Assembly (NCBI GenBank): GCA_022711635.1
Contig: JAKLEQ010000002.1
Location: 19,248-54,876, forward strand
Reading direction: 5' to 3'
Length of the DNA: 35,629 nucleotides
DNA from: Methanoregula sp.
GTDB lineage: Archaea > Halobacteriota > Methanomicrobia > Methanomicrobiales > Methanospirillaceae
The notes under the pieces are model-generated. The model was not told the origin of the DNA and did not search any database. It saw only the letters and a program-made list of their open reading frames with translations. A program made the position numbers and the translations under genes. Positions 1 to 35,629 of the stretch are shown in pieces; within the stretch, counting starts at the first letter, position 1, and the number at the start of each line of letters is the position of its first letter.

Positions 1-3000
1 AGTTCCGGTTTATCTCCCGAAACAGGGAGATCCACAATATTTATCTGAGTATCGGCGTCATCCCTGGCACGAAAAGGAGTGTCGCTTCCCTGCTGGATAT
101 CACCGAGCGGAAAAAAGCGGAAGACAACCTCGTTGCAGCGAATCAGGAATACACGAACCTTCTGTCCCAGATCCAGGATGTTTACTACCGGAGCGATCCA
201 GAAGGCAGGCTTGTGAAAGCGAGCCGGTCGTGGGCGGATCTCCTTGGATACGACGATGTCTCGGAATGCATCGGCAGGAATATCGCAACGGATTTCTACT
301 TCAACCCCCCCGACCGCGTCCGGTTCCTGGAAGAGATCGGCGAGGAGGGGAAAGTCACCAACTATGAAGTCCTGCTCAGGAAAAAAGACGGTACCCCGGT
401 ACTCGTGGCAACCAACAGCCATCTTACGTACGATTCATCCGGGAGGATAACAGGTATCGAGGGGACATTCCGTGACATCACGGAACTGAAACAACAGGAG
501 AAGATCTTAAAAAGCCAGCTCAGCCTTGGCCTCGCCCTCCAGACGACCCGCGGGATGGAGGACACCCTGAACGTCTGCCTGAGTGCGGCAATCCGGATAT
601 CCGGAATGGATTCCGGGGGGATTTATCTCGTGGATACGGAGACCGGGTCGCTGAACCTATCTGTCTGGGAGAACCTTTCTGACGAATTCGTCGAAGCGGT
701 TGCCACATTTCCGGCAGGTTCTGTCCGGGCTGAAACTGTCAATGCAGGAAAACCTGTCTACGTCCCGTTTGACGCCGTAAGCCCCCGTCACACTCCTGCC
801 CAGATCCAAGAAGGGCTCCGGTCAATTGCGATTCTCCCGGTTACTTTTGGCGGCAGGGTTATCGCATGCCTGAACGTGACTTCCCACACCCGGGGGGAGA
901 TCCCGGAGTCATCCCGCGTCGCGCTTGAAACCCTCGCCACCCAGATCGGCGCCGCGGTCGAGCGGATCCGGGCTGACGAGGCGCTTTATAAGAGCGAGCA
1001 GCGGTACCGGAATGTTGTCGAAGACCAGACGGAATTCATCTCGAGGTTTCTGCCGGATGGCACGCATATCTTTGTCAACGAAGCATATTGCCGGTATTTC
1101 GGGATGAGACGCGAGGAGATCCTGGGGCACCGGTTCCGGCCAAAGATCCCCCCCGAAGACAAGGCACGCGTCGAGAGATTCTTCGAATCCTTAACCCCGG
1201 ATCAGCCAGTCGGCATCATTGAACACCGGATTATCATGCCGGATGGGACGATCCGCTGGCAGCGGTGGAGTGACCGGGCGATCTTTGATGCTGATGGTCT
1301 GATTACTGAATATCAGTCGGTCGGCCGCGATATTACGGACAAAAGAGAGGCTGAGGAGGCGCTGCGACAGTCGTACCTCGTCGTCGAGAACAGCCCGGCA
1401 GTCCTCTTCCGCTGGAAGGCGGCGGAGGGTTGGCCGGTCGTCTATGTGTCCCGGAACGTGATCCGTTTCGGGTATACGCCGGAAGAACTCCTCTCTGGCA
1501 TCACTCCCTACACTGCGATCATTCACCCGGATGATGTCGGCAGGGTAACGGAGGAAGTTGAGAAGTATGCAAAGGACGGCACGGACCAGTACCGCCAGGA
1601 ATACCGTATTGTTGCTCGTGACGGCAGGATCCATTGGGTAGATGATCGCACGCTCATCGAACGGGAACCTGACGGCAGGATCACCCATTTCCAGGGGATT
1701 CTGCTCGACATTACCGAGCAGAAACGTTCCGACGAGCTCCTGCGCGAGAGCGAGGAGAAATACCGGACGCTCGTAGAGCACAGCCAGGACGGGGTTTTTA
1801 TTGTACAGGATGGCAGGCTTGTTTTTTACAACAAGGCGTTTGCGGAGATGACCGGGTATGATGAGCCCGAATTAATCGGCCGCCCTATCGCTGAGACAAT
1901 CGCACCTGAGGATCGTGAGATGGTCCTCTCACGATACAAGGAGCGTGTTTCAGGCGGGACAGTCCCTGCATCCTATGAATTCTCCCTTCTGCATAAAGAC
2001 GGTACGAGCAGGATCAGGGTCCGGATGTATGCCGGAAAGGGGACGTTCCGAGGCAGTCCTGCGGTCATCGGCACATTCCACAATATTACTGAAGAGGAGA
2101 AACGGGAGGAGGCACTCCGGGAGAGCCGGGAGCTCTTCCGGAAGATCTTCGAGAACAGCCCGCTGGGGATTGCGATTCTCTCACCGGACTTCAGGTTCCG
2201 ACTGGTGAACCGGCAGTTCTGCAGGATGCTGCAGTACGATGAAGACGAACTTCTGAAAAAAACCTTCGCGGATATCACGCACCCGGATCACATCGCGCCG
2301 GATCTCAATGGATCCCGGAAGATCTACACCGGAGAGAAAGAGGCGTACCGGACCGAGAAACGATATGTCAGAAAAGACGGCTCGTTCCTGTGGGCATCCG
2401 TCACGGCAGCGCCGGTGAAAAACAGTGCCGGCATCATCACCTACACCATTGCACTCATCGAGGACATCAATGAACGAAAGAAGGTGGAGGAGCAGCTTGT
2501 CGCCATGTCCCGGGAGTATACCGGGATCCTTGACCAGATGCAGGATGTCTTTTACCGGACGGATACGGAAGGCCGGCTTATCCGGCTGAGCCGCTCGATG
2601 GGTCTCATGCTCGGGTTCGGGGATGGTTCCGAGCTCATCGGGAAGGATATCGGGCAGGACCTCTACTACCACCCTGACGACAGGAAACACTTCCTCGAAG
2701 CGATCTCCCGCGAAGGTAAGGTTTTCAATTTCGAGACACGGCTCAAGACAAAAGAAGGATCGCCGGTATGGATCTCGGTGAACAGCCATGTCTGGTACAG
2801 ACCGGACGGCACGGTGGGGGGTGTTGAAGGGACGATCCGGGACATTACCGAAGAAAAGCGGATCGCCGATGCCCTGAAGGAAAGCGAAGCGAAGTACCGG
2901 AGCCTTTCTGAAGCGTCACCCGACCTGATCTTTGTCATCGATCGTACGGATACCGTCACCTACCTCAACAGCAGTGCGGCGGAGATGATCGGAAGCGCTG

Positions 3001-4676
3001 CACAGGATATCATCGGCAGGAAGCGTACCGACCTCTTTCCCCCGGAGGTTGCAGAATCGCAGGGACGCGCAATCCGGAAGGTGTTCGAGACCGGCGAACC
3101 ATTCCGCAGCACAGGAAAACTCGGTTTTCCCATGGGTTCATTCTGGTTCGACCACGCTATCCTCCCGATCCGGGATACGTGCGGCAAGGTCTCACTGGTG
3201 CTCGGGATCTCCCGCGACATCACTGACCTGAAGACTGCTGAAGAAGCGCTCCGGGAGAGGACCGGTGAACTCGACGACTGGAACCGTGTCTTTTCCACGA
3301 TCCTCGATTCGGTCCCGATCGGCATCTTCATGGTTGAAGCCCCGTCCGGTAAGCTGATCATTGCCAACCGCGAGGGGCGGCGCCTAGTCGGGCAGGGTCC
3401 GTTTCCGGAGGCGATTGAAGAGAATGTCTCATTGTTCGGCAATGTCTTCCGCACCGGGACCGGCGCGCAGTACCCGGTACACGAGTTGCCGATCATCCGC
3501 GGGATACACGGTGAGGTCAGTCATGTCGATGACGTTATCGTCGTACACCCGGACGGCACCCGGTTCCAGCTGGAAGTATTCGGGACTCCCGTAACCGATA
3601 ACCAGGGACAGGTAATCGCAAGCCTCGTCAGTTTTCTCGATATCACGGAGCGGAAGCGGGCCGAAGAGGAGTTTGAGGGCATCCAGGAAAAGTATACCAA
3701 AGCATTCCTCGCCGTACCTGACGCAATTACCATCAGCGAGCTCGACACCGGGAAATTCATTGAGGTCAACGATGCGGCTACCGTCCTTTTCGGGTATTCC
3801 CGGGAGGAGTTGATCGGTCGGAGCGCTGCCGAGCTTGGGATCTGGCTGAAAGAAGAAGACCGGGCCTTCTTCTTCGGCCTGCTGGAAAAAGAGGGGCGGA
3901 TCCGCGACTTCGAGGTTGTCGAACGGAAGAAGACCGGCGTGCAGTATACGGCAATGATCAACGCCGATATCCTGACGATTGGGGGACGGAAGTACCTCAT
4001 CGCAATTCTTCGGGACATTACTGAACGACGACGGACGGAGCAGGTCATACGGGAGCAGAATCAGAAGATCAATCTCCTGACCAGTATCACACGGCATGAC
4101 GTGGCAAATCAGGTTTCCATCCTGAAAGGGTACGCCCAGATCGCCCGGATGAAAGGCCCTTCCCCGGATATTGACGAGCTCCTGGAGAAGATCGATACCG
4201 CAGGATCTGCCATCGCACGTCAGATCGAGTTCACCAGGACCTATCAGGACCTTGGCCTGCAGGCCCCCCGCTGGGTTGAAATCCGCGAGCTTGTTGAGAG
4301 GCAGAAACGGGAGAGTGTCATGGTATCCTGTTCATGCGATGTCGCGATCTTTGCCGATCCCATGCTGGAAAAGGTCTTTTTCAATCTTTTCGATAATGCC
4401 GTCAGGCACGGGGACCATGTGACCTCGATTGCAGTCTCCTGCGACAGGGACGGCGACAACCTTGTCATCACGGTGAAAGACGACGGGATTGGGATCCCTG
4501 CCGACCTGAAGGAGAAGATCTTCGAGAAAGGGTTCGGAAAGCACACGGGATTCGGTCTCTTCCTCGCGCGCGAGATCCTCTCGATCACCGATATGACGAT
4601 CCGGGAGACGGGAGTTCCGGGGGAGGGAGCGAGGTTTGAGATCGTCGTGCCGGAAGGTGTCTGGCGCAACGGCTGA
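1..4676 (+). CDS. Multi-PAS/GAF sensor histidine kinase (5' end outside window)
   Basis: Sensor kinase that should autophosphorylate on His in response to small-molecule or redox cues. The frame is already open at base 3 and encodes the end of a PAS domain (LLDITERKKAED), so the true start lies upstream; the ATG at 213 falls inside a PAS domain and is not the start. Counting from that Met: the rest of a PAS (to ~92), GAF (~100-255), then eight more PAS domains (~262-380, 385-505, 512-630, 640-755, 765-880, 890-1010, 1020-1148, 1155-1272), most ending in a DIT-type motif. The H-box is ITRHD (His1295), the N-box NLFDNAVRHG, then DDGIGIP and GFGLFLAREIL of the ATPase domain. No transmembrane segment is visible in this part, so it appears cytosolic. 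It has no receiver or output domain, so the partner must be separate. The signalling ligand is unknown. Confidence 0.95.
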   Translation, partial: FRFISRNREIHNIYLSIGVIPGTKRSVASLLDITERKKAEDNLVAANQEYTNLLSQIQDVYYRSDPEGRLVKASRSWADLLGYDDVSECIGRNIATDFYFNPPDRVRFLEEIGEEGKVTNYEVLLRKKDGTPVLVATNSHLTYDSSGRITGIEGTFRDITELKQQEKILKSQLSLGLALQTTRGMEDTLNVCLSAAIRISGMDSGGIYLVDTETGSLNLSVWENLSDEFVEAVATFPAGSVRAETVNAGKPVYVPFDAVSPRHTPAQIQEGLRSIAILPVTFGGRVIACLNVTSHTRGEIPESSRVALETLATQIGAAVERIRADEALYKSEQRYRNVVEDQTEFISRFLPDGTHIFVNEAYCRYFGMRREEILGHRFRPKIPPEDKARVERFFESLTPDQPVGIIEHRIIMPDGTIRWQRWSDRAIFDADGLITEYQSVGRDITDKREAEEALRQSYLVVENSPAVLFRWKAAEGWPVVYVSRNVIRFGYTPEELLSGITPYTAIIHPDDVGRVTEEVEKYAKDGTDQYRQEYRIVARDGRIHWVDDRTLIEREPDGRITHFQGILLDITEQKRSDELLRESEEKYRTLVEHSQDGVFIVQDGRLVFYNKAFAEMTGYDEPELIGRPIAETIAPEDREMVLSRYKERVSGGTVPASYEFSLLHKDGTSRIRVRMYAGKGTFRGSPAVIGTFHNITEEEKREEALRESRELFRKIFENSPLGIAILSPDFRFRLVNRQFCRMLQYDEDELLKKTFADITHPDHIAPDLNGSRKIYTGEKEAYRTEKRYVRKDGSFLWASVTAAPVKNSAGIITYTIALIEDINERKKVEEQLVAMSREYTGILDQMQDVFYRTDTEGRLIRLSRSMGLMLGFGDGSELIGKDIGQDLYYHPDDRKHFLEAISREGKVFNFETRLKTKEGSPVWISVNSHVWYRPDGTVGGVEGTIRDITEEKRIADALKESEAKYRSLSEASPDLIFVIDRTDTVTYLNSSAAEMIGSAAQDIIGRKRTDLFPPEVAESQGRAIRKVFETGEPFRSTGKLGFPMGSFWFDHAILPIRDTCGKVSLVLGISRDITDLKTAEEALRERTGELDDWNRVFSTILDSVPIGIFMVEAPSGKLIIANREGRRLVGQGPFPEAIEENVSLFGNVFRTGTGAQYPVHELPIIRGIHGEVSHVDDVIVVHPDGTRFQLEVFGTPVTDNQGQVIASLVSFLDITERKRAEEEFEGIQEKYTKAFLAVPDAITISELDTGKFIEVNDAATVLFGYSREELIGRSAAELGIWLKEEDRAFFFGLLEKEGRIRDFEVVERKKTGVQYTAMINADILTIGGRKYLIAILRDITERRRTEQVIREQNQKINLLTSITRHDVANQVSILKGYAQIARMKGPSPDIDELLEKIDTAGSAIARQIEFTRTYQDLGLQAPRWVEIRELVERQKRESVMVSCSCDVAIFADPMLEKVFFNLFDNAVRHGDHVTSIAVSCDRDGDNLVITVKDDGIGIPADLKEKIFEKGFGKHTGFGLFLAREILSITDMTIRETGVPGEGARFEIVVPEGVWRNG

Positions 4677-4705
4677 ACTCTTATTAAAACCACAGGCGAA
4701 GCTCC

Positions 4706-4764
4706 AATTTTATTAGAATCCGGGGAAATAACACTCTGATCCGTTAATCTGGAGGATCGCCCCT
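4706..4764 (+). promoter_or_regulatory. Promoter and ribosome site of the HprK-like gene
   Basis: An AT-rich box (attttatta) near 4709-4717 is followed by an A/T-rich leader and a GGAGG at about 4751-4755, ten or so bases before the ATG at 4766. This suggests the gene has its own promoter and is not simply read through from the kinase 89 bp upstream. Confidence 0.5.
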
Positions 4765-4765
4765 T

Positions 4766-5719
4766 ATGCCCTATACCATTACGCTGATCGGTACCGATGA
4801 GAGAGACCAGCTGGCGGAAAAGTTTCTCCCGCGGGCACGGTATGAAGTGAAATCCGAGATCTACGGGTGCTGCATCAAGCTCCTGTCCGATGATCCCAAA
4901 CTGCGCGACACCTGGCAGGAGAATTTTTTCTCGATGTCCCAGAATATCCGGTCGCACGGGCGACTCTTTGTCTTTGCCGATCCGGATCACCCGCCCGATA
5001 CGGTCCTGTATGATCCCTTCTCGAAGACGGCGTTTCTCCTCAACGTACACTACTACGGCTGGGTGAAATCCCTCGCGCTCAGCTGCGCCGGGGATATTCT
5101 TGAAGACGAGCACGGGATCGCCTCCCTGCACGGGGCCTGCGTGGACATCGACGGCCGGGGACTTTGTCTCGTGGGAGTCTCGGGTGCGGGAAAGACGACC
5201 CAGACCTACGGGCTTCTCTCAAATCCTGCAACGCGGATTGTCGCAGACGACTGGTTCTTCGCCCGTGTCTTTCAGCAGGACATCCTTGCCTACGGATCGG
5301 AACGCAATTTCTATATCCGGCAGGACCTCGCAATGATCTGGAAGGAGTATGCCGGTCTCGTGGCAGCCGATGAGTACGATGCGGATGGCCGGGCGGTAGC
5401 CGATCTCCGCTGGGTCGTCGGAAAGGGGCGACTCTTCCCAGTCACCACCGTCCGCACGGTTGCTATCCTCAAACGCGACCCGGCCGATCCGGCAATCGTT
5501 GCTCCCCTCTCCCCGGAAGAGGGCCGGCGAATTTTTACGGAAAACCGGTACTTCAACCCCCACCTGCTGGTTGCCGACCGGCGCAAGACCATCCTCCGGG
5601 ATCGGTTCATCGCCGATCTGCTGAACAGGACACGCCTCTATACCGTCAATACGACGGGCAAACCGGCCGAAACACAGGAGCAGGTCCGGCGGATTGCCGG
5701 AATAGGGGAACCGTCATAG
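4766..5719 (+). CDS. HPr kinase/phosphorylase-like P-loop protein
   Basis: A 317-aa soluble protein. Its C-terminal two-thirds resembles the HPr kinase/PEP-carboxykinase P-loop fold: Walker A GVSGAGKTT at residues 137-145, then IVADDWFF at 158-165, which parallels the ADD segment of HprK. The N-terminal ~110 residues contain no motif I recognise. Bacterial HprK phosphorylates HPr of the sugar phosphotransferase system. No PTS gene is present here and methanogens generally lack one, so the substrate is probably different and the name HPr kinase should not be taken literally. GGAGG precedes the ATG and the gene appears monocistronic, followed by a strong hairpin. Fold assignment is fairly secure; function is unknown. 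Confidence 0.75.
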   Translation: MPYTITLIGTDERDQLAEKFLPRARYEVKSEIYGCCIKLLSDDPKLRDTWQENFFSMSQNIRSHGRLFVFADPDHPPDTVLYDPFSKTAFLLNVHYYGWVKSLALSCAGDILEDEHGIASLHGACVDIDGRGLCLVGVSGAGKTTQTYGLLSNPATRIVADDWFFARVFQQDILAYGSERNFYIRQDLAMIWKEYAGLVAADEYDADGRAVADLRWVVGKGRLFPVTTVRTVAILKRDPADPAIVAPLSPEEGRRIFTENRYFNPHLLVADRRKTILRDRFIADLLNRTRLYTVNTTGKPAETQEQVRRIAGIGEPS

Positions 5720-5751
5720 AACATGAGCTCCCGGCGCAACCTGCGGCGGAC

Positions 5752-5780
5752 ATGCCCCGCAGGTATGTCCTGCGGGGTAT
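5752..5780 (+). terminator. Strong hairpin after the HprK-like gene
   Basis: CCCCGCAGG (5755-5763) pairs perfectly with CCTGCGGGG (5769-5777) around a TATGT loop. Flanking bases extend the stem with one G-T pair. It begins 33 nt after the stop at 5719 and ends ~70 nt before the rubrerythrin TATA box. There is no downstream T-run, so it may protect the 3' end or pause transcription rather than act as a classical terminator. Confidence 0.5.
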
Positions 5781-5847
5781 CTGCCCTCGCACGGCTCCGT
5801 TCCGATGCCACCTGTCCGGTTCGCCAGTGATCTGATCCAATCGCAGC

Positions 5848-5854
5848 ATATATT
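5848..5854 (+). promoter_or_regulatory. TATA box of the rubrerythrin gene
   Basis: ATATATT is centred about 27 nt before ~5878, giving a predicted leader of 11-17 nt that still contains the GGTGA ribosome site at 5880-5884. This rules out the longer reading frame starting at 5805, which would begin upstream of the TATA box. Confidence 0.6.
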
Positions 5855-5888
5855 GGCACGGGCGATGAAACAGTCCGGCGGTGAACTG

Positions 5889-6467
5889 ATGCCCATGGAG
5901 TTCAAGGGGAGCAGGACGGAGAAGAATGTCCTTGCCGCATTCGCGGGCGAATCGCAGGCGAGAAACCGGTACAGCTTCTTTGCAGGTGTTGCGAGGAAGG
6001 AAGGCTACGAGCAGATCGCGGGGATCTTTGAGGACACTGCGCAGAATGAACGGGAGCATGCAAAGCTCTTCTTTGCAAAATTAAAGGGAGGCGAGGCGGA
6101 GATTACCGCCGCGTACCCGGCCGGGATAATCGGGACGACGAAACACAACCTGCAAGCTGCCGCAGACGGCGAGAAGATGGAATGGGGGACGCTCTACCCG
6201 ACATTTGCAAAGACCGCAGAGGAGGAGGGTTTCAAGGATATCGCGCAGCTCTTCAGACAGGTCGCTAAAGTGGAAGCCCACCATGAGAAACGGTATACAA
6301 CCCTCCATGCAAATATGGAGAAGAACGAGGTCTTTAAAAAAGATGTCCCGTCCCGGTGGCACTGCCGGAACTGCGGCTATGTCTCTGAGGGAAAATCTGC
6401 CCCCATGAAATGCCCGGTCTGCGACCACCCGCTGGCGCATTTCGAGCTGCTTGCAGAAAATTACTGA
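5889..6467 (+). CDS. rbr: Rubrerythrin
   Basis: Non-haem diiron peroxidase that reduces hydrogen peroxide in anaerobes, fed electrons through its own rubredoxin-like domain; cytosolic. The protein is 192 aa from ATG 5889 (or 190 from ATG 5895), normal for the family. The ferritin-like four-helix domain shows iron ligands in [19 protein letters not shown] and EAHHEKRY. The C-terminus carries a rubredoxin-type ribbon with CRNCGY and CPVCDH. The frame is open from 5805, but the TATA box and GGTGA place the start at 5889 or 5895. It probably works with other anaerobic redox-defence genes in the window such as hcp and the flavodoxin. All ligand motifs are present, so it is likely active. Confidence 0.95.
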
Positions 6468-6470
6468 ATC

Positions 6471-6488
6471 TTTTTGGAAACGTTTTTG
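6471..6488 (+). terminator. T-run after rubrerythrin
   Basis: Two T-tracts (TTTTT) separated by about 8 bases lie directly after the rubrerythrin stop, the usual form of an archaeal intrinsic terminator. Confidence 0.45.
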
Positions 6489-6576
6489 CCGGTGTATCCT
6501 CAAGTACCTGCCAGAGCCTGCAAGAACGAACAGCATATCTCTGTCCGGGACTGTCTCTCTGGATACCGGCAATCAG

Positions 6577-7178
6577 ATGGCGCCGTTCCCTTTCCCTAAG
6601 AATCGCGATGCCGGTGTGGTGAAGTTGGCATTTATCCTGTATGATGGGGTTACGACGCTCGATTTTGCGGGCGTGTATGACCCGCTTACCCGTCTCCGGA
6701 CCTCCCCGATCTGGAGTATCCGGTCTGTGCGCAGAAAGAGAAGATACGGTCGTCCGAAGGCCTGGAGCTGGTACCGGACATGGTCGGCGGGAATCTCTCT
6801 TCATATGATTATGTCCTGATCCCGGGAGGAAATAGAATTGCAGACCTGATGAACAACCATGGGTTTCCCGACTGGATTACGGTGAGGCGAGACCGATCCG
6901 TCGTTGCGGCAGTGTGTGGCGGGGCGCTCCTTGCGGGAGCAACGGGCATTCTTCGGGGCAGGCGTGCTACAACGCACCCGAATCTCAAACCGTTTTTAAC
7001 GAAGTTCGCCCAAGAAGTCACCGGAGAGCGGATCGTTGATGAAGGAACGGTGATAACCGCAGGGGGCGTTACCGCAGCAATTGATCTCGGATTATATGTT
7101 TGCGAGAAAATTGCAGGGCGCGGGATCCGCGGGAAGATCCAGGTACAGATGGATTATCCGTACTACCCATTCCCATAA
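6577..7178 (+). pseudogene. DJ-1/PfpI-family protein, broken by a frameshift
   Basis: Two reading frames make up one DJ-1/PfpI (class I glutamine-amidotransferase-like) protein. The first half (frame of ATG 6577 or GTG 6619) gives VKLAFILYDGVTTLDFAGVYDP. Near 6697-6705 the frame must shift, after which DLEYPVCAQ leads into the second half: YDYVLIPGGN, the nucleophile elbow VCGGALLAG with its active-site Cys, and ATTHPNL. The sequence lacks a number of bases equal to 1 modulo 3 at the junction. The C-terminus looks intact and ends at 7178. No good ribosome site precedes either candidate start. Either this is a recent pseudogene or there is a base-calling error at one point. Members of this superfamily act as chaperones, deglycases or amidases, so exact function is unclear. 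Confidence 0.75.
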
Positions 7179-7206
7179 CCTATCCCTTTTCAGGAAGAGT
7201 TACCCA

Positions 7207-7254
7207 CGGGCAGCAGAGTGTTCAGAAAAGAACCGGCGCTGCCCGTACGGGCAG
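7207..7254. terminator. Three-arm inverted repeat between convergent genes
   Basis: ACGGGCAG (7206-7213), CTGCCCGT (7239-7246) and ACGGGCAG again (7247-7254) lie between the stop of the PfpI remnant and the stop of the lipoprotein gene. The last two arms form a perfect 16-bp palindrome. The first and second can form an alternative hairpin with 8-bp arms (7207-7214/7238-7245). The position suggests a bidirectional terminator. Confidence 0.45.
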
Positions 7255-7275
7255 ATACTGAAAAATAAACGGAGA

Positions 7276-8040
7276 TCAGGCATTCTCTCCGACAACCACG
7301 GTATAACTTCCGTCCCAGGTCAGGGTAACCTGACCATTGCCAAGGATGGACGAAGACGCCGGATCCGTTGCAACAACGGTGATGATCACCGGAATTGTGG
7401 GGGTGGACGTGTGCCCGGTGAATGTCCAGTACACGGTCTCGGTCGTCGATGTCGCCGGATTCCCGAGGACGTGGATCGTATAATCAGGAGCCCCCCACGA
7501 TATGAACTGCCCGTTCGTTGCGGTCCAGTTGAAGGTCGCGCCGGAAATGGAGAAGCCGGTAGCATTGGGAACGAGTTTCACTCCCGGGGTCGAGGACATA
7601 ACGGGCGAGTACCGGGGCGGGGAGGCGTCGATCGTCAGCGAGGGTGTTTCAATAACCGGGATGCTACCGCCGGGCGATAAGGATTTGATACCGCACGTCC
7701 CGTCAACACACTCGCAGCTGCCGGCGCCACAATCGAGGGGACCCTGGCAGACCGCCGTGCACATAATGTCATCGCAGGATGGAGCGTTGGTTTTTAACGT
7801 GCAGCTCGTCGGGTGACAGCATTGGGCCGGCACGCAGTCACCTTCAGATGTGCAGCTGCCGGTATCGGGGGCCGGGGTTGTTGCCGAAGCCGTCGTCGCG
7901 ATCTGCGTGGGTTCCGGGGACTGCGCCGGGGTCGTGGTTGCAGTCACTTCCGAAGGCTGAGTACCGGTACACCCGGCAGCCGCCACAAGTACGATACCTA
8001 GCATGAGAAAGGCGATGATTCGTCCGTCCATATACTCCAT
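7276..8040 (-). CDS. Secreted lipoprotein with a Cys-rich module
   Basis: Predicted membrane-anchored, extracellular protein of 254 aa (251 if it starts at the second ATG, 8031). An N-terminal hydrophobic segment ends in a lipobox-like AAGC, then a Thr/Pro/Ala-rich linker. Residues ~60-120 form a dense Cys module with CVPAQCCHPTSC, CTAVC, DCGAGSCECV and GTCG, presumably disulfide-bonded. The rest is beta-rich and Thr/Ser/Pro-rich, resembling an Ig-like or surface-adhesin fold, but I cannot name it. A TATA-like box at 8055-8061 lies about 27 nt before the start codons, so the mRNA is probably leaderless. Functional role unknown. Confidence 0.8.
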   Translation of the reverse strand: MEYMDGRIIAFLMLGIVLVAAAGCTGTQPSEVTATTTPAQSPEPTQIATTASATTPAPDTGSCTSEGDCVPAQCCHPTSCTLKTNAPSCDDIMCTAVCQGPLDCGAGSCECVDGTCGIKSLSPGGSIPVIETPSLTIDASPPRYSPVMSSTPGVKLVPNATGFSISGATFNWTATNGQFISWGAPDYTIHVLGNPATSTTETVYWTFTGHTSTPTIPVIITVVATDPASSSILGNGQVTLTWDGSYTVVVGENA

Positions 8041-8090
8041 GAATCTCTTTCAGGAGATAAACGCCGCGGTTTGATCGGGAGGGAAGAATC

Positions 8091-8120
8091 CGGGAAAAGA
8101 GAGATTTTCCCGAAAAAAAA
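8091..8120 (-). terminator. Hairpin plus T-run after the 66-aa gene
   Basis: CGGGAAAA (8091-8098) and TTTTCCCG (8105-8112) form a perfect 8-bp stem with a 6-nt loop. On the minus strand eight T residues (8113-8120) come immediately before the stem, about 20 nt after the stop of the 66-aa gene. It separates that gene from the lipoprotein gene downstream. Confidence 0.6.
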
Positions 8121-8139
8121 TGATCCTGTGAAGAGTCGT

Positions 8140-8340
8140 CTACTGTTTTCCGGATTTTTTCTCCGGCTTGTCACCATGATGGATAAGCCGGCACTTATTG
8201 ATGCATTCCCAATTCTCGGGTAAAAATTTCCCATCCGGCCCCGGTTTCATGACCGCATGACGCTTCTCCCCGCAGACAAGGCATTCCATCAGTCCCGTCT
8301 TCTCATCGACAATCTTCATGACATGTTCATTCTTTGCCAT
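8140..8340 (-). CDS. Small Cys-pair protein, unknown function
   Basis: A 66-aa protein with a CLVC pair at about residues 20-23 and a WECINKC pair near residues 44-50. This spacing is compatible with one zinc-ribbon-like site. No catalytic motif or membrane segment is visible, and the C-terminus is Lys-rich. A TTTATATC box (8364-8371, minus strand) lies ~27 nt before the ATG at 8340, arguing for a leaderless transcript from that codon. GGAGG abuts the same ATG with no spacing. Downstream it has its own hairpin terminator, so it is likely a single-gene unit. Probably real because of the promoter, terminator and Cys pairs, but I do not recognise the family. Confidence 0.65.
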   Translation of the reverse strand: MAKNEHVMKIVDEKTGLMECLVCGEKRHAVMKPGPDGKFLPENWECINKCRLIHHGDKPEKKSGKQ

Positions 8341-8363
8341 CCTCCAGTTCTCTGATGGTGCGG

Positions 8364-8371
8364 GATATAAA
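8364..8371 (-). promoter_or_regulatory. TATA box of the 66-aa gene
   Basis: GATATAAA on the plus strand reads TTTATATC on the minus strand. Its centre is about 27 nt from the ATG at 8340. The rest of 8372-8580, between this gene and the ABC ATPase stop, shows no further gene. Confidence 0.5.
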
Positions 8372-8580
8372 CGCGTGGATCAGGGCATACTGTGGCGCCG
8401 GAACTCCCTTCCTGTACCTGAAAGCACAAATGACCGTACCGGCTAAGGAGACCGGACCGGGAACCGGAGCGGACACCGGTCAGAATTCCCCAACCCATGA
8501 TCTGATCAGGCTTTGTTCCGGTCATTTTTACCTCTCTACCTGGTTTTTCCTTTTCCCAGCCCCGCAGCAGGTCCGGGTTT

Positions 8581-9396
8581 TCAGAACCCGGTGGCGTAGT
8601 ACCAGCCGGATTCACTCCTGACGCGGACCGGCACGCTGAACAGCTCTCCGATCCCCGCATCGGTCAGGATCTCGTCCTTTGGCCCGTCCGCAACGATCCG
8701 TCCCCCCTTCATCAGGATGACGCGCGAGATCTCGGGGATGATGTCGTGCAGGTTATGCGTGACCATGATGATGCCGGTGCCGTCCTGCGCGACCGACCGC
8801 AGCGTCGATCGGAACGTGTACAGTGCGGAAAGGTCAAGGCTGCCCGTCGGCTCATCGAGAATAAGGGTTTTGGGGCGGTGCACGAGCGCACGGGCGATAA
8901 GCGCCCGCCGGGCTTCGCCGGAGGAGAGCGAGTCCATGGCCCGGTCCGCGAGATGATCGATCGCAAGGAAGGCCATGAGCTCGTCTGCCCGCCGTTCCAT
9001 TGCCGAGGTAACATGATGCCTGAAGAGGCCGATGCTCGAAAAGAACCCGGAGAGGACCGCCTCCCTGACGGGTATGTCGCGGCAGAGCGAGGCCTGAAGA
9101 TTTGGTGTGACGATCCCGAACGCGGAGCGCAGGTCAAAGACATCCCAGGTATCCCTGCCCCGGAGCCTGAAGACCGTGCGGCGACCGGATACGACCGGGT
9201 AGTATTCCCGGTTGATGGTTTTCACGAGCGAGGTTTTCCCGGCTCCATTGGGACCGAGGATGGCAACGTTCTCGTTCTCTGCAATAGAAAGGGAGATCCC
9301 TTTGAGGAGGACGGTATCGCCCTTAACGACCGTGACATTCCGGAATTCGAGGAGAAGGGGGGCGGGTTTATCCGGGGCAGGCAGAGACCGGGTCAT
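8581..9396 (-). CDS. Orphan ABC transporter ATPase
   Basis: A 271-aa single-domain ABC nucleotide-binding protein. Walker A GPNGAGKT is near residue 50, the signature appears as LSSGEARR, Walker B is LILDEPT with the D-loop SLDLS, and the switch His is in MVTHNLHD. It ends in a ~30-residue extension. It resembles the iron-siderophore/metal and ModF-like ATPase group. No permease or binding-protein gene is adjacent, so the partner is elsewhere or the protein acts in another way. A TTTTTTAA stretch about 30 nt before the ATG, in the divergent region shared with the methylase gene, may be its promoter. Biochemical class is secure; substrate unknown. Confidence 0.85.
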   Translation of the reverse strand: MTRSLPAPDKPAPLLLEFRNVTVVKGDTVLLKGISLSIAENENVAILGPNGAGKTSLVKTINREYYPVVSGRRTVFRLRGRDTWDVFDLRSAFGIVTPNLQASLCRDIPVREAVLSGFFSSIGLFRHHVTSAMERRADELMAFLAIDHLADRAMDSLSSGEARRALIARALVHRPKTLILDEPTGSLDLSALYTFRSTLRSVAQDGTGIIMVTHNLHDIIPEISRVILMKGGRIVADGPKDEILTDAGIGELFSVPVRVRSESGWYYATGF

Positions 9397-9572
9397 GATG
9401 GGTCAGGGATCGTTCACGATTAAAAAATTCACGGGAGTGAACGGAGGTCCCCTGCGAATCTTTTCTTATGACCGGTGGGACGCCCGGCATTGTCATCATT
9501 GTGGTCATTTGATCCCAACCCAAATCACGCGGTTCAACACCCTTATGCGCTGTTCCTGCGAATAATTCTCCG

Positions 9573-11915
9573 ATGCCGGTTCCTCTTTACGGAGTTGCCG
9601 TCTCCGACGCCGGCGGTTTGTCACCGGAGGGACGGTCACTCCTCGAATCGCTCGAATCATTCCGCGACATCCTCTCCCGCAGACTTATGCAGGAGCAGGT
9701 TACCCTCCCCGACCCGGACCTGAATTCCATTGTCATATCGTCAATTCTCGAGGCTCTCTTCCTGAGAACCGGGCAGGACCGCGGATTCATCGCACCGGAC
9801 ACGCTCGGTCTCCTTGCGGAGAGCGACGGTATCGGGAAACGGATGGGTCGGGCATGTTCCGATGCCGGGCTCCTTTCGGAAAAATTCTTCGACGCCGGGG
9901 TTGACGGTCCCCGCCCCCTCCCGGAAATTCCTGATTCCGGACTTCGCACGATGATCGATCGCGTAGTCTCTGCGGAATTCCCCGTCCCAATCACCGTGAT
10001 CGAACCGGAGGAACTCGCGGCTGTCTTCGAGTACTTCGTCGGGATGCGGCTGGAAGGTACCGGGGGCTGCCGGGTGAAAAAGACCGGGAAGTCAACGGTG
10101 CTCTACACCGGCTCGATAGATGTTCCGCCCCGCGCGCTTGTTCAAGAAATCGTGAGGGTGACCCTTCGGGGGATCGTGCGGGACCCGCCCCAGGAAAAGA
10201 GTCCGGCAATCCTCGACCCCGCCTGCGGAGCGGGGATCTTCCTGCTTGCCGCCTACCGGTTCCTTTCAGGCGACGGTGGGGCACCTGGACTGCAGGATCT
10301 CTCGGACCGGGCCTGCCAATCACTTTTCGGTGTCGACCTTGACCCGGAGTCCGTCAGTGCGGCCCGGTTCGTCATTCTCCTGGCATGCATTGAGGATATC
10401 GGGAATGCAGGGATGATCGTGACGACGGGGCATGTGCGCGGGATCGCAACCATTCTGACCAGGAATATCCGGTGCGGGAATTCCGTAATCGCGCCCGATT
10501 ATTTTGCCGGGCGTCCGGTCCACCCGTTCAATGCCGACGAGCGGCGGAGGGTCAGTCCGTTCGACTGGGACACGGCATTTCCTGCGGTCTTCAACGCCGG
10601 AGGGTTCGACGCCATCCTTGGCGCTCCTCCGCCGTACCAGCCGTTTCCTGTACCATCGCGCGAAGCATATTTCCAGACGCACTATGCGACCTATGCGCCA
10701 TCGGCCGGCCTCTCCGGGTACTTCATCGAGAAAGCCCTCTCCCTCCTCCGGCCAGGAGGGGCAATGGGGATCCTCATCCCGGGAACATTCCTCCGCGCGC
10801 GGCATGCCCGGGGACTCCGCCGCCTCATTCTCACCCGGCAGATCGAGACGCTGGCGGATACGGGCCGGACACGGCAGATGCAGGGAGGTGCCGCACGGCT
10901 ATTTTTTCTCATGCTCTCGAACCGGCCACCGGAACGGCCGTTCCTCGTCCTGCCGGTTGCTCCCGGAGAACGGTTTTTACCGGATGCTGTCCATGGATCG
11001 CGGGGATTCCTGATCGACCAGCGGTCGCTCGGGGACGGCGGCTGGATCCTTGAGGACACGCGTGCCGGCGATCTCCTGAAGAGGCTGATGAGAGCCGCAA
11101 CCCCGCTCGATCATTTCATCATGGGAGAGTTTGTAGTTGGGGAGAACAGGATCCGGAACAATCCGCTCGTCATTACCCCGGAAACACGAGAAGACCTTGC
11201 GAAGAGACCCTGGTGCCGGCGCTTTTTTGTTCCCCTGCTGCGCTCTGCCGATATCGGTCGGTATGTGCCGGCCGGACCGTCACGGTTCGTCATAAAAGTA
11301 AAAAACAAAAAACGGCTCCGGAAGTGCCGGGCCCTTGAACAGTATCTCGAACATGCGCCCTGGCCTGACGGAACACCCGGCAAGGATGAAAAATCCGGCG
11401 GGCCCGGTTTTTTTCCTGTGGATCGGCCTGCTGCCGGAATGCAATCCCCGGATACGGTCCCGAAGATCATCTTCGGGGCGTTTCAGCACACCCCTGCATT
11501 CGCGTACGATCCTGCAGGATCCTTTGCTATCACAACGTCCCTCGTTGCGATACCGCGCCCTGACCCGGTCCTCGTCGCGATCCTGAACTCATCGCTCGGC
11601 CGGTTCATCATTGCGCATACCTGCCCGGTTACCGATCGGGGATACAACCTCGGCCCTTTGCATCTCGGAAAATTCCCGGTGATTGCGCCGGATTTTGACC
11701 GGCTCCCGGAAAAAAACCGGCACGCCAGGATCGCAGCGCTGGTGACGCAGGTGCTGGCGCTCCATGCTTACCTGCGGAACGTAAAAACCAGTCAGGAGCG
11801 GCGGCTCATCCGGCAGGAGATCGATGCAATTGAGGTGAAGATCGATGCAGGGGTGTACGAGCTGTACGGGTTGACCCGGGACGAGATCGTTACCGTCGAA
11901 GAATCAGTAGTATAA
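9573..11915 (+). CDS. Solitary Eco57I/TaqI-like DNA methylase homolog lacking the NPPY Asn
   Basis: A 780-aa protein with the layout of type IIG/Eco57I-class adenine-N6 methylases. There is an all-helical N-terminal part (to ~200), then the SAM-binding motif ILDPACGAGIF at 213-223 and acidic GVDLDPES at 253-260. The catalytic motif region reads ILGAPPPYQ (348-356). Known amino-methyltransferases have N/D/S-P-P-Y/F here; the Asn is replaced by Ala or Pro depending on alignment. The C-terminal part resembles the TaqI-type specificity domain (KIIFGAFQ, LVAILNSSLGRF, NLGPLHLGKFP). No nuclease domain or partner endonuclease gene is visible. It could be an inactive or DNA-binding relative rather than a working modification enzyme. 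The ATG has no strong ribosome site. Confidence 0.8.
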   Translation: MPVPLYGVAVSDAGGLSPEGRSLLESLESFRDILSRRLMQEQVTLPDPDLNSIVISSILEALFLRTGQDRGFIAPDTLGLLAESDGIGKRMGRACSDAGLLSEKFFDAGVDGPRPLPEIPDSGLRTMIDRVVSAEFPVPITVIEPEELAAVFEYFVGMRLEGTGGCRVKKTGKSTVLYTGSIDVPPRALVQEIVRVTLRGIVRDPPQEKSPAILDPACGAGIFLLAAYRFLSGDGGAPGLQDLSDRACQSLFGVDLDPESVSAARFVILLACIEDIGNAGMIVTTGHVRGIATILTRNIRCGNSVIAPDYFAGRPVHPFNADERRRVSPFDWDTAFPAVFNAGGFDAILGAPPPYQPFPVPSREAYFQTHYATYAPSAGLSGYFIEKALSLLRPGGAMGILIPGTFLRARHARGLRRLILTRQIETLADTGRTRQMQGGAARLFFLMLSNRPPERPFLVLPVAPGERFLPDAVHGSRGFLIDQRSLGDGGWILEDTRAGDLLKRLMRAATPLDHFIMGEFVVGENRIRNNPLVITPETREDLAKRPWCRRFFVPLLRSADIGRYVPAGPSRFVIKVKNKKRLRKCRALEQYLEHAPWPDGTPGKDEKSGGPGFFPVDRPAAGMQSPDTVPKIIFGAFQHTPAFAYDPAGSFAITTSLVAIPRPDPVLVAILNSSLGRFIIAHTCPVTDRGYNLGPLHLGKFPVIAPDFDRLPEKNRHARIAALVTQVLALHAYLRNVKTSQERRLIRQEIDAIEVKIDAGVYELYGLTRDEIVTVEESVV

Positions 11916-11957
11916 TCTTTATAGAATAATGATCTGGATAAACCCTTTCCTTCATCT

Positions 11958-11974
11958 TTGACGTGTTGCAGCAC
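11958..11974. other. Small hairpin in the 200-bp gap before the fusion gene
   Basis: The gap 11916-12116 contains a short near-palindrome reading acgtgttgcagcacgt, with a T-G pair in the stem and a four-base loop. It lies shortly after a TTTATAGAATAAT segment following the methylase stop and may mark the 3' end of that transcript. Nothing else stands out in the gap apart from a weak ccttatct box ~30 nt before the next ATG. Confidence 0.3.
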
Positions 11975-12116
11975 GTGCCAGAAAACATGACCTCGTATAG
12001 TTTCTGATCCGGAAAGAATACTGTCGTGTGTAAAATCCTTTGTGGGCGGGGAGACAGCACCGCAGGAAGGGACGATCATCATCCTTATCTCCTCCATGTG
12101 CAGACGATGATCGGAC

Positions 12117-13649
12117 ATGGATATCAGACAAAGCCTCGAAGCGATCGAGCGGTCCGTGGGACACCTCTCGCCGATCCAGAAGTTTCTCCTCGGCACGGAC
12201 GGATCGGTAACCCACCTTCTCGAAGCGATCACCGGCCACCCGGTCACGATAACAACGCTGGAGCAGAACGTCATCCCTGCCGATACGGCAGTCGCGGACC
12301 GGCTCGGGATCCGGGCCGGGGAGAATGTCAACCACCGGATCGTGCAGCTGAAGAACGCGGATACCGGGGACGTGCTGATGTACGCGGTGTCGGACACGCC
12401 ACTCCTGCGGCTCTCCCCGGAATTCCGGGATGACCTCATGCGGGCGGATATCCCTATCGGGAAGATCATCAGCCGGCACCGGATCGAGGCCCGGCGCGAG
12501 ATCCTTTCCGCCAGGATCGCACCCGCGGGCGATACCATTGCACCGCTCTTCTCCATTGGCCGTGCCGAACCCCTCCTCTCCCGCGACTACCGGATCATCC
12601 ACCACGGCGAACCGCTCATCTTCATCACCGAGCAGTTCCCCTACAACCGGTTTCTTGACGAGCGCCGCATCGTTGTCGAGACCGGCAGCCGCATCCACCT
12701 CGGGCTGATCGAGATGCACGGGGGTACGGGACGGGTCGACGGGGGGATCGGGATCGCGCTTACGGATCCCGGGATCCTCCTCGAGGCGCGCCAGTCCGAA
12801 GGGATCATCGTGACCGGTGGCGATGAGTCGGCTGCGCAGGTCGTACGGAACGCGGCGCAACTGTCGCTTTCCGGGATCCATGCAGGCGCCGGGGTATCGG
12901 TCACCATCCGCTCATCGTATCCCGCTCACACCGGCCTCGGGTCCGGCTCCCAGCTCTCGCTCGCAACCGCACGGGCGATCTGCGGCCTCTATGACCGTGA
13001 GATGCCCGTGCGGGAGATCGCCCGGCTCACCGGCCGGGGCGGGACATCCGGCATCGGGACCGCTGCCTTCGAGCACGGGGGATTTATCATCGACGGCGGG
13101 CACCGGTTCGGGCCGGGGGCCGAGAAGACCGGGTTCGCCCCCTCCTCTGCATCGAAAGGGATCCGGCCCGCGGCGATCACGGTCCGGCACGACTTCCCGC
13201 CGGACTGGAAGGTCGTGATCGCACTCCCGGAGATCCCCCGCGGGGCGAGCGGCGGGCGCGAGGCTGATATCTTCCGGACCTGCTGCCCGGTCCCGCCCGG
13301 AGAGGTGCAGGCGCTCTGCCATGAAGTCCTGGTAAAGATGCTGCCGGGGATCGCCGAACACGATCTCGATCTCTTCGGCTCGTCCGTCAACGCGATCCAG
13401 TCGCTCGGGTTCAAGAAGGTGGAGCACAGCCTCCAGCCCCCGGAAATCGCCGCGCTGCTCGGTGCAATGCGGCAGGCGGGGGCGGCAGGAGCAGGGATGA
13501 GCTCGTTCGGGCCGGCACTGTTTGCCTTCTGCGACACGGGCGCCATGGACGTGGAACGGGCTGCCCGATCATTCATGGACGACTGGTCCGGGGGGACGAC
13601 ATTCGTGACGACCGCAAGGAATACCGGTGCAGCGGTCCGGGTTGCGTGA
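12117..13649 (+). CDS. Chorismate lyase / beta-RFAP synthase fusion (methanopterin synthesis)
   Basis: A 510-aa two-domain enzyme. Residues ~1-180 match the archaeal chorismate pyruvate-lyase-like family (DUF98): LSPIQKFLLGTDGS, MYAVSDTPL, PIGKIISRHRIEARRE; it would release 4-hydroxybenzoate from chorismate. Residues ~184-510 match the GHMP-fold beta-ribofuranosylaminobenzene 5'-phosphate synthase family: RIHLGLIEMHG, then the Gly-rich AHTGLGSGSQLSLA at 270-283. That enzyme joins PRPP to the aromatic acid to start methanopterin. Substrate-making and substrate-using domains are therefore in one chain, consistent with 4-hydroxybenzoate as the acceptor in methanogens. An in-frame TGA nine bases upstream fixes the start at 12117. 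No ribosome site precedes it, so the mRNA is probably leaderless. Confidence 0.9.
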   Translation: MDIRQSLEAIERSVGHLSPIQKFLLGTDGSVTHLLEAITGHPVTITTLEQNVIPADTAVADRLGIRAGENVNHRIVQLKNADTGDVLMYAVSDTPLLRLSPEFRDDLMRADIPIGKIISRHRIEARREILSARIAPAGDTIAPLFSIGRAEPLLSRDYRIIHHGEPLIFITEQFPYNRFLDERRIVVETGSRIHLGLIEMHGGTGRVDGGIGIALTDPGILLEARQSEGIIVTGGDESAAQVVRNAAQLSLSGIHAGAGVSVTIRSSYPAHTGLGSGSQLSLATARAICGLYDREMPVREIARLTGRGGTSGIGTAAFEHGGFIIDGGHRFGPGAEKTGFAPSSASKGIRPAAITVRHDFPPDWKVVIALPEIPRGASGGREADIFRTCCPVPPGEVQALCHEVLVKMLPGIAEHDLDLFGSSVNAIQSLGFKKVEHSLQPPEIAALLGAMRQAGAAGAGMSSFGPALFAFCDTGAMDVERAARSFMDDWSGGTTFVTTARNTGAAVRVA

Positions 13650-13669
13650 TTTTTCCGTCGCGAAACCGG

Positions 13670-14197
13670 TCAGTCCAGATACATAATCCGGAGCAGGCTC
13701 CTGCCGGTCTCCGTCCTGAAGATCCGGTGAAGCACGGATTCTGTCGCTTGTCGTTCCATCTCATCCTCAAAGATGTTGACGAGGAAGTCCGCTTCGACGA
13801 GGACCTGGAAGTCGATCCCGTCAATGTTCGTATAGGTGTGGTGGTTACCGGTGATGAAACAGACCCGGTCGATGATTGAGGGGGCGACACCGAGGTCGGA
13901 AAGGATCTGCCGGGCGATCGGCGGCCCTTCGATCTGCTGGTAATTCCCTGACGTTGAGTTGTATTTCCGCTCTGCTTCGTGGATCCCGATATCGTGGAGG
14001 ATGGCGGTGTATGCAATAATTTCCTGCAGCTCCGTCCCCGGGCATTCACGGGCGGCGATGATTTGGGCGAAGGAGCAGACCTTCAGCGCATGGTTGATCC
14101 TCTTTGCATCGCGCCCGAAGTATGCGATCATCCTCTCCATGACGCGGGAGAACGGAGGCGGCTCAACAGCACCTGTGCAGACCATCGAAGAATTCAA
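13670..14197 (-). CDS. HD-domain phosphohydrolase
   Basis: A 175-aa single HD domain. The metal-binding set is visible: NHALKV (His36), ILHDIGIHEA (His68-Asp69), ITGNHHTY (His119/120) and VEADFLVN (Asp137). Such proteins are metal-dependent phosphohydrolases, often of nucleotides; the substrate is not evident. The frame start at 14197 is a TTG overlapping the TGA of the upstream ferredoxin gene by four bases (TTGA), preceded by a G-rich GAGGGCGGGA. An ATG at 14185 is the alternative. The overlap implies translational coupling as last gene of the DUF4126-ferredoxin-HD operon. The gene converges on the beta-RFAP fusion, with only 20 bp between stops. Confidence 0.85.
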   Translation of the reverse strand: MNSSMVCTGAVEPPPFSRVMERMIAYFGRDAKRINHALKVCSFAQIIAARECPGTELQEIIAYTAILHDIGIHEAERKYNSTSGNYQQIEGPPIARQILSDLGVAPSIIDRVCFITGNHHTYTNIDGIDFQVLVEADFLVNIFEDEMERQATESVLHRIFRTETGRSLLRIMYLD

Positions 14198-15105
14198 GCT
14201 ATCCCGCCCTCGATTGTGATCGTCTTCTCTACAACTGGTATCGCTTTTCCGGATTTCTCCAGCGCCTTGTCAACGACAGCGCGGACGCCGCTGCAGCATG
14301 GCACTTCCATGTGGACGACCATGATCGACCGGATGGCATGGCGCGAGAATATCTCCGCGAGTTTTTCGATATACCCCGGGATATCCAGGTCCAGTTTCGG
14401 GCAGAAGATGATTACGATCCGGCCTTTCAGGAACTCCGGATGAAACCCCCCGTACGCGAACGGCACGCAGTCGGCGGCGATCAGCAGTTCGGCGTTCTCA
14501 AAGTAGGGTGCCGCCGGGTTTAAAAGGCTGAGCTGGACCGGCCATTGCCGGAGCTCTGAATCCGTTGCCCCGACTACCGGCTGCCGGGGTCCTCTGCCGG
14601 GTTCCCGGCGGATTGCCCGTGCTGCCGACCCCGGGCACGCCGCGAAACGGGAGGGATCGGGAGACCCGGGAGGGCAGACGATGCCTTCCCCCACATAGCC
14701 CGCTGCCAATTTACCGGAGGGGGTGGGAGCCGGCGTACGCTCCGGGGGAACATGATTCGGGATCGGGAGACCGTGCTCGATCAGGTACTCGATCGCTTCG
14801 TTGTAGAGCGCCACCTGCCCGTGACCGGCGAGGTGTTCGAGGTGGGCTTTGATGACCGGTGCGCCCTGTTTTACGATGGTTGCCATGACGGCCGCCTCGT
14901 TATAAGGTTCGGCCTCGCGTTCGATAACCGTAATCGCGCCTTCCGGGCATGTCCCGATGCAGGCCCCGAGCCCGTCGCAGAAGAGATCCGAGACGAGCCG
15001 GGCCTTTCCCTCGATCAACTGGAGTGCTCCCTCAGGGCAGTCCGGGATGCATTGGCCGCACCCCGTGCATTTCGTTTCATCGATGCTGATGATCTTCCGT
15101 TTCAT
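14194..15105 (-). CDS. 4Fe-4S ferredoxin-type protein with C-terminal Cys domain
   Basis: A 303-aa iron-sulfur protein. The first cluster motif is canonical, Cys13-x2-Cys16-x2-Cys19-x3-Cys23-Pro. The second reads CDGLGACIGTCPEGA with Leu46 where the second Cys is expected, so only three of four ligands are present. Residues ~105-175 form a Pro/Arg-rich linker. The C-terminal part has scattered Cys (AADCVPF, IIFCPKLD, VPCCSGV) that may bind another cluster or metal. I recall similar proteins beside hybrid-cluster-protein genes in strict anaerobes, but could not verify this. It starts three bases after the DUF4126 stop, with GGAGATGA as ribosome site inside that gene. Likely an electron-transfer component; partner unknown. 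Confidence 0.85.
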   Translation of the reverse strand: MKRKIISIDETKCTGCGQCIPDCPEGALQLIEGKARLVSDLFCDGLGACIGTCPEGAITVIEREAEPYNEAAVMATIVKQGAPVIKAHLEHLAGHGQVALYNEAIEYLIEHGLPIPNHVPPERTPAPTPSGKLAAGYVGEGIVCPPGSPDPSRFAACPGSAARAIRREPGRGPRQPVVGATDSELRQWPVQLSLLNPAAPYFENAELLIAADCVPFAYGGFHPEFLKGRIVIIFCPKLDLDIPGYIEKLAEIFSRHAIRSIMVVHMEVPCCSGVRAVVDKALEKSGKAIPVVEKTITIEGGIA

Positions 15106-15108
15106 TTT

Positions 15109-15696
15109 TCATCTCCGGGTTTCGGTTGTTCTGGGAGTAAGCTTTTTGCGCGACGGGAACTTCCACCGTAATACGAGAAGGATCCCTGCCGTGATGAGAA
15201 GAAGGACGAGGAGGGGTGCCAGTATCGCGACGACGGCCGTTGTCAATGACAGCAGATCTTCGATGAGGCTGACCAGCCAGTTTCCGGTACCTCCGGTTGC
15301 AAGGGTGACTGCAGGACGGGCCGCGACCTTGGCAGCGTGGACGCCCCCGGCGATCAGGAGCCCGGCGATGAAGGACAGCGCCGGGTGGAGTTCTCCCACC
15401 ACGCCGGCGCCGGCGATAAAGAGGATCGCCCCTGCCAGCGGGCGGCCGACAGTCTGGATAATATCGTTGAGAGAATCAACGACCGGGATCTTATCGGCCG
15501 TCATCTCGATGACGAGAAGAACTGCGAGTGCCGCGAGCACCCAGCCGTTCGTCAAAGTGTCCCACGGCTCATTGAGCGGGATGAGGGTCGTAGAGCGGGC
15601 GACCAGCCCGACGACGAGCAATGGCAGGTAAGCATTCAGTCCCGCCGCGACGGAAAGCCCGATGGCGCACGCGATAAGGATGACCGTCTCGATCAT
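15109..15696 (-). CDS. DUF4126-type integral membrane protein
   Basis: A 195-aa protein with about four to five hydrophobic segments (residues ~1-30, 50-65, 85-125, 150-178) and a short basic C-terminus (KFPSRKK). The pattern AAGLNAYLPLL near the start and the Gly/Ala-rich GRPLAGAILF and GGVHAAKV segments fit the DUF4126 family, which has no established function. It is the first gene of an apparent three-gene operon on the minus strand, three bases before the ferredoxin-type gene. AGGTGAT immediately precedes the ATG. Family call is moderately confident. Confidence 0.7.
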   Translation of the reverse strand: MIETVILIACAIGLSVAAGLNAYLPLLVVGLVARSTTLIPLNEPWDTLTNGWVLAALAVLLVIEMTADKIPVVDSLNDIIQTVGRPLAGAILFIAGAGVVGELHPALSFIAGLLIAGGVHAAKVAARPAVTLATGGTGNWLVSLIEDLLSLTTAVVAILAPLLVLLLITAGILLVLRWKFPSRKKLTPRTTETRR

Positions 15697-15796
15697 ATCA
15701 CCTATCCCCGCGGCGCCTCATTCTTGTTCGTCTTTTTCTCTGATCAGGCCGTGTCATGAGCGCATTTTTGGTTTCAGTGCTGATCATTCCCATGCC

Positions 15797-16156
15797 CTAC
15801 AGTACGCAAGCCTTGCAGTCCTGCTGTCCGCAGGGAATGTTGTCGATCTTCCACTTCAGTGCCCAGCGCTTGATGTCCCGGATCACATCGACAATCCCGA
15901 GCCCGCTCTCCGTCAGCGTGTACTCGGAACGGACCGGAAACGCGGTCGCATCAACGTGCCGGATGATGATCCCTTCGTCCTCCAGTTCTTTCAGCCGCTC
16001 CGAGAGGACCTTTGGCGTGATACCATCAAGGGCATCCCGGAGCTCGGTGAACCGCCGGGTATACCCCTCCCCCTTGTACAGCTCGAGGATGATGAGGAGC
16101 GTCCACCGCTTCGAGAGATACCGGACAGTCTTGTTGACCGTGCATGACTCCTGCAT
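15797..16156 (-). CDS. HxlR-family regulator with C-terminal CX4CX2C
   Basis: A 119-aa winged-helix DNA-binding protein, normal length for HxlR. Typical pieces are YLSKRWTLLIILEL, RFTELRDAL, ITPKVLSERLKELE and the wing with EYTLTESG. Cys5 is near the position of the redox Cys of some bacterial HxlR relatives (for example HypR). The C-terminus adds Cys109, Cys114 and Cys117 in CGQQDCKAC. Four Cys could bind an Fe-S cluster or form disulfides. It is divergent from hcp, 87 bp apart, with shared repeats between them. A TATAAATA box (minus strand, 16180-16187) predicts a leaderless transcript starting at about the ATG. It probably controls hcp and itself. Family call secure; sensing role is inference. 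Confidence 0.9.
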   Translation of the reverse strand: MQESCTVNKTVRYLSKRWTLLIILELYKGEGYTRRFTELRDALDGITPKVLSERLKELEDEGIIIRHVDATAFPVRSEYTLTESGLGIVDVIRDIKRWALKWKIDNIPCGQQDCKACVL

Positions 16157-16220
16157 GGTATGGTATTGGTAACTCCTGAATATTTATAATCTGGTATGCT
16201 ATTGATATTTTGTATCAATA
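16156..16220. promoter_or_regulatory. Divergent promoter/operator region of hxlR and hcp
   Basis: A TATA element (TATTTATAAT, 16181-16190) can be read on both strands. Two copies of a 16-bp repeat, TGGTATGGTATTGGTA (16156-16171) and TGGTATGCTATTGATA (16192-16207), match at 14 of 16 positions and are 36 bp apart. The second copy forms the left part of a perfect inverted repeat, TATTGATA-ttttg-TATCAATA (16200-16220). That palindrome covers the predicted hcp start site (~16212). The first repeat overlaps the regulator's own ATG, suggesting autoregulation. Confidence 0.7.
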
Positions 16221-16243
16221 AGAAATCAAATGGAGGATAAACA

Positions 16244-17860
16244 ATGTTCTGTTACCAGTGTGAAGAGACGGCACGAGGGACCGGCTGCACGATCAAGGGC
16301 GTCTGCGGCAAAGAGGAGGAGATCGCCGCATACCAGGACGCGCTCGTCTATCTCTGCAAGGGGCTTTCCGTGCGGAACCTTGCGGCAATGGAGATGGGGA
16401 AGGGCAACCCGGATGCGGGGCTGTTCATCGCGGATGCCCTCTTTGCAACACTGACCAACGTCAACTTCGATAAAGCCCGGTTCACGGAGTTCATCAACAA
16501 CGCCGTTACGATGAGGGATGCGCTCCCAAAGAGCGGCGCCAATGAACCGGATGCCTGCACGTGGAAGCCGAAGGGTGATGCCGATATCCTTGAGAAGGCA
16601 AAAACCGTGGGGATCCTCTCGACCGCCAACGAGGATGTCCGCTCCCTGCGGTCAACGCTCCTCTTCGGCCTCAAGGGGATCTCCGCGTATTATACCCACG
16701 CTGCTGTTCTCGGCAGGACCGATGCGGCGATCGTCACGTTCCTCCAGAAAGGGCTCGCATCCACGATCCGGGACCTGCCGGTCCCTGACATGATCGCGCT
16801 TGTGATGGAGTGCGGGAGCACCGGGGTTAAAGTCCTCGCGTTGCTCGATGAGGCGAACGTAGCTGCGTACGGAAAGCCGCAGATCACCAGCGTGAAGACG
16901 ACAGTCGGGAAGCGACCGGGCATCCTGATTACCGGTCATGACCTGAAGGATCTCGAGATGCTGCTGGAGCAGTCGAAGGATACCGGCGTAGATGTCTACA
17001 CCCACGGCGAGATGCTCCCTGCCCACGGGTACCCTGCGTTCAGTAAATACCCGCACCTTGTCGGCAACTACGGCAGCTCGTGGTGGCACCAGAAGGAGGA
17101 GTTCGAACAGTTCAACGGCCCGGTCCTGTTCACGACCAACTGCCTCGTTCCCCCGAAAGACACCTACAAGGGCCGGCTCTTCACGACCGGCCTGACCGGG
17201 TTTCCGGGTGTCCCGCACATCGCGGCAGGCCCGGGCGGGAAGAAGGATTTCTCGAAGATCATCGCGCTCGCAAAGACCTGCCAGTCGCCAACAGCTCTCC
17301 CCGGCAGCGGGAGCGATATTGTCACCGGCTGTGCCCATGACGCGGTCCTTGCACTTGCCGACACGGTCGTCGGGGCCGTGAAGAAGGGAGACATCAAAAA
17401 GTTCATCGTCATGGCAGGCTGCGACGGCCGGCAGAAGGAGCGGGAGTACTACACCGCATTCGCAAAGGCCCTGCCGAAGGATACGGTCATCCTCACCGCC
17501 GGCTGCGCCAAGTACCGGTACAACAGCCTCGGTCTCGGAACCATCGGGGGTATCCCCCGGGTCCTCGATGCCGGCCAGTGCAACGACTGCTACTCGCTCG
17601 TCGTGATCGCGCAGGCACTGGCAAAAGCGTTCGGCGTCGGGATCAACGAGCTGCCGGTCTCGTACAACATCGCATGGTACGAGCAGAAGGCCGTTCTTGT
17701 GCTCCTCGCCCTCCTCTCGCTCGGGGTAAAGGACATCACGCTCGGCCCCAAGCTCCCGGGCTTCGTCTCCCCTGCCGTCCTCGATGTGCTCGTGAAACAG
17801 TTCGGTCTCAAGCCCAATACCACGGTACAGGCTGACATGGCCCGGATGGTAAAGGCCTGA
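16244..17860 (+). CDS. hcp: Hybrid cluster protein (hydroxylamine reductase)
   Basis: Cytosolic Fe-S/hybrid Fe-S-O cluster enzyme. It reduces hydroxylamine to ammonia in vitro and is linked to nitric oxide and peroxide stress in bacteria. The protein is 538 aa. The N-terminal cluster Cys are Cys3-x2-Cys6-x8-Cys15-x5-Cys21, the pattern of class I Hcp from strict anaerobes. Hybrid-cluster ligand regions appear as ECGSTG, THGEMLPAHGYP, TTNCLVPP, AGCDGR, TAGCAKYRY, DAGQCNDCYS and the EQKAV segment near the end. GGAGG lies seven bases before the ATG. It is divergent from an HxlR regulator whose likely operators overlap the start site. All expected motifs seem present, so it is probably functional. 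Confidence 0.97.
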   Translation: MFCYQCEETARGTGCTIKGVCGKEEEIAAYQDALVYLCKGLSVRNLAAMEMGKGNPDAGLFIADALFATLTNVNFDKARFTEFINNAVTMRDALPKSGANEPDACTWKPKGDADILEKAKTVGILSTANEDVRSLRSTLLFGLKGISAYYTHAAVLGRTDAAIVTFLQKGLASTIRDLPVPDMIALVMECGSTGVKVLALLDEANVAAYGKPQITSVKTTVGKRPGILITGHDLKDLEMLLEQSKDTGVDVYTHGEMLPAHGYPAFSKYPHLVGNYGSSWWHQKEEFEQFNGPVLFTTNCLVPPKDTYKGRLFTTGLTGFPGVPHIAAGPGGKKDFSKIIALAKTCQSPTALPGSGSDIVTGCAHDAVLALADTVVGAVKKGDIKKFIVMAGCDGRQKEREYYTAFAKALPKDTVILTAGCAKYRYNSLGLGTIGGIPRVLDAGQCNDCYSLVVIAQALAKAFGVGINELPVSYNIAWYEQKAVLVLLALLSLGVKDITLGPKLPGFVSPAVLDVLVKQFGLKPNTTVQADMARMVKA

Positions 17861-17869
17861 ACCTGCAGA

Positions 17870-17896
17870 ACGGGAGATACCCATATAACCTCCCGT
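17870..17896 (+). promoter_or_regulatory. Hairpin enclosing a TATA-like box between hcp and cupin
   Basis: ACGGGAG (17870-17876) pairs with CTCCCGT (17890-17896) around a 13-nt loop containing CATATAA. It begins just after the hcp stop. It could end the hcp transcript, while the loop could serve as TATA box for the cupin gene, predicting a start site near 17912. I cannot decide between these readings. Confidence 0.4.
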
Positions 17897-17923
17897 GCGC
17901 ATACCCACCGGTACTGAGTTCAT

Positions 17924-18292
17924 ATGACACCATCCAAGCCGGAAGAGGGGGAAGGAACCGCCGATAAGAAACGCGAGGCGCTCGCAGGAAGAGTCCTCAC
18001 CGTCAACGACCTCGTCCAGTACCAGGATGGGACCGTCGCAAGCCGCATGCTCGTCTTTAAAAAGACCGGCACCATCACCCTCTTTGCGTTCGATGCCGGG
18101 GAAGGGCTCTCCGAGCATTCAGCGCCATTCGATGCGGTCCTTTCCGTCACCGACGGCATCGCTGATGTCGCGATCGCGGGGGAGTGGTTTATGGTAAAAA
18201 GCGGGGAGATGATCATTCTTCCGGCGAACAAGCCGCACGCGATCTCCGCAAAAGAGCGGTTCAAGATGACGCTGACCATGATCCGGGAGTGA
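17924..18292 (+). CDS. Cupin-domain protein
   Basis: A 122-aa single-domain cupin. The first motif region contains GEGLSEHSAPFDAVLSV and the second GEMIILPANKPHAISA, giving His in each half and the usual Gly/Pro pattern. In this form one metal ligand of the classical set seems absent, so metal content is uncertain. Small cupins act as sensors, isomerases or dioxygenases; nothing here specifies which. The ATG lies 63 bp after hcp, and two small Cys-rich genes follow at once, so the three form a tight unit, possibly co-expressed with hcp. Confidence 0.8.
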   Translation: MTPSKPEEGEGTADKKREALAGRVLTVNDLVQYQDGTVASRMLVFKKTGTITLFAFDAGEGLSEHSAPFDAVLSVTDGIADVAIAGEWFMVKSGEMIILPANKPHAISAKERFKMTLTMIRE

Positions 18293-18297
18293 CGGGA

Positions 18298-18618
18298 ATG
18301 GGCGGAGATGAGGAGGACGGGTACTATTGCACGGTCTGCGGCGGCATTCCCCCGGACCGGATCAAGATAAAAAAGATCCCGATTGACGGGAAAGAGACCG
18401 GCATCGACCGGCTGGACTGGATCCTCCTCGACGTTGCCAGCATGAACCTTCATGACGATGAGCGGATCACGGATGAGATCGTACTACGGGTCCGGCAGTT
18501 CAACTACATCCCGACAAAGAAGATGGCGGAATACCGAAAAGCTCTCTTAAAGGAATACAAGCTGGCCGCTCCCACCCTCCTGCGCCGGAAAAGTGACGGG
18601 GATGAGATCCGTGTTTGA
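18298..18618 (+). CDS. Small protein with N-terminal CxxC, unknown function
   Basis: A 106-aa protein from ATG 18298, five bases after the cupin stop, with CGGGAG as ribosome site at the end of the cupin gene. The frame is open from 18184, but the upstream residues are out-of-frame cupin sequence and should be ignored. Residues 8-15 give YYCTVCGG. The remainder is helical and charged, with a conserved-looking patch LDWILLDVASMN and QFNYIPTKKMAEYRKALLKEY. No enzyme motif is visible. I have the impression that similar proteins occur in other strict anaerobes, but cannot name a family. It overlaps the next gene by 17 bases. Confidence 0.75.
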   Translation: MGGDEEDGYYCTVCGGIPPDRIKIKKIPIDGKETGIDRLDWILLDVASMNLHDDERITDEIVLRVRQFNYIPTKKMAEYRKALLKEYKLAAPTLLRRKSDGDEIRV

Positions 18619-18850
18619 CCGCTGTCCCGGCGCCGCGAACATCCGGACCCCGACCCTCTTGATCAAAAAATGCCCGCAGTGCGGGGATGAGGTGGAACTC
18701 TTCTCCAATGACGTCAAGGTTGCCTGCAGCAGGTGCGGTTTTGTCGTCTGGAACGACATCGCCTCCTGCGTCCAGTGGTGCAAGTACGCAAAGGAATGTG
18801 TCGGTGAGGAGATGTACCGGAAACTGACGGAGAAGAAAGAAGGTTCGTGA
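18602..18850 (+). CDS. Small Cys-rich zinc-ribbon protein
   Basis: An 82-aa protein from ATG 18602 (a GTG at 18593 is the alternative), with GGGG just before the start. A four-Cys ribbon KKCPQCGDEVE...CSRCGFVV (Cys24, 27, 42, 45) is followed by a second Cys group ASCVQWCKYAKECVG (Cys56, 60, 66). The first half is a typical zinc or rubredoxin-like knuckle. The second spacing (CX3CX5C) could hold a further metal site together with Cys8. No DNA-binding or catalytic motif is evident. The overlap with the previous gene implies coupled translation. The pair may assist iron-sulfur or redox chemistry near hcp, but this is inference. Confidence 0.75.
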   Translation: MRSVFDRCPGAANIRTPTLLIKKCPQCGDEVELFSNDVKVACSRCGFVVWNDIASCVQWCKYAKECVGEEMYRKLTEKKEGS

Positions 18851-18939
18851 AAGAGATGCCGGGAGCGATCTTTTCAGTACACCGTTAGGCTGGCAGATCG
18901 GAAACGATATCATTTTCCACCACGTACTGTTGGATCTCT

Positions 18940-21900
18940 ATGGCGGCGCCCATCCACGCCTTCCTTGTCGATAACGACCCCGGCCTCCTCGACATGACCC
19001 GCGGATTCCTCGAAGAGTCGGGAGGATTCCGGATCACCACCTCAACGTCCGCAGGGGAGGCACTCGCGCATCCCGCCTGCCAGTCCTGCGACGTCATCGT
19101 CTCCGGCCACCGCACGCCGGGTATAGACGGGATCGCGTTTCTTAAAAGGGTCCGGCAACAGTCCGGGGATCTCCCCTTCATTCTCTTCACTGGAAACAGC
19201 GGTGAGGAGGTCCTGATCGATGCCATCAACAACGGGGCTGACTACTTTCTCCGGAAAGGTGCGGACCCATCTACACAGCTGGCAGATCTTGCGCAGGTGA
19301 TCCGGCAGGCTGTTGCGAGAAGCGAAGCGTGGCGCAGCCGCCCTTCTCCGAAAAGAAAGGGAGGCCCCGATGGGGCCGGCAGACGGGGAGATGAGAAATA
19401 CCAGGATCTGGCGGATCTCCTGCCCCAGGCGGTCTTCGAACTTGACCCGGACTTCAGGGTGACGTATGTAAACCGGTACGCCCGGAGCACCTTCGGGATC
19501 ACGGACGGGGAACTTGCTGAAGGGATCAGCGGGCTCGATTTCATCGATCCTGCCGACCACAGGAGGCTTAAGGAAAACGTCCGCAGGCACCTGCAGGGGA
19601 CGCCAGGGGAGCCGGAGGCATATACTGCAATCCGAAGGGACGGCAGGTTGTTTCCGGTTATCATCTATGCGGTGCCGGTGTTCCAGGGTCCGGTTCTGAC
19701 CGGCTACCGCGGGGTAATGGTCGATATCACTGCCCGGAAAGCGATCGAAGACGATCTGCGGGAGAGCGAGAGAAAATTCCGGAGCATCTTCGAAAACAGT
19801 CCCTATCCCGTCGCGATCAACAGCTTTCCGGATAACGAGTTCCTTGAGGTCAACAAGGCGTTCCTGGATGTCAGCGGCTATACGCCGGAAGAAGTGTACG
19901 GAAAGAATCCGGTCGAGATGGGGCTCCTCTCGTATACCGACGCTGCAAAACTCGTTGCCCGGCGGGTGCTGTCAGGAAAGATCGAGAACGTGCCGCTCGC
20001 GCTGACTGCAAAGGAGGGGCGGCGGGTCCATGTCATCTTCTCCTCCATGCCGATCTCGATCAACAACATCCCTGCGACGATAACGGTGACGGCCGAAGTC
20101 ACGAAACTCCGACGGATAGAAGAGGAATTGATCGGGAAGAACGCGGAACTCAATACCGCGTACGAGGAACTGGCCAGGATCAACGCCGAGCTCCGGCAGC
20201 AGTACAATGAACTCAGCCGGAAAGAGGACGTCCTTAAAGAGAGCGAAGAGAAATTCCGAGCCCTCGTCGAGCTCGCTCTCGACGGGATCCTGATCGCGGA
20301 CTTTTCCGGCACCGTCCTCTTTGCGAACCGCGCCACCGGCCTGATTGTCGATATTCCGGAATACAAGACGATCCCGGGGAAGAACGTCTTTACCTTTATC
20401 GCCCCGGAGTCCCGCAATGACGTGCTGACCGACGTTTCAAAAGTATCGCAGGGGATCGACGCATACCTCACCCTCTACAAGATCATCACGGCGAATAACC
20501 GGGAAATCTGGGTGGAATGCATCGGCAAGAAGATTGCCTTCGGGGAGGGATCCGCCATCCTCGTCTCCCTGCGGGATGTGACGGACCGCAAGAAGGCCGA
20601 AGAGGCGGTCCGTGAATCGGAGAACCGGTTTGCCACGGTCTTCCGGTCAAACCCGGTCGCCATGACGCTCGTCTCTGCGACGGACGGGGTATTCATCGAT
20701 GTCAACGATGCTTTTGTGCAGAACACCGGGTACTCCCGCGAGGAAACCGTTGGGACCGTCGCGGAAAAACTCGGGCTCTTTGCCGACAATGACGAACACC
20801 GCAAGTTTGTCTCTTCCCTGCGTGACCAGCGGACGATCCACGGGATGGAGATACGGTGCAGGACCAAATCCGGCATCGTCCGGACCTGCCTCTTTTCCTC
20901 CGGCATCATCATGATGAGCGGAAAGCCCCACATCCTTTCCAGTGTCGAGGATATCACCGAACGGAAGACCACGGAAGCGGCGATCCAGGCAATCATCCAG
21001 AGCATGGTAGGGACAACCGGCCTCAATTCCCTCCGTAAGATTACGGAAAGTGTCAGTTCCTGGCTCTCGGCAGAATGCGTCATCGTCGGGGAGATCCAGC
21101 CGGACAACCAGACGGTTACCGCCCTGTCCATGATCCTTGACGGGAAAGACGTCCGCGGTTTCTCCTACGCGCTGAAAGGGACGCCCTGCGAGAACGTGGC
21201 GATGAAAGGGTACTGCCTGTACCCCGACAAGGCACAGGATCTCTTCCCGCAGAGCAGGGACATCACCGATCTGAAGATGCGGGCATACACCGGCACACCG
21301 CTGCGGGATTCCCGGGGGAATGTTATCGGGATCCTGTGTGCCCTCTCCCGTAAACCGTTCAAGCCTTCCCCGACAATGAGGGAGATCCTCGATGTCATCG
21401 CCACAAAAGCGGCCGCCGAGGTCGAGCGTATCCGGATCGAACGGGACCTATGGCAGAGCCGCCGGATGCTTGTCGAGGCGATGGACCTTGCCCAGCTGGT
21501 GAACTGGGAGTACGACACGGTAAGGGGGATGTTTACGTTCGATGACCGGTTCTATTCCCTGTATGGTACGACCGTGGAACGCGAAGGCGCTCAGATGTCG
21601 GCAGCCGCATACGAACGGGAATTCATCCCACCGGAGGAGCAGGGTATCGTTACCCGGGAGATCGCGAAGGCGGAAGCTGCGGCAGACCCCGGGTATGTCT
21701 CCCGGCTGGAACACCGTATCGTACGCAGGGACGGCAAGGTCAGGAACATTGTTGTCAACATCGGAATCACCAAGGACGCCGAAGGCCGGACCGTCAAGAC
21801 TCACGGGGCAAACCAGGATGTCACGGATCGAAAGAGGGCGGAAGAGGCTATCCGCCGGGCGAACCTCCAGCTCAACCTTCTCGGCAGAATCACCCGCCAC

Positions 21901-22494
21901 GACATCGTTAACAAGATCTCGATCATCCTCGGCTACCTCAGGATCGCCGAGATGAAATTCCCGGATCCCGAGCTTATTGGCCTGCTGAAGAAAATTGAAG
22001 ACAACACGGGAATGATACGGTCGCAGATCGAATTCACCCGGGTCTACCGGGATCTCGGCACGCACGAGCCGCAGTGGCTGGAGCTCGCCGGCATTTTCTC
22101 CCGTCTGCAGGCTCCGGAGGGGATAACACTCGTCACCGATTCGGGGGAATGGTCAGTCTTTGCCGATCCCATGCTTCCGAAGGTCTTCGAAAACCTCCTC
22201 GATAACTCGGTCCGGCATGGGGAGAAGGTGACAGAGATCCGTGTCTCCGCGGCGCCGTCGGCCACCAGTCTTGTTATCCTGTGGGAGGACAACGGGGTCG
22301 GTATCCCCCGTGAGATGAAGGAAAGGATCTTCGAGCAGGGCGTGGGAAAGAACACCGGGCTCGGGATGTTCCTGACAAAGGAGATCCTGTCCTTAACCGG
22401 CATATCGATTGGCGAAACCGGGGAACCCGGGACAGGGGCACGGTTCGAGATCACCGTGCCAAAGGATATGTTCAGGGCAGTCCGGGAATCCTGA
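18940..22494 (+). CDS. Hybrid sensor histidine kinase with pseudo-receiver, five PAS and a GAF
   Basis: An 1184-aa cytosolic sensor kinase. Residues 1-130 form a receiver-like domain with acidic pocket (LVDNDPG), Thr in FTGNSGE and Lys in FLRKG, but the phosphoacceptor position reads VIVSGHRTPG: Gly56 replaces Asp, so it cannot be phosphorylated there. PAS domains follow at ~152-268, 272-395, 440-552, 560-675 and 845-965, with a coiled-coil stretch ~395-440 and a GAF at ~680-835. The kinase core has RITRHD (His987), NLLDNSVRHG, EDNGVGIP and GLGMFLTKEIL. Its core strongly resembles that of the kinase at the window start, implying a shared ancestor. No output domain is present. Signal and partner are unknown. 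Confidence 0.95.
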   Translation: MAAPIHAFLVDNDPGLLDMTRGFLEESGGFRITTSTSAGEALAHPACQSCDVIVSGHRTPGIDGIAFLKRVRQQSGDLPFILFTGNSGEEVLIDAINNGADYFLRKGADPSTQLADLAQVIRQAVARSEAWRSRPSPKRKGGPDGAGRRGDEKYQDLADLLPQAVFELDPDFRVTYVNRYARSTFGITDGELAEGISGLDFIDPADHRRLKENVRRHLQGTPGEPEAYTAIRRDGRLFPVIIYAVPVFQGPVLTGYRGVMVDITARKAIEDDLRESERKFRSIFENSPYPVAINSFPDNEFLEVNKAFLDVSGYTPEEVYGKNPVEMGLLSYTDAAKLVARRVLSGKIENVPLALTAKEGRRVHVIFSSMPISINNIPATITVTAEVTKLRRIEEELIGKNAELNTAYEELARINAELRQQYNELSRKEDVLKESEEKFRALVELALDGILIADFSGTVLFANRATGLIVDIPEYKTIPGKNVFTFIAPESRNDVLTDVSKVSQGIDAYLTLYKIITANNREIWVECIGKKIAFGEGSAILVSLRDVTDRKKAEEAVRESENRFATVFRSNPVAMTLVSATDGVFIDVNDAFVQNTGYSREETVGTVAEKLGLFADNDEHRKFVSSLRDQRTIHGMEIRCRTKSGIVRTCLFSSGIIMMSGKPHILSSVEDITERKTTEAAIQAIIQSMVGTTGLNSLRKITESVSSWLSAECVIVGEIQPDNQTVTALSMILDGKDVRGFSYALKGTPCENVAMKGYCLYPDKAQDLFPQSRDITDLKMRAYTGTPLRDSRGNVIGILCALSRKPFKPSPTMREILDVIATKAAAEVERIRIERDLWQSRRMLVEAMDLAQLVNWEYDTVRGMFTFDDRFYSLYGTTVEREGAQMSAAAYEREFIPPEEQGIVTREIAKAEAAADPGYVSRLEHRIVRRDGKVRNIVVNIGITKDAEGRTVKTHGANQDVTDRKRAEEAIRRANLQLNLLGRITRHDIVNKISIILGYLRIAEMKFPDPELIGLLKKIEDNTGMIRSQIEFTRVYRDLGTHEPQWLELAGIFSRLQAPEGITLVTDSGEWSVFADPMLPKVFENLLDNSVRHGEKVTEIRVSAAPSATSLVILWEDNGVGIPREMKERIFEQGVGKNTGLGMFLTKEILSLTGISIGETGEPGTGARFEITVPKDMFRAVRES

Positions 22495-22635
22495 AATCCT
22501 GTTTTCCGGTATCCACAAGAAACCGGCATCGGCCCGGGATTTTTGGTGAAACCGATGACCTTCATCTCACGTTCGTTTTCCCGAAACCCCCATGCACCGG
22601 TCAACCTTTGGAGCCCAGGATCGTACGACAGAAAG

Positions 22636-22684
22636 TTTTATTATTAACATACGACTAACTAAAAGTGAAACATAGGTCTGGAGG
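22636..22684 (+). promoter_or_regulatory. Promoter and ribosome site of hsp20
   Basis: TTTTATTATTAA (22636-22647) serves as TATA box, predicting a start near 22668. GGAGG at 22680-22684 is seven bases from ATG 22692 but only one base from ATG 22686, which favours 22692. Bases 22495-22635 after the kinase contain only a weak CATCGG/CCGATG hairpin and no gene. Confidence 0.6.
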
Positions 22685-22691
22685 AATGCCT

Positions 22692-23225
22692 ATGGATCGT
22701 GAAAACCCCGAGAGAAAGAAGACCGATGTTGTTCCCATTACTCCGGGTTCTTCGCTTTCGACCTGGAGGATGCCCAGCCTGTTTGAACGCGATATCGACA
22801 CGATCTTCGATGATTTCCGGAGATCGTTCGATGTCATGATGCGCCCGTACTTCCCGATGGAGGCACGCATGCAGGAACTCGGGATGCTGCCGGTCCGGTT
22901 TGCACAGCTCGACCTGATCGACGAAGGAGACCATTATGTCATCCATGCCGAGCTGCCCGGCTTCACCAAGGAGAACGTCGATGTCCAGATCAACCGGGAC
23001 GGCATGACCATCCGGGCAAAGAAAGAGACCGATAAAGAGGAGAAGAGAAAGAACTACCTCCACCGCGAACGTGCGTACTCCGCATTCGAGCGGTCGGTCG
23101 CGTTCCCGGAAGAGGTCGACCCGGCAAAAGCCGAGGGAAAGATGAATAATGGTATCCTCGAGCTGAGGGTGCCCAAGAAAGAACTGAAACCCGAGATAAA
23201 ACCGCGGAAGATCGAGCTGAAGTAG
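22692..23225 (+). CDS. hsp20: Small heat-shock protein Hsp20
   Basis: ATP-independent holdase chaperone of the alpha-crystallin family. The protein is 177 aa from ATG 22692; the frame is open from 22665 but the ribosome site supports the later start. The alpha-crystallin domain covers residues ~70-165: LDLIDEGDHYVIHAELPGF, ENVDVQINRDGMTIRA, then NNGILELRVPK with the family's signature G-x-L. The C-terminus (KPRKIELK) has no clear I-x-I/V motif, which normally mediates oligomer contacts, though KIEL may substitute. The N-terminal region contains a Met/Phe-rich arm. It appears monocistronic, ending in a T-loop hairpin. Likely induced by heat or redox stress. Confidence 0.93.
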   Translation: MDRENPERKKTDVVPITPGSSLSTWRMPSLFERDIDTIFDDFRRSFDVMMRPYFPMEARMQELGMLPVRFAQLDLIDEGDHYVIHAELPGFTKENVDVQINRDGMTIRAKKETDKEEKRKNYLHRERAYSAFERSVAFPEEVDPAKAEGKMNNGILELRVPKKELKPEIKPRKIELK

Positions 23226-23234
23226 GTTTTTTCA

Positions 23235-23253
23235 GGTTCTTTTTTTTAGAACC
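23235..23253. terminator. Hairpin terminator between hsp20 and the ABC ATPase
   Basis: GGTTCT (23235-23240) and AGAACC (23248-23253) pair around seven T residues, 10 bases after the hsp20 stop. The convergent ATPase gene stops at 23283, so the hairpin could serve both transcripts. Confidence 0.6.
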
Positions 23254-23282
23254 CCTTATCGGATACTCCCGAAGGGAAGATC

Positions 23283-24173
23283 TTATTTCCCGATCCGGAG
23301 CAGCATTTCTTCGAGCGAAGGATATTTGGACTCGATCTTCTCTACCCGGCCCCCGACTTCCGCGATGAGGGATGTGGATTCGTTGAGTTCCTCCATGCTC
23401 TCCGCGTCACAGACATAGAGCCCTTCTTCCTGCCGGTAGGTCTTTGTATGCCCGACCAGCCGGTCGGGGTTCCCGATCGAGAAGAAGATCGTATAGGTCA
23501 GGGAACCGAACTGTTCGCGGAGTTCCTTCATGGAGCCGAACGCGACGACCTTCCCGCGTTTTAAGATCATGACCTTGTCGCAGATTGCCTCGACCTGGTA
23601 CAGGTTGTGCGCCGAGAGGACGATCGTCTTGCCCTCTTTCCGGAGCGTGCGCAGGTAGTCGGCGATGAACCGGGAGGTCATGGGATCGAGCCCGCTCGTC
23701 GCCTCATCGTACACGAGGAACTTCGGGTCGTGGATCAGCGAGCGGGCGATCGCCGCCTTGCGTTTCATCCCCTTACTGAACTCGCCAAGCTTCTTGCCGT
23801 TGGGTTCCAGCGAGAGTGCCGCGAAGAGCTGCCGGGAACGGACAGTGATCTCCTGCGGGGAGAGTCCGTAGATCTCCCCGAAGAACGCGAGGTAATTCTC
23901 CGCGGTCATCGTCTCGTAGAGCCGGGATTCTTCCGGGAGGTAGCCGAGCATTGCCTTGAGTGCGGTAGGATCGTTCACGACATCGATCTCGTTGACCCGG
24001 AGCGATCCGGAAGTCGGTGCGATCAGCCCGGCAATGATCTTCAACAGTGTCGTCTTCCCCGCGCCATTGTGGCCGATGATGCCGAAGATCTCGCCATCTT
24101 CGAACTCGAACGAGACACCGTCCAGCGCGGGGAACGCTTCGAACTTTTTTACAAGATCGCGTCCGGCAATCAT
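23283..24173 (-). CDS. ABC-2 exporter ATPase
   Basis: A 296-aa ATPase of the NatA/CcmA-like ABC group. Walker A GHNGAGKTT is near residues 34-42, the signature reads EFSKGMKRKAAIARSL, Walker B FLVYDEATSGLDP, and the switch LSAHNLYQVE. A ~75-residue C-terminal extension follows, as is common in this group. The two membrane permeases at 25309-28190 on the opposite strand are the likely partners, though they are separated by a regulator and about 640 bp. A TATATG box on the minus strand near 24216-24224 gives the gene its own promoter, and TTGCA-tccgg-TGCAA (24201-24215) near the predicted start site could be an operator. The exported substrate is unknown. Confidence 0.9.
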   Translation of the reverse strand: MIAGRDLVKKFEAFPALDGVSFEFEDGEIFGIIGHNGAGKTTLLKIIAGLIAPTSGSLRVNEIDVVNDPTALKAMLGYLPEESRLYETMTAENYLAFFGEIYGLSPQEITVRSRQLFAALSLEPNGKKLGEFSKGMKRKAAIARSLIHDPKFLVYDEATSGLDPMTSRFIADYLRTLRKEGKTIVLSAHNLYQVEAICDKVMILKRGKVVAFGSMKELREQFGSLTYTIFFSIGNPDRLVGHTKTYRQEEGLYVCDAESMEELNESTSLIAEVGGRVEKIESKYPSLEEMLLRIGK

Positions 24174-24200
24174 GGGAACCTTAACAATCCTGAATCAGAC

Positions 24201-24224
24201 TTGCATCCGGTGCAACATATACGT
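24201..24224 (-). promoter_or_regulatory. Promoter and small palindrome of the ABC ATPase gene
   Basis: The minus strand reads CGTATATG followed by TTGCACCGGATGCAA, an inverted repeat with 5-bp arms between the TATA box and the predicted start site (~24195). The leader to the ATG at 24173 would be ~25 nt. Confidence 0.4.
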
Positions 24225-24271
24225 TAGGATGGAGGACAACGGGGAAATGGGAGTAAATTTTTTTATCGCCA

Positions 24272-24634
24272 TCAGAGGAGAGAATGCAGCATGGCGCGGA
24301 TATCCTTGTCCGAGAAGGGCTTGACGATATAGCCATCCGGTTCCGCTTCCCGCATCCGGTCCGGCAGCTCGGATCCTTCGTACGCGGTCAGGAATACAAA
24401 GGGAATATTGAACCGCTTCTTGATCTGCATTCCGGCCTCGATTCCATCCATGTCGCCTTCCAGGGTTATATCCATGACAACGAGATCGGGGCGGATTTTT
24501 TTACAGACCTCGATGGCTTCTTCGCCGGTCCGGACCGGATCGCAGACCGAATATCCCATCTTTCGGATCTTGTCGGTGAGGATCTCGCTGATGGTGGGAT
24601 TGTCCTCAACAATGAAAACGGTCTTTTTTTCCAA
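24272..24634 (-). CDS. Receiver-only response regulator
   Basis: A 120-aa single receiver domain. Acidic pocket IVEDNP, phosphoacceptor Asp in VVMDITLEGDMDG, Thr in FLTAYEG and Lys in IVKPFSD are all present, so it can be phosphorylated. No output domain follows. The reading frame is open far upstream (to 25183), but homology begins right after TTG 24634 (LEKKTVFIVED), preceded by AGGGGGGAAG; the upstream part has no receiver-like character, so TTG is the likely start. It may take phosphate from one of the output-less kinases in the window. The ABC ATPase gene follows on the same strand after 98 bp. Confidence 0.85.
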   Translation of the reverse strand: MEKKTVFIVEDNPTISEILTDKIRKMGYSVCDPVRTGEEAIEVCKKIRPDLVVMDITLEGDMDGIEAGMQIKKRFNIPFVFLTAYEGSELPDRMREAEPDGYIVKPFSDKDIRAMLHSLL

Positions 24635-25276
24635 GAATGCTTCCCCCCTGTCCCTGCAATACCCCTGCGAGAGGTCCCGGAGGCGTTCCGGTTGGGGCGG
24701 GTATTGACCCTGCGGGATGTTCCGGCTCAATTTCGGGATGGTCTCGTTCGATCTCTCTCGCTTCAGGTTGTACAGCGATTGCCTGATAATATCTGCGATG
24801 GAGGCATTAAATCCTCCCAGACCCTCCTGCAGAAGGGCAGGACATTTCCGCTTCCCTGTCAGTACTCGAGCCGCCATGATCCCGCCCCCCCGTCTCCGGC
24901 CGGTTTCAATTGCCAGAGAGGCAATCGTTGCGGTGAACGGTGTAGCGTGGCAGGAGCACCGGACCTCCAGGGAAGCATTCCGGAGATCTGCGACCGTGGG
25001 ATCGATCGTTGCGCGATCGGACGCTTTGCGATACGCTGATGATGATGTCCGGATACGTCCCGTGCCGTGATCGTCTCCGCTTGGGCGACCATGCGTAAGA
25101 GAATCTCCCTGCGTGATTCCAGGACGTGCCAGCCGAGAGAATTCACGCTTTGCCTCCCTTCCTGCCCTCCCTCCATCCACCATGGCCTCGTCGTTCCGCA
25201 GATCTTTCGGACCGGCCTTGGCATGACGTTTTCACCCTGCAGCTATGTGCTCCCTTTTTTACAAGGTCTGCAAGAG
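24635..25276. other. 640-bp stretch without a convincing gene
   Basis: Frames are open on both strands but none has a convincing start or family match. On the minus strand, about 25130-24890, pieces resembling a winged-helix DNA-binding protein occur in two different frames: SRREILLRMVAQAETITARDVS in one, then YRKASDRATID and VADLRNASLEVR in another. This could be the decayed remains of a regulator gene, or chance. The segment before the receiver's TTG start is likely leader or remnant. Confidence 0.35.
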
Positions 25277-25286
25277 TATAGTATAT
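25277..25286 (+). promoter_or_regulatory. TATA box of the ABC-2 permease operon
   Basis: TATAGTATAT is centred about 27 nt before ATG 25309, predicting a leaderless or near-leaderless transcript from that codon. The alternative GTG 25294 would lie upstream of the predicted start site. Confidence 0.55.
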
Positions 25287-25308
25287 CAAGCCGGTGACCG
25301 GGCAGGCC

Positions 25309-27114
25309 ATGGGGACGTTTGCTGATATCGTTACGATTGCGAAATGGGAAATACGGCGTACGCTCACGCAGATGAGCAAAGACACGCTCCCGCTCGCGAT
25401 CGTCCTCTTTGCCGCGCTCGTCCTCGTTATGGGATTCACCGCGCAGAGCGGCATGCACCTGCAGGACGGGATGTACACCATCGGTGTCGATGACCCGACC
25501 CTTGCACAGGTGCTTGCTTCCGACACCCGGTTCACGGTCTACGAACTGGATGATGCCACGCTCTGGAACAACCGCCAGGCGTTCGATCTCGTCATCTACC
25601 GGGGAACGGCGCTCCCCGCCACCACCGAGCGGGGCAGGGCGGCGCAGAAGACCGTCCAGCGGGATTACGGGCAGTACACCGCTTCGGTCTACAACCGGCA
25701 GGAGGATCTCTTCGCCGCGTACCCGCTCTGGATCGATATTCAGACGGTCAAATCCGAGCTGGACTTCACCGCTACGCAGAGCGGCCAATATATCTCCGCC
25801 CGGCCCGGTGCCGCCGCCCCGGAGCCGGAGGGCGACCTTCTCGATGTCCCCACACCCTCGCCGACCCTCGCGGTAACGAGCGAGGAACTCAGGACGAGCC
25901 TTGCCGAGACTGAGAGCAGCAACTCCCAGCTCTCCCGGTATACCGAGATGCTCTCCTCGTCCGATACCGGCACGACCTTCAAGACCCCTTCGCAACTCTC
26001 CCCGCCGCTGCCCTTCGATTCCATCATCCTCATCTTCATCTTCATCTTCCCGCTCTACTTCTCATCCCAGTTCTTCATGATGAGCATCATGAACGAGCGG
26101 ATCGAACGCAAAGGGGAGCTTCTCCTCTCCACCCCCGTTTCGGCACCCGCCATCATCGTCGGGAAGATGCTCCCCTACCTCATCCTCATGCTCGCGATCT
26201 CGGCGGGCCTCACGGTCTATATCGGGGCGCCGGTATCCATCATCCTCCCGCTCATCCCCGTCATCCTCTTCTTCCTAGCAAACGCCCTCATCATCGGCAT
26301 GGTCTCCCGGAGCTTCAAGGAGCTCTCGTTCATCTCCATCTTCTTCTCGACGATTGCGACCTCCTATCTCTTCTTCCCCTCCATCTTTGCCAACGTGCAT
26401 GTCATCAGCCTGATCTCGCCCCTTACCCTGATCGTGCTCACTCTCCAGGGTACGGCATACACGGCGACCGACTACCTCTTCTCGACCGCCCTCTTCTGGT
26501 TAACCGCCGGCGTCCTCTTCTACGTCGGCATCCGGAACTTCAGCGAGGAACGGCTCTTCTCCGAGCACGGGCTCCTGACCCGGATCCGCGAGTTCGTCGG
26601 TTCGAGCCTCTCGGAGAAGCATACCTTCGCCTCCCTCTTCCTCCTCAACGGGTTTGCCATCCCGTTCGTCTTCATGGCGCAGATGATGTGCCTCGTTGTC
26701 TTCTTCAACCTGCCCATGCCGTTCTCGCTCATCCTCCTCATCCTTTTCGGGGCAGAGATCGAAGAGATGGCAAAGGCGGTTGGCATCTACACCCTGTATG
26801 CCCGGGACCCGTCTTTCTTCTCGTGGAGGAACCTGCTTCTTGCCAGCGGCGCCACTGCTCTCGGATTCCTTGCCGGGGAGAAACTGCTGCTCTTTGCCAC
26901 GCTCGCCGAGATCACCGAGTCGGTCTTCGGGAGCATCCTCTTCCTCTCGCTCGGCATGCTGTGGCTCCCGCTCTTCCTGCATTTCACCGCCGTCTGCGTC
27001 GTTGCCACCTGCCTGAAACTGGGCGGCAGGAAATGGCTCGTGCCCGGGCTTGTGCTTGCAACCGTCATCCACTGTCTCTATAACCTGTACTTCATCCTTG
27101 GGTGGCTCACATGA
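25309..27114 (+). CDS. ABC-2 permease fused to a PrsW-like membrane protease domain
   Basis: About 601 aa from ATG 25309 (606 from GTG 25294). One transmembrane segment near residues 30-48 is followed by a large outer-face loop (~50-235, with an Ala/Pro-rich linker). A block of five or so membrane segments (~240-410) carries ABC-2 features such as SIMNERIERKGELLLSTPVS. From ~440 on, a second membrane block has the PrsW/CPBP-type protease pattern: EIEEMAK (Glu-Glu-x2-Lys), GFLAGEK, LHFTAV and VIHCLYNLYF (numbering from the GTG: 488-494, 524-530, 562-567, 591-600). The fusion suggests proteolysis linked to transport, or a scaffold that has lost activity. It overlaps the next permease by four bases. 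Confidence 0.85.
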   Translation: MGTFADIVTIAKWEIRRTLTQMSKDTLPLAIVLFAALVLVMGFTAQSGMHLQDGMYTIGVDDPTLAQVLASDTRFTVYELDDATLWNNRQAFDLVIYRGTALPATTERGRAAQKTVQRDYGQYTASVYNRQEDLFAAYPLWIDIQTVKSELDFTATQSGQYISARPGAAAPEPEGDLLDVPTPSPTLAVTSEELRTSLAETESSNSQLSRYTEMLSSSDTGTTFKTPSQLSPPLPFDSIILIFIFIFPLYFSSQFFMMSIMNERIERKGELLLSTPVSAPAIIVGKMLPYLILMLAISAGLTVYIGAPVSIILPLIPVILFFLANALIIGMVSRSFKELSFISIFFSTIATSYLFFPSIFANVHVISLISPLTLIVLTLQGTAYTATDYLFSTALFWLTAGVLFYVGIRNFSEERLFSEHGLLTRIREFVGSSLSEKHTFASLFLLNGFAIPFVFMAQMMCLVVFFNLPMPFSLILLILFGAEIEEMAKAVGIYTLYARDPSFFSWRNLLLASGATALGFLAGEKLLLFATLAEITESVFGSILFLSLGMLWLPLFLHFTAVCVVATCLKLGGRKWLVPGLVLATVIHCLYNLYFILGWLT

Positions 27115-28190
27115 AGGCAAAGAACATCGCAATCATCGTAAAAAAAGAGCTCCGGGGGCTCATGAACGAGAGGACGATCCTGCTCGCCATCCTCCTCCAG
27201 CTCTTCGTCGCACTCTTCTCGTCCTTCCTCATGGTCGGGCTCACGTCTATGTACGACCCGTCCTCGCTCTCGAAGTACTCGCGGTTCCGGTACAGCGTTG
27301 CCTATGTCGGGAACGACTCCGCGCTGAATGATTACTTAAGCAACAGCCGGGACTTCACGGTCTTTTCCATGGAACTCTCCCCGGCAGTCACCGCCCTCCA
27401 GGAACGCAAGCTCGCCGCCGTCGTCTATGTTCCGGACACTGCACCTGATGCACAGGATCCGGTGAAGATCACGCTCTATACCCTGGAGAACGACCTCCAG
27501 AGCGCGATCGTCAATGTCAAGCTCAAGGACATCTTCCTCTCCTATGAGAAAGATCTGCGCACGCTGCGTAAAGCCCGTATCACGGAACAGCCGGTCCCGC
27601 TTGCCTTCAACCCGACGCGGGGCGGGGGTGACTTTTTCGAGTTCGTGTACGGGCTTTTGATCCCCCTCCTCCTCTTCATGCCGGCGATCATCGCATCGGC
27701 GCTGGTCATCGATCTCATCACCGAAGAGTACCAGCACGAGACGCTCGAGACCCTGATCGCGAGCCCGGTGACGTTTTCAGAAATGGTCTGGGGGAAGGTG
27801 ATCGCCTGCGAGATCCTGATCCCGATCCAGGCCGGGGCATGGATCTTCCTCCTTGTCATCAACCGGATTGCGATCCTGAATATCCCGCAAATCTTCGTGC
27901 TCGTGACCATCTCCTCGCTCGTCCCGATCCTGATCGGGGCGCTCACTGCGCTCCATTACCGTGAACGCACCGCTGCCCAGTTCATCTTCTCGACCGCCCT
28001 TGTCGTCGTGCTCCTCCTGATCCTTGCGATCCCGGCAAATCCCCTCAATATGGTGACCCGGCTCGCGGTGGGATCCGCGGGAACAGGACAATGGCTCGTG
28101 CTCGCCGGGGTTGCTGTCGCAGCAGTCGTGTTCTCTGTCCTTCTCCAGCTGTATGCGGGAAAGGTCGGGCGGGAGCATCACGCGGGTTAG
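27111..28190 (+). CDS. ABC-2 permease
   Basis: A 359-aa membrane protein with an N-terminal transmembrane segment (~20-45), an outer-face domain (~45-175) and five to six C-terminal membrane segments. The motif LITEEYQHETLETLIASPVTFSEMVWGKV is characteristic of ABC-2 exporters related to NatB. The ATG at 27111 overlaps the TGA of the preceding permease (ATGA), so translation is coupled; the frame's earlier GTG at 27102 lies inside that gene and is unlikely. The two permeases would pair as a heterodimer with the ATPase encoded on the other strand. A T-run after the stop near 28219-28226 may terminate transcription. Confidence 0.92.
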   Translation: MKAKNIAIIVKKELRGLMNERTILLAILLQLFVALFSSFLMVGLTSMYDPSSLSKYSRFRYSVAYVGNDSALNDYLSNSRDFTVFSMELSPAVTALQERKLAAVVYVPDTAPDAQDPVKITLYTLENDLQSAIVNVKLKDIFLSYEKDLRTLRKARITEQPVPLAFNPTRGGGDFFEFVYGLLIPLLLFMPAIIASALVIDLITEEYQHETLETLIASPVTFSEMVWGKVIACEILIPIQAGAWIFLLVINRIAILNIPQIFVLVTISSLVPILIGALTALHYRERTAAQFIFSTALVVVLLLILAIPANPLNMVTRLAVGSAGTGQWLVLAGVAVAAVVFSVLLQLYAGKVGREHHAG

Positions 28191-28232
28191 CGGTCGAAAA
28201 AGGGGGAAACGGCTGGTTGTTTTTTAAAGCAA

Positions 28233-28709
28233 TCAGTACCCGTAGAACCCGCCCAGTTCCAGGGTCTCATCGATGACCTTGTACCGGATGCCGGCTGATG
28301 TCACGTAGACCTCGCACCGGTCGCTCCCGCGGGTTCCTTTGATGACGAGGGTATCGCCGCGTTTCGGTTTTGCCCCGTTATTCATGAACTGGTCGATGAC
28401 CTGCCCGTCCGACCGGGTTACTCTCATCTCGATCGAGTTGGTGAACATCTCGCCACCCCCGCCGTTGTAGGTGAGGGTGATATCGGAGTAGACACGGTCC
28501 TTGGCAAGGTCGAGATAGATTTGCTGTGCTGACGGGAGGGTCTGGACCGGGTCGATGTCGGATGTCGGAACGGGGGTCGCAATCGTCGTGGGTTCCGGCG
28601 TCGCTGTCGTGGGGAGGGGGGTCGCGGGGGGTCGTTCCTCCCCGAGGCACCCTGCCCCTGCAAGGGCGGCAGCGATGAGAAGGATGGCAATGAGGCCGAT
28701 GTATTTCAT
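28233..28709 (-). CDS. Small lipoprotein, unknown function
   Basis: A 158-aa predicted lipoprotein. The N-terminal hydrophobic segment ends in LAGAGC, a lipobox-like site, followed by a Pro/Thr-rich linker of about 30 residues. The globular rest (IYLDLAKDRVYSDITLTYNGGGG ...) is beta-rich, with no catalytic motif; one Cys remains (SDRCEVY). It resembles many methanogen surface lipoproteins. TATA-like ATTATA on the minus strand (28733-28738) sits ~27 nt from the ATG, so the mRNA is probably leaderless. The stop converges with the ABC-2 permease gene 43 bp away. Confidence 0.75.
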   Translation of the reverse strand: MKYIGLIAILLIAAALAGAGCLGEERPPATPLPTTATPEPTTIATPVPTSDIDPVQTLPSAQQIYLDLAKDRVYSDITLTYNGGGGEMFTNSIEMRVTRSDGQVIDQFMNNGAKPKRGDTLVIKGTRGSDRCEVYVTSAGIRYKVIDETLELGGFYGY

Positions 28710-28899
28710 GTACTGAGATCGGGCACTCGTTCTATAATGTTTTTGTGCAAAACGCGCTGATGCTTGACGCTTTTAAAGAACCGGGGCGTTCCTGCGAGAC
28801 CGGAACATCAGGATGCGGGAGATTTTGCCCGGATTGCTGTAAAGAACAGTTAAATTAAAAAGGGCATCGGGTTTAATCTTACATATCAGGAGAGAAGAA

Positions 28900-29523
28900 A
28901 TGTTCTGTCCGAAATGTGGAAAAGAGACTGATGCTTCCGGAAAATTCTGCCAGTGGTGCGGGGCTGACATCGGGACGCCCATGCCCCCGCGGGCAATGGT
29001 AAAGGTGGAGGAGGAAGAGGTGGAAAGCGAGCCGGTGGTCGGGGATTACGCTGGCCTCGGGCGCAGGTTCTTTGCTTTTATCATCGACCTGATCCTGCTC
29101 TTCATCCTCGGCGCGATCGCTGCCGCCTTCTTCGGGCTTATCCGGGGTGTTCAGAACCTGTACTTCCTGGTCGTCCAGCATGCACCGATCTCCTCGCTGA
29201 CACCCGAAGGCACGAGCTTGTCGGCGTACATCACCATCATCGCCGCATATGGCGTACTTTTCGTCATCATCCCGTGGTTCTATTTTGCCGGGTTCGAATG
29301 CTCGCGGGGGATGGCAACGCCCGGCAAGACGGTCATGAATATCGTCGTCACGGACAGGACCGGGAGCCGGGTAACGTTTTCCCGGGCGACAATCCGGCAC
29401 TTCGTCAAGTACATCTCGGCGGCAATCGTCCTGATCGGGTTCATCATGATCGGGCTTACCAAGAAGCGGCAGGGCCTTCATGACCGGGCAGCAGACTGCC
29501 TCGTGATCCTCACCCCCGAATAA
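28900..29523 (+). CDS. RDD-family membrane protein with N-terminal zinc ribbon
   Basis: A 207-aa protein. Residues 1-25 form a CPKCG...CQWCG zinc ribbon, then an acidic linker, then an RDD domain with GLGRRFFAFIIDLILLF, three hydrophobic segments (~57-80, 105-130, 165-185) and the later KTVMNIVVTD and RQGLHDRAADC. RDD proteins are small membrane proteins, some implicated in ion transport, but most are uncharacterised. CAGGAG lies eight bases before the ATG, and an AT-rich stretch (28845-28860) may hold the promoter. A T-run after the stop (29540-29547) is the likely terminator. Confidence 0.88.
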   Translation: MFCPKCGKETDASGKFCQWCGADIGTPMPPRAMVKVEEEEVESEPVVGDYAGLGRRFFAFIIDLILLFILGAIAAAFFGLIRGVQNLYFLVVQHAPISSLTPEGTSLSAYITIIAAYGVLFVIIPWFYFAGFECSRGMATPGKTVMNIVVTDRTGSRVTFSRATIRHFVKYISAAIVLIGFIMIGLTKKRQGLHDRAADCLVILTPE

Positions 29524-29539
29524 TATTCCCGTCCAATAC

Positions 29540-29547
29540 CTCTTTTT
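29540..29547 (+). terminator. T-run after the RDD gene
   Basis: An uninterrupted run of seven to eight T residues occurs about 18 bases after the stop, between this gene and the convergent SemiSWEET gene. Confidence 0.5.
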
Positions 29548-29572
29548 TTAACCGTGATCGCCACGACTACGG

Positions 29573-29827
29573 TCAGTGGTATTTCAGCTTGAGCCCCGCA
29601 AGGACGAGAATCAGGAGAAACGTGATAACGTTTGCGGCGATGATCGGGGGAGCGGAGACAGAGAAGCCATAGATCGTCCAGAGAAGGACACCAGCGGCAA
29701 ACAGCACGAGCATGGCGAGCGAGATGTCCCGGGTCTCCCGAAGTCTCCATGCCCGACTCACCTGAGGGATGAATGCTATCGTTGTCAGGGTACCGGCGAT
29801 ATAGCCGACAAGAACAGTCGTGTCCAT
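29573..29827 (-). CDS. SemiSWEET-type transporter
   Basis: An 84-aa protein with three hydrophobic segments (about 5-22, 37-55, 60-80), the size and topology of prokaryotic SemiSWEETs (MtN3/PQ-loop). The PQ motif appears in TIAFIPQVSRAW. SemiSWEETs dimerise to make a facilitative sugar pore. The physiological substrate in a methanogen is not evident. The start at 29827 is the first ATG of the frame; a strong ribosome site is not visible. Confidence 0.85.
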   Translation of the reverse strand: MDTTVLVGYIAGTLTTIAFIPQVSRAWRLRETRDISLAMLVLFAAGVLLWTIYGFSVSAPPIIAANVITFLLILVLAGLKLKYH

Positions 29828-29881
29828 TATCTCTCTCCGGATACTGCATCCTGTAGCATCTTCAAACCGTCCGTGTCTTTT

Positions 29882-30313
29882 TTACGTGTCAGCGCTCTGC
29901 GCCGGAGTATTCTGGAGAGGTTGTGGCGAGAACTGGTCGGCGACGATCTGCCACTCCCGGCCTTCCTTTACCAGGAAGAACATGTCCCGGCCCTGCATGA
30001 CAGCCTGCTGTGTTCCGACAGTAAACGAGATCGAGAAGAGATAGGTGACGACCGCACTCTTTCCGCCATTATAGATCTGGACCCTGTGATCCCTTTCCTG
30101 CCATTCCTGGATGCGGGCAGCCGTGGTAAAGCCACGCCATCCCGCAACATATGCCTCCCTGCCGGCCAGCCTGCCGGGTTCTGACGGTACTATCGAGACC
30201 GCTTCCGGGTGGATGTACTGGCGGAACTGTTCCTCATGCCAGCCTTCCGTCCAGCAACGGTTCATTGCACGAATCGTTGCAAGGATCTCATCGGCAATAT
30301 TTTGTGTATCCAT
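29882..30313 (-). CDS. NTF2/SnoaL-like protein
   Basis: A 143-aa protein from ATG 30313, supported by GGAAGG five bases upstream. The longer frame to 30367 has no such site. Helices followed by a curved sheet are suggested by NRCWTEGWHEEQFRQYIHP, then YVAGWRGF, VVTYLFSISF and EWQIVADQFSP at the end, the typical course of the NTF2-like/DUF4440 fold. Members include enzymes and binding proteins, and no active-site set is clear. It follows a PPOX-type gene on the same strand after 72 bp, possibly in one unit. Confidence 0.75.
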   Translation of the reverse strand: MDTQNIADEILATIRAMNRCWTEGWHEEQFRQYIHPEAVSIVPSEPGRLAGREAYVAGWRGFTTAARIQEWQERDHRVQIYNGGKSAVVTYLFSISFTVGTQQAVMQGRDMFFLVKEGREWQIVADQFSPQPLQNTPAQSADT

Positions 30314-30385
30314 TCTATCCTTCCATCTCCCATTGAAAACCTTAACGTAAAAGGCCCGGGGATGCACAGGGTGAAAGTAACATGG

Positions 30386-30829
30386 TTAAAATTTTACCCG
30401 GGGAGCGTCCTGCTCCCGCATGTTGTCCGCCATGGTCCAGAAGTACGCCTCTCCGTGCCCGATGCGGAATATTGCCACCTTTGCATCCTTCGGGGCATTT
30501 TTCAGGAGATCGGCAACCCACGGCCGGTCCCTAAAAAGCCGCTGTTCCATCGCCGGGTCGTTCATGAACTCCGCCTTCCCGGCAACCCGCATCATCCTGC
30601 CCGCACCTTCGCCCGGTGCGAAGAAGCAGAGCTCGACCTTTTGGTTTTTCTTCAGCTGCTTAAAGACGTTCTTTGGCGTGCCGGTGTGGTAGTAGAAGCC
30701 GGTCTCGTCGGCAAACCACATCGCGAACGCCCGGACCCGGGGCTGGTCGCCGTCAGCGGTGGCGATAAACGTCACCGGGTTCTCGTTAGCGAAGCGTACG
30801 CATTCTGAAAAATCCATCGTTCTCACCAT
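30386..30829 (-). CDS. Pyridoxamine 5'-phosphate oxidase-like flavoprotein
   Basis: A 147-aa split-barrel protein of the PNPOx-like flavin-binding superfamily. VTFIATADGDQPRVRAFAMW, FYYHTGTPKNVFKQLKKNQKVELCFF and RVAGKAEF are typical. The class usually binds FMN or F420 between two subunits, and in methanogens F420 is a plausible cofactor. The true pyridoxamine oxidase substrate motif is not apparent, so the vitamin B6 role is doubtful. GGAGG is too near the first ATG (30829); GTG 30826 (four bases) or ATG 30817 are alternative starts. Confidence 0.85.
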   Translation of the reverse strand: MVRTMDFSECVRFANENPVTFIATADGDQPRVRAFAMWFADETGFYYHTGTPKNVFKQLKKNQKVELCFFAPGEGAGRMMRVAGKAEFMNDPAMEQRLFRDRPWVADLLKNAPKDAKVAIFRIGHGEAYFWTMADNMREQDAPRVKF

Positions 30830-30890
30830 ACCTCCATGAAGCCTTCACGCCAAAAAGGTTACCGGATCCAAAGCGAGGCGCACGCAAAGG

Positions 30891-30900
30891 AATATATAAA
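30891..30900 (+). promoter_or_regulatory. TATA box of the second receiver gene
   Basis: AATATATAAA is centred about 27-30 nt before the ATG at 30928, predicting a very short leader. Confidence 0.55.
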
Positions 30901-30927
30901 TCGCAGATATAGTGAAGGTCTGAGATC

Positions 30928-31305
30928 ATGAGCCGGGCCACGGTCCTTGTGGTTGAAGACGAGAGGGATGTTGCGTACATCCTGACGCACACGGTGGAGC
31001 GGTTGGGATTCTCCGTTGTCGGTAGTGAAGACACCGGAGAGAAGGCCGTAAAGGCTGCCGGAAAACTCCGGCCGAATATTGTCCTCATGGATATCAGTCT
31101 CGCGGGGACCATGGACGGGATCGAGGCTGCAAAGGTCATTACCAGGGATTACCATATCCCGGTCGTCTTTGTAACGGCGCTCTCTGATGATAAGACACTC
31201 GAACGGGTCGCTGCGAGCACGCCGTACGGCTACATCCTCAAGCCGTTCATGGACGACGAACTCCGTACCGTCATGGACATCGCGCTTGTCGCGAAGGCGG
31301 TATAG
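30928..31305 (+). CDS. Receiver-only response regulator
   Basis: A 125-aa single receiver domain with a full set of functional residues: VVEDERD, phosphoacceptor Asp in IVLMDISLAGTMDG, Thr in FVTALSD and Lys in ILKPFMD. No output domain. It is clearly related to the receiver at 24272-24634 (same MDI.L.G.MDGIEA pattern). The gene stands alone with its own TATA box. It might be phosphorylated by either large kinase in the window; specificity cannot be read from sequence. Confidence 0.92.
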   Translation: MSRATVLVVEDERDVAYILTHTVERLGFSVVGSEDTGEKAVKAAGKLRPNIVLMDISLAGTMDGIEAAKVITRDYHIPVVFVTALSDDKTLERVAASTPYGYILKPFMDDELRTVMDIALVAKAV

Positions 31306-31341
31306 CGGCGCTGTCTTCCAACCTGACGGTTTATCTGCGTT

Positions 31342-31845
31342 TCACAGCCCCAGGTGCGACGGCAGTTCCCGCGCCCAAGCCGCGATCGCTTTCCAGTCGC
31401 GGAAATCTCCCGTCGGGACGTTCAAAAGCGACGTCATTCCCCGTTCGAGGAACGAGAGCCGGGCCGGATCGAGGGTGCCGGCAAACATCGTCACGGCGAC
31501 GAGCGGTACCGGTTCGAGAATTTTTACGAGCTGCCCGGTGAATTCCCCAACCTCCCCGGTCTTTGGGTATACCGGCGCGATGCCGGTGACAAATCCCGCA
31601 ACCGGGATCCCGGCAAGCTGGCTTTTGAACCGTGCGGCAAATGCAGCGGTCTCAGGAAGGACTTTCCCGGTATAGACCGGTACCCCGATCACGACAGCGT
31701 CAAAACCGGAAAGCGACACAACCTTTCCCATCTCGGCAACTTCAGCACCGTACCCCAGGTCCCGCAGCTCGTTTCCGACTGCAGCCGCGATCTCTCCGGT
31801 CGATCCCCTCCTCGTCGCATAGGCAACAAGTATCCGTGAGGTCAA
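31342..31845 (-). CDS. Flavodoxin-domain protein (HemG-like)
   Basis: A 167-aa flavodoxin fold. The FMN phosphate loop is YATRRGSTGEIA near the start; later elements are VIGVPVYTGKV and the C-terminal FRDWKAIAAWARELP, as in the HemG/flavodoxin group. It may carry electrons or act as quinone or disulfide reductase. Methanogens of this type rarely use haem, so protoporphyrinogen oxidation is not implied. The first codon of the frame is TTG (31845), preceded by GCGGGGATTACTC; the GGGGA gives modest support for that start. It follows the MerR gene on the same strand, separated by a hairpin terminator. Confidence 0.85.
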   Translation of the reverse strand: MTSRILVAYATRRGSTGEIAAAVGNELRDLGYGAEVAEMGKVVSLSGFDAVVIGVPVYTGKVLPETAAFAARFKSQLAGIPVAGFVTGIAPVYPKTGEVGEFTGQLVKILEPVPLVAVTMFAGTLDPARLSFLERGMTSLLNVPTGDFRDWKAIAAWARELPSHLGL

Positions 31846-31875
31846 GAGTAATCCCCGCAGGAACGATTAGACACT

Positions 31876-31894
31876 CCCCCATAAAAAAAGGGGG
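31876..31894 (-). terminator. Hairpin with T-loop after the MerR gene
   Basis: CCCCC (31876-31880) and GGGGG (31890-31894) flank a loop that reads TTTTTTTAT on the minus strand. It lies ~47 bases after the stop of the MerR gene and before the flavodoxin gene. Confidence 0.55.
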
Positions 31895-31940
31895 ACGGGC
31901 CTCATTTGAAAAATGGTCCCCCCGGTTTCAGGGCCACGGG

Positions 31941-32789
31941 TCAGGGGGATTGCGGGGCGACCGGGATCTGGAGCTCGGTGAGGAGCTCCTCTTCTGCAAC
32001 CTCGTTGGGATCACTGAGGTACACTTCGCGGTGGGGGCCGGTGGGAATGTATCCGTGCTCTTCGGCATACGCACCGATCCGTGTCCATGCCGAATGAAGA
32101 CCCATATGCGGTCCTTTGAAGAGGAGCGTGAGGAAGGTGCCGCCCGGAATGGTGCGCACCTCCATCGCGGGATCGGTAAGGGAGATCCTGCCGGTGACAG
32201 GAGCGGCGCACTCGATGGTCGCATCCTTCTCGCGGTAGTCGCTGTCGTAGTACAGGGTCATGAACGGGCCGACGACTTTCAGTCCGTTCCTCTGGTTTTC
32301 CGGAGAGAAGATCTGCCTGCAGAGGTCCCCCATAAGCCTTGTTATCGTCTCGCCGTACGATCCCTGCCCCTGCTTGCCGACAACTCTCTGGGGGGGGATT
32401 TCCTTGATGACCGGATTATCTGGTGACATGTAGATCAACTCCAGCGGGGCATCCTCATCGTTAAGAATTGCCTCGATCTGCTGTAACCGATGGACCTCGG
32501 ACCGGATCTTAGCCCGGCGCTCCCCGAAGAGTTCGCGGATTGTCCGGGTATCGTGCGAATCCTTTGCCGCAAGCAGCGCCGTGATCTCCGGCAGGGAGAA
32601 CCCGAGCCCGCAGAGGGTCTTGATGGAGACGCCGCGTGCGATCTGGGGGCCCGTGTAGTAACGGTAGCCGGTGCAGAGTTCCTTTACTTCAGGTACAAGG
32701 ATCCCGCGGTCATCGTAGAGGCGCAGGGCCTTCCGGCTGAGTCGGGTAATCTGCGAGAATCTCCCGATGGAGATCCGGTCGTATGCCAT
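31941..32789 (-). CDS. MerR-family regulator with GyrI-like effector domain
   Basis: A 282-aa transcription factor from ATG 32789; the frame runs open to 32981, but that part lies over the promoter. N-terminal HTH: ISIGRFSQITRLSRKALRLYDDRGIL, followed by the MerR dimerisation helix (SEVHRLQQIEAIL). Residues ~120-280 match a GyrI/BmrR-like small-molecule-binding domain (VVGKQGQGSYGETI, TIPGGTFLTLLFKGPHMGL, REVYLSDP). Such regulators activate drug-efflux or detoxification genes after binding hydrophobic ligands. A TATAT box (minus strand, ~32819-32823) predicts a near-leaderless transcript. Its target may be its own gene or elsewhere. Confidence 0.9.
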   Translation of the reverse strand: MAYDRISIGRFSQITRLSRKALRLYDDRGILVPEVKELCTGYRYYTGPQIARGVSIKTLCGLGFSLPEITALLAAKDSHDTRTIRELFGERRAKIRSEVHRLQQIEAILNDEDAPLELIYMSPDNPVIKEIPPQRVVGKQGQGSYGETITRLMGDLCRQIFSPENQRNGLKVVGPFMTLYYDSDYREKDATIECAAPVTGRISLTDPAMEVRTIPGGTFLTLLFKGPHMGLHSAWTRIGAYAEEHGYIPTGPHREVYLSDPNEVAEEELLTELQIPVAPQSP

Positions 32790-32833
32790 TGTTACGGTAC
32801 TGTGTGCATCGGATAACGATATAGGGTGTCGCA

Positions 32834-32947
32834 GTCTGCCCCGGGGGAAGGTTCCGGGGTGGCCTTCCCCTGCGGACCCTGACGTTCGCAGGGGGATGGG
32901 ACGGGGAAAATTCGGCCAGGCGTATCCGGATATTATGTGCGGCAGAC
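32834..32947. repeat. Overlapping inverted repeats in the MerR/ABC intergenic region
   Basis: GGGGAAGG (32844-32851) pairs with CCTTCCCC (32863-32870). The CCCC of the latter is also the start of CCCCTGCG (32867-32874), which pairs with CGCAGGGG (32887-32894). The two 8-bp stems therefore exclude one another. An outer pair GTCTGCC (32834-32840)/GGCAGAC (32941-32947) encloses both. The 430-bp gap between the MerR start and the binding-protein start otherwise holds no gene. Confidence 0.55.
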
Positions 32948-33108
32948 GGTGAGCCGGCAGGGAATCCGATCCGGCAACCATTTCATTTCAGGACATTTGT
33001 ATTTTCGGAGAGCGGTGCATCATCCAGGGAGAGAATCCGCAGGATGATCGGCCGGTGTACCGTACCGGGATTTCCCGCAGTTCCGCGGATCCGTCCAAAT
33101 CTTTTTAT

Positions 33109-33126
33109 CCGGCAATCCATTGCCGG
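33109..33126. promoter_or_regulatory. Palindrome upstream of the amino-acid ABC operon
   Basis: CCGGCAAT-CC-ATTGCCGG is a perfect inverted repeat with 8-bp arms, just downstream of a TTTTTATCC stretch and about 63 bp before the TATA box at 33189. It is a reasonable operator candidate. Confidence 0.5.
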
Positions 33127-33188
33127 GAACGACTCTCCTTGTCCACTCCCTCCCTGCAGAGGCGATCCTGAAACAAATCCATAACGCG

Positions 33189-33194
33189 TATATA
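33189..33194 (+). promoter_or_regulatory. TATA box of the binding-protein gene
   Basis: TATATA is centred 27-28 nt before ATG 33220, so transcription is predicted to start at the ATG itself, giving a leaderless mRNA. Confidence 0.6.
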
Positions 33195-33219
33195 GCGGCC
33201 GGCATGTATCTGATCCGGT

Positions 33220-34005
33220 ATGAAACGGACGATCTCCATTATCATCCCGATTCTGCTCGTTGCTGCCATTCTTTTTGCCGGTTGCGCCGGTACCCCTCAG
33301 GCCGCCCCGGCAGCAACTACGGAAAAGACCCACTATATCGTGGGCATCGATGCCGAATACCCACCCTACAGCTATGTCGATGTGAACGGCACGGCGACCG
33401 GCTTCGATGTGGACTCGATGCGGTGGATCGCAGAGAGGAAGAGGATTACCGTCACTTTCCAGCCGACCGCGTGGGACGGGATGATCCCCTCCATGGAGGC
33501 CGGCAAGATCGATATGGTCTACTCCGGGATGACGATCACCCCCGAACGGCGGGAGAAGGTAAACTTCTCGATCCCGTACCTCAAGATCAACCAGTCTATC
33601 GCCATGAACGACAACAGCAACAGGACGCTTGACGACTTCTATGCCGGAAGGGCGACCGTCGGCGCACAGCGGGGCACGACCGGGGCGATCTGGGTCGAGG
33701 AGAACCTTGTCAACAAGGGCATCATGCCAAAGGAGAACCTGGTGCTCTACGACAGCTTCCCGCTCGCTGCAACGGATCTCGGGATCGGGCGCATCGACGC
33801 AGCCGTGTACGACAAACCCTCCATGATCCCCGCGATCGCCGACAAGCCTGCACATATCATCGGCGAGATCGACACCGACGAACAGTACGGGGTTGCGATC
33901 CCGAAAACAAACCCCGCACTGCTCACCCTCATGAACGAGGGGCTCACCGACCTTATGCAGGATACGTACTGGGAGACCCTGAAGGCGAAATATTCGCTCG
34001 GCTAG
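33220..34005 (+). CDS. Polar amino-acid ABC transporter binding lipoprotein
   Basis: A 261-aa extracytoplasmic solute-binding protein (family 3). The N-terminal signal ends at a lipobox LFAGC, with Cys22 as lipid anchor. The mature part shows the family course: IVGIDAEYPPYSYVDVNG, GFDVDSMRWIAER, WDGMIPSMEAGKIDMVYSGMTITPERREKVNFS, GTTGAIW, and the C-terminal YWETLKAKYSLG. The Arg in TITPERREK normally contacts the amino-acid carboxylate. Its specificity (for example basic or glutamine-like amino acids) cannot be assigned. Permease and ATPase genes follow on the same strand. Confidence 0.95.
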   Translation: MKRTISIIIPILLVAAILFAGCAGTPQAAPAATTEKTHYIVGIDAEYPPYSYVDVNGTATGFDVDSMRWIAERKRITVTFQPTAWDGMIPSMEAGKIDMVYSGMTITPERREKVNFSIPYLKINQSIAMNDNSNRTLDDFYAGRATVGAQRGTTGAIWVEENLVNKGIMPKENLVLYDSFPLAATDLGIGRIDAAVYDKPSMIPAIADKPAHIIGEIDTDEQYGVAIPKTNPALLTLMNEGLTDLMQDTYWETLKAKYSLG

Positions 34006-34116
34006 ATCCGGTTTTAATCAGGATGAAACAACAATTATTTTCCATCGCCTCCGCCTACATACAGGTATCATGACCGGTGCGTTCGGGGCAGGTATCCCCC
34101 GGTCAGGGACTGGCGC

Positions 34117-34791
34117 ATGGACGCCGTGACGATTCTTATCGACTGGGGACCCTACCTTCTCGGCGGCATTGCGATCACCCTCGGCCTCGTCTTCGTCGCA
34201 CTTGCCGTCGGGTTCCTGCTTGGCCTGCCCCTCGCGCTCGGGCAGGTATACGGCGGAAAAGCGCTGCGTGCCGCCGCCGGCCTCTACGTCTGGTTCTTCC
34301 GCGGACTGCCAACCCTCGTCCTCCTCTTCCTCTTCTATTTCGGGATCTTCCCGACGCTGATGCTCGACTTCCCCGCGTTTGTCACCGGTGCCGTGGTGCT
34401 CGGTCTCCGGAGCGCCGCGTACCAGTCCCAGATCTTCCGGGGGGCGATCCAGTCCATCTCCGAGGGGCAGATGACTGCCGCACTCTCGCTCGGCATGACC
34501 CGGGCACAGGCGATCGAGACGATCATCCTCCCGCAGGCGCTGCGCATCTCCCTCCCCGGCTGGTCGAACGAGTACCCGGAGATCCTGACCGACTCTGCGA
34601 TCTGTTATGCCATCGGTGTCATGGAGCTCCTGACCCGTACGTCGCAGATCGTCAGCCAGACCTATGTCACCATGCCGATCTACATCGCCTGCGCCGGCAT
34701 CTTCATCCTCTTAAACTTCGCCGGCATGCAGGCGATCGCAAAGGCCGAAGAGAAATTCGCCATCCCCGGCTTCGGGGTAAACACAGGATAG
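34117..34791 (+). CDS. Polar amino-acid ABC transporter permease
   Basis: A 224-aa inner-membrane permease of the HisMQ type with about five transmembrane segments. GITLGLVF-like start (GGIAITLGLVFVALAVGF), YVWFFRGLPTLVLLFLFYFG, and the cytoplasmic EAA-type loop AALSLGMTRAQAIETIILPQALRISLPGWSNE are diagnostic. It lies 111 bp after the binding protein and three bases before the ATPase gene. A second permease gene begins at 35577, so the channel is probably a heterodimer. Confidence 0.95.
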   Translation: MDAVTILIDWGPYLLGGIAITLGLVFVALAVGFLLGLPLALGQVYGGKALRAAAGLYVWFFRGLPTLVLLFLFYFGIFPTLMLDFPAFVTGAVVLGLRSAAYQSQIFRGAIQSISEGQMTAALSLGMTRAQAIETIILPQALRISLPGWSNEYPEILTDSAICYAIGVMELLTRTSQIVSQTYVTMPIYIACAGIFILLNFAGMQAIAKAEEKFAIPGFGVNTG

Positions 34792-34794
34792 ACC

Positions 34795-35538
34795 ATGACG
34801 AGCGAATACATCCTCAGGATCGAAGACCTCCACAAGAAATTTGGCGACCGCGAAGTGCTCCATGGCATCTCGTTCAACGTGAAGAAAGGGGAGACCATCT
34901 GTTTCATCGGACCCTCGGGGACCGGGAAGAGCACGCTGCTGCGCTGCATCAACCAGCTGACAGAGCCGGACAAGGGGCACGTCTATCTCGACGACGAGGA
35001 GATCACGGGCTGCGGGCACCGGATCAGCCAGTACCGGCAACGGATCGGGATGGTCTTCCAGAACTTCAACCTCTTCGACCACTTGACCGCGGTCGAGAAC
35101 GTGGAGATCGCGCCGATCAGGGTCCGGAAGATGAAGCCGGAGGAGGCGCGGAAGAAGGCGATGGAGGAGCTCCGCCGCGTGGGGATGGAGGACTGGGCGG
35201 ATCACTACCCCTCCGAGCTCTCCGGCGGGCAGGCCCAGCGGGTCTCGATCGCGCGGTCGCTTGCCATGGACCCCGAGGTGATCCTTTTCGACGAGCCGAC
35301 CTCGGCGCTCGACCCCGAGCTGACCCGCGAGGTCCTTGAGGTGATGAAGGACCTCGCAAGGAGCGGGATGACGATGCTCGTCGTCACCCACGAGATGGGC
35401 TTTGCCCGTTCCGTCGCAACGGAAGTCGTCTTCATGGAGGGGGGGAAGATCATCGAACACGGTCCTCCGGCAGTACTCATGAAGGACCCGAAGCACCCGC
35501 GGACCCGTGAGTTCATCGGGAAGATCGTCGAACACTAA
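34795..35538 (+). CDS. Polar amino-acid ABC transporter ATPase
   Basis: A 247-aa ATPase of the GlnQ/HisP group. GPSGTGKST is Walker A, IGMVFQNFNLFDHLTAVENV the Q-loop, LSGGQAQRVSIARSL the signature, VILFDEPTSALDPEL Walker B and D-loop, VVTHEMGFARSV the switch. Family length is normal. CAGGATAG precedes the ATG by a few bases, and the start is three bases after the permease stop, so the genes are co-translated. It energises the neighbouring permeases. Confidence 0.97.
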   Translation: MTSEYILRIEDLHKKFGDREVLHGISFNVKKGETICFIGPSGTGKSTLLRCINQLTEPDKGHVYLDDEEITGCGHRISQYRQRIGMVFQNFNLFDHLTAVENVEIAPIRVRKMKPEEARKKAMEELRRVGMEDWADHYPSELSGGQAQRVSIARSLAMDPEVILFDEPTSALDPELTREVLEVMKDLARSGMTMLVVTHEMGFARSVATEVVFMEGGKIIEHGPPAVLMKDPKHPRTREFIGKIVEH

Positions 35539-35576
35539 AAAGGAGCAGGAAGAAGACAGGACAGGGAGAGAACGGC

Positions 35577-35629
35577 ATGGACCCGATCCCATTTCTCGTG
35601 CAGATCCTCGCACCGGCGCTCTGGCAGGG
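35577..35629 (+). CDS. Start of a second amino-acid ABC permease (cut by window end)
   Basis: The frame starts with ATG 35577, preceded by AGGGAGAG at 6-13 bases upstream, and encodes MDPIPFLVQILAPALWQ before the window ends. The hydrophobic start and the position directly after the ATPase gene of a HisMQ-type importer suggest the partner permease. Only 17 residues are visible, so the identification rests mainly on context. Confidence 0.55.
   Translation, partial: MDPIPFLVQILAPALWQ

Follow-up and report, generated by a model that had tools for sequence, protein, structure and literature searches.

Which regulator serves the hcp gene of a methanogen, and what would that regulator sense? Bacterial hcp genes have been described as controlled by HcpR, NsrR, NorR or DNR and as often lying beside the ferredoxin-like frdX, and the hcp-regulation section of that same source names no archaeal regulator (PMC1274295). 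In the window, i.e., the whole stretch of 35,629 nucleotides of Methanoregula DNA analyzed here, a small gene of the HxlR family (hxlR) and an hcp gene, for the hybrid cluster protein (Hcp), an enzyme of nitric oxide or hydroxylamine, lie 87 bp apart with their start codons facing each other (Table 1). The hcp product matched NF003658 (E 4e-239), TIGR01703 (E 3e-212), both far over the cut-off, and PF03063. Class I Hcp proteins are full-length and carry an N-terminal CX2CX7-8CX5C cubane motif; the translation has CX2CX8CX5C at Cys3, 6, 15 and 21 and belongs to this class. The preliminary description of this DNA had claimed an HxlR gene divergent from a class I hcp, and both the spacing of the reading frames and the Hcp profiles bear it out. 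The 4Fe-4S dicluster protein encoded nearby may be the electron donor of Hcp. Relatives of the DUF4126 protein were found near hxlR at none of 93 loci (E 1e-6).

Table 1. Features of the hxlR-hcp region, in positions of the window.
Feature	Position	Strand	Basis or remark
4Fe-4S dicluster protein	14194..15105	-	
DUF4126 membrane protein, flanked by the 4Fe-4S gene and hxlR	15109..15696	-	
hxlR, Cys4-type HxlR regulator, 119 aa	15797..16156	-	ORF and Pfam
Cys109-Cys117 codons, C-terminal CX4CX2C, mark of the Cys4-HxlR orthologous group	15806..15832	-	
Cys5 codon; N-terminal Cys usual in HxlR proteins, where helix 1 begins	16142..16144	-	
O1, GTATG-N6-GTAAC, adjoins hxlR start codon	16158..16173	.	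two mismatches to GTATC-N6-GAAAC
TATTTATAA, likely TATA box common to both promoters	16181..16189	.	judged by its place
O2, GTATG-N5-GATAT	16194..16208	.	two mismatches to GTATC-N5-GATAC
O3, GTATC-N5-GAAAT, 18 bp from O2	16212..16226	.	two mismatches
GGAGG, likely hcp ribosome-binding site	16232..16236	+	read directly
hcp, class I-type hybrid cluster protein / hydroxylamine reductase, 538 aa	16244..17860	+	profile matches
cupin protein, 3' of hcp	17924..18292	+	

A Group of HxlR Proteins with Four Cysteines

The hxlR reading frame starts with ATG and encodes a protein that ends NIPCGQQDCKACVL. As first described, its Cys residues, read from the translation, are 5, 109, 114 and 117, the last three forming a CX4CX2C that stops two residues short of the C-terminus. 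Pfam places the protein in the HxlR family (PF01638, E 1.2e-21, 76.8 bits against a curated cut-off of 20.8). The best NCBIfam matches were RrpB (E 2e-13) and RrpA (E 5e-11), both named “MarR family transcription factor” (redox_TF), yet far under their curated cut-offs (50.6 of 175 and 42.9 of 185 bits, respectively). Neither an Rrf2 domain (NsrR type) nor a cNMP-binding-type sensor domain with a CRP HTH (HcpR, CRP/FNR) was found by Pfam at E 0.001 or better in the 119 residues, where PF01638 is the only domain, which rules out membership in the NsrR/Rrf2 or CRP/FNR families. Foldseek recovered many HxlR-family structures, those of YodB, QsrR, HypR and HxlR ranking among the best, in keeping with the winged-helix fold (helices 1 and 5) of the family. 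The structure searched was one AlphaFold monomer, in which helix 1 (residues 6–15) starts next to the N-terminal Cys5 and confidence over the final 19 residues is moderate (block means 77 and 67), so that the four-Cys site is not seen in it.

Each of the distinct orthologous proteins (125 of 125), from two archaeal phyla and with identities as low as 43%, keeps all four Cys; matches below 40% identity, above E 1e-20 or incomplete at the 5' end had been left out, and the count therefore describes orthologs chosen by overall similarity. This was also the outcome of the check that the preliminary description had proposed, namely whether the C-terminal Cys are conserved in homologs linked to hcp. 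The Cys were likewise invariant in the 49 orthologs aligned, and His or Asp replaced none of them in the 125 proteins. Among 40 HxlR paralogs none has CX4CX2C, while every one has an N-terminal Cys within three residues of the aligned Cys5 place. Judged from these alignments, Cys5 is ordinary for HxlR proteins and only the C-terminal CX4CX2C is special; the proteins that combine the two are a distinct orthologous group, which we call Cys4-HxlR.

Linkage of hxlR and hcp

Among the matches listed for 149 genomes (hxlR at E 1e-43 or better, hcp at about E 1e-20 or better), 74 genomes had both genes, 2 hxlR only, 3 hcp only and 70 neither, a distribution for which a Fisher test ignores shared descent. 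The counts exclude a broken hxlR fragment of 47 residues (G067) and the remains of hcp in G092, G028, G034 and G035; of the genomes scored as hcp only, G066 has an hcp whose start is 15 bases from the end of its contig, and G136 a 90-residue piece. The identities of the listed hxlR matches fall from 61% to 46%, the G067 fragment aside. In these same matches 71 of 81 hxlR copies were divergent from hcp with less than 200 bp between. On named contigs, an hcp sequence was divergent within 200 bp at 61 of 73 hxlR loci. Outside these 73 are L106 and L107, which are bacterial relatives (the first with an end lacking CX4CX2C, the second with a match that stops at residue 102), L108 and L109, where just C-terminal parts of the ortholog are present, and the weak L110 and L111. 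No hcp was in view of the hxlR copies L069, L078, L090, L091, L096 and L103. Chance linkage is ruled out by the divergence counts together with the promoter palindromes described below.

Palindromes in the Shared Promoter Region

The region between the two genes contains conserved palindromes with consensus GTATC-N6-GAAAC at the hxlR start (O1) and GTATC-N5-GATAC in one or two copies on the hcp side (O2, O3). The O2/O3 consensus was derived from hcp promoters and that of O1 was written after both hcp and NIR_SIR (see below) promoters had been seen. With up to two mismatches, O1 was found in 111, O2 in 97 and O3 in 69 of 124 distinct upstream regions, compared to about 0.7, 0.9 and 0.6 matches in shuffled controls, and the best O2-O3 distance was 18 bp in 104 of the 124. 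A loose TATA-like pattern, counted with no control set, occupied the expected place in 100 of them, and a TATA box common to the hxlR and hcp promoters is likely from this position. The 18 listed hxlR copies with no adjacent hcp retained O1 (15) and O2 (15) at the same threshold, and O3 in only 6.

Tandem matches with zero or one mismatch numbered nine over the 149 genomes, all of them at hxlR/hcp promoters. The sites of the window itself are degenerate, with two mismatches each, and its genome (G000) has no tandem within three mismatches. When up to five mismatches in sum are allowed, O2-O3 is the sole tandem of its type in the window, and hence none precedes the DUF4126 and 4Fe-4S genes. Elsewhere the tandem pattern was found at 18 further places, 17 of them with three mismatches. 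One tandem away from hcp with two mismatches (G013, contig C31) is within a long reading frame and was discarded as a promoter. The reversed pattern, used as a control, matched in only 2 of the 149 genomes, fewer than the 18 places, so some of these may be real and the control may be lenient.

The sites stay with hcp in genomes whose hxlR lies at a greater distance or on a different contig (G093, G099, G147 contig C5, G143 and G040). No tandem was found before the second hcp copies of G026, G046, G129, G147 (contig C1), G114, G134 and G124, some of which have single matches with one or two mismatches, and no site in front of hcp in G033, where the gene is separate, or in G109, where it is 4.3 kb distant. 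The proposal that this HxlR controls hcp is well supported, as a reading of sequence, by the conserved divergence, the promoter palindromes and the sites that stay with relocated hcp genes.

Other Probable Targets and Recurring Neighbors

In other archaeal families, Cys4-HxlR and its sites front a gene of the siroheme nitrite/sulfite-reductase type (NIR_SIR), closest to NirB and accompanied by cupin, CGGC and ferredoxin genes. The earlier suggestion of hcp as the target is supported where the divergence is conserved, but has to be widened, since the adjacent target in these families is often a NIR_SIR operon. Cupin genes lie near 35 of 93 hxlR loci and relatives of the 4Fe-4S protein near 27 of 93, the latter often directly 3' of hxlR or within the NIR_SIR operon; the recurrence of cupin, ferredoxin-like and NIR_SIR neighbors was counted without control neighborhoods. 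An ACR3-like gene is located upstream in L096.

Nature of the Proposed Switch

Our main reading, which we place just on the probable side, is that Cys4-HxlR is a local repressor responding to nitrogen-oxide or related redox stress through its four-Cys site, probably with an Fe-S cluster. The repression, the metal and the signal are those that we infer, as follows. Cys4-HxlR would be a transcription factor of anaerobic archaea that acts locally and controls its own gene, and its dimer would bind O1 over the hxlR start and O2 plus O3 from just past the TATA box to about the hcp transcription start, most likely holding both genes off. Cys5 and the C-terminal CX4CX2C would come together at the dimer interface as a single four-thiolate site, most likely carrying an Fe-S cluster. 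Nitric oxide, nitrite/hydroxylamine or another oxidant would damage this site, the DNA would be released and Hcp would be made to clear the stress; in the other families the product released would be the siroheme nitrite/sulfite-reductase-type enzyme plus ferredoxin. The four invariant Cys are compatible with an Fe-S cluster regulator, and Hcp, a NIR_SIR closest to NirB and ferredoxin-like neighbors form a common theme of function that supports this reading. NsrR senses NO through an Fe-S cluster. NsrR (Rrf2) and HcpR (CRP/FNR) resemble the proposed switch in controlling hcp and nitrogen-oxide genes and in the linkage of hcp with ferredoxin (PMC1274295), although their protein families differ from that of Cys4-HxlR, where HxlR alone was found. 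As for the signal, Methanothermococcus was reported to produce Hcp on ammonium with neither nitrite nor NO added, which leaves the natural one uncertain (PMC10210160).

There is a precedent for an Fe-S cluster in an HxlR-like regulator, which in part corrects the preliminary description: an oxygen-sensitive [4Fe-4S] cluster has been reported for the cyanobacterial ChlR (MarR/HxlR-like), which is also small and in one subtype has four conserved Cys (PMC4500134). Compared by description, the proposed ligands of ChlR are two N-terminal Cys (Cys-X4-6-Cys-Pro), in contrast to one N-terminal and three C-terminal in Cys4-HxlR, and ChlR activates tetrapyrrole genes (PMC4500134). The 49-ortholog alignment has a single N-terminal Cys motif, followed by Thr-Val, instead of the ChlR type. 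No report describing a Cys4-HxlR/hcp switch was found in the open literature searched.

A metal-free thiol-disulfide switch, with Cys5 bonding to one C-terminal Cys of the other subunit, as in YodB, and the remaining Cys resolving or spare, is unlikely, though a serious contender. The closest solved relatives include the thiol-switch regulators YodB, QsrR and HypR, the best NCBIfam matches, under cut-off as they are, are redox regulators, and Cys5 is the common reactive Cys (PMC8063818, PMC6943732). In the YodB dimer the C-terminal Cys is near the N-terminal one, Cys6 pairing with Cys101 of the other subunit (PMC8063818). However, YodB functions with two Cys, whereas here three C-terminal Cys are unchanged at fixed spacing in 125 proteins, so that each is expected to have a job, and the paralogs have the N-terminal Cys without CX4CX2C. 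Cys4-HxlR shares with YodB, QsrR and HypR (HxlR-DUF24, Firmicutes) the fold, the family and the Cys where helix 1 begins, and differs from them by its invariant tail, its archaeal hosts, its hcp or NIR_SIR targets and its operator set GTATC-N5-GATAC.

The sign of the control is a separate matter that overlaps the sensor readings. Activation of hcp, as by ChlR and Bacillus subtilis HxlR, has precedents among HxlR-like proteins (PMC4500134, PMC7835342), and O1, which precedes the TATA box in the direction of hcp, is the best-kept site before targets other than hcp. We consider it rather improbable, since in the predicted promoter layout O2 and O3 come after the likely TATA box in the direction of hcp, and O1 is on the hxlR start, where they would block initiation.

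Quite improbable, in our view, is a zinc site, structural or sensing, that would steady the dimer tail or sense metal or the loss of Zn through thiol oxidation. Four Cys thiolates are able to bind Zn and the model is at its least certain in the tail, but the absence of His or Asp substitutions points elsewhere; such constancy is, as a weak guide, more usual in Fe-S or redox thiols than in Zn sites. In addition, the adjacent genes recognized at the loci examined are reductases, ferredoxin-like, cupin and CGGC, with no metal transporters except the ACR3-like gene of L096.

Sensing of formaldehyde or an aldehyde, as by B. subtilis HxlR, which is of the same family and also has an N-terminal Cys, would suit methanogens, which handle C1 compounds, but is very improbable. 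The B. subtilis protein requires Cys11 and Lys13 in a CEK motif (PMC7835342), and this Cys-x-Lys pair is absent from helix 1 of Cys4-HxlR, which has Cys5-Thr6-Val7 in 49 of 49 aligned orthologs and, in 22 further copies from other archaeal families that also lack the Lys, Cys-Thr-Ile, Cys-Thr-Leu, Cys-Ile-Val and Cys-Ala-Ile as well. No formaldehyde enzyme was recognized as an adjacent target at the loci examined, and we reject this reading. That hxlR is merely carried beside hcp is hardly credible: linkage by itself can be inherited, but the palindromes keep a fixed spacing in two archaeal phyla and also front other targets and some hcp genes with no hxlR neighbor.

Implications for Anaerobic Archaea

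Many methanogens have a dedicated four-Cys regulator back to back with hcp and conserved sites between them, which points to an undescribed stress switch with a testable signal. More tentatively, and somewhat short of probable, Cys4-HxlR may be a widespread archaeal sensor of NO or nitrosative stress in methanogens, an Fe-S HxlR dimer (Cys5 plus CX4CX2C, possibly across subunits) that would be the counterpart of bacterial NsrR/HcpR, with a regulon switchable between Hcp and a small siroheme nitrite reductase plus ferredoxin. Nitrite matters for methanogens because Mcr is nitrite-sensitive (PMC9295563). A large archaeal group has this dedicated regulator with defined sites and recurring ferredoxin-like, siroheme-reductase and cupin neighbors, and Cys4-HxlR gives a direct route to the inducer and the electron donor of Hcp in methanogens. 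If the four-Cys site does hold an Fe-S cluster, it would represent a new sensor design within the HxlR family.

Regulator and hcp genes in the window

The regulator gene hxlR and the gene hcp, which codes for a class I-type hybrid cluster protein (hydroxylamine reductase), are divergent and separated by 87 bp. Translation of the hxlR reading frame placed its cysteines at positions 5, 109, 114 and 117. The preliminary description of an HxlR-family protein with four Cys (here Cys4-HxlR) next to a divergent hcp is borne out by the reading frames, the PF01638 match and the gene layout. Close downstream of the hcp-cupin genes, positions 18940-22494 code for a 1184-aa histidine kinase with a receiver, several PAS and one GAF domain. 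A gene for rubrerythrin, an oxidative-stress protein (5805-6467, NF045767), is found about 9 kb away, with no O2-O3 site pair near it.

Regulator, hcp and candidate operator sites in the window
Feature	Position	Strand	Remarks
hxlR	15797-16156	minus	119 aa; PF01638, 76.8 bits (cut-off 20.8)
hcp	16244-17860	plus	full-length hybrid cluster protein
O1	16158-16173		two mismatches
O2	16194-16208		two mismatches
O3	16212-16226		two mismatches

An orthologous group marked by its C-terminal cysteines

Among the 149 genomes compared (the window's own and its relatives), 76 contained 81 ortholog copies with at least 61% identity over the full length; below this value the listed hxlR matches drop to 46% or less, the exception being a broken 47-residue fragment in genome G067. 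Scanning the contigs of GTDB species yielded 79 loci; in 73 of these (L033-L105) the ortholog is complete or nearly complete in length. Fifty-one of the 73 carry a Methanomicrobiales label (five named families), including two "methanogenic archaeon" loci (L103 and L105) that resemble the Thermoplasmatota branch by sequence, whereas most of the others belong to Methanomassiliicoccales or elsewhere in the Thermoplasmatota, and a single record is Methanothrix. Of 344 genomes of the phylum, 92 had the ortholog by profile search, and 54 of the 92 lie outside the order (families labelled f8 and f22; f8 may be Methanosarcinaceae, to judge by its methyltransferase-like genes).

The preliminary description had made conservation of the C-terminal Cys in hcp-linked homologs a point to check, and it held: none of Cys5, 109, 114 and 117 varied in an alignment of 49 orthologs that share 46-86% identity with the window protein, and every one of 125 distinct proteins (from 146 copies, with identities down to 43%) had all four. 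The reference set was 40 HxlR proteins outside the group, of which the relatives supplied 39 and the window's own genome one. Since all 40 have a Cys5 equivalent within three residues and none has CX4CX2C, Cys5 is, by this comparison, ordinary for the HxlR family and CX4CX2C is the mark of the group. In a FastTree phylogeny a single branch separated the orthologs from the 40 paralogs (local support 89, with few columns and long branches). A separate set of HxlR paralogs in these genomes carries a different C-terminal Cys pattern, about C-X3-C-X4-C (L157, L162, L165, L170, L172 and others). An extra, more diverged Cys4-HxlR copy (L241:1-4916, 43% identity) is divergent from a CGGC gene and adjoins genes that by eye resemble methylamine methyltransferases.

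Linkage of hxlR with hcp

The ortholog and hcp occurred together in 74 of the 149 genomes, the regulator alone in two, hcp alone in three and neither in 70 (Fisher p 4e-36, uncorrected for shared descent). Of the 81 copies, 71 were divergent from hcp with less than 200 bp between them, 67 of these at 82-91 bp. In the named contigs, hcp sequence was divergent within 200 bp in 61 of the 73 loci; at L102 the sequence so counted is a duplicated 5' piece alone, and the full hcp lies at a distance of 887 bp. In the Methanocalculus loci L013 and L102 a cassette of two genes (4281-4807 of L102; 85 and 92 aa, RelB/RelE-like by eye) lies between the full hcp and the hxlR promoter with the duplicated piece. 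The 12 exceptions include contig ends (L084, L101). At L092, also a contig end, the hcp start is visible by eye only, and at L077 and L079 (L080 by its gap) ABC-transporter genes separate hxlR from a divergent hcp-like gene at a distance of about 4.3 kb. No hcp was in view at the hxlR loci L069, L078, L090, L091, L096 and L103. At L096 an ACR3-like arsenite-efflux-type gene (3973-4932; E 7e-31, below cut-off) ends just upstream of hxlR.

In one regulator-only genome (G034, locus L017) a broken hcp start adjoins hxlR, with cupin and NIR_SIR (siroheme nitrite/sulfite-reductase-type) genes on the other side of hxlR. This hcp breaks after about 30 residues, and the regulator and degenerate sites remain. 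Other hcp reading-frame breaks (L062, L076, L197) are isolated in single genomes and resemble assembly errors or decay.

Candidate operator sites

Alignment of the intergenic regions gave a shared plan that begins with the hxlR start codon and continues through O1, TATA-like TATTTATA, O2, O3 and GGAG to the hcp start. The consensus was GTATC-N6-GAAAC for O1 and GTATC-N5-GATAC for O2 and O3. Matches with two mismatches or fewer were present in 111 (O1), 97 (O2) and 69 (O3) of 124 distinct upstream regions, against about 0.7, 0.9 and 0.6 in shuffled controls, and the best O2-O3 distance was 18 bp in 104 of the 124. The O2/O3 consensus was derived from hcp promoters (that of O1 was written with non-hcp promoters also in view), so that the fairest test is provided by copies with another target. 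Among 18 listed copies without adjacent hcp, O1 and O2 were each found in 15 at this threshold, whereas O3 was found in only six. For this reason O1 and O2 are best described, from their distribution, as putative general sites and O3 as one mainly of hcp promoters.

A search for the O2-O3 tandem (three mismatches or fewer) found 49 places in 42 of the 149 genomes, the window's own genome not among them. Given that 31 of these (28 genomes) were at hxlR/hcp promoters and 18 elsewhere, and that all nine places with 0-1 mismatch were at hxlR/hcp promoters, the system looks local rather than global.

Where the two genes are apart, a perfect tandem precedes the hcp of G093 (hxlR 1.5 kb off), and tandems with four mismatches in sum are found at both hxlR and hcp in G099 (locus L015), separated by 602 bp, a shorter gap than in L102, and before an hcp of G147 (C5) located 4.4 kb from hxlR. 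In G143 and G040 the genes are on different contigs; their hxlR has a tandem with four mismatches in sum and their hcp one single site (two and one mismatches, respectively). Sites were found before neither the G109 hcp (4.3 kb distant) nor the separate G033 hcp, and no tandem preceded the hcp of G056 (C42) or the second hcp copies of G026 (C25), G046 (C205), G129, G147 (C1), G114, G134, G124 and G143 (C2). Several tandem-less hcp genes carry isolated single-site matches with 1-2 mismatches. Because sites stand before some of these hcp genes and not others, only some hcp genes are, on this evidence, members of the Cys4-HxlR system.

Targets other than hcp

Of the 54 genomes outside the order, 20 were examined; their regions contain 22 hxlR copies, all of which have the four Cys. 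The divergent gene was NIR_SIR in 12, hcp in four, DUF166 in three (followed by NIR_SIR in L225 and L226), and cupin, CGGC and an unrecognised gene in one each. Siroheme and ferredoxin-like domains are present in the NIR_SIR proteins scanned (two at L235 and a single one at each of L226 and L017); among NCBIfam models these proteins match the equivalent part of NirB best (E 1e-52, under the whole-protein cut-off), and the closest solved relatives are nitrite reductases and an F420-dependent sulfite reductase. Behind NIR_SIR, on the same strand, come CGGC and a gene related to the one for the 4Fe-4S dicluster protein in the window, in some loci also cupin. Within the Thermoplasmatota branch, five loci (L098, L099, L100, L104, L105) have a TM_HPP membrane-protein gene downstream of hcp, and at L103 such a gene is itself divergent from hxlR; some plant relatives of TM_HPP are nitrite transporters. 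The tree requires four or more changes between hcp and another target. Judging by gene content, what the targets share is a role in reducing nitrite, NO, hydroxylamine or sulfite; of these substrates, the first three fit Hcp best.

Proposed mechanism and relation to known regulators

On the hxlR side the candidate sites would cover the start of the gene, and on the hcp side they would cover the interval from the TATA box to the expected start, with transcription starts inferred by archaeal promoter rules. Because of this overlap, repression with self-control appears the most likely mode of action. The structure model of Cys4-HxlR (mean pLDDT 87.3) shows an HxlR fold in which helix 1 spans residues 6-15 and helix 5 residues 83-105; the C-terminal tail is less certain than the rest. 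PMC8063818 describes a pairing across the YodB dimer, between Cys6, where helix 1 begins, and Cys101 of the partner subunit; by this analogy Cys5 and the C-terminal tail could meet at the dimer interface. Four thiolates placed there would suit an Fe-S cluster, the occupant that we predict; it is possible that the four Cys hold zinc instead or act as a thiol switch. An Fe-S cluster in an HxlR-like regulator has a precedent in cyanobacterial ChlR, in the account of PMC4500134.

Bacterial hcp regulators and hcp-frdX operons are described in PMC1274295, where archaeal genes are on the tree and the section on hcp regulation gives no regulator for them. Among the titles and abstract openings on HxlR, hcp or methanogens listed from the open-licence literature, none described this regulator. 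From comparative genomics we consider hxlR-hcp a real, conserved regulatory unit, apparently undescribed so far. The Cys4-HxlR unit belongs, as a variant, among the already known HxlR regulators.

Follow-up and report, generated by a model that had tools for sequence, protein, structure and literature searches.

Bacterial regulators of hcp, the gene for the hybrid cluster protein, are well described. HcpR, NsrR and NorR2 regulate hcp, often from a neighbouring gene, and in this they would resemble the archaeal regulator considered here. HcpR (CRP/FNR) and NorR (a sigma54-dependent activator) differ from it in belonging to other protein families and in acting at bacterial promoters; NsrR is a member of the Rrf2 family. 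The consulted passages of PMC1274295 describe the NorR2 sites at Vibrionales hcp genes as a tandem pair of dyads whose spacer is 7 bp, and mention archaeal hcp genes without an assigned regulator. The literature that we searched, with most subscription journals lying outside it, yielded no archaeal hcp regulator and no link between HxlR and hcp.

The closest described systems are YodB and QsrR, thiol-switch repressors of Bacillus and Staphylococcus in which the winged-helix HxlR fold carries a reactive cysteine near the N terminus and partner cysteines near the C terminus. YodB prefers TACT[7]AGTA and is thought to reach into two successive major grooves in the manner of QsrR (PMC8063818), and its switch joins Cys6 with Cys101' or Cys108' (PMC6798810). 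The archaeal locus shares with these systems the fold, the conserved N-terminal cysteine, C-terminal cysteines that may act as its partners, and a palindromic operator of 4-bp arms and a 7-bp spacer (in O2 and O3; the O1 spacer is 8 bp), to which HxlR presumably binds. It differs in its half-site (GTAT/ATAC), in the three operators around an archaeal TATA box, in having three C-terminal cysteines (CX4CX2C) and in its proposed target, which is hcp, whereas theirs are quinone reductases. Bacillus subtilis HxlR shares the PF01638 family and fold and is, unlike the proposed repressor, a formaldehyde-responsive activator (PMC7835342), a point against taking repression for granted. We consider it probable (about 0.72) that the 90-bp region between hxlR and hcp is a shared operator-promoter at which an archaeal, YodB/QsrR-like cysteine-switch HxlR represses hcp and itself.

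The hxlR-hcp intergenic region

The window that we analysed is a stretch of 35,629 nucleotides from Methanoregula sp., in which hxlR and hcp are divergently encoded. The features relevant here are as follows.

15797-16156, reverse strand: hxlR, HxlR/DUF24-family winged-helix regulator, 119 aa; its ATG is the complement of 16154-16156
16158-16173, no strand: O1, 16-bp dyad-like site, GTAT-GGTATTGG-TAAC; forms GTAT-N8-WWAC, consensus GTAT-N8-AAAC
16181-16189, no strand: TATA box TATTTATAA, which reads on either strand; conserved over 106 loci
16194-16208, no strand: O2, 15-bp dyad, GTAT-GCTATTG-ATAT; consensus GTAT-N7-ATAY; just past the TATA box on the hcp side
16200-16220, no strand: palindrome TATTGATA-N5-TATCAATA, the junction of the O2 right half-site and the O3 left half-site
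16212-16226, no strand: O3, 15-bp dyad, GTAT-CAATAAG-AAAT; form GTAT-N7-AWAY, consensus GTAT-N7-ATAC; over the predicted hcp start site
16232-16236, forward strand: GGAGG, probable hcp ribosome-binding site, from the sequence and G-rich alignment columns
16244-17860, forward strand: hcp, hybrid cluster protein (hydroxylamine/NO reductase family), 538 aa; ATG at 16244

The hxlR product matches the Pfam family HxlR (PF01638) at 1.2e-21 and 76.8 bits, above the cut-off of 20.8, and the hcp product matches Pfam Prismane (4e-165) and the NCBIfam hydroxylamine reductase model (4.4e-239). Immediately downstream of hcp, and adjoining it, is a cupin gene (17924-18292 of the window). Behind hxlR, on the same strand, lie genes for a DUF4126 protein and a 4Fe-4S protein (14194-15105 and 15109-15696). 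In four other loci (L003, L012, L025 and L027) a similar 4Fe-4S gene likewise begins just behind hxlR, and the 4Fe-4S protein could be an electron donor to Hcp.

A sequence-only reading of the region had pointed to two repeats, both of which are present. The elements TGGTATGGTATTGGTA (16156-16171) and TGGTATGCTATTGATA (16192-16207) are identical at 14 of 16 positions, and a perfect inverted repeat with 8-bp arms, TATTGATA-TTTTG-TATCAATA, occupies 16200-16220. The three TATTGRTA half-sites that it described (16164-16171, 16200-16207 and, inverted, 16213-16220), the TATA box readable both ways and the positions of both start codons are likewise borne out. When the 88-bp region was subjected to 4000 dinucleotide shuffles, an 8-bp-arm inverted repeat with a gap of up to 20 arose in 5.3% of them, so that the palindrome alone is a weak signal; the 14/16 direct repeat arose in 0.18%, and the direct and inverted repeats together in 0.05%. 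The pattern TATTGRTA-N5-TAYCAATA has a single place in the window and is matched without mismatch once in the whole genome.

The conserved unit in related loci

We aligned 106 divergent hxlR-hcp intergenic regions, 103 of which are distinct. Information content peaks at the TATA box and at three further places, where GTAT and A(T/A)AY flank weakly conserved centres. O1, which lies directly upstream of the hxlR ATG and also upstream of the TATA box, has half-sites of 1.5-2.0 bits and an interior of about 1.0 bit or less except for the G at 16169; the half-site columns of O2 reach 2.0 bits, and the distance from O2 to O3 is 18 bp. The O1 form GTAT-N8-WWAC is present in 98 of the 106 loci, GTAT-N7-ATAY in 86 and GTAT-N7-AWAY in 100, and GTAT-N7-ATAC at one mismatch or fewer is found in 104/106 linked loci versus 8.3% of shuffles. 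The window's own O2 and O3 are imperfect, with right halves ATAT and AAAT.

Among loci whose HxlR proteins are 60-70% identical, column identity is 88% in the half-sites, 77% in the TATA box, 49% in the operator centres and 45% in the gaps; the fourfold-degenerate positions of hxlR are 37% identical in the same comparison. Conservation thus sits on the half-sites and the TATA box and not on the spacers, which we count in favour of the operator reading, and this pattern indicates that three dyads of 15-16 bp around one TATA box are under purifying selection. The TATA box TATTTATAA is the putative hcp promoter and possibly the hxlR promoter too; its direction we infer. Complementarity exceeds the expectation for independent columns at two pairs in the O2 register (0.53 vs 0.42 and 0.55 vs 0.49) and at one pair in the O3 register (0.61 vs 0.50), the excesses being small and uncorrected for phylogeny. 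Since this excess is weak, we place the weight on the natural experiments described below.

The palindrome fares differently from the dyads. A search upstream of other Methanomicrobiales hcp genes had been suggested as its check, and the exact form matched one of the 106 loci, the window's own; a version with 6-bp arms is present in 18. The complementarity of its four outer arm pairs, at 23-50% of loci, is not above the independent-column expectation. A single dimer on TATTGRTA-N5-TAYCAATA with a lone half-site at O1 is therefore extremely unlikely, even though the window holds a perfect palindrome and ATAY-N3-GTAT occurs at the junction in 64 of the 106 loci; additionally, promoters with a single unit have no O2/O3 junction at all. 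The relatives thus rule out the palindrome as the conserved unit. The palindrome might instead form a hairpin in the leader RNA of hcp or have arisen by chance in A+T-rich sequence, in agreement with the 5% of shuffles that produce such arms, but the arms lose complementarity across relatives and the half-site columns are strongly selected, leaving this account with a negligible probability.

The expectation that the elements would be conserved near related hcp genes does hold, in the form of a cis-regulatory array that extends across the 106 loci and whose elements are three presumed dimer sites, GTAT-N7-ATAC (O2, O3) and GTAT-N8-WWAC (O1), in place of three TATTGRTA half-sites. As for the proposal that one dimeric regulator represses both genes, the layout fits and the array tracks the HxlR gene, but the unit was wrong. 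The lesson is that relatives, and not the best palindrome of one sequence, should define the unit of a regulatory repeat.

Association of the sites with hxlR and hcp

We examined an order-level set of 232 genomes (a class-level search gave the identical 232); the named relatives include Methanoregula, Methanocalculus, Methanospirillum, Methanoculleus, Methanocorpusculum, Methanofollis and Methanomicrobium, which places the window in the order Methanomicrobiales. The exact O2-N3-O3 tandem occurs at 41 distinct places in these genomes, 36 of them at hxlR-hcp, and a slightly looser form has one mismatch-free place in the window's genome. HxlR homologues (E <= 1e-15) are found in 126 of the 232 genomes and hcp in 117. 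In a tally made by hand with a regulator threshold of E <= 1e-40, 113 genomes have both genes, 113 have neither, four have hcp alone and two have hxlR alone (six discordant in all; Fisher 1.4e-58, a nominal value since the genomes are related). The single pattern GTATC-N5-GATAC has 0-9 places per genome in 25 genomes versus 0-2 for its reversed control. Two A+T-rich examples of this pattern were inspected as leads to a wider regulon; one falls within an open reading frame and the second lacks the layout of the hxlR-hcp promoter, and we therefore claim no additional targets.

Genomes in which the two genes have parted, or in which one has been duplicated or lost, provide natural experiments. 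Ten Methanocorpusculum hxlR promoters parted from hcp retain a lone unit. It is an exact GTAT-N7-ATAC in all seven that were scored and also in L122, and has one mismatch in L088 and L109. In L097 (G076) the two genes are separated by 69 nt, compared with 85-87 in most relatives (about 17 bp shorter), and there is one O unit fewer; a single perfect GTATCAAAAAGATAC remains. Conversely, ten hcp promoters without an adjoining hxlR carry the unit at zero or one mismatch, nine of them retain O1, and the TATA box stays with hcp in genomes whose hxlR sits elsewhere. The second hcp copy in ten two-copy Methanocorpusculum genomes has neither the unit nor O1. The second hcp copies of G213 and G215 (L136, L137) likewise have no sites, nor does the hcp of either genome that has no intact hxlR (L139 in G217, L161 in G020). 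The exception is L138, the only hcp found in G216, which has no sites though that genome has a divergent hxlR.

It could be argued that another regulator or a general factor binds the dyads and that HxlR is a mere neighbour. O1 gives this some support, because its 8-base spacer (7 in O2 and O3) and its right half, GAAAC in most loci, differ from the other sites, and O1 could bind another factor. Against this, sites accompany hxlR genes as well as hcp genes after the two have parted, they are missing from second hcp copies, they recur beside hxlR homologues that face different genes, and their 4-7-4 geometry is that of YodB (PMC8063818). We regard a different binder as very unlikely, and HxlR as the presumed binder of the dyads, O1 included.

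Because O1 persists upstream of hcp where hxlR sits elsewhere, its main function is probably something other than overlapping the hxlR start. The same persistence, together with the position of O1 upstream of the hcp TATA box and the fact that B. subtilis HxlR activates (PMC7835342), is what would be expected if HxlR mainly activated hcp through O1, with O2 and O3 repressing in the other state. This is unlikely, as the interval from the TATA box to the start codon, which holds O2 and O3, is one where a bound protein normally prevents initiation, and one O2-like site serves at several separated hxlR genes. Under the repression that we favour, and by analogy with YodB and QsrR, HxlR dimers would occupy the GTAT-N7/8-ATAC dyads, with O1 and O2 on opposite sides of the TATA box and O3 over the predicted hcp start. 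From there the bound dimers would cover the DNA next to the TATA box and mask the box together with the start sites, so that hcp would be off and hxlR autorepressed.

Three further loci are noteworthy. L131 (G020:C26) is a weak hxlR match (43% identity) with two in-frame stops, in a genome that has an operator-less hcp elsewhere. In L162 (G056:C1:869613-871850) an insert of about 1.5 kb between hxlR and hcp splits O1, so that its hxlR-side part stands at one end of the insert and its hcp-side part at the opposite end; the insert resembles a transposon-type insertion. L020 (G147:C26) retains hxlR and O1 with only about 30 N-terminal hcp codons matched, and no hcp was found at the cut-off in that genome.

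The regulator and its wider distribution

The HxlR protein of the window carries Cys5 and a C-terminal CX4CX2C motif (Cys109, Cys114 and Cys117). Cys5 is present in all 124 aligned homologues and the other three cysteines in 122-123 of the 124. The AlphaFold model (mean pLDDT 82) has a clear fold, whose best PDB match is the QsrR-DNA complex (4hqe), with YodB (5hs7) and HxlR with DNA (7bzg) also among the matches. Cys5 stands ahead of helix 1, which begins at residue 6, as is typical of the N-terminal cysteine of YodB and QsrR. The C-terminal cysteine segment is of low confidence (residues 115-119 below 50 pLDDT), and the model does not resolve the geometry of the cysteines. The protein scores below the cut-offs of the NCBIfam models for the redox regulators RrpB (50.6 vs 175 bits) and RrpA (42.9 vs 185 bits).

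We propose that a reactive nitrogen or redox signal, whose nature is conjectural, would modify Cys5 with Cys109, Cys114 or Cys117, perhaps across subunits as in YodB, and that the modified dimer would then leave the DNA and allow Hcp to be made. It is also possible, as a tentative suggestion that we think more doubtful than probable, that Cys5 and the CX4CX2C motif bind a metal or an iron-sulphur cluster; the protein would then be an NO-sensing HxlR, an archaeal counterpart of NsrR, governing nitrogen-oxide defence genes (hcp, a siroheme-type reductase, cupin) across methanogen lineages. If the proposed repressor reading is true, the module, which is conserved in several methanogen lineages, would offer a way into the question of how nitrogen-oxide stress is sensed by strict anaerobes, and the operator is short enough for a test in a single gel-shift experiment.

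A scan of named genomes extends the arrangement to Methanomassiliicoccales and other Thermoplasmatota, where many loci have hcp divergent from hxlR and repeat the succession O1, TATA box, O2 and, in most cases, O3; L261-L263 have O2 without O3, and some loci of that scan have no hcp at the place. A phylum-wide alignment search added hxlR homologues from two more families (f8 and f22), whose hxlR upstream regions contain O1, TATA box and O2, with O3 in some. The genes opposite hxlR in these families are hcp, a small NIR_SIR-domain reductase, a DUF166 gene or a cupin, and the cupin that is the divergent neighbour of an hxlR with operators in L333 is 53% identical to the one behind hcp in the window. 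We infer that the operators go with the regulator, whose targets would vary within the theme of nitrogen or sulphur oxide stress. In L248 and similar Methanomassiliicoccales loci the left half of O1 is GTTTC-like (GTTTC-N6-GAAAC in L248), and the two halves match each other better than do the halves of O1 in Methanomicrobiales.
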